Shown: positions 1 through 64,000 of the stretch, one piece after another
Position numbering within the stretch: position 1 is the first letter of the stretch
How the letters are laid out: every line of letters starts with the position of its first letter
Source: Taklimakanibacter lacteus
GTDB lineage: Bacteria > Pseudomonadota > Alphaproteobacteria > Rhizobiales > Aestuariivirgaceae
Assembly: GCA_003576695.1 (NCBI GenBank)
Contig: QOZQ01000001.1
Coordinates: 496,001-560,000 of the forward strand
Direction of reading: 5' to 3'
DNA length: 64,000 bases
Translations under genes and position numbers: made by a program
Notes under the pieces: model-generated
What the model was told of the DNA's origin: nothing
What the model saw: only the letters and a program-made list of their open reading frames with translations
Databases searched by the model: none

Positions 1-1701
1 GGTGATGACGACGCCATAATCGAGGCGCGCCCCTTCGAGCGAGACGAGGCCGTTCTTCACGTCCCATAAGACCTTGTCGACCGGTCGTTCATGCGGGTTG
101 CCGTAGCCGCCGCCGCCCGGATTCATATTGGTGATGGTCTCGCCCGGCTGGATGGTCTCGAGGATGTTCTTGCGCTCGACATCGACACGGCCTTTGCGCT
201 TGAGCTCGACGCGGCCGACCTTGGTGTCGATGAGCTCGGACTTGGCGCCCGCGGCCCCCATGGCCGGGATGCGCCGGCCTTCGCCGAAGCCGATGCACAT
301 CATGTCCTTGTAGAGCGGCTCGACCTCCCAGGCCGTGCCGGAGCCGCCGCGATATTTGCCCGCACCGCCGGAGTCGGTCATCAGCGAATAGCGGTGGATG
401 ACGATCGGATAGGAATATTCGAGCAGCTCGACATCGCCCGAGGTGAGCGCGCCGAAGCAGCATTCGGGACCGACCGCATGCCAGCCATCCTGCTTGGGCG
501 TGGCGCCGCCGCCGGAGATGATGGTGGCGAGCACCATGGTGACGAATTCCTCGCCGCTCTTGCCGTTGCGCCCGGCGATGTTGAGGCCATTGGCATGGCC
601 CCAGGAGGCGGCGACCTTGGACGGCATCGCCTTCTCGAAGGCGAGCCTCACCGCATCGGTCAGCGTCTCCATCGGCGTCGTCGTGCAGTTCATATGCGGC
701 GCCGGCTCGACCGCGTTGCACAGCGTTCCTTTCGGCCCGAAATCGACCGTAACGCAGCGATAGAGGCCTTCATTGTAGGGCGGCGGCAAAGCCGCGAACA
801 TCATCAGGCCCAGATAGACGCCCGAATGTGAATTGCCCTCATAGGAATTGATGAAATAGGGAACCTGCGGCGGGCTCTTTATCGCGATGTGGCAGGTGTC
901 GCTCTTGATCGTCACCGTCGCTGTGATCTCGAAATCGCCGAGGCCGTGGCCGGCATCCTCGAGGATGGCGGTGCCGCTATAGGTGCCGTCCGGCACCGAC
1001 TTGATGAGCGAGCGCATATGGCGGTCGGCCATGTCGAGCAATTCATCGATGCAGGCATCGACGGTCGAAGCGCCATATTTGTCTATCATGGCGAGCAGGT
1101 TGCGCTCGCCCACCTGGCAGGCGCCAATGAGCGCGTTGAAGTCGCCTTCCTGGTCGCGCCTTGCCCGCATATTGGTCAGGATCATGTTGAGGACATCGTG
1201 GCGCGGCTTGCCCTTGTCCCAGATCTTCACCGGTGGGATGCGCAGGCACTCGGCATAGATCTCCTTGGCATTGGGATTGTAGCCGGCCGGCACCGGGCCG
1301 CCGATATCGGTCAGATGGCCCTTGCATACGGTCCAGTAGACGAGCTTGCCCTTGTGGAAGACCGGCTTGTACATGCAGGTGTCGATGGCATGGCTGCCGC
1401 CGAAGGCGGGATCGTTATGCAGGATGAGATCGCCGTCGTGGATGTCGTCGCCGAAATATCGGGCGACCGCCTTCATGGCGGGGATGAGGGAGCCCAGATG
1501 GATGGGGATATCCTGGCCCTGCAGGATCATCTCGGGGCGCGCGTTGAACAGCGCCGTCGAATAATCATGCGCCAGGTTGAAGACCGACGAGCGGGCGGTC
1601 TTTTCGAGGGTCAGCGTCATCTCGCGCTGCGTCGTCTCGAGCACGCCGCGCACGACGGAGAGAGTGATCGGATCGACTTTGGGTTTGCGCTTCGGCTTCA
1701 T
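1..1701 (-). CDS. hyuB: Hydantoinase B / oxoprolinase subunit family protein (3'-truncated by window edge)
   Basis: An open frame of 567 codons runs from an ATG at 1701 to the left edge without a stop. The start is preceded by a GAGGA ribosome-binding site. The N-terminus (MKPKRKPKVDPITLSVVRG) and later segments such as LILHNDPAFGGSHAIDT, GHLTDIGGPVPAGYN and the glycine-rich SDSGGAGKYRGGSG region are characteristic of the HyuB family (N-methylhydantoinase B / 5-oxoprolinase B domain). These cytosolic enzymes hydrolyse cyclic imides or 5-oxoproline in ATP-dependent complexes with HyuA. No HyuA partner is visible; it may lie beyond the left edge. The 5-oxoprolinase operon nearby fits a lactam or imide catabolic theme, but the exact substrate cannot be told. 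Family assignment is firm, substrate is not. Confidence 0.9.
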   Translation of the reverse strand, partial: MKPKRKPKVDPITLSVVRGVLETTQREMTLTLEKTARSSVFNLAHDYSTALFNARPEMILQGQDIPIHLGSLIPAMKAVARYFGDDIHDGDLILHNDPAFGGSHAIDTCMYKPVFHKGKLVYWTVCKGHLTDIGGPVPAGYNPNAKEIYAECLRIPPVKIWDKGKPRHDVLNMILTNMRARRDQEGDFNALIGACQVGERNLLAMIDKYGASTVDACIDELLDMADRHMRSLIKSVPDGTYSGTAILEDAGHGLGDFEITATVTIKSDTCHIAIKSPPQVPYFINSYEGNSHSGVYLGLMMFAALPPPYNEGLYRCVTVDFGPKGTLCNAVEPAPHMNCTTTPMETLTDAVRLAFEKAMPSKVAASWGHANGLNIAGRNGKSGEEFVTMVLATIISGGGATPKQDGWHAVGPECCFGALTSGDVELLEYSYPIVIHRYSLMTDSGGAGKYRGGSGTAWEVEPLYKDMMCIGFGEGRRIPAMGAAGAKSELIDTKVGRVELKRKGRVDVERKNILETIQPGETITNMNPGGGGYGNPHERPVDKVLWDVKNGLVSLEGARLDYGVVIT

Positions 1702-1943
1702 GTGGTCCTCGCTCGTCGCTCGACCATGCCGAAAGCCAAAAATATGCCGCTGCTGGCCGGCGGCTGCTTTCCCTCCCTCGGCATGGCGTCTTTCGCACCA
1801 TTGCTAAGGGTGAGGCTTAAGTCCGATCGCGCCCCAAGTCTTTGCTGCGGGTGAATCCGGTTTTGATTTCCCGCGCACAGGCTGCGGTTTCCATTGCGCC
1901 CGGGCCCGCGCCGCCGTAACATTTTCCGCATGCGGAGCAGGTC

Positions 1944-2912
1944 ATGAAAACGCGCATTTCGACCAACGCCGTGGCGGCCAATGACCGCAGCCGGCACTGG
2001 CATGAGACCATCGCCCGGGCCTATTTCCCGCTCGACCTCGCCTTCCGCGAGCCCGACCGCTTCTCGGGCGAGATCACCGACTGGCATCTGGGCGGGGTTT
2101 CCCTGTCGCGCCTGACCTCCGAGGCGCTGCGCTACCGCCGCCTGCCGCATCATTTCCGCCAGGAGCGCGACGAGCATTTCCTGGTGACGGTCCCGGCGCG
2201 CACCGAGATCTTCTTCTCGCAATGCGGCAAGGACGTCCATTGCGCGCCGGGCAGCTTCATCCTCGAGCGCAGCCACGAGCCCTACGAATTCAGCCATGAC
2301 GAGGCGGCCGATCTCTGGGTCATGAAGGTCGAGGCCAAGGCGCTTTCGGGGCGCATCCGCGGTCCCGACCGGTTCTGCTCGCTGCAGTTCGACGCCGCCA
2401 ATGGCGCCGGCGGCTTCTTCGCCGACATGCTGCATCTGATCCCGGACCGCTTCGAGGAGATGAACAGCGAAATGCGCCAGATGGTGGGCCAGCAGCTCAT
2501 CGACCTCCTGGTCCTGGCGCTCAAGGCCGATGAGCGCACGCTCACTTCCGGCAGCTCGACCATGCGGGCGGCGCATCTCACCCGCATCGAGGCCTTCGTG
2601 CGCAACAACCTGCGCAACCCGGCGCTCGATCCCGATCTCATCGCGCGCAATTGCGGCATTTCGATCCGCTATCTGCACGAGCTCTTCCGCGACACCAACC
2701 AGACGCTCGGCGCCTGGATCCGCGACCAGAGGCTCGATGCCTGCCGCGCCGCGCTCGGCGACCGCAGCATCACCCGCAGCGTCGGCGAGATCGCCTATCA
2801 CTGGGGCTTCGGCGACCAGGCTCAGTTCTCGCGCGCGTTCAAGGCTCGTTACGGCATGTCGCCCAAAGAGTTCCGCGACGAGGCCCGCCGCACAACGCGC
2901 CTCGACGCTTAG
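1944..2912 (+). CDS. AraC family transcriptional regulator
   Basis: This 322-residue protein has an N-terminal ligand-sensing region of the AraC_binding_2 type (roughly residues 20-190, with motifs such as HFLVTVPAR and ERSHEPYEF) and a C-terminal double helix-turn-helix (about 215-318). The second helix-turn-helix is clear in the segments EIAYHWGFGDQAQFSRAFK and YGMSPKEFR. The ATG is preceded by GGAG at a normal distance. It is divergent from the hyuB-like gene, 242 bp away, so it may control that gene; this is inference from position. The effector is unknown. Confidence 0.9.
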   Translation: MKTRISTNAVAANDRSRHWHETIARAYFPLDLAFREPDRFSGEITDWHLGGVSLSRLTSEALRYRRLPHHFRQERDEHFLVTVPARTEIFFSQCGKDVHCAPGSFILERSHEPYEFSHDEAADLWVMKVEAKALSGRIRGPDRFCSLQFDAANGAGGFFADMLHLIPDRFEEMNSEMRQMVGQQLIDLLVLALKADERTLTSGSSTMRAAHLTRIEAFVRNNLRNPALDPDLIARNCGISIRYLHELFRDTNQTLGAWIRDQRLDACRAALGDRSITRSVGEIAYHWGFGDQAQFSRAFKARYGMSPKEFRDEARRTTRLDA

Positions 2913-2977
2913 CCTTTTCGTAGGAATATGAGTCAGTGGCGAAGATGACCACTGACGGTTTCGTACTCTCCCATCAT

Positions 2978-3083
2978 CCGTCATCCCGGCGAAAGCCGGG
3001 ACCCCCTGAATAAGGGCAGCGCGGGAAGCCCTGCTCAGATGGAAATAACTTAATGGGCCCCGGCTTTCGCCGGGGTGACGGAG
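2978..3083. repeat. Paired palindromic intergenic repeat, family 1
   Basis: Two inverted copies of an element containing TCATCCCGGCGAAAGCCGGG lie about 50 bp apart, between the convergent ends of the AraC gene and pxpC. The same paired element recurs at 5022-5126 and 52351-52454. Elements of this form are common in Hyphomicrobiales intergenic DNA. The long inverted pair could fold into a large hairpin and limit read-through between the convergent genes; that role is inference. Confidence 0.85.
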
Positions 3084-3135
3084 GTGGTGGGCAGTGCGAT
3101 GATTTCGCATATAACCGGTCTTCTGCCTCGCCTGA

Positions 3136-4104
3136 TCAGGACAATGATGCCCTGACCTTGTGAAGATGTGCTTCGCGCTCTTCGCGCGCTTTCAGAGCTC
3201 CCTCGAGATCGACGCTCACGAATCTCGCCGGCGTATGTGGCTGCAACTGGCCGATCAGATCCATGTCGGCCGAGATCACGGTGCCGACCATGAAATAGCC
3301 GCCGCCCGACACCGCATCGCGATGCAGCACGATCGGCTCGGTGCCGCCCGGCACCTGGATCGAGCCGTAAGGATAGCAGGCATCGACGATGTTGGAGGGA
3401 TCGGAGCCGGCGCCGAAAGGAGGCGTGCGCGGCACGAATTCGAGCGGCCGCCCGCCCTTGAAGCGATAGCCGATGCGGTCGGCTTCCGGCGCCACTTTCC
3501 AGATGTCCTCGAAGAAGTGCTTGCCGGCGGTCTCGGTGATGCGGTGCCAGTAGAGGCCGGGCACCATGCGCAGCTCGGCCGGATTGCCGTTCACGCGCCT
3601 GAGATTGGCCGGAATGCTGCGGCCTTCCTTCACGCTCTTGCCCGAGCCCACCGGCAATTCATCGCCGGCTTCGAGCTTCCTTCCCTTGAAGCCGCCGAGC
3701 GCGCCCAGCGTATAGGTCGAACGTGAGCCGAGCACCACCGGCACGTCGATGCCGCCCGAGATGGCGATATAGGCGCGGGCACCCTTCTTGAGAAACTCGA
3801 AAGAAAGCACCTGGCCCTTCTTCACCGCGAAGGACGTCCAGGTCTCGCGCGCGGCGCCGTCGACTTTCGGCGGCAACTCGGCGCCGGTGACGGCAACCAT
3901 TGCATCAGCGGTGAATTCGAGCTCAGGCCCCATGAACACCGCTTCAAGGACGGCCGCCCCTTCGTCATTGCCGACCAGCATGTTGGCGGCGCGCGTCGCC
4001 AGCCGGTCCATGCCGCCCGAGAGCGGGATGCCGATATTGTAATAGCCGGGCCGGCCCAGATCCTGCACGGTGGTGGAGAGTCCGGGCTTCAACACCTTAA
4101 CCAT
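3136..4104 (-). CDS. pxpC: 5-oxoprolinase subunit C (biotin-dependent carboxyltransferase-like, KipA family)
   Basis: The 322-residue product starts MVKVLKPGLSTTVQDLGRPG, the standard opening of the allophanate hydrolase subunit 2 / KipA / PxpC family. Later family segments such as GIPLSGGMDRLATRAAN and ISGGIDVPVVLGSRST are present. With PxpA and PxpB it forms the cytosolic ATP-dependent 5-oxoprolinase that opens 5-oxoproline to glutamate. The ATG at 4104 is used because it matches the family start and overlaps the stop of pxpB by 8 bp, typical translational coupling. It is the last gene of a minus-strand operon beginning at pxpA. Confidence 0.93.
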   Translation of the reverse strand: MVKVLKPGLSTTVQDLGRPGYYNIGIPLSGGMDRLATRAANMLVGNDEGAAVLEAVFMGPELEFTADAMVAVTGAELPPKVDGAARETWTSFAVKKGQVLSFEFLKKGARAYIAISGGIDVPVVLGSRSTYTLGALGGFKGRKLEAGDELPVGSGKSVKEGRSIPANLRRVNGNPAELRMVPGLYWHRITETAGKHFFEDIWKVAPEADRIGYRFKGGRPLEFVPRTPPFGAGSDPSNIVDACYPYGSIQVPGGTEPIVLHRDAVSGGGYFMVGTVISADMDLIGQLQPHTPARFVSVDLEGALKAREEREAHLHKVRASLS

Positions 4105-4969
4105 GGAGCACCTCATTGAGCTTGCGGTTGCAGGCGTCGATATCCTTGTGGAACTCGTCCAGCGAGAAAGTGACGTTCTTCATCAGCGGCGTGAACTTGC
4201 CCGCGTCGACATCGGCCACCGTCGCATCATACTGGGTGCGGTCGATCGGCTTCCATTTGACGATGTCGCCCGGCTTGAACAGGCACATGAAGTCGCGCAG
4301 GTAACTGATCTTCTGGTTGGGATCGTAGATCGGCATCGGCGTGATGCCGAACATCTGATAGCCGCCGGCACCCCTCACCGAATAGATGCAGCCAAAGCAG
4401 CCGCCATGGCCGACGGTGAGCTTCGGCGTGTCGGTGCGCGGTCGCAGATATTTGGGCGCCTCGATCTGGCGCTTGCGCTCAACCATCTGATAGAGGAAGG
4501 GAAGGCCGGCGACGAAGCCCACCATGGAGACGAACCAGGGCGAGCTCGAATGCGCCTTGATGAAGCCGTCCGGCCCATCGAGATTGTTGATGCGCGCCGC
4601 ATATTCGATGTCGGTCGATTTCGGATCCTGGTGGCGCTCGCGGAAGCGCATCAGCGTCTCATGCGTCCAGGGATCGTTGTAATAGACCGGGATCTCGATG
4701 ATGCGCGTCTTGATGACGGGCTCGGCCTTCTCGGCGACATTTTCGAGCTTCTTCAGCTCAGCCAGCATGTCGGCGGGCTTGATCACATCGGGATCGAACT
4801 TGATCTGCATCGAGGCATTGGCCGGGCAGATCTCAGTGACGCCCTTGATCTTGGCGTCCCGCACCGCATTGGTGATGAACAGGGCCTTGAAGAAGGCCTC
4901 GAGCGACATCTCCTCGTCCATCTCGACGAAGATATGCTCGTCGCCGCCATAGGAATACCGGGTCTTCAT
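4097..4969 (-). CDS. pxpB: 5-oxoprolinase subunit B (KipI / allophanate hydrolase subunit 1 family)
   Basis: This 290-residue protein contains the PxpB/KipI carboxyltransferase-like domain in its C-terminal two thirds (IIEIPVYYNDPWT, FVAGLPFLYQM, the region around VGHGGCFGCIYSVRGAGGYQ). The N-terminal 90 residues (YGGDEHIFVEMDEEMSLEAF) form an extra segment not found in the short Bacillus-type proteins. The ATG at 4969 follows a GGAGG site. The protein partners PxpC and PxpA in 5-oxoproline hydrolysis. Assignment to the family is strong; the function of the N-terminal extension is unknown. Confidence 0.9.
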   Translation of the reverse strand: MKTRYSYGGDEHIFVEMDEEMSLEAFFKALFITNAVRDAKIKGVTEICPANASMQIKFDPDVIKPADMLAELKKLENVAEKAEPVIKTRIIEIPVYYNDPWTHETLMRFRERHQDPKSTDIEYAARINNLDGPDGFIKAHSSSPWFVSMVGFVAGLPFLYQMVERKRQIEAPKYLRPRTDTPKLTVGHGGCFGCIYSVRGAGGYQMFGITPMPIYDPNQKISYLRDFMCLFKPGDIVKWKPIDRTQYDATVADVDAGKFTPLMKNVTFSLDEFHKDIDACNRKLNEVLHG

Positions 4970-5021
4970 GGACGCGCCACCTCCCTCATTTTTTGTCATC
5001 CTGGCGAAAGCCAAACATTTT

Positions 5022-5126
5022 CCGTCATCCCGGCGAAAGCCGGGATCCCTTAAATTCCATCAGAGCACGCCGCGCCGCCCGGATTGCGTCCATTGAATGG
5101 ATCCCGGCTTTCGCCGGGATGACGGT
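5022..5126. repeat. Paired palindromic intergenic repeat, family 1
   Basis: A second inverted pair of the CCGTCATCCCGGCGAAAGC element, with a degenerate solo copy at about 4996-5012. It sits inside the pxp operon, between biotin carboxylase and pxpB, so it is presumably transcribed and could form a stem in the mRNA. Confidence 0.85.
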
Positions 5127-5143
5127 CGTGGTGAGTGCGTCCG

Positions 5144-6508
5144 TCATTGGCTCAATCTCGTCGCGTTGGCTTCAAGCCAGGGCTCCAGCCAGCGTGTATG
5201 GAATTGCCCCTTGCGCACCTCGCCGTCCTCGGCAAGGAGCAGATGCAAGGGCTTCGTCGTCTTGAGGCCGCCAATATCGAGCTCATGCAAAGCGCGCTTC
5301 ATGCGCGCGATCGCCTGTTCGCGGGTTTCGTCCCAGACGATGAGCTTGCCGAGAAGCGAGTCATAGAAGGGCGGCACCTGATAGCCGTCATAGAGCATGG
5401 TGTCGAAACGCGTGCCGGGGCCGCCGGGCACGCGCAGCCCCGAGACCGATCCCGGGAAGGGCATGAAGTTCTTCGCCGGGTCCTCGGCATTGATGCGCAC
5501 TTCGATCGCATGGCCCTGGCGCCTTATGTCCTTCTGCTGGTGGCGCAGCCTGGCGCCGCCGGCGATCAGGATCATCTCGCGCACGAGGTCGAGGCCGGTG
5601 ATGAATTCGGTCACCGGATGCTCGACCTGGATGCGGGTGTTCATCTCGATGAAATAGAAGTCGTGGCTTTCATCGTCATAGAGATATTCGATGGTGCCGG
5701 CGCCCTTGTAGTGGACCGCTTCGGCCAGCGCCACGGCAGAGGCGCAGAGCTTCCGGCGCACCTCCTCAGGCAGCGCGGGCGAGGGGGCCTCTTCCCATAA
5801 TTTCTGGCGGCGGCGCTGCAGCGAGCATTCACGCTCGAAGCAATGGATAGCGCGCTCGCCGTCGCCCAGCACCTGCACTTCTATATGGCGGGCTCTGGCG
5901 ATGACTTTCTCTATATAGAGACCGCCATCGCCAAAAGCCGCCTGGGCTTCCGCCTGCGCTTGCGGCAGGAATTGCTCGAATTCCTCACGCGTATTCGCAA
6001 TGCGGATGCCGCGTCCGCCACCCCCGGCCGCGGCCTTGATCATGATCGGAAAGCCGATGCGTTCGGCGATCTGCGCCGCCTCGCTCAGGTCGGCGATGCG
6101 CCCGCCCGAGCCCGGCACGACGGGCACGCCCGCCTTCTCGGCGGCGCTGCGGGCGGAGACCTTGTCGCCCATGGTGCGGATGGCATCTCCGCTCGGGCCG
6201 ACGAAGATCATGCCGGCGGCAACGACGGCATCGGCAAAAGCGGCATTCTCGGCCAGGAAGCCATAGCCCGGATGGATGGCATCGGCCTTGGCCGCCCTGG
6301 CGGCATCGATGATGGCCTGAATGTTGAGATAGGACTTCGCCGCATGCGGCGGGCCGATATCGACCGCCTCATCCGCCATCCTGACGGCCAGCGATGTGGC
6401 ATCGGCGGCGCTGTGCGCCTGGATGGCGCGGATCCCCAATTCCCGCGCCGCCCTGATGATGCGCACCGCGATCTCGCCCCGATTGGCGATGAAGAGGGAC
6501 TTCAGCAT
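5144..6508 (-). CDS. Biotin carboxylase subunit (AccC-like) of the oxoprolinase operon
   Basis: The 454-residue product has full biotin carboxylase length. It shows the N-terminal signature MLKSLFIANRGEIAVRIIRA, the glycine-rich ATP-grasp loop (IKAAAGGGGRGIRI), the FERECSLQRRRQKLWEEAPSP block and the catalytic EMNTRIQVEHPVTE motif. It would use ATP and bicarbonate to carboxylate biotin on the carrier protein encoded just upstream at 6705-6941. The ATG at 6508 was chosen because the family begins there; the open frame upstream runs through a dispersed palindromic repeat. Its operon position suggests a dedicated role with PxpABC rather than housekeeping acetyl-CoA carboxylase, but this is inference. 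Confidence 0.92.
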   Translation of the reverse strand: MLKSLFIANRGEIAVRIIRAARELGIRAIQAHSAADATSLAVRMADEAVDIGPPHAAKSYLNIQAIIDAARAAKADAIHPGYGFLAENAAFADAVVAAGMIFVGPSGDAIRTMGDKVSARSAAEKAGVPVVPGSGGRIADLSEAAQIAERIGFPIMIKAAAGGGGRGIRIANTREEFEQFLPQAQAEAQAAFGDGGLYIEKVIARARHIEVQVLGDGERAIHCFERECSLQRRRQKLWEEAPSPALPEEVRRKLCASAVALAEAVHYKGAGTIEYLYDDESHDFYFIEMNTRIQVEHPVTEFITGLDLVREMILIAGGARLRHQQKDIRRQGHAIEVRINAEDPAKNFMPFPGSVSGLRVPGGPGTRFDTMLYDGYQVPPFYDSLLGKLIVWDETREQAIARMKRALHELDIGGLKTTKPLHLLLAEDGEVRKGQFHTRWLEPWLEANATRLSQ

Positions 6509-6523
6509 GCGAGAGACCTGACA

Positions 6524-6675
6524 CCCTCGCCCCGCTTCAGCGGGGAGAGGGTAGGGACCCGCCGCGAAGCGGCGGGAGGGGTGAGGGGTCTGTTTAAGTT
6601 CTGCACCAGGCCCCTCATCCTCCCCATTGCTCCGCAATGGGTCCCCTCCTTCTCCCCGCTGAAGCGGGGAGAAGG
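6524..6675. repeat. Dispersed inverted repeat, family 3 (CGCCCCGCTTCAGCGGGG type)
   Basis: A roughly 150-bp element bounded by inverted copies of CCCCGCTTCAGCGGGGAGA fills the gap between the biotin carrier and biotin carboxylase genes. A related copy lies at 55494-55645, just upstream of another biotin carboxylase-type gene. It is non-coding and highly structured. Confidence 0.85.
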
Positions 6676-6704
6676 TAACATGGCGAGGGGAGAGCGATTC
6701 ATCA

Positions 6705-6941
6705 TCACGCGATTTCCGCCAGCGGCTGGCCGGCCATCACCGGCTCCTCATTGTCGGCGAGGAATTTCACGATCTTGCCGGCGGTCTCGGCCTTCACCTC
6801 GTTGAAGGACTTCATCACCTCGATAAGGCCGATGACATCGCCGATTGCCACCTCGTCGCCCTCATTCTTATATGCGGGCTTGTCGGGGGCGGGCCGGCGA
6901 TAGAAGGTTCCGGGAAGGGGTGAGAGAAGCTCTTTGGGCAT
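6705..6941 (-). CDS. Biotin carboxyl carrier protein (stand-alone biotinyl domain)
   Basis: This short protein (78 residues from the ATG at 6941) is almost entirely a biotinyl/lipoyl domain. It begins MPKELLSPLPGTFYRRPAP and carries the acceptor lysine in the context IGLIEVMKSFNEVKAE; the usual AMKM is replaced by VMKS. It would carry carboxybiotin between the adjacent biotin carboxylase and an acceptor, plausibly the PxpBC carboxyltransferase-like subunits. It is 17 bp downstream of pxpA in the same operon. It lacks the long N-terminal region of AccB, consistent with a dedicated carrier. Confidence 0.88.
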   Translation of the reverse strand: MPKELLSPLPGTFYRRPAPDKPAYKNEGDEVAIGDVIGLIEVMKSFNEVKAETAGKIVKFLADNEEPVMAGQPLAEIA

Positions 6942-6958
6942 GGTCGTTCTTTCGTTGA

Positions 6959-7687
6959 TCAGGCGGCATCGAGATAGGGGCTCACCGCCTTGCGCACGGC
7001 GGCGGCGATGGCGACGGCATTGGGCGTGTCGGAATGGATGCAGATGGTGGCGGAGCCCACCGTGATGTCCTTGCCGCCGACGCTCTTCACCTTGCTCTCC
7101 TTGATGGCGCGCACGCATTTGGCGGCGGCCTCGTCGGGATCCTTGGCCTCGTGCTCGCGGGTGATGATCAGGCTGCCATCGTCGCGATAGTCGAGATCGG
7201 CGTAGAATTCGGGAATGAATGTGTGGCCGCGCGCCGTGTAGACCTTTTCATGCAGCGTGTTGACCATGCCGAAGAGCGGCACCTTGAAGATGTCGGCGGC
7301 ATCGCAGACGGCATGCGCGATGTCCTCCATGCGCGCCGCCATGCCATAGAGCGAGCCATGCGGCTTGATGTGGTTGAGCGGCATGCTGGCGGCGGCAAGG
7401 AAGCCCTTCAGCGCGCCGATCTGGTAGATCAGGCAATTGGTCAGCTCCTCGCGCGAGATCTTCATCTCGCGGCGCCCGAAGCCCTGGAGGTCGGGCAGCG
7501 AAGGATGCGCCCCCACCTTGACGCCATGCTGCTTGGCGAGCTCGACGGTGCTGCGCATATGGTTGAAGTCGGAGCCATGGAAGCCGCAGGCCACATTGGC
7601 GACGTCGATCAAGGGCATCAGGCCCTCATCGTCGCCCATCTTATAGAGGCCGAACGCCTCTCCCATGTCACAGTTTATGGCTGTCAC
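6959..7687 (-). CDS. pxpA: 5-oxoprolinase subunit A (LamB/YcsF family)
   Basis: The 242-residue protein matches the LamB/YcsF family along its full length: NCDMGEAFG at the N-terminus, VACGFHGSDF, GAHPSLPDLQGFGRR, HIKPHGSLYG and ATICIHSDTPNA. PxpA is the metal-binding-type subunit of the ATP-dependent 5-oxoprolinase. The likely start is GTG at 7687, placed just after a strong GGGAGGAGA site. It is the first gene of the operon pxpA, biotin carrier, biotin carboxylase, pxpB, pxpC. A 48-bp element shared with two other loci lies 73 bp upstream and probably controls the operon. Confidence 0.95.
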   Translation of the reverse strand: MTAINCDMGEAFGLYKMGDDEGLMPLIDVANVACGFHGSDFNHMRSTVELAKQHGVKVGAHPSLPDLQGFGRREMKISREELTNCLIYQIGALKGFLAAASMPLNHIKPHGSLYGMAARMEDIAHAVCDAADIFKVPLFGMVNTLHEKVYTARGHTFIPEFYADLDYRDDGSLIITREHEAKDPDEAAAKCVRAIKESKVKSVGGKDITVGSATICIHSDTPNAVAIAAAVRKAVSPYLDAA

Positions 7688-7759
7688 CCTGTCTCCTCCC
7701 GGTTGTCACGGTCTGGTGCCGCGCTTGTGGTCCATCCAAATATTGCGTTGCACAAGCCA

Positions 7760-7807
7760 TATTGTAAAATCGGAAAATCTGCGTCTGTGTATTTGAAAAA
7801 CAGATAG
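7760..7807 (-). promoter_or_regulatory. 48-bp shared element, copy A (putative LysR-regulated promoter of pxp operon)
   Basis: Read on the plus strand it begins TATTGTAAAATCGGAAAA and ends GAAAAACAGATAG. It matches the copy at 10458-10505 at 40 of 48 positions without gaps, and a third copy at 17977-18024 in front of a LysR gene. On the minus strand, toward pxpA, it contains a TACAAT hexamer suitable as a -10 box with a poor -35, as expected for an activated promoter. The regulator assignment is inference. Confidence 0.7.
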
Positions 7808-7817
7808 GTGCGTTTTA

Positions 7818-7945
7818 CCCTCCCCTTGTGGGGAGGGTCGACGCGCAGCGGCGGGGTGGGGGTCGGGTGGTCTTTCCGCTGAAATATAAAGTGCTGTGAG
7901 ACCACCCGACCCCCACCCCTAACCCCTCCCCGCAAGGGGGAGGGG
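7818..7945. repeat. Dispersed inverted repeat, family 2 (GGGTGGGGGTCGGGTGGT type)
   Basis: Outer arms CCCTCCCCTTGTGGGGAGGG and CCTCCCCGCAAGGGGGAGGG and inner arms GGGTGGGGGTCGGGTGGT and its complement form a nested hairpin. A close relative lies at 53698-53832. The right arm overlaps the last codons of the molybdopterin hydroxylase gene, so the protein's final residues are encoded by the repeat. Confidence 0.85.
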
Positions 7946-10324
7946 AATGGACTGTGCACTCTGGATAGCCCGCCAGACCTTCTCCGGCGTCACCGGCATG
8001 TCGATTGCCGCAACGCCCAGCGGCGCCAGCGCATCGAGCACCGCGCTCACCAGCGCCGCGGGCCCGGCAATGGCGCCGGCCTCGCCGCAGCCTTTCACGC
8101 CCAGGGGATTGTTGCGGCAAGGGGTCACCACCGACTCGATGCGCATCGCCGGCAGGTCATCGGCGCGCGGCATGGCGTAGTCCATGAAGGAGCCGGACAG
8201 GAGCTGGCCCGTCTCTCTGTCGAAGACGCAATGCTCGAGCAGCGCCTGGCCGGTGCCTTGCGCCAGGCCGCCATGGATCTGGCCCTCGACGATCATCGGA
8301 TTGACCTGGTTGCCGAAATCATCGACCGCCGCCAGCGCCTTGACCTCGATGCGGCCGGTCTCGGGATCGACCTCGATCTCGCAGAGATGGCAGCCATAGG
8401 GAAAGGTGAAATCGGGCGGGTCGAACCAAGTCGTCTCCTCGAGCCCGGGCTCCAGCTTGTCGAGCGGATAATCGACCGGGTTATAGGCGGCGGCGACAAC
8501 CTCCTTGAAGCTTTTGGTCCGGTCGGTGCCGGCGACGGTAAAGCGCCCGCGCTTGAACTCGATGTCGCGTGCATCGGCTTCGAGCAAATGGGCGGCGATC
8601 TTGCTGCCCTTCTCGATCACCTTGTCGAGCGACATCTTCATCGCCGAGCCGCCGACGGCGAGCGAGCGCGAGCCATAGGTGCCGATGCCATAGGCGACGC
8701 GGTCGGTGTCGCCATGCACGATCTCCACTTGCGAAAAATCGACGCCCAGCGTGTCGGCGACGATCTGGGCATAGACCGTCTCATGGCCCTGGCCATGGGT
8801 GTGGCTGCCGGTGAGCACCGTCACGGTGCCGGTCGGATTGACGCGCACCTGGCCCACTTCATACTGGCCGCCGAGACAGCCCTCGCGGCCCAGAAGCTTG
8901 GAGGGGCCCATGCCGCAGGCTTCCATATAGAAGGCGAAGCCCAGGCCCAGATACCTGCCGCGCGCGCGGGCTTTCTTCTTGCGCTCGGCAAGCGTCGCGA
9001 AGCCGCCGACCTCATAGGCCTTGTCGAGCAATTTGTGGAACTCGCCCACATCATAGGTCCACAGCAGCGGCGTCTTGTAGGGAAAGGCCTCGGCCGGGAT
9101 GAGATTGCGCCGCCGCATCTCGATCCGGTCGATGCCCATCTCGCGGGCCGCCGCATCCATGGCGCGCTCCAGCACATAGGTGCATTCGGGCCGGCCGGCG
9201 CCGCGATAGGCATCGACCGGCATGGTGTTGGTGAAGGCGGCGCGGGTGCGCACATGAACGGCGCGCACTTTGTAGGGGCCCGGCATCGGATAGGCATAGA
9301 AGAAGGAGGGGATCGCCGGCGCGAAGGTCGAGAGATAGGCGCCCATATTGGCGATGGTATCGACCTTGAGCCCCTTGACCACGCCTTCGGCATCGAGCGC
9401 CAGCGACACGGTGGTCACATGATCGCGCGCATGCGTATCGCAGACGAAGGCTTCCGAACGCTCGGCCACCCATTTGACCGGCCGCCTGAGCTTGTGCGCG
9501 GCGAAGACGGCAAGCACCTCCTCGGCATAGTGATAGATCTTCATGCCGAAGCCGCCGCCGACATCGGGCGCCACCACCCTGATCTTCTCTTCTGAGATCT
9601 TCAGCGTCGAGATGGCGAGAAGCACGCGGATGACATGCGGATTCTGGTTCGACGTATAGAGCGTGTAGCGGTCGGATGAGGGGTCATAGTGGCCGATCAC
9701 GCCGCGCGTCTCCATCGGCGAGGCATGGACGCGGTTGTTGATCAGCTTGACGGTGGTGACATGGTGGGCCGCGGCGAAGGCCTTGTCGACCGCCGCCTTG
9801 TCGCCGACATCCCAGTCATAGCAGAGATTGTTCGGCGCCTCGTCCCAGATTTGAGATGCTCCCGTCTCGATCGAGGTCTCGAGATCGACGGTGGGTTTGA
9901 GCATCTCATAATCGACATCGATCCGGTTCATGGCGGCCAGCGCATCGGCGCGCGTCTCGGCGACGATGAAGGCGATCGGATCGCCGACATGGCGCACGCG
10001 GCCCGACGCCAGCACCGGATGGGGCGGGCGCGCCATCGGCCCGCCATTGGTGTGGGGCACGATCCAGCCGACGGGCAGATTGCCGACCCCGGCTTCTTGC
10101 ATATCGGCACTCGTATAGATGGCGAGCACGCCCGGCATCCGAGCCGCGCGCTTCGTCCTGACCGACTTGATGCGGGCATGGGCATGGGGTGAGCGCAGCA
10201 CCGTCGCATGGGCCATGTAGGGCAGGCGGATATCGTCGACATAGCGGCCTTCGCCGGTGATGAAACGGAGGTCTTCCTTGCGCCTGATCCGCTGGCCGAT
10301 CAGCGCGCCTTCGGGCTTGTTCAC
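7919..10324 (-). CDS. Xanthine dehydrogenase family molybdopterin-binding large subunit (form II CoxL-like)
   Basis: The 801-residue product is a molybdenum hydroxylase large subunit: [24 protein letters not shown] at the start, [10 protein letters not shown], the active-site-type loop [10 protein letters not shown] and [10 protein letters not shown] near the C-terminus. AYRGAGR marks the form II group rather than true CO dehydrogenase (AYRCSFR). These enzymes hydroxylate heterocycles or aldehydes using molybdopterin cytosine dinucleotide. GTG at 10324 is preferred because AGGGAGAG lies just upstream and the family begins there; an ATG 39 bp further upstream lacks a good site. No FeS or FAD subunit genes are adjacent, which is unusual. 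The last residues come from a repeat. A LysR-type element lies upstream. Confidence 0.9.
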
Positions 10325-10457
10325 GTCTTCTCTCCCTGCCGCACTCATTGAAGGCTGGTGCATGCGCCGTTTATCTCATACAGGGCGCTATCGGCTTTCG
10401 CCTGGATGACCATTCATATGCGCATCAGTGCACAGGGATGTTGTGCTGCACTTGCGG

Positions 10458-10505
10458 TATTGTAAAATCGGAAAAACTGCGACTCGCTATCTGAAAAATT
10501 GATAG
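10458..10505 (-). promoter_or_regulatory. 48-bp shared element, copy B (upstream of molybdopterin hydroxylase)
   Basis: Identical to copy A over the first 18 bases and 40 of 48 overall, with the same internal spacing and the same orientation relative to the downstream gene. It lies 133 bp upstream of the GTG start of the hydroxylase. It is the second of three copies linking that gene, the pxp operon and the LysR gene. Confidence 0.7.
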
Positions 10506-10520
10506 TGTCTCAATCCACGG

Positions 10521-11221
10521 CTAATCGAACTTGTAGCTGACGCCGATCCGGCCGACAAAAATCTCCTGGTTCACTTTGAAAGTGTCGGTCTCGTCTTCAT
10601 TGGACACCTCGCCTTTCTTCGAGCCGAGGTCGAAATAAAGGCCTTCGATCCGCACCAGCCAATTGTCGGTCCAGGCATGCTCGATACCGGCGCCGGCGAC
10701 CCAGCCGAAATCGAGATCGACCGTTTCCTTTGCCAGATTGAATGCTTCACTGCCGCCGTCATCCCAGCTGTGCTTGGCATCGGCAAAGGCCAGGCCACCG
10801 GTCACGTAGAACAGCGTGCGATCCGGTGCATAGCCCAATCTCGCCCGCAGCGAACCAGAAGATCGACGTCCGAAACAATGTCGAGACCCTCGGCGCCATC
10901 GAGACTCTCGTCTTCCTTCGAGCCGAACCAGGCTATATCCGCCTCGAGGCCGAAGACCAGCCGGTCATGCTGGACGTTTATGCCGGCCAACGCGCCCAGC
11001 ACCGCGGCCGTGTCATTCAACTCTTCATCAATCGCGACGGGATCGGCGTTGGAATCGTCATCCGTGCCCCGCCAATCCGAGGACGAGAACCCGACACCGG
11101 CAAAAATTCCGCCATAGACGCCGCTCCAGTCATAGGCGGCCGGTGCCTCGAAATCGGCCGCCTGCGCGGCTGATGCCGCAACAACCGATACGCAACCCGC
11201 CAGAAGCATCCTGCTGATCAT
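10521..11221 (-). pseudogene. Frameshifted Omp25-like outer membrane beta-barrel porin
   Basis: Two frames together make one porin. The first, from 11221, has a signal peptide ending SAAQA, then DFEAPAAYDWSGVYGGIFAG and continues to about residue 120. The second, ending at 10521, carries on as LRARLGYAPDRTLFYVTGGLAFADAKHSW and ends in YKFD with the terminal barrel strand. The frame changes near 10850-10858, where one base must be added, or two removed, to join them. The family is the OMP_b-brl/Omp25 group, and an intact paralogue is at 14445-15218. It may be a true pseudogene or a single sequencing error. Confidence 0.75.
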
Positions 11222-11284
11222 CGAATCCCCCGCACGTCAAAACCCTGGATATCCTGCCTGCCACGATGTCTGAGGAGATACCGG

Positions 11285-11294
11285 CATATGACGG
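11285..11294. promoter_or_regulatory. Half-site of CATATG-centred dyad upstream of porin pseudogene
   Basis: CATATGACGG, 64 bp upstream of the frameshifted porin start, matches one half of the perfect dyad at 15272-15287. Only one arm is conserved, so on its own it is weak; it gains weight from the related sites at 11413 and 15272. Confidence 0.35.
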
Positions 11295-11412
11295 TGATAT
11301 CGATTTTCTTTGGGGACAGTGGCCGATCCGACACATCAGGGAACCGGAGTTCCCGAAAATCGCCGATCAACTGTGGCAAATCTGCAATAGTTACAGGGAA
11401 ACCGGATATGTA

Positions 11413-11428
11413 CCCGTCATTTGACGAG
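11413..11428. promoter_or_regulatory. Imperfect CCCGTCAT-type dyad upstream of autotransporter 1
   Basis: CCCGTCATTTGACGAG lies 82 bp before the start of autotransporter 1. With its GTA flank it closely matches the reverse complement of the perfect palindrome at 15272-15287 in front of the intact porin. It probably binds the same dimeric regulator, plausibly the neighbouring LuxR protein; this is inference. Confidence 0.5.
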
Positions 11429-11509
11429 TGTCGCCGGGACAGTGGCCTCACCTATTCTCAGGCCCGGAACCGGCGTGAATCGACCGCCGGGCATTTCTGG
11501 GGGAGTGCA

Positions 11510-14398
11510 ATGAAGCCGAGCTGCCTGTTTCGCCGTCGTCTGGCCTTGACGACGATCCTGACCATCATGCCCTTCGCGACCTATGGTCGCCAGGCCTATG
11601 CCGGCTGCGATCCGGTGGTGCCCGGGTCTTCGACCTATCTGTGCACCGGCAGCGCCGCCGAGAACACGACGAGACAGGAGATAGGCGTTCCCAATGCCGA
11701 TGTCTCGACCGCACCGGGCTTCGGTGTGGATGCGACCGATTTGAGCGGGATATTCATCACCGGAGCCGGCCATCTGCGCTTCACCGACGAGAATTCGTCC
11801 TTCATCAAAGGAAACGTCAATGGCGTCTCCGTCACATCGACAGGCAATATGGCGGCCCCCAATCTTGGCGCGGTGACGATAAAAACAAATGGCGAGATTG
11901 AGGGCGTGTTCTACGGCATTCTGGCCAGGAACTATGGCGAGGGCCATATCGAGATCACCACCTATGGCAAGGTTACCGGGACGAATGAGAGCGGCATCTT
12001 CGCGCTCGACAATGGGGGTGGCGACCTCAAGATCACCACGGGCGCCGGGAGTATGGTCGAAGGGGGCGAAGAGGGTATCAGGGCCCGCAATCTGGGCGGA
12101 GGCCTTCTCGAGATCACCGCCAAGGGCGACGTCACGGGCCTGACCGGCGCCGGCATCGCTGCTTATGCCGGATTGTCCGGCAATGGTGTGACGGTGAAGA
12201 CGGAAGCCCGGGTCACCGGCGCCGATGATGGCATCCTCGCCAATAACCAGGGTGGAGGTGATACGATTGTCACCGCCAATGGTGAAGTCACCGGCGGCGA
12301 CGATGATGCCGGCATCGCGGCCGTCAACCTGCATCTCGGCAAGAATATGGAGATCACCACGGGTGCGGACAGCGCGGTCAAGGGCGGCGACGGCATTTTT
12401 GCCCAGAATTACGGCAATCGCGATGCCCTCGGCAATGACGGCGACCTCACCATCGCGGTCAAGGGCGAGGTGGAAGGAACGACTGACGCCGGCATACACG
12501 CCTATAATTCCCATTACGGCGACACGCTGAAGATCGTCGCCGAGGCGACAAGCGTTATCACCGGCATAGACCATGGCATCTATGCCAGAAATTCCGGCGC
12601 CGGCGCGCTCGATATCTCCGTTCAAGGCGCGGTCAGCACAGTGAGTGGCATCGGCATCGAGGTCCAGAACAGGGGCGGGGATGCGACGCTCATCAAGGTC
12701 GGCGCTGGCGGCATCGTGGAGGGCGGCTATTCCGCCATTTTCGCCGAATCGGATGACGAGCAGGCTGTGTCGATCACCAATGAGGGCGTGCTGCGCAATC
12801 TTTCCGGCGCCGCCGATGCGTTGGCCATCGAGGTGAATGGCGGCGCTGCCACGATCGAAAACAAGGGCGCGCTCATCGGCACGCTCTTGCTCGATGCATT
12901 CGACGATTCGGTGACCAACAGGGGAGGCTGGATCACCGCCGGCGCCGATTTCGCCGGAGGCAACGACACGCTCGTCAATTACGGCACGTTGATCGTGGCC
13001 GGCAATGGCGGGGAGATCGAGCCGTCGAGCTTCGATGATCTCGAATTCTTCATCAATTTTGGAACGGTCACACTTGTCGACGGGCAGGCGGGCGACAAGC
13101 TTACCGCGGAGACGAGTTATTTCAGCAATGGCGGCCGGCTGGCGGTCGATGCCGTGCTGGGGCCTGAGGGAAGGGCGGATTATCTCATCCTCGACTCTGT
13201 CGGCGGCGTGACCCGCGTCTCGGTCAATCTTCTCGATGCGACGGGCGCCAATCTCGAAGGAATTCCAATCGCCTATACCGACGGCAACACACAGCCGGGC
13301 GATTTCCTTCTGGCGGATGGTCCTCTCAATGCCGGCTTCTTCACCTGGGATATCCGCTACAATGCGCTGGCCGGCAGCCATGACCTCTTTACCTCGGGCA
13401 TTGGCACCGGCGCCTATGAGATGGCGGGCGGCATCACTGGTACTCAGGATATCTGGCAGCAGACCATCGGCACGGTCCTGCATCGGCAGGCCGATCTGCG
13501 TTCGCTGCTCGCCGGCACGCAAGTGACGCCGGTCGCCGATTTCGGCGAGCCGGTCGAGCCAGCCGCGTCAGGCCGGGTGCTGCCGGGCTTCTGGTTCAAG
13601 GGCGTCGGCGGTTATCTCGAGCGCGATGCCGAACAGGATGGCTTTGATCTCGATCGCGAGCAGACGGTCTTCGGCGGCCTTGCCGGCTTCGATTTCGCCA
13701 TGGATGCGGGGCCAGGCGATGCCATGCTCTTCGGCATCTTCGGCGGCTATCTCACCTCGACGCTTAAATTCAGCACCACCGGCACGAAATGGACCTATGA
13801 CGGCCCGACGCTCGGCGCCTATGCCACCTATCTGAACGAGGCATTTTACGTCGATGCGACGGTCAAGGCGGATTTCCTCGCTATCGACATCGATCCCGAC
13901 GCGCTGGCGCCGGCGGCGGACAAAGCCGACACCGACGGCTTCAATCTCGGCGCGCGGCTCGACACGGGCTATAAGATCGGCCTCGAGCACGGACTCTTCG
14001 TCGAGCCGCAGGCTTCTCTGGCGGTGCTGTACAGCGAGATCGACAATGTCGAAATCTATGGCGGGGAAGTCGATTTCGACGATGAAACCAGTGTGCGCGG
14101 CAGGCTCGGCCTGAGGCTCGGTCATGAGCTCACCGCCGCCGATCAGCTGGTTTATTCCTCCGATGTGACGGCCAGCATCTGGCAGGAATTCAATGGCGGC
14201 AACGAGGCCGTGATCGCGGTGGCGGATTTCCCGTCCTTCGATGTGTCGGACGACCCGGTCGAGACTTTCGGCGATGTTTCGATCGGCTTCGGCGTGACGG
14301 CGCCCGAAGGCTGGTCGGGCTTCGTGCGCGGCAACTGGCAGTTCGCGGAAGGTTTCGATGCGCTCAGCGCCAATGCCGGGCTCAGATACGCCTGGTGA
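11510..14398 (+). CDS. Autotransporter 1 (type Va, beta-helix passenger and C-terminal barrel)
   Basis: This 962-residue protein is the most divergent of five paralogues in the window. The ATG at 11510 follows GGGGGAG; the open frame further upstream is promoter DNA. A signal peptide ends YGRQAYA, followed by a conserved Cys pair (GCDPVV ... YLCTGS). Residues about 50-450 are imperfect repeats of the type GIxAxNxGxGxLxITxxGxVTG, expected to form a right-handed beta-helix displayed outside the cell. A junction (RLAVDAVLGPEG, LNAGFFTWD) leads to the about 280-residue autotransporter barrel ending in the aromatic strand LRYAW. Its role is likely adhesion or biofilm; the ligand is unknown. A dyad operator lies upstream and a porin gene follows convergently. 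Confidence 0.92.
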   Translation: MKPSCLFRRRLALTTILTIMPFATYGRQAYAGCDPVVPGSSTYLCTGSAAENTTRQEIGVPNADVSTAPGFGVDATDLSGIFITGAGHLRFTDENSSFIKGNVNGVSVTSTGNMAAPNLGAVTIKTNGEIEGVFYGILARNYGEGHIEITTYGKVTGTNESGIFALDNGGGDLKITTGAGSMVEGGEEGIRARNLGGGLLEITAKGDVTGLTGAGIAAYAGLSGNGVTVKTEARVTGADDGILANNQGGGDTIVTANGEVTGGDDDAGIAAVNLHLGKNMEITTGADSAVKGGDGIFAQNYGNRDALGNDGDLTIAVKGEVEGTTDAGIHAYNSHYGDTLKIVAEATSVITGIDHGIYARNSGAGALDISVQGAVSTVSGIGIEVQNRGGDATLIKVGAGGIVEGGYSAIFAESDDEQAVSITNEGVLRNLSGAADALAIEVNGGAATIENKGALIGTLLLDAFDDSVTNRGGWITAGADFAGGNDTLVNYGTLIVAGNGGEIEPSSFDDLEFFINFGTVTLVDGQAGDKLTAETSYFSNGGRLAVDAVLGPEGRADYLILDSVGGVTRVSVNLLDATGANLEGIPIAYTDGNTQPGDFLLADGPLNAGFFTWDIRYNALAGSHDLFTSGIGTGAYEMAGGITGTQDIWQQTIGTVLHRQADLRSLLAGTQVTPVADFGEPVEPAASGRVLPGFWFKGVGGYLERDAEQDGFDLDREQTVFGGLAGFDFAMDAGPGDAMLFGIFGGYLTSTLKFSTTGTKWTYDGPTLGAYATYLNEAFYVDATVKADFLAIDIDPDALAPAADKADTDGFNLGARLDTGYKIGLEHGLFVEPQASLAVLYSEIDNVEIYGGEVDFDDETSVRGRLGLRLGHELTAADQLVYSSDVTASIWQEFNGGNEAVIAVADFPSFDVSDDPVETFGDVSIGFGVTAPEGWSGFVRGNWQFAEGFDALSANAGLRYAW

Positions 14399-14444
14399 TG
14401 CCCGGAGCGTTTGCGCGCATCATCATTGGATCATTGGCGCTCGT

Positions 14445-15218
14445 TCAGAAACGCCAGTTCAGACCGGCGCGGACGATGTGCATGTCCAGATCGAAGGAGT
14501 GCTGCATGGTCTGGCCTTCGACTTCGGGGTTCTCGGTATCGAAATCTTCCTTGCCGAAATCGGCATAGAGATATTCCATCTTGAGCGACACATTGGACGC
14601 CAGGGCGTGTTCGAGGCCGGCGCCAATGGTCCAGCCGATGTCGAATTCCGCGCTGCCGGAATGGCAGCGCTCATAGTCGCCGCCAGCATCCGGACATCCG
14701 CTCACGAAACTCCAATCCAGGTCGCGTCGGACCTTGGCGTCCGTATAGGCCCCGCCGCCGGTGACGTAAAATAGCGTCTGGTCGACCGCCAGACCGGCGC
14801 GCAGGCGCAGGGTGGCAAGAAGATCGGCCTTCAGCTCATCGCGTCCACGTGCGGCGCCAAAGCCCGGTCGTTCCGCCTCGCGTGATCCGTCGAGATCAAG
14901 GAAACTGGCGTCACCTTCGATGCCGAACACCAGATTGTCGATCTGATGGTTGAAGCCCAATGTCAGCCCGCCATTGAAGCCATCGGCCTTGGTGTTGCCG
15001 TCGAGAACATCCTCGGCCAGTTCGGCGGCGAGCTCATCGATCTCCGCGTCTGACGGAATTTCCACCGAACCATCGGCGCGGCCCCAGGCGTAGCCGGCGG
15101 TGAGGCCGACATAGGGCCCGCTCCAGTCATAGGCGGACGGTTCGGCGACATCGGCGGCAAATGCCCGCGAAGCCACGAAGGCGACAGCGGCCCCAGTGAC
15201 AATCAGTCTCGTAGTCAT
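14445..15218 (-). CDS. Omp25/porin family outer membrane beta-barrel protein
   Basis: The 257-residue product has a signal peptide ending SRAFA, then ADVAEPSAYDWSGPYVGLTAGYAWG, the hallmark N-terminus of Omp25/OMP_b-brl proteins in Hyphomicrobiales. It ends in the strand IVRAGLNWRF with a terminal phenylalanine for BAM recognition. The repeated barrel pattern (LRLRAGLAVDQTLFYVTGG, GWTIGAGLEHALASNVSLKMEYLY) supports an 8-strand barrel. It is the intact paralogue of the frameshifted porin at 10521-11221. A perfect 16-bp dyad lies 54 bp upstream of its start. It is an outer-membrane structural protein with no identified cargo. Confidence 0.92.
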   Translation of the reverse strand: MTTRLIVTGAAVAFVASRAFAADVAEPSAYDWSGPYVGLTAGYAWGRADGSVEIPSDAEIDELAAELAEDVLDGNTKADGFNGGLTLGFNHQIDNLVFGIEGDASFLDLDGSREAERPGFGAARGRDELKADLLATLRLRAGLAVDQTLFYVTGGGAYTDAKVRRDLDWSFVSGCPDAGGDYERCHSGSAEFDIGWTIGAGLEHALASNVSLKMEYLYADFGKEDFDTENPEVEGQTMQHSFDLDMHIVRAGLNWRF

Positions 15219-15271
15219 GATGCCCCCTGAAACTACCCGGAGCCGAATAGCAAATGTCAGCGGTGCGCGCG

Positions 15272-15287
15272 CCCGTCATATGACGGG
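15272..15287. promoter_or_regulatory. Perfect 16-bp palindrome CCCGTCATATGACGGG (putative LuxR-type operator)
   Basis: The sequence equals its own reverse complement and lies 54 bp upstream of the porin start at 15218 and just past the 3' end of a LuxR-type gene. A close variant precedes autotransporter 1. LuxR-family dimers often bind dyads of this size; the assignment to a particular regulator is inference. Confidence 0.6.
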
Positions 15288-15305
15288 TACAACCGATTCC
15301 CGCGA

Positions 15306-16373
15306 TCAGTTTCCCGGCATGCTTTCGTAGAGGCGGAACGGCTGTGCCGCGCCGAGCAGCGCCACCAGTTGGCTCTGCTGGCCGGTGCCGGTCTTGCGGA
15401 AGATGTTCTCCAGATAGCTGCGCGCCGTCTTGATGGTGACGCCTTGCTGCGTTGCCGCCGTGCCGAGGGTCAAGCCACGTGTCAGGGCCGCCGCCAGGCG
15501 CGCCTCGGCCGGGGTGAGGTCGAACAGTCCCTGCAGGAGGCCGATCGGGGGCTCGTTCCTGCCGGGGCGAATTTCGGTGGCCGCGATCAGCACTTCGCCG
15601 CCGGAGAAAATATCGCGCGCCGTGCGCCGCAGCGGCAAGGCGTGCACCACCATCGCGGGACGGGATTCATTCGCCGGGATCGGGATCGAGCGGACCGCCG
15701 CTTGCGCATTGCTCGCGAGTTCCGTCAGAGCGGCCTGCAACAGGGCGTCGGTTTCGCTTGTCGGCAGGGCCAGGCCGCCATGCGCGCGCGGAATGAAGAT
15801 ACCGGGCAGGCCGGCCAGCAGGGCATTGGCGGCGAGGACCCGGCGGCCGGCCGTCAGCACCGCCGCTGGCAGTCCCAGTTTTTCCATCACGGCAACGGCG
15901 TTCTGCGCTTCCGCCAGTCCCAGCCTTGCCGCCATCAGGCTGGCCCGCGCCAGGTGCGGGCGCAGGCGGTCGAGGCTTGCGATCTCGGCTTCGCTGTGGG
16001 ACTTCTTGGCCGTCGCCCGGAGGTAGATGAAGGTCACGGTTTCGCCGCTGAGCATCGGGACGGTCGTGCACAGGCCGCTTTCCAGGCCCATCGCCCTCAG
16101 GCGCATGCGGATCGGATCGCGCAGGATCTCTTCCTCGGAGAGGAAATCATCGACCTGGACGAAGCAAGCCGGGCGCATATCGAGCATCCGCTTTGCGCTA
16201 TTGCAGGATTTCCACATGTCGCTGGAGATGAATTCGTCGAGGAGGGGCGCCAGACGTGCGACCGATCTGCCGTTCGGGGGCACGCCTTCGCTGAAGGAAA
16301 ACACGGCGCCGCCGCCTTGTGAATCCGAAAGCTGTCCGGTGGTCTCCAGGACGCTTTCCCAGACATCCGGCAC
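15306..16373 (-). CDS. LuxR-type helix-turn-helix regulator 1
   Basis: About 355 residues from the GTG at 16373. The C-terminal 65 residues carry the LuxR/GerE helix-turn-helix: LTPAEARLAAALTRGLTLGTAATQQGVTIKTARSYLENIFRKTGTGQQSQLVALL. The N-terminal 270 residues are a sensory region without a recognised motif. The true start may be further upstream: in frame, a CTG at 16427 lies 5 bp after AGGGGG and would add an N-terminus (LTDFNSETLIDRIYEAAFV) that resembles regulators of this type better than the GTG start. The gene is divergent from a second LuxR-type gene, with an 18-bp palindrome between. It may regulate the surface genes around it. Confidence 0.88.
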   Translation of the reverse strand: MPDVWESVLETTGQLSDSQGGGAVFSFSEGVPPNGRSVARLAPLLDEFISSDMWKSCNSAKRMLDMRPACFVQVDDFLSEEEILRDPIRMRLRAMGLESGLCTTVPMLSGETVTFIYLRATAKKSHSEAEIASLDRLRPHLARASLMAARLGLAEAQNAVAVMEKLGLPAAVLTAGRRVLAANALLAGLPGIFIPRAHGGLALPTSETDALLQAALTELASNAQAAVRSIPIPANESRPAMVVHALPLRRTARDIFSGGEVLIAATEIRPGRNEPPIGLLQGLFDLTPAEARLAAALTRGLTLGTAATQQGVTIKTARSYLENIFRKTGTGQQSQLVALLGAAQPFRLYESMPGN

Positions 16374-16640
16374 GAAGGCCGCTTCGTAAATCCGATCGAT
16401 GAGCGTTTCGGAGTTGAAATCGGTCAGCGAAGCCCCCTAAGCATGCTGGAATTCGTAATCGCCCATAAGCGTCCCCGATGTCTTGCAGGCCGTCAATCCG
16501 GCCAATATCAAGGGTTCGCTCGACGATCATCCGTGTGGCGCCCTTGCCACAATGTTGGGCAAATGCATCACCTTTTCGTGACTCCCTTGCCGGCAGCGGA
16601 AGCCATCAGGAACAATCTACCGGCGGGCGGACCGTTCGGC

Positions 16641-16658
16641 GTCCACCATATGGTGGAC
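16641..16658. promoter_or_regulatory. Perfect 18-bp palindrome GTCCACCATATGGTGGAC between divergent LuxR-type genes
   Basis: A perfect inverted repeat, 80 bp upstream of LuxR-type gene 2 and in the roughly 300-bp gap shared with LuxR-type gene 1. Its CATATG centre matches the dyad at 15272-15287 but its arms differ, suggesting a related protein with different specificity, probably autoregulation of one of the two genes. Confidence 0.6.
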
Positions 16659-16737
16659 ATTTTGCGTGATTTCTCGTCTCAAAACTTTTAGAAATTGATC
16701 CTGTATCTGTTATGCCCATCGTCCTTCCAGGCGCGTC

Positions 16738-17838
16738 ATGACTGTTCGAGAGGCGGATTACTTAAGGATACTCGAGCTCGCCGGGGTGGCGATCCTCGAG
16801 CCCAAAAAGTGGATCGATGTTCTGCGTCCTCTCGCTCAGGCGACGGGATGCATCGGCGGCGGGCTGACGCTCGAGGACCCCATCGCCGGCACCGGGCGCC
16901 CCATCGACTATTTCGGTTTTGACGACGGCCATGTCGAAAAAACCTGGCACCACTATCTGCCGCAGAATCCGCTCTTCAGGATCGCGCCGAAGCTGCAGAC
17001 CGGCTTTTTCGTCACCAACGGGATGGTCGTCCGCGAGGAGTCTTTCAAAAGGAGCGAGTTCTACGACGGCTGGGCGCGGCCGCAGGAAATCTGCTGCCCT
17101 GTCACGGTTGTACTGCATCGCTCTCATTCAGCCTATATTCCGCTCACGCTCGTTCGCGCCGACGGGCATGGCGATGTCGACGAGGAAGGCCTCGATTTCC
17201 TTGGGAAGCTGGCGCCCGCGCTGACCAACGCTTTCGCCATCACGATGCGGCTGCAACGCCTCGAGGATCGCGAGGAGACATTCCAGGCGGCCATGTCCCG
17301 CCTCTCGTTCGGGATCGTTCTGCTCGATGAGAAGAACCGTATCGTCTTTGCCAATGGAATTGGCGAAGATCTGATCCGAGATGCCGGAGCCTTTGCCGCA
17401 GAGCACGGACAGCTACGCGTAAATCACGGAGCAGCTGCCGCGTTCGAAGCCGCAATCGCCACCGCGCCTGCCAATTTCGCCATCACGCTGCGGGACGGAC
17501 GGTCGTTGTTCTGCGTCGTCCTGCCGTTGCAGCGCGAGAACGGCGTTTTCCCGGACTGGGAGTCGCCGACACGCATGCTTGTCATCGGTCCGCAGGAAAG
17601 TGACGCGGCCCTGGCGGGAGATGCCCTTGGTGCCGCCTTCGGGCTCACGCCTGCGGAACGGGCCGTGCTCGAAGTCCTCCTGCGCGGAGAAGAACCATCG
17701 ACGGTCGCGTCGATATTGGGGATCAGCGTCGTGACTGTGCGAACCCATCTCCTTCGCATCTTTGCAAAGACCGGAATGCACCGGCAAAGCGAACTGATGC
17801 GCCTGGCATGGTCGATGACGCCGCCCTATCGCCGATAG
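16738..17838 (+). CDS. LuxR-type helix-turn-helix regulator 2
   Basis: The 366-residue protein has a C-terminal LuxR/GerE domain (LTPAERAVLEVLLRGEEPSTVASILGISVVTVRTHLLRIFAKTGMHRQSELMRLAW). A PAS-like segment precedes it (MSRLSFGIVLLDEKNRIVFANG, about residues 185-210). The overall layout matches regulator 1, and the two are likely anciently related. It is transcribed away from regulator 1. The start ATG lacks a strong ribosome-binding site. The sensed signal is unknown. Confidence 0.9.
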   Translation: MTVREADYLRILELAGVAILEPKKWIDVLRPLAQATGCIGGGLTLEDPIAGTGRPIDYFGFDDGHVEKTWHHYLPQNPLFRIAPKLQTGFFVTNGMVVREESFKRSEFYDGWARPQEICCPVTVVLHRSHSAYIPLTLVRADGHGDVDEEGLDFLGKLAPALTNAFAITMRLQRLEDREETFQAAMSRLSFGIVLLDEKNRIVFANGIGEDLIRDAGAFAAEHGQLRVNHGAAAAFEAAIATAPANFAITLRDGRSLFCVVLPLQRENGVFPDWESPTRMLVIGPQESDAALAGDALGAAFGLTPAERAVLEVLLRGEEPSTVASILGISVVTVRTHLLRIFAKTGMHRQSELMRLAWSMTPPYRR

Positions 17839-17937
17839 AGCAAATCCCACCAAGGTTGAAGACTTTGGCGATAAGAATTTGCTCCAACATATTGATTTTG
17901 CACGTTTCCTTTTCGGCGAAGCGATTCCACTTCGCCG
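17838..17937. repeat. Intergenic inverted repeats between LuxR 2 and LysR genes
   Basis: GAGCAAAT at 17838-17845 pairs with ATTTGCTC at 17877-17884, and CGGCGAAG at 17914-17921 pairs with CTTCGCCG at 17930-17937. The GATTCCACTTCGCCGGAAAGCG stretch looks like a repeat frequent in rhizobial intergenic DNA. It may serve as a transcription end for LuxR 2. Confidence 0.5.
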
Positions 17938-17976
17938 GAAAGCGCTTTGCAAGACCATATTGTGCCATGGCTGAGA

Positions 17977-18024
17977 TATTGTAAAATCAGAAAGCAGCCG
18001 CGCGATATCAAGAAAACCGATAAT
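17977..18024 (+). promoter_or_regulatory. 48-bp shared element, copy C (at the start of the LysR gene)
   Basis: It aligns without gaps to copies A and B: TATTGTAAAATCAGAAAG at one end and GAAAACCGATAA at the other. It runs right up to the LysR ATG at 18023. Occurrence at a LysR gene and two likely target promoters is what an autoregulated LysR-type regulon would show. Confidence 0.7.
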
Positions 18025-18934
18025 GACGCTCTCGATCAAGCAGGTACGGTACTTCATCGCCGCCGCCGATGCCGGGCAGGTGAGCCAGGCGGCGATCGAG
18101 CTCAATGTCTCGCAATCGGCGGTCACCGCGGCGATCAAGCAGCTCGAGGACGATCTGGCGGTGCGCCTGTTCGACCGCCAGCCCTCGGGTGTGGCGCTCA
18201 CCGCCGAAGGGACGCGCTTCCTGCAGCATGCGCGCATCATCATGGCGGCGGTGAACGAGGCGATGAGCGCGCCCCTGACCGAGGCCGGCGCCCATTCGGG
18301 CCATGTCCGGGTCGGCGTCACCTATACGGTCGCGGGCTATTTCATGCCGCGCCATTATGCCAGGTTCCTGCGCAACTATCCGCGCATCACCGTCGAATTG
18401 CGCGAGCTGCCGCGCGAGGCGATCGAGCGTGGCCTGGTCGACCGCACCCTCGATATCGCCGTCATGCTGGTCTCCAATCTGGCCGACAAGGCGCATATCG
18501 CGTCGGAGACGCTGCTGCGCTCGCGCCGGCGGCTGTGGCTGCCGGTCGAGCATCCCCTGCTCACCCGCGAGAATGTGACGCTCGCCGATGTGGCGAGGGA
18601 GCCCTATGTGATGCTCACCGTCGATGAGGCGATGAACACCGCCGGCAAATACTGGGCCAAGGCCGGGCTCGAGCCCCGCATGGTGGTGAAGACCTCCTCG
18701 GTCGAGGCGGTGCGCAGCATGGTCGCCGCCGGCATGGGCGTCACCGTGCTCTCCGACATGGTCTACCGGCCCTGGTCGCTCGAAGGCCAGCGCATCGAGG
18801 CGCGCAATGTCATCGGCGACATACCCTCGATGGATGTGGGCCTCGCCTGGAACCGGGCGTTGCAGCAGGCGCCCGCCACCCGCGTGTTCCATGACTTCAT
18901 GAGCATGACCTTCTCCGGCGCCGCGGCGATGTGA
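18023..18934 (+). CDS. LysR family transcriptional regulator
   Basis: The 303-residue product has the N-terminal LysR winged helix-turn-helix (LSIKQVRYFIAAADAGQVSQAAIELNVSQSAVTAAIKQLEDDLAVRLFDR) and a periplasmic-binding-like effector domain from about residue 90. The ATG at 18023 sits at the end of the 48-bp shared element with no obvious ribosome-binding site, so the message may be leaderless or tightly autoregulated. Probable targets are the pxp operon (6.9-7.7 kb) and the molybdopterin hydroxylase (7.9-10.3 kb), inferred from shared elements only. The effector is not known; 5-oxoproline or a related lactam would fit. Confidence 0.92.
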   Translation: MTLSIKQVRYFIAAADAGQVSQAAIELNVSQSAVTAAIKQLEDDLAVRLFDRQPSGVALTAEGTRFLQHARIIMAAVNEAMSAPLTEAGAHSGHVRVGVTYTVAGYFMPRHYARFLRNYPRITVELRELPREAIERGLVDRTLDIAVMLVSNLADKAHIASETLLRSRRRLWLPVEHPLLTRENVTLADVAREPYVMLTVDEAMNTAGKYWAKAGLEPRMVVKTSSVEAVRSMVAAGMGVTVLSDMVYRPWSLEGQRIEARNVIGDIPSMDVGLAWNRALQQAPATRVFHDFMSMTFSGAAAM

Positions 18935-19097
18935 AAGGCTGCAAGTGACAGAAAATGGGGCAATTTCAGTCCGTTGACTGTGGCAAGAAAGCCACTGTCG
19001 GCGTGCAATCGCTTTGCCCGGAAGGAATCCTCTTTATACTTCCGTAAAGTTACGCAATTCTCTGACAAATTGCGCTTCGGCGTGGCTGAGGGAAAAT

Positions 19098-20021
19098 ATG
19101 GCACGGCCGTTAGATTGGGCGCTTCCGGGCGCCGTCGAGAAGGCCCGTCGGAAAGGCAATGCGGGGGAGAGGCTCCACCGGGCGCTCCTCGCCGCGATCG
19201 TCCTTTTGGCGGCTTCGTTTCTACCCCCCTCCATCGCCAAGGCCGCCGATGCGATCGCAAAGGTGGTCGCCGTCGGCGGATCGCCGACGGGCGGGGGCCG
19301 GGCGCTGAGGGCCGGAAGCCCGGTCTATGAGGGTGACCGGCTGGTGACCGGCGCGGGCAATATCCAGATCCTGTTCATCGACGAGACCAAGCTGGTGGTG
19401 GGCCCCAATTCCAACCTCGTGGTCGATCGCTTCCTGATGCGCGGCGGCAACCGGGTGCAGAAGCTGTCGGTCAACGCGCTGCGCGGCACCTTCCGCTTCA
19501 TCACCGGCAATTCGGCGAAGAACGCCTATGACATCAAGACGGCGAGCGCCACGATCGGCATTCGCGGCACCGCCTTCGATTTCTCCTCCGGGCGCGAGAC
19601 GCTGGTCGCGGTGCTGGAGGGCGGTGTCAGACTATGCGCGCGCGGCCAGTGCGAGACCATCCCCGAAGGCTGCGGCGTCGGGCGGGCGCGCCGCAATGAT
19701 GTCGATCAGCTGGGCGGGCGCGCCAAGGGCCAAGCCTTGCGGCAACTCCCCTATATCGTCAACCAGGGTTCGTTGAACCGCGGGTTCCGGCTCAACACAA
19801 GGTCCTGCCGCTCGAGCCTCGGCCTCCTGCCGACCACACCCGGCCAGAACCAGGGCAGCGGTCCGCAGAATGCCGGGCCGGGTGGCGCGACGGGCGGCGG
19901 ATCACCGGGCGGTGGCCCGGGCGGCGGACCTGCCGGCGGCGGCACGGGCGGAGGGACTGGCGGCGGTAGTGGCGGTGGTGGCGGCAGCGGCGGCGGCGGC
20001 CCCGGAGGCGGCGGGTTTTGA
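19098..20021 (+). CDS. FecR-domain protein with glycine-rich C-terminal tail
   Basis: The 307-residue protein starts at ATG 19098 after TGAGGGA. An N-terminal hydrophobic segment (LLAAIVLLAASFLPPSIAKA) is a probable signal peptide. A FecR domain follows at about residues 55-180 (SPVYEGDRLVTGAGNIQILFID, then TASATIGIRGTAFDF). The last 45 residues are almost all glycine with proline and serine. This periplasmic/surface FecR type is known next to large adhesins and is not an anti-sigma factor. Its TGA overlaps a possible TTG start of the downstream autotransporter, so the two are translationally coupled. A role in export, anchoring or folding of the autotransporter is inference. Confidence 0.88.
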   Translation: MARPLDWALPGAVEKARRKGNAGERLHRALLAAIVLLAASFLPPSIAKAADAIAKVVAVGGSPTGGGRALRAGSPVYEGDRLVTGAGNIQILFIDETKLVVGPNSNLVVDRFLMRGGNRVQKLSVNALRGTFRFITGNSAKNAYDIKTASATIGIRGTAFDFSSGRETLVAVLEGGVRLCARGQCETIPEGCGVGRARRNDVDQLGGRAKGQALRQLPYIVNQGSLNRGFRLNTRSCRSSLGLLPTTPGQNQGSGPQNAGPGGATGGGSPGGGPGGGPAGGGTGGGTGGGSGGGGGSGGGGPGGGGF

Positions 20022-20035
20022 CAGAGGCAAGGCAC

Positions 20036-23000
20036 ATGGCAAGGCCACGAAACTCCATCGCTTCGGGAACACAGGCGCCTGAGACGACGAGCCGGATCCG
20101 CCGGCTGCGCGCGCGCCTCGCGGTCACGACGATCTTCGCCGTGGTGCCGTTCCTCGGCTATGGCCGCCAGGCCTATGCCGCCTGCGTTCCCTCGCCCTCG
20201 CCGACCTTCGTGTGCAGCGACACGAGCACGGGCGAGGGCATCTTTGCCGACAATGCGGATGTCTCGACGCTGGCCAATCCGCCCTTCGTGGTGACCGAGG
20301 ACGGCGTCTTCATCACCGGTCGCGGCGATCAGCGCTTCATCGACACCAACGCCGCCACCAGCATCACCAACAGCAGCTATTATGGTCGCGGCCTCTCGGT
20401 CGTCTCCACGGACGATTACGACGGGACGATCGGCGCGGTGACCATCTTCACCGATGGCACGATCAGCGGCACGGCCCACGGCATCTATGCCGATAATCGC
20501 GGCAGTGGCGACATCACCATCACGGCCAACGGCACCGTCACCGGCGTGGATATCGAAGAAGAGGGCGACAACTACGTCGCCAATGACGGCATCTACGCGC
20601 GAAACTACGGCAACAATCTCACCATCACCACGGGCGTCGGCAGCTCGGTCACGGGCGAGCACAATGGCATCGATGCGCGCAACTACGGCACGGGCGATCT
20701 CACCATCACGACCAACGGCGAAGTCAAGAGCGATGAGTTCGACGGCATATTCGCCCGCAATGGCAGCCCCTATTACCAAGGCGGCGCGCAGAATCTGACC
20801 GTCACCATCGGTGCCCAAAGCGTCGTCGACGGCGCCGGAAACGGCCTGCAGGCGCAGAACTACGGGTCGGGCATTCTCGAGATCACGGTCGACGGCTCGG
20901 TCACCGGCCAGGGCTATGACGGCATACATGCCATCAATGGTGAGGACGGCACCGATCTCATCATCACGACGGATGTCGGAAGCCTGGTCAAGGGCAATGC
21001 ACCGCTGCCCGATCTGGAAGAAGACCCCGAGGCGCCCATCGACTCCAACGGCATCGATGCCCGCAACTACGGCACGGGCCAGCTCAGGATCACCGCAAAT
21101 GGCGAGGTGTTCGGCAATCTCAATGATGGCATCTATGCGGTAAATGAGGGCACCGATCTCACGATCGAGACGGGGGATCAGAGCCTGATCCGTGGCGGCG
21201 GCAACGGTATCGGGGCGTATAACAACGGCAGCGGCAATCTCACCGTCAATGTTCAGGGAACCGTCGGCGGCTATGCCGAGCCGAGCGACTTCAACCACGG
21301 CGGCGACGGTATACGCGCACGCAATTCCGAGGATGGCGGCAATCTGATCATCGCTACGGATGCAGACAGCGACGTCTTCGGCGGCAAGGATGGCATTCAC
21401 GGGGATAATTACGGCACCGGGTTCCTCAGCATCACCGCCGACGGCAAGGTCACCGGCAAGGGCGAGTACTATGAATCTGTCGGTGCCGGCATACGTGCTT
21501 ATCAGTCGTCCTCCGGTACAGGCAATGAAGATGGCGATTCACTGAAGATCACGACGGGTGCCAACAGCGAGGTCACCGGAACCGAACATGGCATCTACGC
21601 CGAAAATGCGGGCGAGGGGAATCTTACCATTACCGCCAATGGGATCGTCACCGGCGAGGACGGTAACGGCATAGAGGCCATCAATCGGTTTGGTGAGTTC
21701 TTCAGCTTCCGGACTTTCCAGAACGAGTTTGGCGACGGTAATGACCTGACGATCACCACGGGTGCCACAAGTGTGGTCACCGGCGGTTATTCCGGCATCG
21801 TTGCCATCAACAGGGGTGACGGAGATATTGCCATCACCGCCAACGGCCGTGTCACCGGCAAGTATGGAGACGGCATATATGCCTTGGATGGGCCGGAGGG
21901 CAACGACTTCACCATCACGGTGGGCGTGGCGGGCCTGGTGCAAGGGTATAGATCGGGCATCCGGGCCTATTCAGACGATGACCAGCCCATTTCGATCACC
22001 AATGACGGCCTGGTGCGTAATCTTTCGCTCGACTCCATCGATCTGGCGATCAAGACCGAGGGCGGCGCGACGCATATCGACAATAACGGTGTTCTCATCG
22101 GCCAGGTGCTGCTCGACAGCAGCGACGCGTATGACGACCTCTTCGACAATGACGGCGTGTGGGATGCAGCCGGGATCGCCGGGCGGTTCAGCGATTTCGG
22201 CGAGGGCGTCGATACGTTCAACAACAACAACACGCTGGTTGCCGCCGACGATGCGACGACGCTGGAAGAGACGCGCCTGAACAGGCTGGAGTTCTTCAAC
22301 AACAACGGACTGATCACGCTGGTCGATGGCCAGGCGGGCGACCGTCTCCTGATCGGCCCGGGCGTAGTCGATAACAATGTCGAAGTTCCGACAGACTACA
22401 CGAGCGTTGGCGGCCGCCTGTGGGTCGATGCGCTGCTCGGCCCCGGGGCGTCGGGGATAGCGGATAAGCTCGAGCTCGATAACGCCACCACCAGCGACCT
22501 GACGGAGGTTTCGGTCAATGTCGTCGGTGTGACGGGCGCTAATTTCGACGGCATCACCGTCGTGACCGGGGTCGACAGCGATGGTCATTTCGCCCTCGAG
22601 AACGGTCCCTTCAGTGCCGGCTTCTTTCAATGGGACATGAGATTCGATCCCGACAGCTCGACCTACGAGCTCTTCACCTTGGGCGATGAGAATGATCCCA
22701 CCCTTGGTGGCGGCGCGTTCGAATTCCCCTCAGGCATAAGCGGCGCCCAGGATTTCTGGTTCCAGACGACGAGCGCCCTGTTTCAGCGCCAGGCGGATCT
22801 CCGCGCCTTGCTCGGCGGCACCGGCGTGACGCCGGTCGCCGATTTCAGCGAGCCGGTGGACCCGACCCCGGTCGCCAAGGTGACGCCCGGCTTCTGGGTA
22901 TCGGGCGTCGGCGCCTATATCGAGCGCGACGACGAGGAAGGAGGCTTCGTCCTCGACCGCAAGCAGACCATCTGGGGAGCCCTCGCGGGCTTCGACTTCG

Positions 23001-23683
23001 GCACGCAAAGTGTGGGCGATGCGCTGATGTTCGGCGTGTTCGGCGGCTATCTGACGTCGGAGCTGAAGTTCAAGGACACCGGCAGCAAGTGGGAATATGA
23101 AGGTCCCAGCGTCGGCGCCTATGCGACTTACATGGACCGTGCCTTCTTTGCCGATCTGACGGTGAAGGTGGACTTCCTCGACATCGACGTCGATCCGCAG
23201 GACGCGGTATCGGACAGCGACACCGATGCGGTCAATATCGGCGGCAGGTTCGATACCGGCTACAAGTTCGGCGAGAGCGTCTTCATCGAGCCGCAGGCCT
23301 CGCTCGCCGTCCTCCACACCGAGATCGACGATCTCGATATCTTCGGCGGCACGGTGGAGTTCGACGACGAGACGAGCGTCAGGGGCCGGTTGGGCGTGAG
23401 ACTCGGTTTCGACCACGCCGCCAGCAATTCCGTCGTCTATTCGGGCGATGTGATCGCCAGCATCTGGGAGGACTTCTCGGGCGACAACGATGTCACCATC
23501 GCGGTTCCCGGCCTGCCGGACTCCGGCGTGTCCGACAATCCCGGCGACACGACGGGCGATGTCTCGGTCGGACTGAGTGCCATGGCGCCTGAGGGCTGGT
23601 CGACCTTCCTGCGCGGGAACTATCAGTTCGCGGACGATTATGAAGCCGTCAGCGGCAATGTCGGGGTCAGGATTGCCTGGTAG
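20036..23683 (+). CDS. Autotransporter 2 (coupled to FecR-domain protein)
   Basis: The product has 1215 residues from the ATG at 20036, chosen because the N-terminus (MARPRNSIAS) then aligns in length with the paralogues; a TTG at 20018 overlapping the FecR stop is the alternative. The signal peptide ends VPFLGYGRQAYA and is followed by a Cys pair. The passenger (about residues 60-640) has two alternating repeat types, GIxARNYGTGxLxITANGxVTG and LTITTGAxSxVTG, giving a long beta-helix. The junction segment and about 280-residue barrel match the family, and the last strand ends VRIAW. It is the middle gene of a probable operon: FecR protein, autotransporter, TIGR03032-type protein. Confidence 0.92.
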   Translation: MARPRNSIASGTQAPETTSRIRRLRARLAVTTIFAVVPFLGYGRQAYAACVPSPSPTFVCSDTSTGEGIFADNADVSTLANPPFVVTEDGVFITGRGDQRFIDTNAATSITNSSYYGRGLSVVSTDDYDGTIGAVTIFTDGTISGTAHGIYADNRGSGDITITANGTVTGVDIEEEGDNYVANDGIYARNYGNNLTITTGVGSSVTGEHNGIDARNYGTGDLTITTNGEVKSDEFDGIFARNGSPYYQGGAQNLTVTIGAQSVVDGAGNGLQAQNYGSGILEITVDGSVTGQGYDGIHAINGEDGTDLIITTDVGSLVKGNAPLPDLEEDPEAPIDSNGIDARNYGTGQLRITANGEVFGNLNDGIYAVNEGTDLTIETGDQSLIRGGGNGIGAYNNGSGNLTVNVQGTVGGYAEPSDFNHGGDGIRARNSEDGGNLIIATDADSDVFGGKDGIHGDNYGTGFLSITADGKVTGKGEYYESVGAGIRAYQSSSGTGNEDGDSLKITTGANSEVTGTEHGIYAENAGEGNLTITANGIVTGEDGNGIEAINRFGEFFSFRTFQNEFGDGNDLTITTGATSVVTGGYSGIVAINRGDGDIAITANGRVTGKYGDGIYALDGPEGNDFTITVGVAGLVQGYRSGIRAYSDDDQPISITNDGLVRNLSLDSIDLAIKTEGGATHIDNNGVLIGQVLLDSSDAYDDLFDNDGVWDAAGIAGRFSDFGEGVDTFNNNNTLVAADDATTLEETRLNRLEFFNNNGLITLVDGQAGDRLLIGPGVVDNNVEVPTDYTSVGGRLWVDALLGPGASGIADKLELDNATTSDLTEVSVNVVGVTGANFDGITVVTGVDSDGHFALENGPFSAGFFQWDMRFDPDSSTYELFTLGDENDPTLGGGAFEFPSGISGAQDFWFQTTSALFQRQADLRALLGGTGVTPVADFSEPVDPTPVAKVTPGFWVSGVGAYIERDDEEGGFVLDRKQTIWGALAGFDFGTQSVGDALMFGVFGGYLTSELKFKDTGSKWEYEGPSVGAYATYMDRAFFADLTVKVDFLDIDVDPQDAVSDSDTDAVNIGGRFDTGYKFGESVFIEPQASLAVLHTEIDDLDIFGGTVEFDDETSVRGRLGVRLGFDHAASNSVVYSGDVIASIWEDFSGDNDVTIAVPGLPDSGVSDNPGDTTGDVSVGLSAMAPEGWSTFLRGNYQFADDYEAVSGNVGVRIAW

Positions 23684-23790
23684 CTGTCGAAGGCGGCATG
23701 GTCGACGGCCCCCTTCAAGCGCCAGTTGATTGACCCCTGTAAAGCGCGGTAGTCCTGCACTTCAGATATCGATCCGACAGGGAAACTGCC

Positions 23791-24912
23791 TTGACTCCAT
23801 CCGACGTATCTCCGCCTGCCGGGGCTCCGGTGGAAGCCGCCGACAAGGCGCAGCCCGAGAAGGCGGCGCCGACCGTCACCTATTCAATGTCGGCCGGATT
23901 CCGCGGTCTCCTCAACCGGCTCAACCTCTCGCTCGGCTTCACATCCTATCAATCGGGCAAGCTCTATCTCGTGGGACGCAATCCCAAGGGCGGGATCATG
24001 GTGGATGAGCGCCTGTTCCCCAAGGCGATGGGCATCTGCGTGGAAGGCCACATGCTGGCGCTCGCGACCTTGTTCCAGATCCAGCGTTTCGAGAATGTGC
24101 TCGACACCGGCCAGTTCATCAACCACACGCAGGATGCCTGCTATGTTCCGCGCGTCACCTACACGACGGGCGTCCTCGATGCGCATGACATAGGCCTCAT
24201 GGCGGATGGGCGCATCGTCTTCGTCAACACCGCCTATAACTGTCTCGCCGTGCCCTCCGAGCGCCACAGCTTCACACCGATCTGGATGCCCCCCTTCATT
24301 TCGGCCCTGGTCAGCGAGGACCGCTGCCACCTGAACGGTCTCGCCATGGAGAACGGCAAGCCGCGCTATGTGACGGCGGTGTCGCGGTCGGACACGATCG
24401 ATGGCTGGCGCGACCGGCGCGCCGATGGCGGCATCGTCATCGATGTCGAGACGGGCGAGACGGTGTGCAGCGGCCTCTCCATGCCGCATTCTCCGCGTCT
24501 GGTGAATGGGCGGCTCTGGCTGTTGAATTCCGGCACGGGCGATCTGGGCGAGGTCGATCTCGCCAGCAGGACGTTCCGGCCGCATGTGTTCTGCCCCGGA
24601 TTCGGGCGTGGCCTCGCGATCAGGGGCCGTCATGCTTTTGTCGGCCTGTCGAAGCCGCGCTACAAGCGCTTCGAGGGCCTCGCCCTGGATGAGCGGCTGA
24701 AGGCCGCTGATTCCGAGCCCTGGTGCGGCGTCCAGGTGATCGACCTCGACAGCAAGACCTGTGTCGAGTGGTTCCGCATCGATGGCGCGGTGGCGGAGAT
24801 CTATGACGTGGCGGTGCTGCCCGGCGTCGCCTGCCCGATGGCGCTGGGCTTCGCCTCCAATGAAATCAAGAGCTTGATCACCCATGACCCGCTGCGGGCG
24901 GATGCCTGGTAG
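23791..24912 (+). CDS. TIGR03032 (DUF4915) family protein
   Basis: The 373-residue protein is recognised as TIGR03032-like from segments such as LNLSLGFTSYQSGKLYLVGR, DVGL-type LDAHDIGLMADGRIVFVNTAYNCLA, the central EDRCHLNGLAM and SMPHSPRLVNGRLWLLNSGTG. The pattern of repeated short strand motifs is compatible with a beta-propeller; that is inference. No signal peptide is evident, so it may be cytosolic. The start is TTG at 23791, or an internal ATG at 23887 that still precedes the conserved region. It lies 107 bp downstream of autotransporter 2 on the same strand. The molecular function of the family is unknown; modification or handling of a surface product is a guess from context. Confidence 0.75.
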   Translation: MTPSDVSPPAGAPVEAADKAQPEKAAPTVTYSMSAGFRGLLNRLNLSLGFTSYQSGKLYLVGRNPKGGIMVDERLFPKAMGICVEGHMLALATLFQIQRFENVLDTGQFINHTQDACYVPRVTYTTGVLDAHDIGLMADGRIVFVNTAYNCLAVPSERHSFTPIWMPPFISALVSEDRCHLNGLAMENGKPRYVTAVSRSDTIDGWRDRRADGGIVIDVETGETVCSGLSMPHSPRLVNGRLWLLNSGTGDLGEVDLASRTFRPHVFCPGFGRGLAIRGRHAFVGLSKPRYKRFEGLALDERLKAADSEPWCGVQVIDLDSKTCVEWFRIDGAVAEIYDVAVLPGVACPMALGFASNEIKSLITHDPLRADAW

Positions 24913-25209
24913 CCGGGACGGACGATGAGATCACGATTGCGTGAGGGGTATCGGCAGTGTAGGCGTTTTGAAACGCCGGCTTGGGCCGGATCTCGGCGTT
25001 CCCATTCAACATATTGAAATATAATAGAAATCTCTGTCATTGACGAGACGGCTTTCACCTGCCGCCGGATGGATGTGTGGCAAGAACGACACGCTCGCCC
25101 GAAAATCCCTTGAGCGCCGGGGAAGTTCCTTTTCCCTGTCCCGAAGTAAGGTAAACTTTAGGTAACGATGCGCAGGATCGCGCAGGTCCGGTCATTGGTT
25201 GGGGGAACC
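24913..25209. other. Intergenic region upstream of autotransporter 3
   Basis: No gene is visible. It holds a short inverted repeat (GGCGTTT / AAACGCC at 24962-24977) without a U-tract and, close to the start, a TTTTCCCTG motif followed by AAGTAAGGTAA. Similar sequence precedes autotransporters 4 and 5, so this is probably their shared promoter or leader type. Confidence 0.4.
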
Positions 25210-28200
25210 ATGGGACAGCAGCTCAGCTGGGTGCTATCGGGGCGCATCACAGCGTCAGGAAAGGGTGCCCGGGCACTTCGGCGTCGCCTGGCGGTGACGA
25301 CCATCCTGGCTGTGGCCCCCTTCCTGGGCTACGGCCGGCAGGCCTATGCCGCCTGCACGGAAATCGGCACCACCGCGGTCTGGGAATGCAGTGGCGCCAA
25401 TAACGCCACTCAAACGATTGCAGATGATGACGCAATCGTATCGACGCTTCCGGGCTTCAGCGTCAACGCGGCTGCCGGCACCGGCATCGAGATCACCGGC
25501 AATGGCCATCTGCAGTTCACCGACGAGAATGCCTCGACCATCGTGGGCACCGACGATGGCCTCATAGGCTTCGACGATGGCCTCTATGTCCGCTCGGGCG
25601 GCAACAGCCTGGCCAATGACGGCGCCGTGACGATCACAACCAATGGCGACATCACGGGCGAGGATTTCGGCATCCACGCCCGCAACTATGGCGACGGCGG
25701 CATCGATATCGAAATCACGGGAGAAGGCCAGGTCACCAGCCTTGACCGCGATGCCCTATATGCCTTCAACGCCGGCAACGCCGGCGAAGGCCTGACGATC
25801 GAAACCAGCGCTCTGAGCGTGATCACCGGTGACGACAACGGCATCGCCGCGCGCAATGATGTCGGCGATCTCGAGATCACCGCCAATGGCATGGTCACAG
25901 GCGGGGCGAATGGTCAGGATTTCAGGGGCATCGCCGCCAGCAACGCCGGCAACGATCTCCTGATCACTACCGGCTCGCAAAGCAGCATCACGGGACAGCG
26001 CGACGGCATCTTCGCCCTCAATGAGGGCGATGGCGATCTCGAGGTCAAGGCCTATGGCCAGGTCACGGGGATCGACGATAACGGCATATACGCCCGCAAT
26101 GGCTTCTCCGACCTCGAAGACGAGGAGATTTTCGGCGGCAACCTCATCGTGGTGACCGGCGCGCAAAGCGAGGTCATCGGCGGCGACAACGGCATCCTGG
26201 CCGGCAATTTCGGCAATGGCTATCTCGCCATCACCGCCGACGGCATCGTCACGGGCGAGGACGGCGACGGCATCCACGCCGTCAATGTCAGTGGCGAGGT
26301 CCACGAGATACCCAGCGACGAGTTGTTGTATCTCGGCGCGGCCACCGATCTGACGATCACCACGGTTCAGGGGAGCGCTGTCACCGGTTACAGCGACGGC
26401 ATCGAAGCGCGAAATTTCGGCGCCGGCAACCTGACGATCACCGCCAATGGCACGGTGACCGGTGAGGACGGTGATGGCATCCGGGCCATCAATGTCTCCG
26501 GCTATTATCTCAACGACACCGAAACCAAATCCTATGACGGCCAGGGCGTCGATCTGACGGTCACCACTGGCGCCGAGAGCGTGGTCACGGGCGCCGACGA
26601 CGGCATCGATGCCGAAAACTTCGGCACCGGCAATCTGACCATCACCGCCAATGGCCTGGTCACGGGAGAGGAAGGCGACGGCATCATCGCCTTCAACAGC
26701 TACAGAGGCAATGATCTCATCGTCACCACCAACGCGGGAAGCTCGGTCTCGGCCTATTTCGACGGTGTCGACGCCCAGAATTATGGCACGGGGAACCTCG
26801 AGATCACCGTCAACGGCCAGGTGACCACGGAAGACGACAACGGCATAGAGGCCGACAATTACGGCAACAACCTGACGATCATCACCGGCGCTGAAAGTGC
26901 CATCAGCGCCGGCCATGACGGCATCAGCGCCTCGCAGTTTGGCGGAGGCGATCTCGAGATCACCGCTCATGGCGATGTCGAGGGCAGAGGCGACGACGGC
27001 ATCTATGCCGCGAATTACGGCCAGAATTTCAAGGTCACCACGGGTGCCCAGAGCGTGGTGACGGGCGTCGATGACGGCATCGATGCCCGCCACTATGGCG
27101 GCGGCAGCTTCGAGATCATCGCCAATGGTCATGTGACCGGCAGCGACAGCAACGGCATCGAGGCCCTGAATTCCGGGGACGGCGATGCCGACACCGTCAT
27201 CGAAGTCGGCGCTGCGGGCCTGGTGCAGGGCAGCTATTCCGGCATCTTCGCCGATTCGCGCTACGGCCAGGACATCGAGATCACCAATGAAGGCCTGGTG
27301 CGCAACCTCTCCGGCGAGTCCGACGACCGTGCCATCACCACCTATGGCGGCGCCACGGAGATCATCAATAACGGCGATCTCGTCGGCACGGTGCAGCTTG
27401 ATTTCGCTACTTACCTCAACGACACGCTCGAAAACAACGGCCTGTGGAATACCGCCGACGGCTTCAATGAATTCGGCAACGGCAACGATGAAGTGATCAA
27501 CAGGGGCACGCTGCGGGCCGCCGCCGACCCGTCAAGCGACGAGTCGACGACATTCGCCAATCTCGAGGTCTTCGACAATGACGGCGGCCTCATCACGCTG
27601 GTCGATGGACAGGCCGGCGATCGCATCCACCTGGCCGGCCAGGCCGTGGGAGCCATGCAATATCAGTCGACCGACGGCCGGCTTGCGGTCGACGCGGTGC
27701 TGGGGCCGCCGGGCGATGGAGATGCGGACCAGCTGAGGGTTAACGGCAGCATCAGCGGGACGACCCTGGTCCATGTCAATGTCGTCGGCGTGACGGGTGC
27801 GAATAGCGAGGGCATACAAGTGGTGCTTGTGCTCAACGGCACGACGGTGGAAGAGGACTTCGACCTCGATGGGGCGCTCAATGCCGGCTTCTACAGCTGG
27901 GATCTCAGGCTCGACGACGAAGGTGGGGCCTTGCATGAACTCTACACCTCAGGGGTCGGGATCGGGGGCTACGAATTCGCCGCCGGCCTCACCGGCGCGC
28001 AGGAAGTGTGGCACCAGACGACGGCCACGCTGCTGCACCGCCAGGCGGATTTGCGGACGCTGTTCGGCCTGGGCGTGACGCCGGCCGCCGATTATGGTGA
28101 GCCGGTGGCGCCGACTCCCACCGCCCACATCACCCCGGGCTTCTGGATGCGCGGCATTGGCGCCTATATCGAGCGTGACGACGAGCAGGATGGCTTCGTC

Positions 28201-28941
28201 CTCGATCGCGAGCAGACGGTCTATGGCGGCATGGCGGGCTTCGATTTCGGCAGCGAGAGTGCCGGCGATGCCTGGCTGTTCGGCATCTTCGGCGGCTATC
28301 TGGTGTCGGATCTCAAATTCAAGGAGACCAACAGCAAGTGGAACTATGAAGGCCCGACGGTGGGCGCCTATGCGACCTATCTGAATGACGCCTTCTATGC
28401 CGATCTGACGGTCAAGGCGGATATCCTCGATATCGACATCGATCCGGACGATCTGGCGCCGGGCGAGGAGGATGCCGATACCGATGCGCTCAATATCGGC
28501 GGGCGCATCGACACCGGCTACAAATTCGGCCGTACGGTGTTCATCGAGCCGCAGGCGTCGCTCGCCGTCCTCCATACCGAGATCGACGATGTCGACATCT
28601 TCGGGGGTACGGTCGAGTTCGACGACGAGACGAGCGTCAGGGGACGTCTCGGCCTGAGGCTGGGCCTCGACCACACGGGCGACAACCAGGTGGTCTATAC
28701 GGGCGATGTGACGGGAAGCGTGTGGGAAGAGTTTGCCGGCGACAACAATGTGACGATCGTGGGCTCAGGTGTTCCGGATTTCGGGGCGTCCGATGATCCG
28801 GGCGAGACCTATTGGGATGTGTCGGCCGGGCTCAGCATGGCGGCGCCTGATGGATGGTCGGGCTTCATCCGGGCCAACTACCTGTTCGCCGACGACTATG
28901 ACGCCATCACCGGAAATGCCGGCGTCAGATGGGCGTGGTAG
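25210..28941 (+). CDS. Autotransporter 3
   Basis: The largest paralogue, 1243 residues. The ATG at 25210 follows GGGGGAA. The signal peptide ends APFLGYGRQAYA, then a Cys pair (ACTEIG ... WECSGA). About 600 residues of alternating GIxARNxGxGxLxITANGxVTG and LTITTGAxSxVTG repeats form the predicted beta-helix passenger. A conserved cap (GLVRNLSGES, ITLVDGQAGDRI, RLAVDAVLGP) leads to the linker WHQTTATLLHRQADLR and the barrel, which ends VRWAW. Many acidic residues and few basic ones suggest an acidic, Ca-binding or salt-tolerant surface, which is inference. It is the first of three tandem autotransporters (3-5), each with its own upstream gap of 130-300 bp. Confidence 0.93.
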   Translation: MGQQLSWVLSGRITASGKGARALRRRLAVTTILAVAPFLGYGRQAYAACTEIGTTAVWECSGANNATQTIADDDAIVSTLPGFSVNAAAGTGIEITGNGHLQFTDENASTIVGTDDGLIGFDDGLYVRSGGNSLANDGAVTITTNGDITGEDFGIHARNYGDGGIDIEITGEGQVTSLDRDALYAFNAGNAGEGLTIETSALSVITGDDNGIAARNDVGDLEITANGMVTGGANGQDFRGIAASNAGNDLLITTGSQSSITGQRDGIFALNEGDGDLEVKAYGQVTGIDDNGIYARNGFSDLEDEEIFGGNLIVVTGAQSEVIGGDNGILAGNFGNGYLAITADGIVTGEDGDGIHAVNVSGEVHEIPSDELLYLGAATDLTITTVQGSAVTGYSDGIEARNFGAGNLTITANGTVTGEDGDGIRAINVSGYYLNDTETKSYDGQGVDLTVTTGAESVVTGADDGIDAENFGTGNLTITANGLVTGEEGDGIIAFNSYRGNDLIVTTNAGSSVSAYFDGVDAQNYGTGNLEITVNGQVTTEDDNGIEADNYGNNLTIITGAESAISAGHDGISASQFGGGDLEITAHGDVEGRGDDGIYAANYGQNFKVTTGAQSVVTGVDDGIDARHYGGGSFEIIANGHVTGSDSNGIEALNSGDGDADTVIEVGAAGLVQGSYSGIFADSRYGQDIEITNEGLVRNLSGESDDRAITTYGGATEIINNGDLVGTVQLDFATYLNDTLENNGLWNTADGFNEFGNGNDEVINRGTLRAAADPSSDESTTFANLEVFDNDGGLITLVDGQAGDRIHLAGQAVGAMQYQSTDGRLAVDAVLGPPGDGDADQLRVNGSISGTTLVHVNVVGVTGANSEGIQVVLVLNGTTVEEDFDLDGALNAGFYSWDLRLDDEGGALHELYTSGVGIGGYEFAAGLTGAQEVWHQTTATLLHRQADLRTLFGLGVTPAADYGEPVAPTPTAHITPGFWMRGIGAYIERDDEQDGFVLDREQTVYGGMAGFDFGSESAGDAWLFGIFGGYLVSDLKFKETNSKWNYEGPTVGAYATYLNDAFYADLTVKADILDIDIDPDDLAPGEEDADTDALNIGGRIDTGYKFGRTVFIEPQASLAVLHTEIDDVDIFGGTVEFDDETSVRGRLGLRLGLDHTGDNQVVYTGDVTGSVWEEFAGDNNVTIVGSGVPDFGASDDPGETYWDVSAGLSMAAPDGWSGFIRANYLFADDYDAITGNAGVRWAW

Positions 28942-29077
28942 CCGGCCAGCGCGTGATCGGGACGTGGGGGATTCGTCTTCGCCAGGAGAAATCCGCTTCC
29001 GGATTTTCCCTGGGTAAGTTAGATTTTCTGAGAACACTGCGCGGTGTCGCGCGGGCTGGCCATGTGCGGGGGAAGCT

Positions 29078-32000
29078 ATGGAGCGGCAGCTGAACGGGAG
29101 GCTTTCGGGTCGTGCCGCGGCGAAGCAGGGGGGTGGCCGCGCCCTGCGCCGGCGTCTCGCCGCTACGACCATCCTCGCCGCGGCTCCTTTCCTCGGCTAT
29201 GCCCGCCAGTCCTATGCCGCCTGCGTCGCCTCGCCGGCCCCGCCGACCTTTGTCTGCAGCGGGTACAGCGCCGCCACCGAGACGGTCGCCATCGTCAACA
29301 ATGCCGATGTGACGACGGAGGCGGATTTCAGCGTGAATGCGGCGGCGGGCCAGGGCCTCACCATCACCGGCGCCGGGGCCATCAGCTTCACCGACAATTA
29401 CGCCACCACGAGCATCGTGGCGCCGACCAATGCGCTGTTCGTGACCGCGACCGGCGATGACGGCGCCATTCCCGGCTCGATCACGATCCTGTCGAGCGGC
29501 ACGGTCACCGGCGGCGACAATGCCATCGTTGCGTTCAATGTGGGGACCGGTGACATCGACGTCACCGCCAATGGCGATGTCACGGGGCAGGGCTTCAACG
29601 GCATACTCGCCTTCGATACCGCCAATGGCGGGAGCATCACCATCACCACCGGGGCGGACAGCACGGTCACCGGCGACGACAACGGCATTCACGTCCGTCA
29701 CTTCGGCTCAGGCGACATCGACATCACCGCCAATGGCGAGGTGGAGGGCGAGACCCAGGATGGCATAACCGCCTACAATGCCGGCGCCAGCTCCGGCACT
29801 CCCGGCAACGGCGTCAACCTGAAGATCACCACCGGGGCGGGAAGTTCTGTCACCGGTTACGACTACGGCATCAGCGCCTACAATGAGGGCAGCGGCTATC
29901 TCGCCATTACCGCCAATGGCTATATCCGTGGCGAGACCGCCAGCGGCATATATGCCCGCAACTCGGCCGCCGGCACCGATCTCACGATCACTACGGGGCC
30001 GGGGAGCGAGATTCTCGGCGACGATGGCGGCATCAATGCTAGCAACTATGGCAGCGGCGATCTCGAGATCACCGCCAATGGCGCGGTCACGGGTTATGGT
30101 TCTGTCGGCATCGGCGTCTACAACTCGGCGCAGGGCGGCAAGCTCACCATTACCACCGGCGCCGGGAGCGTGATCAGAGGCGCCGAACGCGGCATCTCCG
30201 CCGAGCAGGAAGGAGCGGGCGATGTCCTCATCACCGCAAATGGCGAGGTGACCGGCGAAGCCTTCTCAGGCATCGAGGTCGCCAACTCTTCGGGCGGCAA
30301 GCTGACGATCATCACTGGTGCCCAGAGCGTCGTCACCGGCGGGACCCATGGCATATTTACCGACAATCACGGCTATGGCGATCTGGTGGTAACGGCCAAT
30401 GGCATCGTCACTGGTCGTGATGGCGATGGCATATTCGCGGACAGCTCGTCCAGCGGCGACAACCTCAAGGGAGTGAAGGTCACGACCGGGGCCGCAAGCA
30501 TCATCACCGGAAGCGAGAACGGCATTCACGCCTACAATTTCGGTGATCTCGATCTCGAAATCACGGTCAATGGCGTCGTGACGGGGCAAGGCGAGTATGG
30601 AATCGACTCCCGCAATGACGGCAATGGAGACACGATCATCAAGATCGGCGCCAGCGGTCTCGTCCAGGGCAACGTGGCCGGAATTTTCGCTTATTCGGGG
30701 CTCTTCGCCCCCGGCGGCCAGGCCATCTCCATCACCAATGACGGCTTGGTGCGCAATGTTTCGGGCGAGTCGGATGACCGGGCGATCACCGCGCGCGGCG
30801 GCCCGACCACGATCGACAACAACGGCGACCTCGTCGGTGCCGTCTGGACAAGCACCTATGGCGATGTGCTGAACAATGCCGGCCGGTGGTTCATCACCGG
30901 CAGCATCAATGACTTCGGCGGTTCGTATGACGGCGATGTCATCAACAACAGCGGTACGATCATCGCCGGCGACAATGCGGCGGTGGGTGTTCTGACGATC
31001 ATCGACAATGTCGAACAATTCAACAATTCAGGCCTTGTCTCGCTGGTCGACGGCGGGGCGATCGACACCTTGAACATATCGGCGCTGCCCGGCGATGTGT
31101 TGTATGTCGGAAACAACGGCCGGCTTGCCGTCGATGCCGAGCTCGGCCCGACAGGAGAAGCGGACCAGCTCGTGATCTATGGCGACAGCAGCGGGAAGAC
31201 GCTGGTCGCGGTCAATGTCGTCGACGTGACCGGCATCAATACCGATGGCATCGCCGTCGTCCAGGTCTATGGCGCGACGGCGGAGGAGCATTTCGATCTC
31301 GAAGGCGGGGTGCTCAATGCCGGCTTCTTCGCCTGGAATCTCAGGCTCGACGGCGACACGCATGAGCTCTTTACCGCCGGCCTTGGCGCCGGCTCATATG
31401 AGTTCGCGGCCGGCATCACGGGGGCGCAGGATATCTGGCACCAGACGACCGGAACGCTGCTGCAGCGCCAGGCGGAGCTCAGGGCGCTGCTCGCCGGCAC
31501 GCAGGTGACGCCGGTCGCCGATTTCTCCGAACCCGTCGAGCCGACGCCGGTGGGTCGTGTGACGCCTGGCCTGTGGTTCAAGGGCGTGGGCGCCTATCTG
31601 GAGCGCGACCAGGACGAAGCCAACAATGTCTCGACCGACCGCAGCCAAGAGATCTATGGCTTCATGGCGGGCTTCGATTTCGGCTCGGAGAGTGCGGGCG
31701 AGGCCTGGATGTTCGGCCTGTTCGGCGGCTATGTCACGTCCGACCTCGACTTCGACCAGTCGGGCTCGGAGTGGCATTACGAAGGCCCCTCGGTCGGTGT
31801 CTATGCGACCTATCTGAATGACGCCTTCTATGCCGATGTGACGGTGAAGGCCGACTTCCTCGATGTCGATATCGATGCCTCGGACATCGCGCCGGGCGAA
31901 GACGATGCCGACACGGATGTGCTCAATATCGGCGGCCTCATCGATGCCGGCTACAAGATGCCGCTGAACCATGGCCTGTTCGCCGAGCCGCAGGCCTCGC

Positions 32001-32383
32001 TTGCGGTTGTCCATACCGAGATCGACGACATCGACGATGTCATGGGTGGTGCCGTCGACTTCGAGGATGAGACGAGCGTCAGAGGACGTCTCGGCCTGAG
32101 GCTCGGCCATGAGCTGACCGCCAGCAACCAGCTCATCTATTCCTCGGATGTGACGGCAAGCGTGTGGCAGGAATTCGCCGGCGACAATGACGTCACCATC
32201 GCGGCGCCGGGTTTCCCGGTGAGCGATGTGTCGGACAGCCCGAGCGAGACCTATGGCGATGTGGCATTGGGCTTCAGCGTGCAGTCGCCGGAAGGCTGGT
32301 CCTCGTTCCTGCGCGCCAATTACCAGTTCGCCGAGGACTATGACGCCTTCGCCGGAAATGCCGGGGTGAGATTCGCCTGGTAG
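29078..32383 (+). CDS. Autotransporter 4
   Basis: 1101 residues, ATG at 29078 after GCGGGGGAAG. It has the same layout as autotransporter 3: signal peptide ending LGYARQSYA, a Cys pair (ACVASP ... FVCSGY), a repeat passenger, a cap segment, a linker helix (WHQTTGTLLQRQAELRALL) and a barrel ending VRFAW. The C-terminal 330 residues are nearly identical in protein and DNA to those of autotransporter 5 (for example SEWHYEGPSVG, NHGLFAEPQASLAVVHTEIDDIDDVMGG), while the passengers are clearly different. This points to recent duplication or gene conversion of the barrel with diversification of the exposed part. Confidence 0.93.
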   Translation: MERQLNGRLSGRAAAKQGGGRALRRRLAATTILAAAPFLGYARQSYAACVASPAPPTFVCSGYSAATETVAIVNNADVTTEADFSVNAAAGQGLTITGAGAISFTDNYATTSIVAPTNALFVTATGDDGAIPGSITILSSGTVTGGDNAIVAFNVGTGDIDVTANGDVTGQGFNGILAFDTANGGSITITTGADSTVTGDDNGIHVRHFGSGDIDITANGEVEGETQDGITAYNAGASSGTPGNGVNLKITTGAGSSVTGYDYGISAYNEGSGYLAITANGYIRGETASGIYARNSAAGTDLTITTGPGSEILGDDGGINASNYGSGDLEITANGAVTGYGSVGIGVYNSAQGGKLTITTGAGSVIRGAERGISAEQEGAGDVLITANGEVTGEAFSGIEVANSSGGKLTIITGAQSVVTGGTHGIFTDNHGYGDLVVTANGIVTGRDGDGIFADSSSSGDNLKGVKVTTGAASIITGSENGIHAYNFGDLDLEITVNGVVTGQGEYGIDSRNDGNGDTIIKIGASGLVQGNVAGIFAYSGLFAPGGQAISITNDGLVRNVSGESDDRAITARGGPTTIDNNGDLVGAVWTSTYGDVLNNAGRWFITGSINDFGGSYDGDVINNSGTIIAGDNAAVGVLTIIDNVEQFNNSGLVSLVDGGAIDTLNISALPGDVLYVGNNGRLAVDAELGPTGEADQLVIYGDSSGKTLVAVNVVDVTGINTDGIAVVQVYGATAEEHFDLEGGVLNAGFFAWNLRLDGDTHELFTAGLGAGSYEFAAGITGAQDIWHQTTGTLLQRQAELRALLAGTQVTPVADFSEPVEPTPVGRVTPGLWFKGVGAYLERDQDEANNVSTDRSQEIYGFMAGFDFGSESAGEAWMFGLFGGYVTSDLDFDQSGSEWHYEGPSVGVYATYLNDAFYADVTVKADFLDVDIDASDIAPGEDDADTDVLNIGGLIDAGYKMPLNHGLFAEPQASLAVVHTEIDDIDDVMGGAVDFEDETSVRGRLGLRLGHELTASNQLIYSSDVTASVWQEFAGDNDVTIAAPGFPVSDVSDSPSETYGDVALGFSVQSPEGWSSFLRANYQFAEDYDAFAGNAGVRFAW

Positions 32384-32534
32384 GCATCTCATTCCTCCAG
32401 CCAGACCTGTGGCGCGAAAGCTACTTCGGAGACCCATTTTCTTCAGTCGCGCCGATTTTCCTTGGATTTTCCGTTGCGTTAGGTAACCTATCGTCAATCT
32501 GTGGTGGCGGAGTCGACAGGGCAGCGGGGAAGTC

Positions 32535-35500
32535 ATGGGGCAGCGGTCGGATTGGGTGTTGTCAGCCGGCCTGTCGGCAAAAGGCGGCTGTCTCGATCTG
32601 CGCAGCCGGCTCGCCGTCACCACGATCCTTGCCGTGGTGCCGTTCCTCGGCTATGGCCGCCAGGCCTATGCCGATTGCATTGCGGGCACCTCTCCGGCCT
32701 TCACCTGCAGCGGCACGACCGTCACGACGCAGACCATCAACACCCCCGATGCCGATGTATCGACGGCGCCGGGATTCAACCTCACGGCGCCGACCGGCGA
32801 TGGCGTCCATATCGAGGCCGATGGCCATCTGCAATTCAACGACGTCAATGCCTCGCCGATCACGGCGACCAATGGCACCGGCCTCTTCGTCTATTCGACC
32901 GGCAACAGCGCCGACAATGCCGGCGCGATCACCATCGTCACCGATGGCGACATCAGCGGTGGAGACGGCGACGGCATCCATGCGTACAGCGTCTCGCAAA
33001 GCGGCGGCCCTCTGACGATTGCCGCGGGCCCTGGAGGCGCCATTACCGGCAGCGATGACGGGATAGAGGCGCGCAACCTCAGCGGCGACCTCACGATCAT
33101 GGCCAATGGTGTGGTCACCGGCGAGACGGATGACGGCATCAATGCGTTCAATGCGGGCATTTATGATCCGACCGGCAATGGCAGGGACCTGACGATCACG
33201 ACCGGGGCGCAAAGCGTCATCACCGGGTATGACGACGGCATTTACGCCCGCAACAATGGCACGGGCAACCTCGTCATCACGGCCGATGGCGAGGTCACCG
33301 GCAATGGTCTGGGCCCCAGCGCCGGCTACGGCATCTTTGCCTTCAACTCCAGGAATGGCGGCGATCTGCGTGTTACGACGGGAGTCGACAGTGTCGTCTA
33401 CGGCGCCAGCGGCGGCATCGATGTCGAGAATAATGCCGAGAGCGATCTCATCCTGGAGATCAACGGCCAGGTGACCTCGAACGACACCGCCATAGATGCC
33501 ACCAATGACGAGGGTTTCGACCTCACCATCACCACGGGTGCCCAGAGCGTGATCAGGGGTGGAACCGATGGCATCACGGCTGGCAATCGAGGGGCGGGCT
33601 ATACCGAGATCACCATCCAGGGTCAGGTCATCGGTGAGGATGGTGACGGCATGGAATTGCGCGGCGCCAGCAGTACCAGGGATTTCACGGTGATCACGGG
33701 CGCCCAGAGCACGGTCACCGGCAGCGAGAACGGCATCGATGCGTATAACAACGGCGCCGGCGACCTTTCCGTCACCATCAATGGCGAGCTTGCCGGCGAA
33801 AGCGAAGACGGCCTGTATGCCGCCAACAACACCTATTTCGGTTCGGGCAATGCCCGGAACCTGACGATCAGCACCGGGGCTCAGAGCGACGTTTCCGGTG
33901 GCGACGACGGCATCGAAGCCCGCAACCGCGGCGAGGGCGATCTCACGATCACCGTCGATGGCGATGTCACCGGCGTGGATGGCGATGGCATATTCGCCGC
34001 CAATGACTATTACTTTGACAACTACAGCCAGGTCGGCACGGGATTCGGCCACAACCTGACCATCACCGTCGGCGCGCAAAGCGTGGTGGCGGGCGATGAC
34101 GAGGGCATCGACGCGCGCAATCGTGGCGACGGCGATCTCGCGATCATCGTCAATGGCACCGTGACCGGCGCGCGGATCAATGGCATTTCGGCGACCAACA
34201 GCGGGTTGGACGCGACCATCGAGACCGCTGCGGGAAGCGTTGTCAGGGCCCGCCAAAGAGGCATCGATATCGATCAGCGCGGCACCGGCACGCTCAATAT
34301 CCTGGTCGATGGCGAGGCGACGGGTGAGAATGAATACGGCATATACTCGAACAATTTCGATGGGATAGAGACGATCATCAGGGTCGGCTCGACTGGTCTG
34401 GCGCAAGGCGCCAGGGGCGGCATATATGCCTATTCGGGCGACGGCCAGAACATCGCGATCACCAATGACGGCGTGGTGCGCAACCTCTCGGGCTCGTCGT
34501 CCGACCAGGCGATCAGGACGCGCCTCGGCCCCGCGACGGTCAACAACGACAACCTGCTCATCGGCACGGTCTGGCTCGGCGATCTGGAGGATACGCTCAA
34601 CAATAGCGGCCTGTGGAACAGCGCCAACGGATTCAGCGAGTTCGGCGGCGGCTACGACGTCGTGAACAACAGCGGCACCTTGCGCGCGGCGGATGATCCG
34701 GCACTGTCCGAGGAAATGATGCTCAGCAATGCTGAGCTTGTGAACAATTCCGGTCTGATGACGCTGGTTGACGGGGTTGCAGGCGACGCGTTGCAGATGG
34801 GCGGGGCAACGGAATATGTCGGCTTGAATGGCAGGCTTGCGGTCGATGCTTTCCTTGATCCCGCCGGCACATCGGACCGGCTGACCATCGCCGGCAGCAG
34901 CGGCGGTGTCACCAGTCTGGTCGTCAATCTCACCAATCCGCTGGGCAGCACACCCAATTTCGTCGGCATCCCGGTGATCACTGTCACCGACGGGACGGCG
35001 GAAGCGGACTTCAATGTCGAGGGCGGCGTCCTCAATGCCGGCTTCTTTGCCTGGGATCTGCAGCTTGACGGCAATACCCATGAGCTGATCACGGTCGGTC
35101 TTGGCGCCGGCTCCTATGAGTTCGCCGCCGGCATCACCGGCGCCCAGGATATCTGGCATCAGACGACCGGCACGCTGCTGCAGCGCCAGGCCGATCTCCG
35201 CGCGCTGCTTGCCGGCACGCAGGTGACGCCGGTCGCCGACTTCTCCGAACCCGTCGAGCCGACGCCGGTGGGTCGTGTGACGCCCGGGCTTTGGCTCAAA
35301 GGCGTGGGCGCCTATCTCGAACGCGACCAGGACGAAGCCAATAATGTCTCGACCGACCGCAGCCAAGAGATCTATGGCTTCATGGCGGGCTTCGATTTCG
35401 GCTCGGAAAGCGCTGGTGAGGCCTGGATGTTCGGCCTGTTCGGCGGCTATGTCATGTCCGACCTCGATTTCGACCAGTCGGGCTCGGAGTGGCATTACGA

Positions 35501-36101
35501 AGGGCCGTCGGTCGGCGCCTATGCGACCTATGTCGATCATGCCTTCTATGCCGACCTGACGGTGAAGGCCGACTTCCTCGATGTCGACATCGACGATGGC
35601 GACATCGCGCCCGATGCCGATGATGTCGATACGGATGTGGTCAATCTCGGCGGCCTCATCGATGCGGGCTACAAGATGCCGCTGAACCATGGCCTGTTCG
35701 CCGAGCCGCAAGCCTCGCTCGCCGTCGTCCATACCGAGATCGACGACATCGATGATGTCATGGGTGGCTCCGTCGACTTCGAGGATGAGACGAGCATCAG
35801 GGGCCGCCTGGGCCTGAGGCTCGGCCATGAGCTGACCGCCAGCAACCAGCTCATCTATTCCTCGGATGTGACGGCAAGCGTGTGGCAGGAATTCGCCGGC
35901 GACAATGACGTCACCATCGCCGCGCCGGGTTTCCCGGTGAGCGATGTGTCGGACAGCCCGAGCGAGACCTATGGCGATGTGGCATTGGGCTTCAGCGTGC
36001 AGTCGCCGGAAGGCTGGTCCTCGTTCCTGCGCGCCAATTACCAGTTCGCCGAGGACTATGACGCCTTCGCCGGAAATGCCGGGGTGAGATTCGCCTGGTA
36101 G
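32535..36101 (+). CDS. Autotransporter 5
   Basis: 1188 residues, ATG at 32535 after GCGGGGAAG. The signal peptide ends VPFLGYGRQAYA and the Cys pair is DCIAGT ... FTCSGT. The passenger repeats are of the same two alternating kinds as in the paralogues. The barrel (from about residue 865) is nearly identical to autotransporter 4. The gene ends in VRFAW and a copy of its final 45 codons recurs as a remnant at 37258-37394. An antisense open frame spans nearly the whole gene but is explained by codon bias. The predicted role is surface display with adhesion or aggregation; the ligand is unknown. Confidence 0.93.
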   Translation: MGQRSDWVLSAGLSAKGGCLDLRSRLAVTTILAVVPFLGYGRQAYADCIAGTSPAFTCSGTTVTTQTINTPDADVSTAPGFNLTAPTGDGVHIEADGHLQFNDVNASPITATNGTGLFVYSTGNSADNAGAITIVTDGDISGGDGDGIHAYSVSQSGGPLTIAAGPGGAITGSDDGIEARNLSGDLTIMANGVVTGETDDGINAFNAGIYDPTGNGRDLTITTGAQSVITGYDDGIYARNNGTGNLVITADGEVTGNGLGPSAGYGIFAFNSRNGGDLRVTTGVDSVVYGASGGIDVENNAESDLILEINGQVTSNDTAIDATNDEGFDLTITTGAQSVIRGGTDGITAGNRGAGYTEITIQGQVIGEDGDGMELRGASSTRDFTVITGAQSTVTGSENGIDAYNNGAGDLSVTINGELAGESEDGLYAANNTYFGSGNARNLTISTGAQSDVSGGDDGIEARNRGEGDLTITVDGDVTGVDGDGIFAANDYYFDNYSQVGTGFGHNLTITVGAQSVVAGDDEGIDARNRGDGDLAIIVNGTVTGARINGISATNSGLDATIETAAGSVVRARQRGIDIDQRGTGTLNILVDGEATGENEYGIYSNNFDGIETIIRVGSTGLAQGARGGIYAYSGDGQNIAITNDGVVRNLSGSSSDQAIRTRLGPATVNNDNLLIGTVWLGDLEDTLNNSGLWNSANGFSEFGGGYDVVNNSGTLRAADDPALSEEMMLSNAELVNNSGLMTLVDGVAGDALQMGGATEYVGLNGRLAVDAFLDPAGTSDRLTIAGSSGGVTSLVVNLTNPLGSTPNFVGIPVITVTDGTAEADFNVEGGVLNAGFFAWDLQLDGNTHELITVGLGAGSYEFAAGITGAQDIWHQTTGTLLQRQADLRALLAGTQVTPVADFSEPVEPTPVGRVTPGLWLKGVGAYLERDQDEANNVSTDRSQEIYGFMAGFDFGSESAGEAWMFGLFGGYVMSDLDFDQSGSEWHYEGPSVGAYATYVDHAFYADLTVKADFLDVDIDDGDIAPDADDVDTDVVNLGGLIDAGYKMPLNHGLFAEPQASLAVVHTEIDDIDDVMGGSVDFEDETSIRGRLGLRLGHELTASNQLIYSSDVTASVWQEFAGDNDVTIAAPGFPVSDVSDSPSETYGDVALGFSVQSPEGWSSFLRANYQFAEDYDAFAGNAGVRFAW

Positions 36102-36305
36102 GGCGGAATGCCCGAGGCTGGAGCAAACCCTCACGTCGCACGGGCGCTGTGAGGACTGCCGGAGGAGCTGCCATGTCGGGCGGCGGCCGCGGTCTTTGGC
36201 GCATGCTTCGGACGCGCAATCAATCGCCGACATGTCGAATATGTTCAGCGTGCTGAGACTGAAGCCCGGCCCGGTCCTCGACACTCGACTTTTTGTCGCC
36301 GGGAT

Positions 36306-36319
36306 TTGATCACGATCAA
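36306..36319. promoter_or_regulatory. FNR/FixK-type box TTGATCACGATCAA
   Basis: A perfect match to the TTGAT-N4-ATCAA consensus of Fnr/FixK-family regulators, extended to 8-bp arms at 36304-36321. It lies 72 bp upstream of the DUF1488-like start and fits activation of that gene and the downstream cytochrome c under low oxygen. The family consensus is established; use here is inferred. Confidence 0.65.
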
Positions 36320-36391
36320 ATGCAAGTGCCGACGATCGGAGATAATGGGAAAAAATCCAAGCTGGCAAAGCCGGGCATGAGGAGAAGCCAT

Positions 36392-36685
36392 ATGGGTCAG
36401 CTCGCTTTCCTGGACGAGGACAGGCTGTTTGACGGGCAGTGTGTCCGCTTCAAGGGTTTCGACGGAGAGGATGAAGTGCTGTGCGGCGTGACGATCGCCG
36501 CGCTCAAGGAATGCGATTCGAGCCTGCAGCGCCACGGCCTGGTTCCCGCGGAAGCCTTCCTTGCGTCGTTCGAGAAGCTTGCCATCGCGATCCACGATGC
36601 CGCGCGTTGCAAGCATGAGCGCGGCGAATTCGAAAGCGAAGGTGGTGTGCGGGTCATGGTTCATCGCCGTGATCTGTCGCCGTGA
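36392..36685 (+). CDS. Small DUF1488-like protein
   Basis: A 97-residue cytosolic protein starting MGQLAFLDEDRLFDG; the ATG at 36392 follows AGGAG. The pattern of an N-terminal FDGQCVRFKGFDG segment, a VTIAALKEC helix and a final ARCKHERGEFESEGGVRVMV strand resembles DUF1488 proteins. No function is known for that family. An FNR/FixK-type box lies upstream, and its stop is followed 41 bp later by the cytochrome c gene. Family assignment is moderate. Confidence 0.6.
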   Translation: MGQLAFLDEDRLFDGQCVRFKGFDGEDEVLCGVTIAALKECDSSLQRHGLVPAEAFLASFEKLAIAIHDAARCKHERGEFESEGGVRVMVHRRDLSP

Positions 36686-36726
36686 GGCCAGGGGGATCGG
36701 TCGATGATGATCCACGAGGAAAGTGC

Positions 36727-37209
36727 GTGACGGCTTCGCCCGACAGTTCGGCAAGGACCGGTCCCGGAGCGGGAGCAATCCTGGCTGCTGCCGTCTGGCT
36801 GGTGCTCGGCCCCAGGGCTGCTCTGGCCGATGACGCTTCAGGCCCCGCGGACGCCGCACCGACAGTCGCGCAGGATTTCCAGTTTCACTGCGCGGCATGT
36901 CATGGCGCCGATGGACGGGGCGATGGACCGGTGGCGCGGACCTTGAAGATAGAGCCGCCGGACCTGACGCGGATCGCCGAGCGCAGGGGTGGGACATTTC
37001 CCGAAGACGCAATCTTCGAGATGATCGCCGGAAGCAGCATGCCGATCTCGCATGGCACGCGGGAAATGCCGGTCTGGGGCGATTTGTTCGTGGGAGAAAC
37101 TCTCGATTCCTCGGTATCGCTCGAGGAGGCCCAGGAGGCCGCCGCGGAAGTGACCGAGCGGATCAGGCGGCTGGTCAAATATCTCGAGACCATTCAGATC
37201 CGCAAATGA
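36727..37209 (+). CDS. c-type cytochrome, single heme
   Basis: 160 residues from the GTG at 36727, which follows GAGGAAA; a GTG at 36682 overlapping the previous stop is possible but lacks a ribosome-binding site. A signal peptide (AGAILAAAVWLVLGPRAALA) precedes the heme site FHCAACHGADGRGDGP. The methionine ligand is probably in the segment TREMPVWGDLF. The layout is a class I cytochrome c of the periplasm. Linkage to an FNR/FixK box suggests use in low-oxygen respiration. Partners are unknown. Confidence 0.82.
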   Translation: MTASPDSSARTGPGAGAILAAAVWLVLGPRAALADDASGPADAAPTVAQDFQFHCAACHGADGRGDGPVARTLKIEPPDLTRIAERRGGTFPEDAIFEMIAGSSMPISHGTREMPVWGDLFVGETLDSSVSLEEAQEAAAEVTERIRRLVKYLETIQIRK

Positions 37210-37257
37210 AGGCCGGTCGGGGCTCCCGCATCGCCGGGAAATATTGCGCTCCAAGCG

Positions 37258-37394
37258 CGACCTATGGCGATATGGCGCTGGGCTTCAGCGCGCAGTCACC
37301 GGAAGGCTGGTCGAGCTCCCTCAGAGCCAATTGCCAGTGCGCCGAGGACTATGACGCCTTCGCCGGCAATGCCGGGGTGAGATTCGCCTGGTAG
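37258..37394 (+). pseudogene. Remnant of an autotransporter 3' end
   Basis: These 137 bp encode ATYGDMALGFSAQSPEGW ... DYDAFAGNAGVRFAW, the last barrel strands of autotransporters 4 and 5, with no upstream part. The copy is diverged, for example CQCAEDY in place of YQFAEDY. It is the footprint of a deleted sixth paralogue or of a duplication of the gene end that now flanks the DUF1488-like/cytochrome pair. Confidence 0.85.
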
Positions 37395-37491
37395 GCCGGA
37401 TAGTGTTGAGTCGGGAGGTTTTGCGGGCCGATGTATGATTGCGGGCGGCTCTATTTTGCAACCCAAATTCAATCAAGGATTGTGTTGTGTG

Positions 37492-37533
37492 TGACCTGGA
37501 AGTCACAGTGGAGGAATTACTTCCACCAGGTCA
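37492..37533 (+). promoter_or_regulatory. Inverted repeat in leader of outer membrane protein gene
   Basis: TGACCTGGAAGT at 37492-37503 pairs with ACTT-CCA-CCAGGTCA ending at 37533, forming a stem with a small bulge. It sits 72 bp upstream of the ATG at 37605. It may be an operator or an mRNA hairpin; the sequence alone does not decide. Confidence 0.45.
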
Positions 37534-37604
37534 TATGTCCTCATTGAGGTGGGGGTGCGGGGCCTCTTATAATTCGGGGTGAGGCATTCGAATTGGGGAA
37601 AATC

Positions 37605-38549
37605 ATGACCGGACTTAAATCTGCCGTAAGCAGCCTGGCGCTGGCTCTTGTGATGGCTGGGGGAATTGCAACCTCGACGGCGCGCGCGGCCGACGTGGTG
37701 GCGGATCCGGGCTGCATGCTCTCCGGTTCGGTGACAGCCGGCTTCATGTATAACTGGCAGTCCTCCGAATTTGATGACGGCGATGAGTCCATCGATGGCA
37801 AGGATGTTGACTGGTCGACGCCCTTCGGCGAAGGCGCCGGCCTCGTGACCTGCGGCGGCTTCAACATCCAGGCCGATGTCGCCTATTACGCCCATTCGGC
37901 CGACCTGGACCAGGTTGATATCGATATTGACCAGACCAATACACATATCGGCGGCGCGCTGTTCTATCGCGAGCCGGCTTCATGGGCGGGCGGCCTCAGC
38001 GCTTCCTGGATATCGCAGGATATCGAAGGGCTTGACCTCGATATCTTCCGGGTTGGCCTGTTTGGCGAATTCTATCTCGACGATGTCTTCACGCTCGGCG
38101 CGTCGGCGCATTACTACAATGCCGATTGGCCTGAGGGTAAGGATGAGGACGGGTTCGAGCTGGCCGCCTGGGGCAAGTTCTATGCGACGCCCGACCTTGC
38201 CTTCACCTTGCGCGGCGACGTCCTGCTGGCCGACCTGGAACTAGGCAGCGACGGTGCCGATCTTGACGGCTTCGCCATCACCGGCGACGGCGAATATCTC
38301 GTGTGGGATCAGGGCCTGTCGATCTTTGCAGGCGCCCGCTATGCCGATCGCGAGTTCGATCCCGACGACAGTGATTTCAGCTTCGAGATCGAGGACTTCC
38401 AGGTCTTTGCCGGCGTGAAGTTCAACTTCGGCCATGACGGCACGTTGATCGAGCGCCAGCGCACCGGCACGGTGGACAACACCAGCGTCTTCAATGAGAA
38501 GCTGCCCAACGTGTTCATCTCCGCGGAAGCCGCCGACCCCGTTCTGTAA
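37605..38549 (+). CDS. Outer membrane beta-barrel protein, porin-like
   Basis: 314 residues; the ATG at 37605 follows GGGGAAA. The signal peptide ends ATSTARA, followed by ADVVADPGCMLSGSVTAGFMYNWQ. The rest alternates short amphipathic strands (AGGLSASWISQDI, FTLGASAHYYNADW, LSIFAGARYADREF, FQVFAGVKFNFG) as in barrel proteins, but the C-terminus continues 40 residues past the last strand and does not end in an aromatic residue. No specific family is recognised. A strong rho-independent terminator follows. It is probably a porin or small barrel of the outer membrane. Confidence 0.8.
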   Translation: MTGLKSAVSSLALALVMAGGIATSTARAADVVADPGCMLSGSVTAGFMYNWQSSEFDDGDESIDGKDVDWSTPFGEGAGLVTCGGFNIQADVAYYAHSADLDQVDIDIDQTNTHIGGALFYREPASWAGGLSASWISQDIEGLDLDIFRVGLFGEFYLDDVFTLGASAHYYNADWPEGKDEDGFELAAWGKFYATPDLAFTLRGDVLLADLELGSDGADLDGFAITGDGEYLVWDQGLSIFAGARYADREFDPDDSDFSFEIEDFQVFAGVKFNFGHDGTLIERQRTGTVDNTSVFNEKLPNVFISAEAADPVL

Positions 38550-38574
38550 TCGCGGATCTTGCCTGGCTTCGTGA

Positions 38575-38616
38575 CTGCAAGGCGCCTGTCAGACAGCGCC
38601 TTGCAGTTTTGTTTTG
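38575..38616 (+). terminator. Rho-independent terminator after outer membrane protein gene
   Basis: CTGCAAGGCGC (38575-38585) pairs perfectly with GCGCCTTGCAG (38596-38606) over a 10-base loop and is followed by TTTTGTTTT. It lies 26 bp after the stop codon. Confidence 0.92.
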
Positions 38617-38830
38617 CGGCGAGGCATGGCGATGGCTGCCGGCAATGGCCGGGTCCTTCTCGGCGGATTTCTCTGCTCATACCAGTTGATCGCCGGCTTC
38701 CCCGATAAGCGGGGGCAATCATGCGTACGAAGATCCACCCATTGATCGACACGGTGCGTAGCAACGGTTGCCGGTCCTGAGAATATTGTCAGAGTTTTCG
38801 GTGGTGCCAATAAAGTTTCGGCGCCGCAAC

Positions 38831-38908
38831 AAAAAAGGCGACGCCGGAGCGTCACCCTTATCTGGTGCAGACTGGCTGCTTGTTAACCGCCAGACCACGA
38901 TCTCTGAA
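38831..38908 (-). ncRNA. tracrRNA of the type II-C CRISPR-Cas9 system
   Basis: Read on the minus strand, the 5' part (38909-38882) is an anti-repeat: TTCAGAGATCGTGGTC is shared with the CRISPR repeat and the following GGCGGTTAAC pairs with the repeat start through a one-base bulge and wobbles. About 27 pairs can form with the repeat part of the crRNA. The tail has a small stem (GCAG/CTGC) and a strong terminator hairpin (GGTGACGC, loop, GCGTCGCC at 38856-38837) followed by six T. A promoter lies directly upstream. The expected transcript is about 78 nt. It lies about 340 bp upstream of cas9, on the opposite strand. It would pair with crRNA for RNase III processing and Cas9 loading. Confidence 0.92.
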
Positions 38909-38914
38909 GAATCA

Positions 38915-38943
38915 ATTGTAGCTCATCGGCAACTCTGGTTCAA
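38915..38943 (-). promoter_or_regulatory. tracrRNA promoter (TTGAAC-N17-TACAAT)
   Basis: On the minus strand a TTGAAC -35 box (38943-38938) and a TACAAT -10 box (38920-38915) are separated by exactly 17 bp. Transcription would start at about 38908, right at the first bases of the anti-repeat, so the primary transcript needs no 5' leader. Confidence 0.8.
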
Positions 38944-39245
38944 GATCGCGACTAGCTGCAACTAAGCCATCTTGGGGGGCGGCCAAAGCCGTCTCCTGGG
39001 AGAGCTTACGAGCTGCGAGTGGCAGACGCGTTCTGCGACGCTCAGACTGTGGAGGTCGGGCGGCAGTTGAGCTTGGACCCTCAACCCACTTGCAACGTGA
39101 AGTCCAATTAACTATCTCTCTTGATTCTGTCAAACTCCCTAAGCCATCTTACATCTGAATGCCTCAGGGCCTGTGGCTTCCCACTTGCAGGTGTCGTGGG
39201 GTAATTCTGGGGCGTAAGTTACGATAGTATATGAAAGGGGGAACA
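38944..39245. other. Intergenic region between tracrRNA promoter and cas9
   Basis: No coding sequence is supported. A 12-bp direct repeat CTAAGCCATCTT occurs near 38965 and 39140. A TAGTAT hexamer about 20 bp before the cas9 ATG could serve as a -10 box; otherwise nothing is recognised. Confidence 0.4.
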
Positions 39246-42200
39246 ATGCGCTGGAGATTTGGGGCCGATCTGGGTACAGGCTCACTTGGCTGGGCGGCGA
39301 TCGAGCTCGATGCGGACAATGTCCCCATCCGGCTCATCGCGGCAGGTTCTCGGATTTTCGGGGCCGGTCGCGATCCGAAGTCCGGAGCTTCGCTGGCGGT
39401 CGACCGGCGCGCCGCGCGCGCCATGCGGCGCCGGCGCGACCGTTTCAAGAGACGGCAGGCAGCACTCCTCAAGCATCTCGAAATGGCGGGACTCTTTCCT
39501 GCCAACGCGGCCGAGCGCGCAGCGCTGGCGATCCTCGATCCGTTCGAGCTTCGCGCCAAGGCGCTGCGTGAGCCTTTGCCGCCACATCATATCGGTCGCG
39601 CCTTATTCCATCTCAACCAACGGCGTGGCTTCAAATCCAACCGCAAGGCCGATCGGGGCAAGGATGCGGAAGACGGCAAGATCAAGCTCGGGGTGAATCG
39701 CCTCTATGAGGCGATGCGCGACAAGGGCGCCGAGACGCTCGGTGAATTCCTGCACGAGCGCAGAGCCGCGGCCAGCGACGCGAATACCATTCCTGGCGTG
39801 CGGACGCGCCTGCGCCCGGAGCCCGGCGAAGGCAAGCGCGGCGATGGCTATGATTTCTATCCCGATCGCCGCATGCTGGAGGAAGAATTCGATCTTATCT
39901 GGGAGCGACAGGCCGTGCATCATCCGGCTGTACTGACTCTTGAGAACAGGAAGCGTCTGTTCGAGGTCATCTTTCACCAGCGGCCACTGAAACAACCGAA
40001 GGTCGGCACCTGCACTCTGGTCGTCGGCGAGGAGCGCCTACCCAAGGCACATCCGCTGTTTCAGCGCCGGCGGCTGCTGGAAGAGTTGAACGCATTGCGG
40101 GTCGTCAGGCCGGGGGCTTCAGCCGAGCCATTGACGCGCGAGCAGCGCGACCTGCTTTATCTCAAACTCAAGGACAAGCGCTCCGTCACATTTGAGAGCC
40201 TGCGGAAGCTTCTCGGGCTCGAGCCGGAGGCACGCTTCAACAAGGAGAGCGAGAATCGCAGGGAAATCAAGGGAAACGAGGTGGCGGCGGAACTGGGCGC
40301 CAAGACCCGCTTCGGCAAGCGGTGGGCCTTTTTGTCCGATGAGGCGCAGTGGGAGATCATCTCAAAAATCCGCGAACTGGAGAGCGATGAAGATGAGGCG
40401 AGGCTGCTGGCGTGGCTGCGCGATACATATGAGCTTGAGCCTGAGCAATCGCGCTCGACAGCCGGGGCCAGGCTTCCGGAGGGCTTCGGCCGTTTCGGCC
40501 TGACAGCGACCACCAGGCTTATCGCCGCTTTGCAGTCTGATGTCACCATTTACAGCGAGGCAGTGAAGAAGGCGGGTTTTGCCCATCATTCGGATTTCCG
40601 CACCGGGGAAGCATTCGACGAGCTTCCCTATTATGGCGTCGTGCTCGAACGGCATATCATGCCGGGGACCGCCGATCCGACGGATCCGGAAGAGTTGCGC
40701 ATCGGACGCCTTACCAATCCGACTGTGCATATCGGGCTGAATCAGCTGCGCCATGTCATCAACAGGCTGATCAAGTGCTACGGTCGGCCGGAGCAGGTCG
40801 CGATCGAGCTGGCGCGCGAACTGAAGCTTGACGACGAGCGCAAGCGTGAGATCAACAAGCGCAATCTACAGAATCGGGAGGACGCGACCAAGCGCTCGGA
40901 AAAGCTGGTGAACATCGGAGTCGCCGACAAGGGGGGCAATCGAGCACTCCTGAAGCTTTGGGAAGAGCTCAATCTCGACAATGCGCTCGACCGGCGCTGT
41001 GTATACACCGGACGGCAGATTTCGATCGAGATGCTGTTCTCGGGAGCGGTGGAGGTCGACCACATCCTACCCTTCGGCGCCACGCTTGACGATTCGAATG
41101 ACAATCGCCTGCTGTGCATGCGCGAGGCGAATCGAGAGAAGCGCAAGCGTTCGCCCTATGAGGCTTTCGGCAATCGTCCGGATTGGGCGGAGATTGCCGC
41201 TCGCGCGGCCCGCCTGCCACGCGGAAAGCGCTGGCGCTTCGAGCCCGATGCGATGTCACGGTTTGACAATCAGGGCGGCTTCATCGCCCGCCAGCTTGTC
41301 GACACGCAATATCTGTCGCGACTCGCGCGGGAGTATTTGGCGGGACTGTTCCCGGATGTGGGCGAAGGCAGCGGTCGAGTCTGGGTTTCACCCGGCCGTC
41401 TCACCGAGATGCTGCGCAGGAGCTGGGGCCTCAACAGTTTGCTTCCGGATCATAATTTCGGTGGCGGTGCCGACCAGCCGAAGAACCGGCGCGATCATCG
41501 CCATCATGCCATCGACGCAATTGTCGTCGCCGTGACTGATCGTCATCTGCTGCAGAGCATCTCCCGCGAGGCGGGCCGGCGTGGTGCTGAAGCCGCAAAC
41601 CGGATGACAGCCGATCTGCCGATGCCGTGGGAGGCTTTCCGGGATCAGGTCGGAGAGGTGGTAAGCCGCATCGTCGTCAGCCATCGCGCTGATCACGGTA
41701 CGACCGCAAAGAAAGCCTTGCCCAAAGGACGGGATGCGACGGCAGGGCGGCTGCACAACGACACCGCCTATGGGCTCACCGGTCAGAAGGATGCGAAGCA
41801 GAACGACCTTGTCGTTCACCGGGTGCCGCTCGATGGCCTGACGAAGGCGGCCGATATCGAGAGTGTTCGTGATCCTGAATTGCGCAAGGCCCTGCTTGTT
41901 TGGACTAGGGGCCTGGAAGGAAAGGCCTTCGAAACGAAACTGTTGAAGTTCCCCGAACTCGGCCCCCTGCAATTTCGCGGCATAAGGCGATATCGCAAGG
42001 TGGAGCCACTGTCCGTCATAGCGATCCGCGACAAGGATGGCCGCGCTTATAAGGGCTATAAGGGCGACTCCAACTACCGCTATGACGTCTGGGAATTGAA
42101 GGACGGCAAGTGGATAGCGGAAGTCGTATCCATGTTCGATGTGCATCAGCCCGGTTGGTCATCTAAGGCTAGGCACGAGAATCACAATGCAAAGAAAGTT

Positions 42201-42488
42201 CTCTCATTGCGCCAGGATGACATGCTGGCGATCGAGCCAGATGCAAATGGCCGCAAGCTCGTCCGGGTCGTCAAATTCGACCAGAAGGGTCAAGTCACGT
42301 TGGCGGAAGCGCATGAAGCCGGGGATCTCAAGAGGCGGAACGATTCGCCAGTCGACATAGATCCCTTCAAGTATTTCGCCCCGACGCCGGGTGGCCTGAA
42401 GCGCATCAAAGCTCGCCAGGTGAGGGTGGACGAGCTCGGCCGCGTCCTCGACCCTGGCCCGCGCGCATCTCCCGAGGCTGGGGGATGA
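39246..42488 (+). CDS. cas9: CRISPR-associated endonuclease Cas9, type II-C
   Basis: The 1080-residue size is typical of II-C Cas9. ATG 39246 is chosen because GGGGGAA precedes it and the RuvC-I motif FGADLGTGSLGW (Asp8) then sits at the standard place. The arginine-rich bridge helix (RRAARAMRRRRDRFKRRQ) follows near residue 60. RuvC-II (QVAIELAREL, Glu about 521), HNH (VEVDHILPFGATLDDSNDNRLL, His about 606) and RuvC-III (RDHRHHAIDAIVVA, His about 754 and Asp about 757) are all intact, so both DNA strands should be cut. The C-terminal 300 residues are the PAM-interacting region. Its stop overlaps the cas1 start by 4 bp. With tracrRNA and crRNA it should cleave invading DNA. Confidence 0.97.
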   Translation: MRWRFGADLGTGSLGWAAIELDADNVPIRLIAAGSRIFGAGRDPKSGASLAVDRRAARAMRRRRDRFKRRQAALLKHLEMAGLFPANAAERAALAILDPFELRAKALREPLPPHHIGRALFHLNQRRGFKSNRKADRGKDAEDGKIKLGVNRLYEAMRDKGAETLGEFLHERRAAASDANTIPGVRTRLRPEPGEGKRGDGYDFYPDRRMLEEEFDLIWERQAVHHPAVLTLENRKRLFEVIFHQRPLKQPKVGTCTLVVGEERLPKAHPLFQRRRLLEELNALRVVRPGASAEPLTREQRDLLYLKLKDKRSVTFESLRKLLGLEPEARFNKESENRREIKGNEVAAELGAKTRFGKRWAFLSDEAQWEIISKIRELESDEDEARLLAWLRDTYELEPEQSRSTAGARLPEGFGRFGLTATTRLIAALQSDVTIYSEAVKKAGFAHHSDFRTGEAFDELPYYGVVLERHIMPGTADPTDPEELRIGRLTNPTVHIGLNQLRHVINRLIKCYGRPEQVAIELARELKLDDERKREINKRNLQNREDATKRSEKLVNIGVADKGGNRALLKLWEELNLDNALDRRCVYTGRQISIEMLFSGAVEVDHILPFGATLDDSNDNRLLCMREANREKRKRSPYEAFGNRPDWAEIAARAARLPRGKRWRFEPDAMSRFDNQGGFIARQLVDTQYLSRLAREYLAGLFPDVGEGSGRVWVSPGRLTEMLRRSWGLNSLLPDHNFGGGADQPKNRRDHRHHAIDAIVVAVTDRHLLQSISREAGRRGAEAANRMTADLPMPWEAFRDQVGEVVSRIVVSHRADHGTTAKKALPKGRDATAGRLHNDTAYGLTGQKDAKQNDLVVHRVPLDGLTKAADIESVRDPELRKALLVWTRGLEGKAFETKLLKFPELGPLQFRGIRRYRKVEPLSVIAIRDKDGRAYKGYKGDSNYRYDVWELKDGKWIAEVVSMFDVHQPGWSSKARHENHNAKKVLSLRQDDMLAIEPDANGRKLVRVVKFDQKGQVTLAEAHEAGDLKRRNDSPVDIDPFKYFAPTPGGLKRIKARQVRVDELGRVLDPGPRASPEAGG

Positions 42489-43411
42489 TGGAGCGTATCG
42501 TCGATATCGCCACCGATGACCGGCATCTTTCTGCGTACAGGGGATTTCTGGTCGTCAGCGAGAAGCGGGAGGAGGTGGGACGTGTTCCGCTCGACGATAT
42601 CGCCGCCGTCGTCGTGCATGCTCACGGCATAACCTGGAGCACCAATCTCATCGTGGCGCTGGCGGAGCGGGGCGCGTTGATGGTGGTTTGCGGCTCGAAC
42701 CATGCCCCCGTCGCCGTCTGCTTGCCCCTCGATGGCCATCACGGTCAGAACGCTCGGCTGAGGTCGCAATGGGAGGCGGGAAAGCCGCTTGCCAAGCAGC
42801 TCTGGCGTGAAGTCGTCGTGGCGAAGATTCGGTGGCAGGCCGCCGTTCTGGAGGCGCGCGGGGTCGAATCCGGTGCCTTCGACCTGCTGGCACGCCGGGT
42901 TCGTTCGGGCGATCCCGACAATGTCGAGGCGCAGGCAGCGCGGCGCTATTGGCCGCTGCTGATGGGTGAGGAATTTCGACGTGATCGCTCAGCCGATGGC
43001 GTCAACAGTCTTCTCAACTACGGCTACACGATCTTGCGTTCATTGCTGGCGCGATCTGTGGTGGCAGCCGGATTGCATCCCTCGATCGGCATTCATCATG
43101 CCAATCGAGGAAACGCTTTTGCGCTTGCCGATGACCTTGTCGAGCCCTTCAGGCCGCTGGTCGATGCCATGGCCGTCCAGTTGGTCAAGAAGGGACATTC
43201 GGAGCTGACTCCTGAATCGAAGCAGGCTTTTGCCGGGCTGATTGCGCTTGATCTCGCAGGCGTGAACGGGACGACGACAGTGACCGTCGCGGCCACCAGA
43301 TTGGCGCAGTCCCTGTCGCAGTGCTTTGAAACCGGGAAGTCGTCGGGGCTCCTGCTGCCTTCGCCGCCTTCGCCTCTCGATCTGGCGGGCCTGGAAGCCC
43401 TCATACGGTGA
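42485..43411 (+). CDS. cas1: CRISPR-associated integrase Cas1 (type II)
   Basis: 308 residues from the ATG overlapping the cas9 stop (ATGATG; either may be used). The typical type II Cas1 N-terminus MERIVDIATDDRHLSAYRGFLVV is followed by the catalytic set: Glu in NVEAQAARRYWPLLMGEEF, His in SIGIHHANRGNAFALADDLVEPFRP, and the acidic residues of the last motif. With Cas2 it integrates new spacers. The gene is within the cas9-cas1-cas2 operon, overlapping both neighbours by 4 bp. Confidence 0.97.
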   Translation: MMERIVDIATDDRHLSAYRGFLVVSEKREEVGRVPLDDIAAVVVHAHGITWSTNLIVALAERGALMVVCGSNHAPVAVCLPLDGHHGQNARLRSQWEAGKPLAKQLWREVVVAKIRWQAAVLEARGVESGAFDLLARRVRSGDPDNVEAQAARRYWPLLMGEEFRRDRSADGVNSLLNYGYTILRSLLARSVVAAGLHPSIGIHHANRGNAFALADDLVEPFRPLVDAMAVQLVKKGHSELTPESKQAFAGLIALDLAGVNGTTTVTVAATRLAQSLSQCFETGKSSGLLLPSPPSPLDLAGLEALIR

Positions 43412-43746
43412 CCCTCACCCAACTCAACAGCTATCGGCTCATGTGGATCTTTGTGATGTTCGATCTGCCGGTGACCACCAGAGCCCAAAGCCGGGCCGCG
43501 ACCAAATTTCGGCAGTATCTGCTGGACGAAGGTTTTGAAAAAAGCCAGTTTTCTGTCTATGCTCGCTTCTGCAGCGGGAAAGAACAGTTCGAAGCCTATA
43601 TGCGGCGAATCGAGGACAACCTTCCCGGCAGCGGGGATGTGCATGTCCTGACCTTCACGGACAAGCAGTATGAGAATATCGTTCGATTTTCCGGGCAGCG
43701 CCGAAAGCGGCAAAAGAAAAATCCCGGCCAACTCGCCTTGTTTTAA
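43408..43746 (+). CDS. cas2: CRISPR-associated protein Cas2
   Basis: 112 residues; GTG at 43408 overlaps the cas1 stop by 4 bp. The core MWIFVMFDLPVTTRAQSRAATKFRQYLLDEGF carries the conserved Asp of the Cas2 ferredoxin-like fold. It is the structural partner of Cas1 in spacer acquisition. It is the last gene of the operon; a long hairpin follows before the array. No csn2 or cas4 gene is present, consistent with subtype II-C. Confidence 0.96.
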   Translation: MTLTQLNSYRLMWIFVMFDLPVTTRAQSRAATKFRQYLLDEGFEKSQFSVYARFCSGKEQFEAYMRRIEDNLPGSGDVHVLTFTDKQYENIVRFSGQRRKRQKKNPGQLALF

Positions 43747-43776
43747 GGATCGGGGGCATTTTATTTGCTTCAAAAG

Positions 43777-43813
43777 GGCAGATATCCCCATTGTTTTCAA
43801 TGGGATATCTGCC
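43777..43813. terminator. Long hairpin between cas2 and the CRISPR array
   Basis: GGCAGATATCCCCATTG pairs with CAATGGGATATCTGCC across a 4-base TTTT loop, with a single bulged base. It ends 6 bp before the first repeat. On the minus strand the stem is followed by CTTTTG, so it may end array transcription before it runs antisense into cas2; on the plus strand it could end the cas message. No long U-tract is present on either side. Confidence 0.55.
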
Positions 43814-43818
43814 TATCT

Positions 43819-46759
43819 AGAATAGCGCTTCAGAGATCGTGGTCCAGCGGCAACTCTTCGTCGGCTTCTTCGATCGACCGGATGAGAATAGCGCTTCAGA
43901 GATCGTGGTCCAGCGGCAACATGCCGATAATGGCGGCAGACTACGCTGGCAGAATAGCGCTTCAGAGATCGTGGTCCAGCGGCAACGCGTGGCATCAGTG
44001 GGTGGCGGATCAACTTAGAATAGCGCTTCAGAGATCGTGGTCCAGCGGCAACACGCCGATCTCGATATTCAGATGCTGACTGAGAATAGCGCTTCAGAGA
44101 TCGTGGTCCAGCGGCAACGAAGGCCGTTATCCATCCAGTTTCAATGTCAGAATAGCGCTTCAGAGATCGTGGTCCAGCGGCAACTCCACAACAGACGTGA
44201 CGGCCGGTGAATAGAGAATAGCGCTTCAGAGATCGTGGTCCAGCGGCAACTGCAGGCGGGCGTCAATCGCCAGGGTGTCGGAGAATAGCGCTTCAGAGAT
44301 CGTGGTCCAGCGGCAACACGCTCTCCGATCTCTACACGATCCTCAACAGAATAGCGCTTCAGAGATCGTGGTCCAGCGGCAACTATTCGCCCGCCGGCGA
44401 AAGACCCTCGAAAGAATAGCGCTTCAGAGATCGTGGTCCAGCGGCAACTCCGCCGGTGCAGTCGACGCCGACAGGGGCAGAATAGCGCTTCAGAGATCGT
44501 GGTCCAGCGGCAACAACGTCTATAAGGCCATCAACATCGTGCAGAGAATAGCGCTTCAGAGATCGTGGTCCAGCGGCAACGCACGGCAAACAACGTGGCG
44601 CGCGGCACGCAGAATAGCGCTTCAGAGATCGTGGTCCAGCGGCAACTCGGCGCGCCGCTTGCCGTGGTCGATACCGAGAATAGCGCTTCAGAGATCGTGG
44701 TCCAGCGGCAACTATGGCGCCGGCCGGTCGGTGCGCCGCTGGAGAATAGCGCTTCAGAGATCGTGGTCCAGCGGCAACGTCGCCTGGTAGGGCTGCATGG
44801 CGACTTGCAGAATAGCGCTTCAGAGATCGTGGTCCAGCGGCAACGCCATGTTGAAGATGCTCTTTCCAGCGTTGTAGAATAGCGCTTCAGAGATCGTGGT
44901 CCAGCGGCAACAGTGCCGGGTGCTTGCCGGTCGGGCGAGGTAGAATAGCGCTTCAGAGATCGTGGTCCAGCGGCAACTCATTGCGGGGAGGGAGGCGAGC
45001 AAGCCTCAGAATAGCGCTTCAGAGATCGTGGTCCAGCGGCAACTTATGTCGGTGCCGGGGCGTATTTTCTTGAAGAATAGCGCTTCAGAGATCGTGGTCC
45101 AGCGGCAACCCGAGCGCGATGTATTGCGCGCTGAAAAGAGAATAGCGCTTCAGAGATCGTGGTCCAGCGGCAACGGACAGATCAACAGTTTATCCCGTAC
45201 CCGGAGAATAGCGCTTCAGAGATCGTGGTCCAGCGGCAACGCGTGGGCTGGCAGATGATCGAGGCCGATTAGAATAGCGCTTCAGAGATCGTGGTCCAGC
45301 GGCAACCTGGCCTAAGAAGAGGCAATTCAAGTTGAGAGAATAGCGCTTCAGAGATCGTGGTCCAGCGGCAACCTTGGGGAGCGCCTCGAAGCGGTTGAGA
45401 AGAGAATAGCGCTTCAGAGATCGTGGTCCAGCGGCAACGCTTGGGGAGCGCCTCGAAGCGGTTGAGAAGAGAATAGCGCTTCAGAGATCGTGGTCCAGCG
45501 GCAACCAAATATGGAGCGCTGACCCATGTCCCTATAGAATAGCGCTTCAGAGATCGTGGTCCAGCGGCAACCAGATGATCTATCCGGCGTTGCAGGCGTA
45601 CAGAATAGCGCTTCAGAGATCGTGGTCCAGCGGCAACTGGCCGCTCGCTATGGCGCTACGCCACACGAGAATAGCGCTTCAGAGATCGTGGTCCAGCGGC
45701 AACTATGCCGGCCAGGGGCCGAAGCGCCAGTTCAGAATAGCGCTTCAGAGATCGTGGTCCAGCGGCAACCAAGCGCCGCAGCTTTGCCCGTGCTACCCGA
45801 GAATAGCGCTTCAGAGATCGTGGTCCAGCGGCAACGTCTTCTGACAGGTATACATATCGCGCAACAGAATAGCGCTTCAGAGATCGTGGTCCAGCGGCAA
45901 CTCTCAGGTGGTATCGGCGCTGCGTCCTTCTAGAATAGCGCTTCAGAGATCGTGGTCCAGCGGCAACTCAGGTCACAAATGCATGGTTCGAATCCTGAGA
46001 ATAGCGCTTCAGAGATCGTGGTCCAGCGGCAACTGATAGAAGGGAGGTAGCTGCATGAGCGAGAGAATAGCGCTTCAGAGATCGTGGTCCAGCGGCAACT
46101 GCCGGCAATGGGCAAGGAAGATTTCCAGAAGAATAGCGCTTCAGAGATCGTGGTCCAGCGGCAACATGCGGGAACCAAGCGGGAAGACTTCGCGGAGAAT
46201 AGCGCTTCAGAGATCGTGGTCCAGCGGCAACGGCGCTGCTCTCGTCCGCCTGGGGCAAGGTAGAATAGCGCTTCAGAGATCGTGGTCCAGCGGCAACTGA
46301 GTTGGTATCTGCCATTCATTGGTATCTAGAATAGCGCTTCAGAGATCGTGGTCCAGCGGCAACGCATATTCCAGTACCTCGTGCAGAGCCGCCAGAATAG
46401 CGCTTCAGAGATCGTGGTCCAGCGGCAACCGGCACAAGAGACCATCGCTATCATAGCGCAGAATAGCGCTTCAGAGATCGTGGTCCAGCGGCAACAAGCA
46501 TTGGGACAAGGCCGAGGAGCAATATAGAATAGCGCTTCAGAGATCGTGGTCCAGCGGCAACTCGATCAGCTTTGCAACCGGGCGCTTGTCGAGAATAGCG
46601 CTTCAGAGATCGTGGTCCAGCGGCAACATCTGGCCGACATGGCGAACGCCACCACGAAGAATAGCGCTTCAGAGATCGTGGTCCAGCGGCAACATGACGG
46701 CGCTCACTTTGTTCAAGGCGGCGAGAATAGCGCTTCAGAGATCGTGGTCCAGCGGCAAC
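43819..46759 (-). CRISPR. Type II-C CRISPR array, 45 repeats and 44 spacers
   Basis: The 36-bp repeat begins AGAATAGCGCTTCAGAGATC on the plus strand and ends GGTCCAGCGGCAAC; all 45 copies looked identical by eye. Spacers are 30 bp, except two of 29 and three of 31. The tracrRNA anti-repeat sets the crRNA strand as minus, with the repeat reading GTTGCCGCTGGACC at its 5' end as in Neisseria-type II-C arrays. The repeat's 3' end on that strand contains TATTCT with TGGACC 16 bp upstream, a possible internal promoter. Two neighbouring spacers (45373-45402 and 45439-45469) are the same sequence offset by one base. An orphan repeat lies 361 bp beyond the right end. Confidence 0.99.
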
Positions 46760-46841
46760 CCGAGTCGTCAACGCCACTGGAGAATGACAATATCGCCAGG
46801 AGGGCAACGACAGGGGCGATGTATGCCGAGCGCATGGTGTT

Positions 46842-47045
46842 CTAGATCGGCCTTTCCGGCGCAATCAAGCCAATCATCGGGTGTACCAGCAAAAGCAAAA
46901 GCGCCCCCGCAGCCATCATCGCGACCCCACCCCATACGGGGCCTTTGCCAGTGTTGTAGTCGTAAATGGCCTTCCGCATGCCACGCAGGAGGAGGCCGCC
47001 TCCCAGCGCTACCTGCAATACGAGCAAAACAAGCTGCCAAGACAT
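46842..47045 (-). CDS. Small two-helix membrane protein, unknown function
   Basis: A 67-residue open frame lies between the last array repeat and the orphan repeat. It starts MSWQLVLLVLQVALGGGLLL and has a second hydrophobic segment (GGVAMMAAGALLLLLVHPMIG), giving two predicted membrane helices with a basic linker (RGMRKAIYDYNTGKG). Immediately before the ATG is a hairpin, GCGTGCT/AGCACGC (47046-47064), and no clear ribosome-binding site. It could be holin-like or simply a relic. Composition looks coding, but expression is uncertain. Confidence 0.45.
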   Translation of the reverse strand: MSWQLVLLVLQVALGGGLLLRGMRKAIYDYNTGKGPVWGGVAMMAAGALLLLLVHPMIGLIAPERPI

Positions 47046-47120
47046 GCGTGCTTTTAGAGCACGCCACCCCATACTGCAACAAGTTGTCACCAACAGGAAT
47101 CTTTGGCCACCTTGGCTACG

Positions 47121-47156
47121 AGAATAGCGCTTCAAAGATCGTGGTCCAGCGGCAAC
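47121..47156 (-). repeat. Orphan CRISPR repeat with one substitution
   Basis: A full 36-bp copy of the array repeat differing at base 15 (G to A on the plus strand), 361 bp beyond the last regular repeat. It marks a former extent of the array or an insertion/rearrangement at its end. It directly abuts the truncated CsbD gene. Confidence 0.95.
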
Positions 47157-47166
47157 CGCGCGCGCC

Positions 47167-47313
47167 GTGCGCCGCTCGACGCAGGCGCAAGACCTTGATG
47201 TCATCGATGGCCGGCGTGATCAACTCGAGGGCAAGATCCAGGAGCGTTACGGAATTGCCAGGGATCAGGCTCGCAGGGATGTGGACACGTGGTACAACGG
47301 TCAAGTGTGGTAA
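47167..47313 (+). pseudogene. 5'-truncated CsbD family stress protein
   Basis: In frame up to the TAA at 47311 the sequence reads QDLDVIDGRRDQLEGKIQ, then ERYGIARDQARRDVDTWYNGQ, the C-terminal two thirds of a CsbD-like protein (usual length about 60-70). The usual N-terminal MNWDxIEGxWKQxKGK block is missing; upstream there are about 20 unrelated bases and then the orphan CRISPR repeat. A good terminator follows. The gene end is intact and the front appears lost by a rearrangement at the array boundary. Confidence 0.75.
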
Positions 47314-47340
47314 ATTCAGAAACCGCGTTACCATCGCGTT

Positions 47341-47377
47341 GCCCGCTCCATCGTCAAATGGAGCGGGCAGATTTTTT
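47341..47377 (+). terminator. Rho-independent terminator after CsbD remnant
   Basis: GCCCGCTCCAT (47341-47351) pairs with ATGGAGCGGGC (47358-47368) and is followed by AGATTTTTT. It fits the end of the original CsbD transcript and also separates it from the convergent DUF5681 gene. Confidence 0.88.
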
Positions 47378-47398
47378 AGTGCGCATCGCGGAACATGC

Positions 47399-47998
47399 CT
47401 ATGAAATCGCTTCCTTGGGCTTTGACCGTTCCTGTTCCGCTTGCCACTCGTCGAGAACCGCCTTCTCCTCTTTTGTCCAGGCGCCGAGCATGCGCACCGT
47501 CCCTTCCTGCATGTCGATCTGGATATCGTCCGGATGCGGAACGGGGTCGGGAAGCTCGAGGCCGTTGGCCTTGCGGCGCGCAAGCTCCTTTTCCCATTGG
47601 GTCTTGTAGTCGATCATGGAATCCAGGAACTCCTCGTGAAGCTCTTGGTTCTGGTCTTCCACGGCGCTGACCAGCCGCAGCAGCAGCGTCTGGGCGTGAA
47701 ACTTGCCTTTAACGGCTGCAACGGCGACGGCGCGCAGCGTTGCCTGCACCATCGAAACGGTCATTGGCGTTCCGTTTTCATGGATCACAATCTGCCGGTA
47801 AGCCTCTTCCATGATGAGATCCTTGAGCCGTCGTTCGTGAAGCGCGGGCAGCTTGTTTCGCGTACCTTTGGGCTTGCCGCCAGGATTGCCCGATTGGCCC
47901 TTGACGAAACGGTTGTCCTTGGGCGCACGCCCGTAGCCCACGTCGTAGCCGCCTCGCTTGGGTTCGATGGCCGGCTCGGTACTGCATTTGTCATTCAT
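47399..47998 (-). CDS. DUF5681 domain-containing protein
   Basis: 199 residues. The N-terminal part YDVGYGRAPKDNRFVKGQSG and NPGGKPKGTRNK is the diagnostic block of DUF5681, usually found in prophages and mobile regions next to ParB-like and terminase genes. A helical middle and an acidic C-terminus follow. The function is unknown. It is 20 bp downstream of the ParB-like gene on the same strand, so they probably form a unit. The rest of a phage packaging module is absent. Confidence 0.85.
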   Translation of the reverse strand: MNDKCSTEPAIEPKRGGYDVGYGRAPKDNRFVKGQSGNPGGKPKGTRNKLPALHERRLKDLIMEEAYRQIVIHENGTPMTVSMVQATLRAVAVAAVKGKFHAQTLLLRLVSAVEDQNQELHEEFLDSMIDYKTQWEKELARRKANGLELPDPVPHPDDIQIDMQEGTVRMLGAWTKEEKAVLDEWQAEQERSKPKEAIS

Positions 47999-48018
47999 TC
48001 TCGCAACTCCAGATCAAT

Positions 48019-48819
48019 CTAAATTCTTCCGGCCAATCTCACGGCTTTGGACCGGGAATGAGATTCCCACTGCGCCAGGATCCGGTCGCATTGAGTGAGG
48101 TCAGGTTCAGCGAGCAGAACGGACCTGCCCATTGCGCCGGCGGCGAGGATGGTATCTGTCTTCCATGCGCCCGGCTCTTTCGACGAACCGTCAGGATGAG
48201 CGCCTTGCGGCGTCACCACGATGATCATTTCCTCGGCATGGGCGCCGAATCCTTCATAGACAGGGCTATGCAGTTTCCCGCTGCAGCAGAGGCGGTGCGG
48301 CCCCAACAGCCAGACATCACCCGGGGCGCAGCGGGCAGGGGGCGCGCGCAGGGATACCTCCGCCGGGCTTTCCCCTTGCTCGGAATCGAAATCGGCGCCG
48401 CCGCTCGAATGCGTGATGTCGAGGAGAGCGTCCACTTCGCTGATCGAAAATCCGATGGCTCCAATGTCGAAATTGATATCCTCGGCGCGAAGCGTACTCA
48501 GCTCCTGCGTCAGCTTCTTCCTGTCCCACGCCGCATTGAGCGCGATCTTGTTGTCGGCGATGACATAGGCTCGTTTCTCGCTCTCGCTCAGATGGTCCAG
48601 CCGGTGGCAGGGCACTTCGGCCAGCCCCAGCTCGCACGCCGCCCGCACTCGGCCATGCCCGGCCAGGATATGGCCCGCCTCATCGACAACCACCGGACTC
48701 GCGAAGCCGAAGCGGCGGATGCTGTCGATCAGCTGTTTGATCTGCTTGCGGGAGTGCCTGCGGCTGTTGCCCGGCCAGGGCTTGAGATTCTGCAGGGGCA
48801 GATAATCAATTCTGGGCAA
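48019..48819 (-). CDS. ParB-like nuclease domain protein with deleted methyltransferase domain
   Basis: 266 residues from a TTG at 48819 preceded by GGAG. Residues 1-115 are a ParB/Srx-type domain (LKPWPGNSRRHSRKQIKQLI, HILAGHGRVRAACELG, RAYVIADNKIALNA). Mobile-element relatives continue with PGDLWLLGDHRLLCGD and a DNA methyltransferase. Here PGDVWLLGPHRLCCSG is present and the extreme end (LLAEPDLTQCDRILAQWE) also matches such proteins, but the roughly 200-residue catalytic middle, with its DPPY motif, is missing. It is probably a decayed methyltransferase fusion; the ParB part may remain functional. Confidence 0.8.
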   Translation of the reverse strand: MPRIDYLPLQNLKPWPGNSRRHSRKQIKQLIDSIRRFGFASPVVVDEAGHILAGHGRVRAACELGLAEVPCHRLDHLSESEKRAYVIADNKIALNAAWDRKKLTQELSTLRAEDINFDIGAIGFSISEVDALLDITHSSGGADFDSEQGESPAEVSLRAPPARCAPGDVWLLGPHRLCCSGKLHSPVYEGFGAHAEEMIIVVTPQGAHPDGSSKEPGAWKTDTILAAGAMGRSVLLAEPDLTQCDRILAQWESHSRSKAVRLAGRI

Positions 48820-49264
48820 GCTGGTGCTCCATCATTGCGCCAGCCAAAAGGCGGCCAGCAGGGAGCCCTTCTTTTGTGCCCGTTGTGTCCGCAATTGCAA
48901 GAGGAATTTTTTGTTCTGAAATCCGAATTGCATTGCCTTCAGAGAAGGGCACTTCGAATTAAATGCTACTGTCAGGGAGTAATGCCGCCGACGATTTCAC
49001 CCGTTGTAAATGCAACAGGTCAACCCTTCGGGTTGATGATCCATGTCAATCGATGCGGAAGGCGTATCCGCCACAATGCCCTTCGCCGGCAAGCACATGA
49101 TTTTCGGCGGCTTCGCGCGAGTTATTAAAGAATAGGCTTTAAATCCTAGTATCGGCATCTGTAACAGGTGAATCAAGCCACATCAAAAGTGGGGTGGAAT
49201 TCCCTGAATTTCCCTGAATCCGCGAATTACTCCCAAGCATTTTGGTTACCCGCGGTGGGGTCGG
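48820..49264. other. Intergenic region between ParB-like gene and ureohydrolase
   Basis: About 445 bp of lower-GC sequence with no convincing open frame, palindrome or RNA gene. It may be eroded mobile-element DNA. Confidence 0.4.
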
Positions 49265-50215
49265 CTAGCGCCGCTTCACGCCGGGCAGCACGCACAGCAT
49301 CTCGAACAGGAGATTGGCGCCGGTGAGCGCGGTGTTGCCGGTCGGGTCATAGGGCGGTGACACTTCGACGAGGTCGCAGCCGATGAGATCGAGGCCCCAG
49401 GCGCCGCGGATGATCTCGAGCCCCTGGATGGTGGTGAGGCCGCCGATCTCGGGCGTGCCGGTGCCCGGCGCGAAAGCCGGATCAAGGCTGTCGATGTCGA
49501 AGCTCAGATAGACCGGGCCCTTGCCCATCTGCCGGCGCACCTCGTCCATCAGGGGGACAAGCGACTTGTGCCAGCACTCCTCGGCCTGGACGACGCGGAA
49601 GCCCTGCTGGCGCGGCCAGTCGAAGTCATCGGCGGCATAGCCCGTGGCGCGCAGGCCGATCTGGATGCAGCGCTTGGTGTCGAGCAGCCTGTCCTCCACC
49701 GCGCGCCGGAAAGGCGTGCCATGGGCGATCTTCTCGCCGAACATGTTCTCGTTGATGTCGGCATGGGCATCGACATGGATGAGGCCGACGGGCCCGTATT
49801 TCTCGGCCATGGCTTTGAGGATCGGATAGGTCAGCGTGTGGTCGCCGCCGAGCGTCAGCGGCCGGCAGCCCTTGGCGATGATCTTGCGGTAGGCCTCGGT
49901 GATGATGTCGATGCATTTCGGCAAATTGAACGTGTCGATCGCCACATCGCCGATATCGGCGACCATCAGGCTGTCGAAGGGGGCGGCGCGCGTCGCCATG
50001 TTGTAAGGGCGGATGAGGCAGGATTCGGCCCGGATCTGGCGCGGCCCATGGCGCGTGCCGGCACGGTTGGAGGCCCCGATATCCATGGGGATGCCGACGA
50101 AGCAGGCATCTAGCCCGTCGGTGCCCGCCTGGCTTGGCAGCCGCATCATGGTGGCCGGCCCCCCGAAACGGGGCATCTGGTTGCCGCCCAGGGGCTGGTT
50201 GAGTGTTCGTGTCAT
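49265..50215 (-). CDS. speB: Ureohydrolase family enzyme (agmatinase / guanidino-acid hydrolase)
   Basis: 316 residues with all manganese-binding motifs of the arginase/agmatinase fold: LGGDHTLTYP, HVDAHADINEN and SFDIDSLDPAFAPGTGTPE. The N-terminal FVGIPMDIGASNRAGTRHGPRQIR is also diagnostic. These cytosolic enzymes release urea from agmatine or from guanidino acids such as 4-guanidinobutyrate. The sequence is equally compatible with guanidinobutyrase/guanidinopropionase, so the symbol should be read as family level. It stands alone, with a nested repeat element upstream. Confidence 0.9.
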   Translation of the reverse strand: MTRTLNQPLGGNQMPRFGGPATMMRLPSQAGTDGLDACFVGIPMDIGASNRAGTRHGPRQIRAESCLIRPYNMATRAAPFDSLMVADIGDVAIDTFNLPKCIDIITEAYRKIIAKGCRPLTLGGDHTLTYPILKAMAEKYGPVGLIHVDAHADINENMFGEKIAHGTPFRRAVEDRLLDTKRCIQIGLRATGYAADDFDWPRQQGFRVVQAEECWHKSLVPLMDEVRRQMGKGPVYLSFDIDSLDPAFAPGTGTPEIGGLTTIQGLEIIRGAWGLDLIGCDLVEVSPPYDPTGNTALTGANLLFEMLCVLPGVKRR

Positions 50216-50279
50216 GCTGGTTCCTCCCGGTCCGGTCCACAGGTGACATGGGTCTTTTGGTTAAGCAAGTGGTGCCATT

Positions 50280-50584
50280 CCCCTCCCCCTTGCGGGGAGG
50301 GCTATCGCATATGGAATTTGCGCGGCTCTTGGAAAGGAGAAATCACTCCCTCCAGTTCCCCTTCTCCCGTCCGCAGGATGGGGTGGCCGACAGGCCGGAT
50401 GAGGGCTCTTTCTCGAAGCTCGCGCAACCTTCAAAAGCTGTTCTTGTTGTAGGCAAAGAGCCCTCACCCGCCCTGTTGGGCACCCTCTCCCATTGCTTCG
50501 CAACGGGCGAGGGGGAAAATTGGAGACAGCCTGCCTGGCTCCAGAATTTTCATATGCGATTGCCCTGCTGCAAGGGGGGAGGGG
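50280..50584. repeat. Nested dispersed repeat (family 2 outer, family 3-like inner)
   Basis: Outer arms CCCCTCCCCCTTGCGGGGAGGG with CGCATATG and their complements bound a 305-bp segment. Inside, GAGGGCTCTTTC and its near complement, and CTCCC...GCTTCGCAACGGGCGAGGG pieces resemble the family 3 element. It looks as if one element was inserted in another. It fills the gap between the ureohydrolase and the acyl-CoA synthetase genes. Confidence 0.75.
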
Positions 50585-50665
50585 AATCAAGCGCTTACAC
50601 TTTCGGTCGCCCCGGTTGAAACCCATGCGATAATCCTCTTTCTTGGCCGGGCAGGAGGAGTGCGA

Positions 50666-52324
50666 ATGGCGCGGCTCACGCAAAGCTATGTGCATGGGGT
50701 CAGCGAGACACCGCTGATCGGCCAGACCGTGGGCGCTTTCTTCGATGAAGCGGCGCGGCGCTGGCCTCGATGCGAGGCGCTGGTGGTGCGCCATCAGCAG
50801 GTGCGCTGGACCTATGAAGAGCTCAAGCGCAAGGTCGATGCGTTCGCCGCCGGCCTCCTGGCGCTCGGCCTCAGGCCGGGTGATCGCGTCGGCATCTGGT
50901 CGCCCAACAATGCCGAATGGGTGATCACCCAGTTCGCCACCGCCAGGGCCGGGCTGATCCTGGTCAATATCAATCCGGCCTATCGCCTGGCCGAGGCCGA
51001 TTACGCGCTCAACAAGGTTGAGTGCGCAGCGCTCGTCACCGCGAGCCAGTTCAAGACCAGCGACTATGTCGGCATGCTGAACCAACTCATCGCCGAGAAG
51101 CGCCTGCCGCATCTCAAGACCATCATCCGGATCGGCGGTTCGGCGCCCGGCATGCGGGGCTTCGATGAGATTGCGGGCCTCGCAGGCCCTGATCATCATC
51201 GCCAGCTCCAAGAGATCGCCGGCGCGCTGCAGTTCGACGATCCGATCAACATCCAGTTCACCAGCGGCACCACCGGCTATCCCAAGGGCGCCACGCTCAC
51301 CCATCACAATATCCTCAATAACGGCTTCTTCATCGGCGAGACGATGCGGCTCGACGAGAAAGACCGCATCTGCATCCCGGTGCCGCTCTATCACTGCTTC
51401 GGCATGGTGCTGGGCAACATGGCCTGCATCACCCATGGCTCGGCCATGGTCTATCCGGGCGAAGGCTTCGATCCGCTGGCGGTGCTGCAGACGGTCGAGG
51501 CCGAGCGCTGCACCGGCCTCTATGGCGTGCCCACCATGTTCATCGCCGAGCTGGGCCATGCCGATTTCAAGAGCTTCAATCTCTCCTCGCTCAGGACCGG
51601 TATCATGGCGGGCTCGCCCTGTCCGATCGAGGTGATGAAGCGCGTCGTCAACGAGATGCATATGAACGAGGTCACGATCTGCTACGGCATGACCGAGACG
51701 AGCCCGGTGAGCTTCCAGACCTCGGCCGATGATCCCCTGGAGAAGCGCGTCGGCTCGGTCGGGCGCATCCATCCCCATGTCGAGGTCAAGATCGTCGATG
51801 CCGACGGGCGCATCGTGCCACCGGGGGCGACGGGCGAGCTCTGCACCCGCGGCTATTCGGTGATGCGGGGCTACTGGAACGATGCGGAGAAGACCGCGGA
51901 AGCGATCGATGCCGGGCGCTGGATGCATACGGGCGATCTCGCCACGATCGACGGTGAGGGCTATTGCAACATCGTCGGGCGCATCAAGGACATGGTGATC
52001 AGGGGCGGCGAGAACATCTATCCGCGCGAGATCGAGGAGTTCCTCTACAAGCATCCCAAGGTGCAGGATGTGCAGGTGATCGGCGTGCCCGACGTCAAAT
52101 ATGGCGAGGAACTGTGCGCCTGGATCAAGCTCAAAGCCGGCCAGGCCTGCACGGATGAGGAAATCCGCCAGTTCTGCCAGGGGCAGATCGCCCATTACAA
52201 GATTCCGCGCTATGTTAAGTTTGTCGACGGTTTCCCGATGACGGTGACCGGCAAGATCCAGAAATACCTGATGCGCGAGGAAGCGCGCAGGGAACTGGGT
52301 CTCAAGGAAGAAAAGACCGCTTGA
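50666..52324 (+). CDS. AMP-binding acyl-CoA synthetase
   Basis: 552 residues; the ATG at 50666 follows GGAGGAG. The adenylate-forming signature [18 protein letters not shown] is at about residue 198. [34 protein letters not shown] and the catalytic lysine region [16 protein letters not shown] are all present. It activates a carboxylic acid to its CoA thioester. Placement before isovaleryl-CoA dehydrogenase and methylcrotonoyl-CoA carboxylase suggests a branched or medium-chain acid substrate, by inference. Family-level identification is firm. Confidence 0.93.
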
Positions 52325-52350
52325 TGAGACGAGCATCTGATATCCACTTA

Positions 52351-52454
52351 CCGTCATTCCGGCGAAAGCCGGGACCCACTAGATTGGCGCAATTTCAGCA
52401 GCGCTGCCTGTGTGGAGCGGACCCAATGGATCCCGGCTTTCGCCGGGATGACGG
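52351..52454. repeat. Paired palindromic intergenic repeat, family 1
   Basis: The third inverted pair of the CCGTCATTCCGGCGAAAGC element, between the acyl-CoA synthetase and isovaleryl-CoA dehydrogenase genes, which are co-oriented. The spacer between arms resembles that of the copies at 2978 and 5022 only loosely. Confidence 0.85.
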
Positions 52455-52493
52455 ATTTGGGGTGGCGCGATTTCTGTGATTGAAGGTTAGAGC

Positions 52494-53663
52494 ATGACGC
52501 AGAGCAATTTCGGGCTCGATTTCGATCTCGACGAGACCGCCCACATGATCCGCGACACGGTGTCGAGCTTCGCGCAGGCCGAGATCGCGCCCAGGGCCGC
52601 CGAGATCGACAAGACCAACACATTCCCGCGCGACCTGTGGCCGCGCATGGGTGAGCTCGGGCTCCATGGCATCACCGTCGAGGAGGAATTCGGCGGCCTC
52701 GGCCTCGGCTATCTCGATCATGCGATCGCGGTGGAAGAGGTGAGCCGCGCTTCCGCTTCGGTGGCGCTTTCCTATGGCGCCCATTCCAATCTGTGCATCA
52801 ACCAGATCCGCCGCAATGGCACGGATGAGCAGAAGCGCCGCTATCTGCCAAAGCTCATCTCGGGCGAGCATGTCGGCGCGCTCGCCATGTCGGAGCCGGG
52901 CTCGGGCTCGGACGTGGTGTCGATGCGCACCCGGGCCGAGAAGAAGGGCTCGAAATACATCCTCAACGGCAACAAGATGTGGATCACCAATGGCCCCATC
53001 GCCGACACGCTCTTCGTCTATGCCAAGACCGACCCCGCGGCCGGGGCGAAGGGCATCACCAGTTTTCTGATCGAGAAGGGCTTCAAGGGCTTCCGCACCG
53101 CGCAGAAGCTCGACAAGCTCGGCATGCGCGGCTCCGACACCGGCGAGCTCATCTTCGAGGATTGCGAAGTGCCGGAGGAGAATGTCGTCGGCGAGGTGAA
53201 CCAGGGCGTGCGCGTGCTGATGTCGGGCCTCGACTATGAGCGCGCCGTGCTGGCGGCAGGAGCGGTCGGCATCATGCGCACCGCGCTCGATGTCGTCCTG
53301 CCCTATGTGCATGACAGGAAGCAGTTTGGCCAGCCGATCGGCACCTTCCAGCTGGTGCAGGGCAAGCTCGCCGACATGTATGTGCTGATGAATGCGGCGC
53401 GCTCCTATGTCTATACGGTGTGCAAGGCCTGCGATCGGGGCCGGGTCACGCGCGAGGACGCGGCGGGCGCCATCCTGTTCGCCGCCGAGAAGGCGACGCA
53501 AGTGGCGCTCGATGCCATCCAGCTGCTGGGCGGCAATGGCTATATCAACGACTTCCCCACCGGGCGGCTGTTGCGCGACGCCAAGCTCTATGAGATCGGC
53601 GCCGGCACCAGCGAGATCAGGCGCATGCTGATCGGCCGCGAGCTGTTCGAGAAGTCGATCTGA
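52494..53663 (+). CDS. ivd: Isovaleryl-CoA dehydrogenase
   Basis: 389 residues, normal length for an acyl-CoA dehydrogenase. FAD-binding segments [13 protein letters not shown] and [17 protein letters not shown], the loop [15 protein letters not shown] containing the base Glu typical of isovaleryl-type enzymes, and [35 protein letters not shown] are all present. It oxidises isovaleryl-CoA to 3-methylcrotonyl-CoA in leucine degradation and passes electrons to ETF. The two downstream carboxylase genes complete the next step, which supports the specific assignment. Confidence 0.94.
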
Positions 53664-53697
53664 CGATGGATGCTCTGCCACAAACACACTTCATTTT

Positions 53698-53832
53698 CCC
53701 TCCCCCTTGCGGGGAGGGATTAAGGGTGGGGGTCGGGTGGTTTCTCAAGCCTTCTCTTCTTCTACTTCGCAGGAACAAGGATTGATGGACCACCCGACCC
53801 CCACCCCAGCCCCTCCCCGCAAGGGGGAGGGG
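53698..53832. repeat. Dispersed inverted repeat, family 2
   Basis: A copy of the nested hairpin seen at 7818-7945, with arms CCCTCCCCCTTGCGGGGAGG and inner arms GGGTGGGGGTCGGGTGGT. It occupies the gap between ivd and the carboxyltransferase gene and ends 17 bp before the latter's ATG. Confidence 0.87.
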
Positions 53833-53849
53833 AAATGGACTGATCTCCA

Positions 53850-55457
53850 ATGACCGCCCTCAAAAGCGACATCGATCCTTCCTCCGACAAGTTCCGGCGC
53901 AATGAGGAGCATATGCGCGGGCTCGTCGATGACCTGCGCAAGATTTCTTCGCAGATCGTGCAGGGCGGCCCCAAGGCGTCGCGCGACAAGCATGAATCGC
54001 GTGGGAAGCTTCTCCCCCGCGAACGCGTGCTGCGCCTGCTCGATCGCGGCTCGCCTTTCCTCGAGATCGGCCATCTGGCGGCGCACAAGATGTATCACGG
54101 CGAGGTGCCGGCGGCCGGCCTCATCGCCGGCATCGGGCGCGTGTCGGGCCGCGAATGCATGATCGTCTGCAATGACGCGACGGTGAAGGGCGGCACCTAC
54201 TATCCGCTCACCGTCAAGAAGCATCTGCGCGCCCAGGAGATCGCCGAGCAGAACCGGCTGACTTGCGTCTATCTCGTCGATTCGGGCGGCGCCAATCTGC
54301 CCAACCAGGACGAAGTCTTCCCGGACCGCGATCATTTCGGCCGCATCTTCTTCAACCAGGCCAATATGTCGGCCAAGGCCATCCACCAGATCGCGGTGGT
54401 GATGGGCTCCTGTACCGCGGGCGGCGCCTATGTGCCGGCCATGGCGGATCAGAGCATCATCGTGCGCGAGCAGGGCACGATCTTCTTAGGCGGCCCGCCG
54501 TTGGTGAAAGCGGCGACGGGCGAGGTGGTGAGTGCCGAAGACCTTGGCGGCGCCGATGTACATACCAGGCTCTCCGGCGTCGCCGATCACCTTGCCCAGA
54601 ATGACGAGCATGCGCTGGAGCTGGCGCGGCGCGCCATTGCCGCGTTGCAGGTCCGCAAGCCTGCCGATGTGATCCTGCGTGAGGCGAAGCCGCCGCAATT
54701 CGATCCGTCCGAGCTCTATGGCGTCATGCCGCCGACCTCGCGCGAGCCTTTCGATGTGCGCGAGGTGATCGCCCGCATCGTCGACGGCAGCGAGCTCGAC
54801 GAGTTCAAGGCGCTCTATGGCAAGACGCTGGTCTGCGGCTTCGCCCATATCCACGGCATGCCGGTCGGCATCCTCGCCAATGACGGCATCCTGTTCTCCG
54901 AATCGGCCGTCAAAGGTGCGCATTTCATCGAGATCTGCTGCCAGCAGCGCATTCCGCTGCTCTTCCTGCAGAACATCACCGGCTTCATGGTCGGGCGCAA
55001 ATACGAGAATGAGGGTATCGCCAAGCATGGCGCCAAGCTGGTGACCGCGGTGGCGACGGCGCAGGTGCCCAAGATCACGGTGATCATCGGCGGCAGCTTC
55101 GGCGCCGGCAATTACGGCATGTGCGGGCGGGCCTATTCGCCGCGCTTCCTGTGGATGTGGCCCAATGCGCGTATCTCGGTGATGGGCGGTGAGCAGGCGG
55201 CCAATGTGCTGGCCACCGTCAAGCGCGACGGCCTCACCGCCAGGGGCGAGAAATGGAGTGCTGAGGACGAGGAAGCCTTCAAGGCGCCGATCCGCGAGCA
55301 ATATGAGCATCAGGGCCATCCCTATTACGCCTCGGCGCGTCTGTGGGATGACGGCGTGATCGACCCGGCCGAGACGCGGCGCGTGGTGGCTTTAAGCCTC
55401 TCGGCCGCGCTCAACGCGCCGATCCCCGAAACCCGCTTCGGCATATTCAGGATGTAG
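53850..55457 (+). CDS. liuB: Methylcrotonoyl-CoA carboxylase, carboxyltransferase (beta) subunit
   Basis: 535 residues, the family's usual length. Two crotonase-like halves carry [18 protein letters not shown] and [19 protein letters not shown], followed by [19 protein letters not shown]. It transfers CO2 from carboxybiotin to 3-methylcrotonyl-CoA. The start ATG has only a modest ribosome-binding site, placed within the end of a repeat. Its partner alpha subunit is encoded 200 bp downstream, and the preceding gene makes its substrate. Confidence 0.94.
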
Positions 55458-55493
55458 GGAATGCCACTCGTGTTTGCAGCCATTGCGACAACG

Positions 55494-55645
55494 CCCTCGC
55501 CCCGCTTCAGCGGGGAGAGGGTAGGGGCCCATTGCGTAGCAATGGGTAGGGTGAGGGGCTTGGTGCAGGACTTCAACAAGCCCCTCACCCCTCCCACCGC
55601 TCTGCGGTGGGTCCCTCCCTTCTCCCCACTGAAGCAGGGAGAGGG
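55494..55645. repeat. Dispersed inverted repeat, family 3
   Basis: A related copy of the element at 6524-6675: arms with CGCCCCGCTTCAGCGGGGAG and CTCCCCACTGAAGCAGGGAG, plus inner arms CCCATTGCGTAGCAATGGG and CCACCGCTCTGCGGTGG. Like its relative it lies next to the start of a biotin carboxylase-type gene, here upstream of liuD. Confidence 0.87.
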
Positions 55646-55657
55646 TTGCGAGGTTCC

Positions 55658-57637
55658 ATGCTGAAGTCCGTCCTCATTGCCAATCGCGGCGAGATCGCCT
55701 GCCGGGTCATCCGCACCGCCAAGCGCATGGGGTTGCGCACTATCGCCGTTTACTCCGATGCCGATGCGCAGGCCCTGCATGTCGCTCAGGCTGACGAGGC
55801 GGTGCGCATCGGCGGACCGTTGGCGCGCGACAGCTATCTCAAAGCGGACGCCATCATCGAGGCGGCGAAGAAGACGGGCGCCGGGGCCATTCATCCAGGC
55901 TATGGCTTCCTCTCCGAGAATGCCGCCTTTGCGCAGGCCTGTGCCGAGGCGAAGATCGTCTTTGTCGGCCCGCCGCCGTCGGCGATCCGTGCCATGGGCG
56001 GCAAGAGCGAAGCCAAGGCGTTGATGGCGAAGGCCAATGTGCCACTGGTGCCAGGCTATCATGGCGAAGACCAGGACCCGAAGGTTCTCGAGAAAGCGGC
56101 CGACAAGATCGGCTATCCCGTCCTGATCAAGGCCTCGGCCGGCGGTGGCGGCAAGGGCATGAAGGTGGCGGCCAGCAAGGCCGAATTCCGCGACCAGCTC
56201 GCTTCCGCCCAGCGCGAAGCCAAATCTTCCTTCGGCGATGACCGGGTGCTGATCGAGAAATATCTCGAGAGACCGCGCCATGTGGAGATTCAGGTCTTCG
56301 CCGACAGCCACGGCAATTGCGTCTATCTGTTCGAGCGCGACTGCTCGATCCAGCGCCGGCATCAGAAAGTCATCGAGGAAGCGCCGGCGCCCGGCATGAC
56401 GGCAGCCTTGCGCAAGCGCATGGGCGAGGCCGCGGTCACGGCGGCCAAATCCATCGGCTATGTCGGGGCCGGCACGGTCGAGTTCCTGCTTGATGAGGAT
56501 GGCTCCTTCTATTTCATGGAAATGAACACCCGTCTCCAGGTCGAGCATCCGGTGACCGAACTCATCACCGGCCTCGATCTGGTCGAATGGCAATTGCGCG
56601 TGGCTTCGGATGAGAAGCTGCCGCTCGCCCAGGACCAACTCGTCCTCAACGGCCATGCTTTCGAAGTGCGCCTCTATGCCGAGGATCCCGACCGTGATTT
56701 CCTGCCGCAAACGGGACGCATCGCGCATCTGAGGTTCCCGGCCGAGAACGGCCATGTGCGGATCGATACCGGCATCACCGAAGGCAAGGAGATCAGCACC
56801 TATTACGATCCGATGATCGCCAAGCTCATCGTGTGGGACCGCGACCGAATGTCGGCACTGGCGCAATTGCGCCGGACACTCGGTGAAACGGAGATCGGCG
56901 GGCTCATCACCAACACCGCTTTCCTGGCGAGGCTCGCCGGCAACAAGGCCTTTGCCAAGGGCGATGTCGATACCGGCTTCATCGGGCGTCATGAGAAGGA
57001 ATTGCTGCCGAGCGTTCCGGCGGCCAGCGAAGATGTGCTGCTGCTGGCGGCGACGGGCCTTCTCCTCAGCGAGCGCCAAGTCTCGCTTGGCGATCCGTGG
57101 TCCAGCTCCGATGGCTGGCGCCACTATGGCGGCGCGCACGATCATCTGAGCCTGATCGATGTCAGCGGCGGCCAGACGGCCCACAAGCTCGTATTCGACT
57201 ATGCGAAGGACGGTTTCGTCTTCCATCTCAAGAGGGCGGCCCCAATCGTCAGGGCATCCCTGTCGGTGGATGGCCGGCTCATTGCCGATATCAGCGGACG
57301 CCGCATGGCAGCAGGCTTCGCGCGCACCGGCGACGACATCGCGCTCTTCCTCGATGGCATCAGCTATCGCCTCAAGCGTGCCGGCATCGCGTTCGAAGAT
57401 GAAAGCGGCGAGGCGGCGGCGCTCAAAGTCACGGCCCCGATGCCCGGGCGCATCATCGCCGTCCATGTCGCGGCCGGAAAGATGGTCGAGAAAGGCGCTC
57501 CGCTCATCGTGCTCGAGGCGATGAAGATGGAGCATACGCTGAAGGCGGGTCACGCGGGCAAGATCGAGCATGTCGGCTGCAAGTCGGGCGACCAGATCCG
57601 GGAAGGTCAGGAACTCTTACGTTTCGCAGCGTCCTGA
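55658..57637 (+). CDS. liuD: Methylcrotonoyl-CoA carboxylase, biotin-containing (alpha) subunit
   Basis: 659 residues. An N-terminal biotin carboxylase domain (MLKSVLIANRGEIACRVIRT, SAGGGGKGMKVA, EMNTRLQVEHPVTELITGLD) is followed by a linker domain and a C-terminal biotinyl domain with VLEAMKMEHTL (Lys about 623). ATG 55658 matches the family start. The 3' end of the gene is duplicated at 59500, on the far side of a 1.9-kb island. Confidence 0.95.
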   Translation: MLKSVLIANRGEIACRVIRTAKRMGLRTIAVYSDADAQALHVAQADEAVRIGGPLARDSYLKADAIIEAAKKTGAGAIHPGYGFLSENAAFAQACAEAKIVFVGPPPSAIRAMGGKSEAKALMAKANVPLVPGYHGEDQDPKVLEKAADKIGYPVLIKASAGGGGKGMKVAASKAEFRDQLASAQREAKSSFGDDRVLIEKYLERPRHVEIQVFADSHGNCVYLFERDCSIQRRHQKVIEEAPAPGMTAALRKRMGEAAVTAAKSIGYVGAGTVEFLLDEDGSFYFMEMNTRLQVEHPVTELITGLDLVEWQLRVASDEKLPLAQDQLVLNGHAFEVRLYAEDPDRDFLPQTGRIAHLRFPAENGHVRIDTGITEGKEISTYYDPMIAKLIVWDRDRMSALAQLRRTLGETEIGGLITNTAFLARLAGNKAFAKGDVDTGFIGRHEKELLPSVPAASEDVLLLAATGLLLSERQVSLGDPWSSSDGWRHYGGAHDHLSLIDVSGGQTAHKLVFDYAKDGFVFHLKRAAPIVRASLSVDGRLIADISGRRMAAGFARTGDDIALFLDGISYRLKRAGIAFEDESGEAAALKVTAPMPGRIIAVHVAAGKMVEKGAPLIVLEAMKMEHTLKAGHAGKIEHVGCKSGDQIREGQELLRFAAS

Positions 57638-57642
57638 TCGAT
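57597..57642 (+). repeat. Direct repeat left of the 1.9-kb island (liuD 3' end)
   Basis: The last 41 bp of liuD plus 5 bp recur at 59500-59545 with 44 of 46 bases identical (core AGGTCAGGAACTCTTACG, then TTTCGCAGCGTCCTGAT). Weaker similarity continues for another 40 bp on the right of both copies, through a GCGGTGCAATGAT block. In this copy the continuation resembles a degraded 3' end of the cytochrome gene at 59545. Confidence 0.9.
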
Positions 57643-57692
57643 TCACACGCCGCGAAGCGCGGTGCAATGATGGATCTGATATTTTGCCAATG

Positions 57693-58316
57693 TCACGTCT
57701 TGGCTTCCGATTCGGGTGAACGCTCGGACTTTCGACGCTTCGTGTGCAGCAGTTGCGCCAACGCGACTTCCCTGATCCAGGATATCATCTCCATATCGGC
57801 ACCGAGCGCTTCTGCGTCATCACACCAGTCGGTATCCAGCACGCAGTCCCACTTGCGCGGCATATCAGTAGAGTCGACGAGCGCCTCCATCGCCTCGTTC
57901 ACCGCTTCGACGGAGCCTGTCTTGACGGAGAGCCGGACCAGGTTTCCCGCCGCGTCATTCACGCCCCCCTGGTTCTGGATCGACAATTCGAGGGCTTCCC
58001 TTGCGCGCAAAAGTCCCGCCTCCAGTTCATTGTTCTCAATCAATGCCCTGGACAAACCCATCAACGATATGTCATCGCGGAACTCCTGATGGTACGCCTG
58101 CGCCAACTTGACGGCAGCTGCGGTATTCTCTGCCAATCCGCACTCAGAGATAGCGCACGTATGGAGTTCGACGCGCACATTCCACTCGCTTTCGGTTGCG
58201 AGACCGGACAGCAGCATGGCTGCGCTCTTTGGCATGGTTACGCCATCGATCTCCACGACCTCAATTCTATGAGGCTCTACTTGCTTTAGCAGAGACTTGA
58301 GATCGATTCTCTCCAC
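57693..58316 (-). CDS. Hypothetical helical-repeat protein (possible immunity partner)
   Basis: 207 residues; not assigned to a known family. The sequence is mostly helical with TPR-like spacing (AENTAAAVKLAQAYHQEFRDD, ALIENNELEAGLLRAREALELS), is acidic and lacks a signal peptide, so it is probably cytosolic. The N-terminus ERIDLKSLLKQVEPHRIEVVEIDG is strand-rich. It starts 6 bp after the stop of the upstream gene, in the same direction, inside a direct-repeat-flanked lower-GC island. Position and composition fit an immunity protein for that gene's product, but this is inference. Confidence 0.6.
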   Translation of the reverse strand: MERIDLKSLLKQVEPHRIEVVEIDGVTMPKSAAMLLSGLATESEWNVRVELHTCAISECGLAENTAAAVKLAQAYHQEFRDDISLMGLSRALIENNELEAGLLRAREALELSIQNQGGVNDAAGNLVRLSVKTGSVEAVNEAMEALVDSTDMPRKWDCVLDTDWCDDAEALGADMEMISWIREVALAQLLHTKRRKSERSPESEAKT

Positions 58317-58322
58317 TCGTCG

Positions 58323-59081
58323 CTACTTTCTCTTCCATCTCTTGCGCGGCTTGGGGAATCTTATACCATCTTCATCTGGGTCGCTCCAGGGCAATATCTC
58401 GCTTTCGCCTCTCAGGCATAGGTCGCGAATTACTTTCGCGCGCTCGTGGTATTTCCTCCAAGCTTCTGGACTATAACTGTAGTTCTTATGACACTGCTCG
58501 TTGTCATGATAAAATTGGTTGTGGCAAGCGTCCTTGTCAGCTTCAGTAAGCGGTTTCCTATCTTGATTGATTAAGGGAGGAAATGAGAGATTGTCGTCGG
58601 TGGGGGAGCAATAAGGCGGGAGTAATCTTTCCCAAAAAGAGTCCCAATAGCCCTGTTGAGGAGTTGCCGCCACATTGACCGCCAATGGCCCGCCATACAT
58701 GGCTTGCGGATTTGCCACTCGTGATAAAGTGCTGGGCCCCTTCTTGAAAGCAAGCAGATCGTGGTCAGGAATGCTGCGCGCCGCCGCCATGTCGGTAGGC
58801 TCATCAGTGTCGGAGAATGCTGCCGGATCGCGGAATGGATGAGGACGAGGCCTCGGTATCAACTTGCGCGATTGACTTACGGCGCTATCGCCTGCCGTCA
58901 CCCTTAGTCGCAATGCAGGAGGAAATCCCATTCCTCCAAATGCGGGCTCGCGGTAGCTTCGGTCGCCGGATTCCGCCTTGGTTTGTGCTATACTCTGGAG
59001 GATATTACCCCCATCCTTCCTGTTCCTCGCGCGCAGCAATGCCTGCACGATTTCATGAGTCCTTTGACGATCGAGAGCCAT
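58323..59081 (-). CDS. Hypothetical protein with Cys-containing C-terminal domain (possible toxin)
   Basis: 252 residues; ATG 59081 with AAAGGA upstream. The first 165 residues are low-complexity, with proline and arginine, like a linker. The C-terminal 75 residues (DACHNQFYHDNEQCHKNYSY, AWRKYHERAKVIRDLCLRGE, ILPWSDPDEDG) show three spaced cysteines. A CxxxF/YxxDxxxC ... RxxxCLRGE pattern of this kind is familiar from C-terminal domains of secreted or polymorphic-toxin-like proteins. No export domain is visible. It may be a displaced toxin tip, or an unrelated hypothetical protein. The adjacent downstream gene could be its immunity protein. Confidence 0.5.
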   Translation of the reverse strand: MALDRQRTHEIVQALLRARNRKDGGNILQSIAQTKAESGDRSYREPAFGGMGFPPALRLRVTAGDSAVSQSRKLIPRPRPHPFRDPAAFSDTDEPTDMAAARSIPDHDLLAFKKGPSTLSRVANPQAMYGGPLAVNVAATPQQGYWDSFWERLLPPYCSPTDDNLSFPPLINQDRKPLTEADKDACHNQFYHDNEQCHKNYSYSPEAWRKYHERAKVIRDLCLRGESEILPWSDPDEDGIRFPKPRKRWKRK

Positions 59082-59499
59082 CGGTTGATCCTTTGTCGGT
59101 CTCTGGGTGGAGGCTGACGCGCGTGTGGTCAGCCTTAGGAAACTTGATGATTTGGAGGTTTCTGGTCAGAAACGAGATGAAATGCCTTGAGAGGCGTCAC
59201 CCCGAATGGCGCGCATCCCAGGTTCGCATCTCGTTCTTTTGCGTGAAGCAGGATGATGGCCGGTCGCCAGCGTCGGCTTCGGCCTTGCCATCTGCCACGG
59301 CATCGTCGGGGCGCTTGGTGGAGCGATCAGCGCGACAAGCCCCACTGAAAGCGGGTAGGCACGGCCCGATCGGCGCATTCATGTTTCAGTCCGAAATACA
59401 AACGCCCGCGGGTTTGAGCCGCGGGCGCACATCATCTGACCCTGATATTCTCCAATCCAACGCTTGCGCACGCAATGTCAAAGGCTTTTGTGGCGTGAG
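59082..59499. other. Right part of the island without a supportable gene
   Basis: Several short open frames exist on both strands, but none has a recognisable product or ribosome-binding site. A GC-rich hairpin lies at 59403-59427. The stretch may hold the remains of the mobile element that delivered the gene pair. Confidence 0.4.
59392..59427 (-). terminator. Possible minus-strand terminator
   Basis: CGCCCGCGG and CCGCGGGCG form a perfect 9-bp stem over a 7-base loop. On the minus strand it is followed by TTTGTATTT. It would end transcription from the cytochrome gene on the minus strand. The U-tract is interrupted. Confidence 0.4.
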
Positions 59500-59545
59500 T
59501 CCGGAAAGGTCAGGAACTCTTACGTTTCGCAGCGTCCTGATGGAT
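59500..59545 (+). repeat. Direct repeat right of the 1.9-kb island (copy of liuD 3' end)
   Basis: 44 of 46 bases match 57597-57642. Here the liuD end is a non-coding fragment, while the adjoining cytochrome gene end is intact. The arrangement implies that liuD and the cytochrome gene once converged directly and that the island split them with duplication of the junction. Confidence 0.9.
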
Positions 59546-60414
59546 CAAGTGCCGTGGCAGGCGGTGCAATGATCGATCGGACCGCTCTTCCTGCCCGCCA
59601 GCGCTTCGCGGCGGTGGCAATCGCTGCAGAAAGCGTGGAATAGCCGGTCGATGCGCATGCTCTCGCTGTCCGACAAAGCCTTGTGGCAGGTGAGACAGTT
59701 CTCCTTACCTGTGCGATCGGTAAAATTGTGGTGACAGGCCGTGCAGACGAAGCCCGTATGATCGCCATGGTTGAAATTGGCGTGATCTATGGGCGATGAG
59801 CGCAGCGATGCGAGCCGCAATTGCGCCATCGGCCCGGTGGCGAGGGCAGCGATGATGCCGAGCAGGACGGTGGGAAGCGCAACAAGAATGAGCTTGCGCC
59901 TTTCCGGCAAGAGGGCGGCGAACACCAGGATGAGCATTCCCGCCAGGAGGAAGCCCAAGATGGCGGCATGCGTTCCGGCGATGAAAGCGACATGCAGGGC
60001 TGCCGCGACGACGACCATGAATCCCGCAATACGGTGGAGGATCAATGATTTGGGCGAGGTGAGCGCGCGCCGCACCGCAAGTGTCGCAAAGAGCGCCAGC
60101 GCCGCCACGATGCCCGCGATGATCTCGACAGGCACAGCACCATCCAGCCAGCGCCAGAAGGATGGCTCGAAGCCTGCAACCGCAAGGACATGCAGGCTCA
60201 CCGCGACAATCGCGAATGAGCCGATGTACCGGTGCCACGACCGTCCCTTGGCATCGGGTTGAAGCATGAGAGCGCAAGCCGAGAGCAGCAGTGCCAGGAT
60301 GCCGGGGGTGCGGACCAGCCACCATGTTGCATCGGTCGGCTGAAAAGCGAGCGCGAGGAGTGCTGCCGCCAGCAGCGCGCCACCCAGACGATCGGCACCG
60401 GATATCATCCGCAT
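59545..60414 (-). CDS. Membrane-bound tetraheme c-type cytochrome
   Basis: 289 residues from the ATG at 60414; earlier starts are possible. The first 190 residues contain about six hydrophobic helices (GALLAAALLALAF, IGSFAIVAVSLHVLAVAG, VEIIAGIVAALALFATLAV, GFMVVVAAALHVAFIAG and others), like small cytochrome b-type membrane domains. The C-terminal 80 residues carry four CxxCH heme sites: CTACHH, CLTCHK, CSDCHR and CTACHG, with extra histidines as ligands in the cytochrome c3/c7 manner. It would move electrons between the membrane and periplasm. It is divergent from the amine dehydrogenase cluster, so it may take part in the same electron path, by inference. Confidence 0.8.
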   Translation of the reverse strand: MRMISGADRLGGALLAAALLALAFQPTDATWWLVRTPGILALLLSACALMLQPDAKGRSWHRYIGSFAIVAVSLHVLAVAGFEPSFWRWLDGAVPVEIIAGIVAALALFATLAVRRALTSPKSLILHRIAGFMVVVAAALHVAFIAGTHAAILGFLLAGMLILVFAALLPERRKLILVALPTVLLGIIAALATGPMAQLRLASLRSSPIDHANFNHGDHTGFVCTACHHNFTDRTGKENCLTCHKALSDSESMRIDRLFHAFCSDCHRREALAGRKSGPIDHCTACHGT

Positions 60415-60571
60415 GCTGTGTTTTTCCACCTCAATCGACCAAAGGTATCGGTTGAAAACCCGAAAAGCCTGCCGGATAGTATGATCAACAGTACGCTCCA
60501 CACCAGATCGTACATACATAGGGGCGCTTCCTCATCGACCGATGCGGGAAGCGCTCGAGAGGAGGGGAACC

Positions 60572-61726
60572 GTGCCCATGCTTCGCACCGGATTTTTCGC
60601 CTGCGCTTTTGCCGCGCTCCTTCCCTTCATCGCCTCTGCCCAGGAGCCGCTCAAACCTGAACAGATGAGCGAGGAGACGATCCCGGCGGGAACGCCGAAG
60701 CTCTTCATCGCCGATCTTGCCATCGAGCATATCGTGGATGGCCGGGTGCGCATCTTCGATGCCAACTCAATGAAGCTTCTCGGCATGGTCGGCACCGGCT
60801 TCCTCGGCCAGATCTATATTCCGCCGAAGCAGGATGTCTTCTATATCGCCACCAGCTATATCGAGAAGATCACCCGCGGCAAGCGCAGCGACTGGCTCGA
60901 GGTCTATGATTCGAACACGCTGCATCTCAAGAGCGAGATCCCGATCGCGACAACAAGGGCGCAGGCGCTGAACTACCGGCCGCTGCTGCAGGGCTCGGTC
61001 GACGGCCGCTGGATCTTCGCCCAGAATGCGACGCCCGCGACATCGATCAGCGTGGTCGACCTCAACGCCCAGAAGCAGACCGCCGAGGTCGCCAATGCCG
61101 GCTGCTATGGCATCTTTCCCGCCGCCACCAATGGCCTGCGCTTCGCCACCATGTGCGGCGACGGCACTTTCGGCAGCTATACGCTGAAGGATGACGGCTC
61201 GGCGGCGGAGCGTGCCGCGTCCGAGCCCATCTTCGATGCCGACAAGGACGCGCTCTTCATCCATGGCGAGCGCGACGCCAACAACTGGCTCTTCGTGTCC
61301 TTCACCGGCAATATCTACCTGGTCGACCTGGAGGGCGCGGCGGCGAAGCTCGTCGAAATGATCGAGATGACCAAGGGGGTCGAGGGCGACTGGCGGCCGA
61401 GCGGCTATCAGACCCATGCCTTCCACCAGAAATCGGGCGTGGTGTTCGTTCTCATGCACAAGGGCGGCACCGAGGGTTCGCACAAGAATCCGGCGGAAGA
61501 GATCTGGGCCTATGATGTGCGCAACAAGAAACTCCTGTCGCGCTCGCCCACCACCACGGCCTTCTCGGTGGCGCTCGGACAGGGTGATGATCCGGTCGTC
61601 TATGCGATCGATCTCGTCGGCCTCAAGGTCATGCGCTACACCTCCGATGCGGCCAAGGGCTATGCGCTCACCGCCGCCGGCGAGCAGAAGGCGGGCAATA
61701 CGCCGATCCAGGCCGAGACGCAGTGA
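60572..61726 (+). CDS. mauB: Amine dehydrogenase large subunit (methylamine/aromatic amine type)
   Basis: 384 residues from a GTG at 60572 after AGGAGGGG; an ATG at 60578 is equally possible. A signal peptide ends LPFIASA. Family segments include KLFIADLAIEHIVDGRVRIFD, GTGFLGQIYIPPKQDVFYIATSY, NAGCYGIFPA, and the C-terminal blocks THAFHQKSGVVFVLMHKGG, THKNPAEEIWAYDV-like SHKNPAEEIWAYD, LVGLKVMRYTSD. This is the seven-bladed propeller subunit of periplasmic tryptophan tryptophylquinone amine dehydrogenases. Genes for MauE, MauD and the TTQ subunit follow directly. Whether the substrate is methylamine or an aromatic amine cannot be told from this subunit alone. Confidence 0.93.
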   Translation: MPMLRTGFFACAFAALLPFIASAQEPLKPEQMSEETIPAGTPKLFIADLAIEHIVDGRVRIFDANSMKLLGMVGTGFLGQIYIPPKQDVFYIATSYIEKITRGKRSDWLEVYDSNTLHLKSEIPIATTRAQALNYRPLLQGSVDGRWIFAQNATPATSISVVDLNAQKQTAEVANAGCYGIFPAATNGLRFATMCGDGTFGSYTLKDDGSAAERAASEPIFDADKDALFIHGERDANNWLFVSFTGNIYLVDLEGAAAKLVEMIEMTKGVEGDWRPSGYQTHAFHQKSGVVFVLMHKGGTEGSHKNPAEEIWAYDVRNKKLLSRSPTTTAFSVALGQGDDPVVYAIDLVGLKVMRYTSDAAKGYALTAAGEQKAGNTPIQAETQ

Positions 61727-62271
61727 TGATGCTCGACCCGCTCATCGTGCTCATCGCGTCGGGCGTGCTCATTGCCGTCTTTGTCAGGGCACTGTGGCAC
61801 AAGCTCAGCGACTTCGCCGTGTTCAAGGCCCTGTTCGCCGATTACGAGATGCTTCCCGCCGGTCTCATCGCCCCGGCATCGCTCATCCTGTTGCTGGCGG
61901 AAGCCGCGATTGTCATCGGATTCGTCGTTCCGGCGACAAGACAGGCGGCTGCGATTGGCGCGATCGTCCTGCTTGCGGTCTATGGGTTTGCCATTGCCGT
62001 CAATCTCAGGCGCGGGCGCTATATGATCGACTGCGGCTGCGGCGGATCGGGGCAGGGCCTGTCCTGGTTCCTCGTCGCCCGCAATGCGATCCTCATCCTT
62101 GTCGCCGGCCTGGCCCTCGCCGCGCCGACACCGCGCGACATCTCGTTCACCGATGCGATCGTGCTCGGCCTGTCGGTGGTCACCGTATGGCTCGCCCTCC
62201 TCGCCAGCGAGCAGGCTGCGGTGAATGATGCGCATCGCCAGTTCATCCGCAACAGCAGAGGCAAGGGCTGA
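61726..62271 (+). CDS. mauE: Methylamine utilization membrane protein MauE
   Basis: 181 residues, starting at the ATG overlapping the mauB stop. Four to five hydrophobic helices and the CGCGGSGQGLSW motif are typical of MauE/DoxX-like proteins. MauE works with MauD in the maturation, or disulfide formation, of the cysteine-rich TTQ subunit. The start lies among GTG-ATG-ATG; any may be used. It is the second gene of the operon. Confidence 0.9.
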   Translation: MMLDPLIVLIASGVLIAVFVRALWHKLSDFAVFKALFADYEMLPAGLIAPASLILLLAEAAIVIGFVVPATRQAAAIGAIVLLAVYGFAIAVNLRRGRYMIDCGCGGSGQGLSWFLVARNAILILVAGLALAAPTPRDISFTDAIVLGLSVVTVWLALLASEQAAVNDAHRQFIRNSRGKG

Positions 62272-62274
62272 CCC

Positions 62275-62871
62275 ATGGATCCGTTCACCATCGCGCTCAT
62301 CCTGCTTTGGGCCGTTGTCCTGGCGCTCGGCATCGTGGTGATCGCGCTGGCCCGCCAGATCGGCATATTGTTCGAGAGGGTGGCGCCCATGGGGGCGCTG
62401 ATGACCGATGCCGGCCCCAAGATCGGCGAAGCCTCTCCCAAATTCGCGCTCCAGGCGCTCGCCACCGGCAAGCCGGTCTCGATCGGCGCCGCCTCGGGAC
62501 GCGCCCTTCTCATCTTCTTCCTGTCGCCCACCTGCCCGGTCTGCAAGAAGCTGCTGCCGGTGCTCAAATCGGCGCAGAAGGCCGAGAAGGGCTGGCTCGA
62601 CATCGTGCTGGCCAGCGACGGCGAGGCGCCCAGGCATGAGGCCTTCATCACGAGCCACAAGCTTGACGGCTTCCCCTATGTGCTGTCGAGCGATCTCGGC
62701 ATGGCCTATCGGGTCAGCCGGCTGCCCTATGGCGTCGTTCTCGATGGTGAAGGCACGGTCAGGGCCAAGGGACTGATCAACAACCGCGAACAGCTGGAAA
62801 GCCTGTTCAACGCGAAGGAAATGGGTGTCGCCTCGATCCAGGGCTTCCTGGATCAGGTCAAGGAGGCTTGA
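62275..62871 (+). CDS. mauD: Methylamine dehydrogenase accessory protein MauD (thioredoxin-like)
   Basis: 198 residues. One N-terminal membrane helix (FTIALILLWAVVLALGIVVIAL) is followed by a thioredoxin fold with the CPVC active site (FFLSPTCPVCKKLLPVLK) and the cis-proline region SRLPYGVVLDGEG. It is needed for disulfides in the small subunit. It starts 3 bp after mauE, so they are co-translated. Confidence 0.94.
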   Translation: MDPFTIALILLWAVVLALGIVVIALARQIGILFERVAPMGALMTDAGPKIGEASPKFALQALATGKPVSIGAASGRALLIFFLSPTCPVCKKLLPVLKSAQKAEKGWLDIVLASDGEAPRHEAFITSHKLDGFPYVLSSDLGMAYRVSRLPYGVVLDGEGTVRAKGLINNREQLESLFNAKEMGVASIQGFLDQVKEA

Positions 62872-62882
62872 GGAGGGTTGCC

Positions 62883-63413
62883 ATGTTGAGATCATTGCAC
62901 GGGCTCATGGAAAGCTTCGACCGGCTGAGCGAGGCGGCGGCGCGGCTTGGCGCGCAGCGCATCGGGCGGCGCAATGCGCTGTCGGCGCTCGGCACCGCCA
63001 TTGCCGGCAGCGCCATCCTGCCGATGCTGCCCTTCGACCGCTCGGGGGGGGCCGCGCAAGCGGCCAGCACCCGCGATGACGGCGATGAGACCTGCGAATA
63101 TTGGCGCTATTGCGCGCTCGATGGCTTCCTGTGCACCTGCTGCGGCGGATCGCTGGCCAGTTGCCCGCCAGGTGCTGAGCCCTCCAAGGTCACCTGGGTC
63201 GGGACCTGCCAGAATCCCAAGGACAACAAGGCCTATCTCATCAGCTATAATGACTGCTGCGGCCAGGTGTCGTGCGGCAACTGCCTGTGCAACTACAATC
63301 TGCGCGAACGGCCCGGCTATCGCATGGGCATCCACAATGACATCAACTGGTGCATGGCCAATTCACGCGGCCTCTATCACTGCACCGTCGCGGCGGTGAT
63401 CGGGACCGGCTGA
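62883..63413 (+). CDS. mauA: Amine dehydrogenase small (TTQ-bearing) subunit
   Basis: 176 residues; ATG 62883 follows GAGGAGGG. The leader has a twin-arginine-like segment (RIGRRNALSALGTAIAG) and a long hydrophobic stretch, consistent with Tat-type export of MauA. The mature part is packed with cysteines (CEYWRYCALDGFLCTCCGG, YNDCCGQVSCGNCLC). The two TTQ-forming tryptophans fall in KVTWVGTCQ and DINWCMANS, and the catalytic Asp equivalent is in YNDCCG. The product forms the active-site subunit with MauB. Confidence 0.95.
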   Translation: MLRSLHGLMESFDRLSEAAARLGAQRIGRRNALSALGTAIAGSAILPMLPFDRSGGAAQAASTRDDGDETCEYWRYCALDGFLCTCCGGSLASCPPGAEPSKVTWVGTCQNPKDNKAYLISYNDCCGQVSCGNCLCNYNLRERPGYRMGIHNDINWCMANSRGLYHCTVAAVIGTG

Positions 63414-63850
63414 TGATCCATAGGCTGGTTCTGGCGACCACGCTGCTCGCCGTTTCGTCGGGCGCCGCGGCAGCGGATGGCGCGTCGCTGTTTTCGGAGA
63501 ATTGCGTCGCCTGCCACCAGGAGGGCGGTGTCGGAACGCCGGGTCTCGCCCCGCCGCTCGTCTCCGACACGCTCAAGAAAGCCGGCAGCGTCGAGCGCGA
63601 CTACGTGCCGCTCGTCATCATCCATGGGCTCAGCGGTCCCATTAAGGTCAAGGGGCAGCTCTATGTGAGCGCCATGCCGCCGCGCGCCGACTTCAGCGAC
63701 GATGATATCGCTGCCCTTGCCAATTATGTCGAAGCGGACCTCAATGGTCTCAAAGCCTCGCCATTGGCGGGGACCGATGTCGCGGCTCTCAGAACCGCCA
63801 CAGTCGACCACCAGACTCTGCGCGACATGCGGTCGAAGTTGGGAGAATGA
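63413..63850 (+). CDS. c-type cytochrome of the amine dehydrogenase cluster
   Basis: 145 residues; its ATG overlaps the mauA stop. A signal peptide (LVLATTLLAVSSGAAA) precedes the heme motif NCVACHQEGGVGTPGLAPPL; a methionine ligand is likely in YVSAMPPRADF. This is a single-heme class I cytochrome, probably an electron acceptor for the amine dehydrogenase in place of amicyanin, whose gene is not seen. A tail of 45 residues after the heme domain has no recognised function. Confidence 0.85.
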   Translation: MIHRLVLATTLLAVSSGAAAADGASLFSENCVACHQEGGVGTPGLAPPLVSDTLKKAGSVERDYVPLVIIHGLSGPIKVKGQLYVSAMPPRADFSDDDIAALANYVEADLNGLKASPLAGTDVAALRTATVDHQTLRDMRSKLGE

Positions 63851-64000
63851 CGATGCGCCTGAGCGCGGCGGTTTTTCTCGCACTCAGCCTGCCGACAGCG
63901 GCCGCGCAAGCGGTCGAGCCCAACTATAATTATGCGCTGCATTGCACCGGCTGCCACACCGCCGAAGGGGTGAGCCCGCCGCTGGGGCGCATTCCGCCGC
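63847..64000 (+). CDS. Second c-type cytochrome, cut by the right edge
   Basis: The ATG at 63847 overlaps the preceding stop by 4 bp. The visible 51 residues have a signal peptide (MRLSAAVFLALSLPTAAAQA), then VEPNYNYALHCTGCHTAEGV with a CxxCH heme site. The rest lies outside the window, so the class cannot be stated. It is the sixth gene of the amine dehydrogenase operon. Confidence 0.8.
   Translation, partial: MTMRLSAAVFLALSLPTAAAQAVEPNYNYALHCTGCHTAEGVSPPLGRIPP

What the first reader, a model, noticed from the sequence alone, without database searches (positions are those of the whole stretch)
57597..59545. 1.9-kb island inserted at the liuD 3' end with duplication of the target
The last 41 bp of liuD recur in direct orientation at 59500 (44 of 46 bases), and weaker similarity extends into the 3' end of the cytochrome gene in both copies. 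The simplest history is that liuD and the cytochrome gene once ended tail to tail, and that a lower-GC segment entered with duplication of the junction. The segment carries only two genes (a Cys-rich C-terminal protein and a helical partner) and no recognisable integrase, so its route of entry is unknown.
Basis: partly seen in the sequence, partly recalled or inferred. Interest (0 to 1): 0.75.

Follow-up and report, generated by a model that had tools for sequence, protein, structure and literature searches.

The report
Roaming two-gene unit beside duplicated gene ends
A short low-GC unit with its own promoter-like sequence and two genes has entered beside a metabolic gene and left a second copy of that gene's end; relatives of the unit lie at other places in sister genomes, some of them also beside duplicated gene ends.

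Summary
The direct repeat is 83 columns long (57597-57679 / 59500-59581, 70 matches) and covers both the liuD end and the cytochrome end. The segment between carries a promoter-like block, a 252-aa modular protein and a 207-aa TPR-like partner, at 53-57% GC against 64% for 563 long ORFs. In 4 of 4 other genus genomes liuD is followed by an acyl-CoA dehydrogenase gene. The liuD/cytochrome junction is therefore itself derived, made by a methylamine-dehydrogenase (mau) cluster; because the repeat spans that junction, the segment came later. The partner gene occurs at three more places in two sister genomes; two of those also have a duplicated target (tRNA-Sec 82 bp, moeB-like end about 45 bp), against 4 of 1500 random placements. 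Fifteen relatives sharing only the N-terminus lack such repeats. The two halves of the repeat diverged unequally, so a one-step target duplication fits poorly. I favour capture by single-crossover or one-ended recombination of an effector-immunity-like unit. Function and delivery are unproven: a type VI sheath gene was found in 0 of 5 genus genomes.

The parts
55658..57637 (+). liuD (acyl-CoA carboxylase biotin-carboxylase subunit); its 3' end is the duplicated target
   Evidence: orthologues at 79-85% amino-acid identity in 4 of 4 genus relatives
57597..57679 (+). left copy of the direct repeat: functional liuD end plus decayed copy of the cytochrome gene end
57680..59499 (.). inserted segment between the repeats
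   Evidence: not at this site in 4 of 4 relatives
57693..58316 (-). 207-aa TPR-like protein, candidate immunity/partner; GTG start 6 nt after the stop of the upstream gene
58323..59081 (-). 252-aa modular protein: N-terminus shared with M15-peptidase-like paralogues, different C-terminus with cysteines at 158, 186, 197, 222; candidate effector
59402..59428 (-). 10-bp-stem hairpin followed by a T-rich stretch just downstream of the promoter-like block
59441..59481 (-). promoter-like block shared by the family
   Evidence: 9 pattern matches in 3 of 5 genus genomes, 0 for the reversed control
59500..59581 (+). right copy of the direct repeat: liuD-end relic plus functional cytochrome gene end
59545..60519 (-). 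multihaem cytochrome / membrane protein gene, left edge of the mau cluster
   Evidence: own genome only among 60 searched, own included
60542..61726 (+). methylamine dehydrogenase heavy chain
   Evidence: PF06433, E 1.4e-31
61723..62271 (+). MauE
   Evidence: PF07291
62275..62871 (+). MauD-like thioredoxin-fold protein (called MauD by position, from recall; Pfam gives redoxin/thioredoxin families)
62868..63413 (+). methylamine dehydrogenase light chain
   Evidence: PF02975; 0 of 4 genus relatives

Best explanation
A transcription unit of about 1.8 kb, from a promoter-like block to the end of the second gene, made of a modular effector-like protein and a TPR-like partner, was captured at the junction between liuD and the cytochrome gene after a mau cluster had been inserted there. 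Capture duplicated part of the target. The likeliest route is single crossing-over (or a one-ended, homology-facilitated event) with incoming DNA from a related strain that carried a slightly different version of the same junction next to the unit. One repeat copy would then be partly resident and partly imported, and the two could differ from the start. Shown: the repeat, the empty site in four relatives, the order mau first and unit second, the unit at other places in two sister genomes, and duplicated targets at 3 of 4 sites. Inferred: the recombination route. Inferred with less support: that the pair is an effector with its immunity protein, kept because the partner protects.
For: Repeat and null tests. 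Empty site in 4 of 4 relatives. The repeat contains the liuD/cytochrome junction, so that junction pre-existed. mau light chain absent from 4 of 4 genus relatives. Partner homologues at three other places. Duplicated targets there: tRNA-Sec 82 bp 94%, moeB-like gene end 40 bp 85% by BLAST, about 45 bp by local alignment. Background: 4 of 1500 random placements reach E 1e-6. Unequal divergence, 1/41 against 12/42, p 0.0016. Unit edges differ between sites, which argues against element-defined ends. Partner under purifying selection, dN/dS 0.29-0.41 in six pairs, open at 3 of 4 sites and with a late stop at the fourth, while the effector-like gene is whole only here. In E. coli, 56 of 60 Lac- integrants of a plasmid carrying the lacZ 3' end gave the PCR product diagnostic of a lacZ-end duplication; 14 sequenced ones had duplications of 109-950 bp, ascribed to single crossing-over of a circular molecule that had lost part of the fragment (PMC3240628, passages read). 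A model akin to homology-facilitated illegitimate recombination was proposed for effector-immunity modules in V. cholerae (PMC5361080, passages read).
Against: Single crossing-over does not explain the tRNA-Sec case plainly: the intact tRNA lies left of the unit, but the right copy stops within the gene and no displaced 3' half follows it. No donor strain with the liuD/cytochrome/unit arrangement was found. One of the four sites (G001 C31) has no convincing repeat. Duplicated gene ends not tied to this unit occur too, for example a TetR-family gene end of 63 bp, 95%. Homology-facilitated events usually delete rather than duplicate target DNA, according to PMC3240628. For the effector reading: no toxin-domain hit, and a type VI sheath gene in 0 of 5 genus genomes. 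The 3-of-4 pattern was noticed before it was tested.
Confidence: 0.45

Rival explanations
1. One-step insertion with a long target-site duplication: a staggered break or an unknown transposition step filled in to leave about 75-85 bp on both sides, followed by drift of the non-functional halves. This is.
For: The layout of two functional halves and two relic halves is that of a target duplication. A TetR-family gene end elsewhere in the genome shows a similar 63-bp layout.
Against: Unequal divergence of the two relic halves, 1/41 against 12/42. The tRNA-Sec case is not symmetrical. Duplication length varies from about 45 to about 83-89 bp, and unit ends are not shared.
Confidence: 0.27
2. Remnant of a site-specific island (tyrosine-recombinase type) whose integrase was lost or acted in trans; the repeats are att-like.
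For: Targets are gene 3' ends or a tRNA gene.
Against: No integrase match in the segment's two proteins. The three targets show no evident similarity by eye. At the tRNA the identity block covers the 5' part, not the 3' end as usual for such islands (the usual pattern is recalled, not looked up).
Confidence: 0.1
3. Two-step replacement: an older cytochrome/mau copy was overwritten by the unit, and a second mau cluster was later re-acquired from a relative together with about 41 bp of its liuD end.
For: Explains the old-looking cytochrome relic and the young-looking liuD relic. Exchange of methylamine dehydrogenase genes is called prevalent in nature in the title of PMC5023228 (listing only).
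Against: Needs two acquisitions of the same cluster at the same place; no strain with the intermediate was seen.
Confidence: 0.15
4. Chance similarity or assembly artefact.
For: The genome is a 24-contig draft.
Against: Score 55 against a null maximum of 18; the segment lies inside a 663-kb contig; homologous units occur in other assemblies.
Confidence: 0.02

Closest known systems
Effector-immunity modules displaced along type VI clusters in Vibrio cholerae (PMC5361080, passages read)
   Same: Effector-like gene followed by a partner gene; partner kept where the effector is lost; a homology-facilitated one-ended recombination model with a conserved upstream stretch as anchor.
   Different: Here the units lie at unrelated loci; 0 of 5 genus genomes have a type VI sheath gene; duplicated gene ends flank 3 of 4 units.
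lacZ-end duplications by single crossing-over in E. coli (PMC3240628, passages read)
   Same: Inserted DNA flanked by a duplicated gene 3' end of variable length.
   Different: Laboratory plasmid; 109-950 bp there against about 45-83 bp here.
[quoted passage not shown]
   Same: Immunity-like genes kept without their effectors.
   Different: rAID is described there by a tyrosine recombinase and an array of short genes; neither was seen here.

Membership tests
Polymorphic toxin-immunity pair | Constant N-terminus joined to different C-termini | tested here: met
   N-terminus shared with M15-peptidase-like paralogues on G000 C4 and C20 and with repeats in G002; C-terminus differs
Polymorphic toxin-immunity pair | Small partner gene directly downstream | tested here: met
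   Partner start lies 6 nt after the stop
Polymorphic toxin-immunity pair | Recognised toxin domain at the C-terminus | tested here: not met
   No Pfam, NCBIfam, PHROGs or PADLOC hit for the 252-aa protein at the limits used
Polymorphic toxin-immunity pair | Partner neutralises the effector | not testable with these tools
   needs expression tests
Type VI secretion effector-immunity module | Type VI machinery in the genome | tested here: not met
   PF05943 in 0 of 5 genus genomes; the control rang in E. coli; only the sheath gene was searched
Site-specific integrative island | Integrase gene in the element | tested here: not met
   no integrase match for its two proteins; loss or action in trans not excluded
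Site-specific integrative island | Shared target core and defined element ends | tested here: inconclusive
   three targets unrelated by eye, edges differ; no formal motif search was made
Transposon-type insertion | Terminal inverted repeats at the segment ends | tested here: not met
   no pair joining the two ends among the 25 longest of 46 inverted repeats of 55500-61500 (minimum 12 nt)
TPR-fold protein (partner) | TPR-like antiparallel helix pairs | tested here: met
   model pLDDT 85.8; most of the 50 PDB matches shown are TPR proteins, best E 1.0e-3, TM 0.55; Pfam TPR_19 only below its cut-off

The most novel reading that the evidence does not exclude
The unit is a minimal cassette (promoter, variable two-gene cargo) that spreads within a bacterial genus and enters beside gene ends by a repeatable process that copies 45-85 bp of the target, without an integrase, transposase or terminal repeats of its own: a route of gene mobility not yet described.
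Probability: 0.1. Interest if true: 0.8.

Novelty: new variant of a known kind. Interest (0 to 1): 0.42.

Why it matters
Small islets without an integrase rarely record how they entered. Here the duplicated target spans a junction that was itself made by an earlier insertion, so the order of events can be read, and the unequal divergence of the two halves discriminates between routes. The same partner gene at four different sites gives repeated trials of one process, and a testable candidate for a protective gene kept after its effector decays.

Tried and rejected
Relatives with the N-terminus only, as the mobile form: 15 loci tested (13 of the 14 N-terminal matches in G002, and 2 paralogues in G000). 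No flanking repeat at E 0.05 except one 18-bp match at L022. So the duplication goes with the partner-bearing units, not with every family member.

A third copy of the liuD end beside the acyl-CoA dehydrogenase gene, which would show if the mau cluster had duplicated the target too: none at E 0.001.

Dating by synonymous divergence: partner dS is 0.48-0.56 for G000 against the others, below liuD dS of 0.72-0.89 against G001-G003 and 1.08 against G004. This allows transfer inside the genus after the species split but does not prove it.

A first figure for the unequal divergence (2/46 against 11/30) used a partition chosen by eye and a miscounted difference. One search replaces it with a split at the liuD stop codon; a split at column 46 gives 3/46 against 10/37, p 0.015.

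Wider homologues of the partner: none in viral contigs or plasmids; two in genome contigs, with the contig lengths of the two G001 contigs. The 252-aa protein gave none in genome contigs. The partner model from one sequence was poor (pLDDT 45.9); three sequences gave 85.8. Sequence searches of solved structures gave nothing below E 0.1. No close match in the viral structure library either (best E 3.8e-3).

The 63-bp repeat at a TetR-family gene end (G000 C1 5.5-6.1 kb) encloses an insert holding a 389-bp repetitive element. The two other long copies of that element have no long flanking repeat, so it was kept as background only.

Literature: six searches were answered. No description of this unit was seen among the titles and abstract starts listed; most subscription journals are not in the library.
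Full report
Observation. Ungapped it is 44 of 46 bases at 57597-57642 and 59500-59545, with a second matching block at 57659-57679 / 59561-59581. As one gapped alignment it has 83 columns and 70 matches. The best local score between the two flanks is 55, against a maximum of 18 in 1000 resampled pairs. A 141-bp query across the left copy finds only these two places in the 5.78-Mb genome. The sequence before each copy is unrelated.

What the repeat contains. In the right copy the liuD stop and the cytochrome stop face each other with 4 bases between them, which is a tail-to-tail junction. The left copy has the intact liuD end followed by a decayed version of the cytochrome end. So the duplicated piece is the junction itself. 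Split at the liuD stop, 1 of 41 columns differ in the liuD part and 12 of 42 in the rest (Fisher p 0.0016); split at column 46 it is 3 of 46 against 10 of 37 (p 0.015). After a one-step duplication both non-functional halves should drift alike, so this counts against it, at moderate strength.

Order of events. In G001-G004, the four other genomes of the genus held, liuD (79-85% identical protein) is followed by an acyl-CoA dehydrogenase gene, then enoyl-CoA hydratase and 3-hydroxyisobutyrate dehydrogenase family genes (homology by DNA; Pfam names from the copies in this genome and, for the first gene, also in G002). In this genome that homology resumes 6.7 kb further on. The 6.7 kb hold the segment, the cytochrome gene and methylamine dehydrogenase genes (heavy chain, MauE, a MauD-like protein, light chain, a cytochrome c). 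The light chain family is in 0 of 4 genus relatives and in 2 of 60 genomes searched, own included; the cytochrome is in 1 of 60, the own genome. Since the repeat spans the liuD/cytochrome junction, the mau cluster came first and the segment second.

The unit. On the minus strand it has a promoter-like block (59441-59481) that begins 18 bp inside the right repeat, a hairpin (59402-59428; the 46-nt stretch around it folds at -21.6 kcal/mol, z -3.0), a 252-aa gene and, 6 nt after its stop, a 207-aa gene that ends 13 bp before the left repeat. The promoter-like block is shared by family members: a strict pattern gives 9 matches in 3 of 5 genus genomes and none when reversed. Of four of these nine loci read, the two in G004 have no family ORF after the block. 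GC of the genes is 57.1% and 53.2%, at or below the 0.2 percentile of 563 long ORFs.

The proteins. The first 130 or so residues of the 252-aa protein are shared with two paralogues of the same genome (the one on C4 is M15-peptidase-like: PF08291 E 1.7e-4, just under its cut-off) and, in part, with 14 short, mostly decayed copies in G002. Its C-terminal part has four cysteines (158, 186, 197, 222) and in the 100 genomes searched is shared only with the partner-bearing relatives. Its dN/dS is 0.29-0.41 in six pairs. It is open in three of the four and has a late stop in the fourth, while the effector-like gene is whole only here. Its model from three sequences (pLDDT 85.8) is a TPR-like helical repeat.

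Other sites. The unit sits after selB/tRNA-Sec in G002, after a ThiF-family (moeB-like) gene in G001, and next to a RidA-like (Ribonuc_L-PSP) gene in G001. The first two have duplicated targets: 82 bp at 94%, E 5e-31, covering the 5' part of the tRNA-Sec gene; and 40-45 bp of the ThiF-family gene end, E 4e-6. The third has none worth the name. So 3 of 4 units have one. With matched flank size, 4 of 1500 random placements in three 381-kb stretches of G000 and G002 reach E 1e-6, and 20 of 1500 reach 1e-3. Taken at face value 3 of 4 has p about 8e-8, but the pattern was noticed before the test. None of 15 relatives with the N-terminus only has a comparable one. In G002 the selB stretch had no long match in the other four genomes, so in two of three cases the unit sits beside what looks like an earlier acquisition.

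Mechanism. Unit edges differ between sites: G000/G002 homology begins at 57673 here, but about 90 bp past the tRNA in G002, while in G001 C22 the target copy overlaps the end of the partner gene. This argues against an element with fixed ends. A laboratory parallel exists: in E. coli, 56 of 60 Lac- integrants of a plasmid carrying the lacZ end gave the PCR product of a duplicated lacZ end, explained by single crossing-over of recircularised DNA (PMC3240628, passages read). For effector-immunity modules a homology-facilitated one-ended route has been proposed (PMC5361080, passages read). Import of the unit from a strain with a diverged version of the junction would explain the unequal halves. 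The tRNA-Sec site does not fit neatly, since the right copy is cut inside the tRNA gene; I leave that open.

Function. The layout (constant N-terminus, changed C-terminus, downstream TPR partner kept under selection after loss of the first gene) is that of an effector-immunity pair. Against it stand the lack of any toxin-domain match and the absence of a type VI sheath gene in 5 of 5 genus genomes. I put this reading at about 0.4. A chaperone-client pair is the main alternative.

Background caution. A scan of 1.2 Mb listed 51 direct-repeat pairs with at most three matches in the scanned DNA and start-to-start spacing under 7 kb; 298 were found before that filter. I read the surroundings of 10 of them. 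Some are paralogous coding sequence, but there are also a TetR-family gene end (63 bp, 95%), a tRNA-like pair (94 bp, 97%) and a dusA-like fragment (182 bp, 81%; these last two names by recall). Duplicated gene ends are thus not unique to this unit.

Verdict. A real, integrase-free insertion whose history can be ordered, belonging to a small family seen only in this genus so far, present at several unrelated sites, 3 of 4 of them with duplicated targets. Overall it is a new variant of a known kind.

Noticed in passing
window 59545 to about 63850, continuing in L044 to 11313: A mau cluster not found in the other four genomes of the genus lies between liuD and the acyl-CoA dehydrogenase gene that follows liuD in all four relatives, splitting what looks like a branched-chain amino-acid degradation operon.
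   Followed up: yes
G002: L005, L011, L013-L023, L179: A dispersed element of about 600 bp, at least 15 copies (14 N-terminal matches plus L179), with a conserved promoter-like block, a short ORF related to an M15-peptidase-like gene and variable ends; no long flanking repeats in the 13 tested.
   Followed up: partly
L173 and L176 (G004): The same promoter-like block stands alone, without the family ORF, at two places in G004.
   Followed up: no
G000 C1 5525-6131 (L100): A TetR-family gene end is duplicated (63 bp, 95%) around an insert that holds a 389-bp repetitive element, also on C18 (100%) and C21 (89%), where the copies seem to end in inverted repeats.
   Followed up: partly
L045 (G002 selB / tRNA-Sec): selB found in one of five genomes of the genus, bordered by the unit and a truncated second copy of the tRNA-Sec gene.
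   Followed up: partly
L087:3539-4348 (G003): The spacer after the ThiF-family gene holds the unit in G001, a DUF3800 gene in G003 and other spacers in G000, G002 and G004: a variable site.
   Followed up: partly
L046 about 10942-11030: A short palindromic repeat with dozens of matches in the genomes of the genus lies next to the unit.
   Followed up: no
G002 C1 about 4504353-4505719: A dusA-like fragment of 182 bp (81%; name by recall) lies about 1.2 kb from the matching sequence, possibly the scar of a former island.
   Followed up: no
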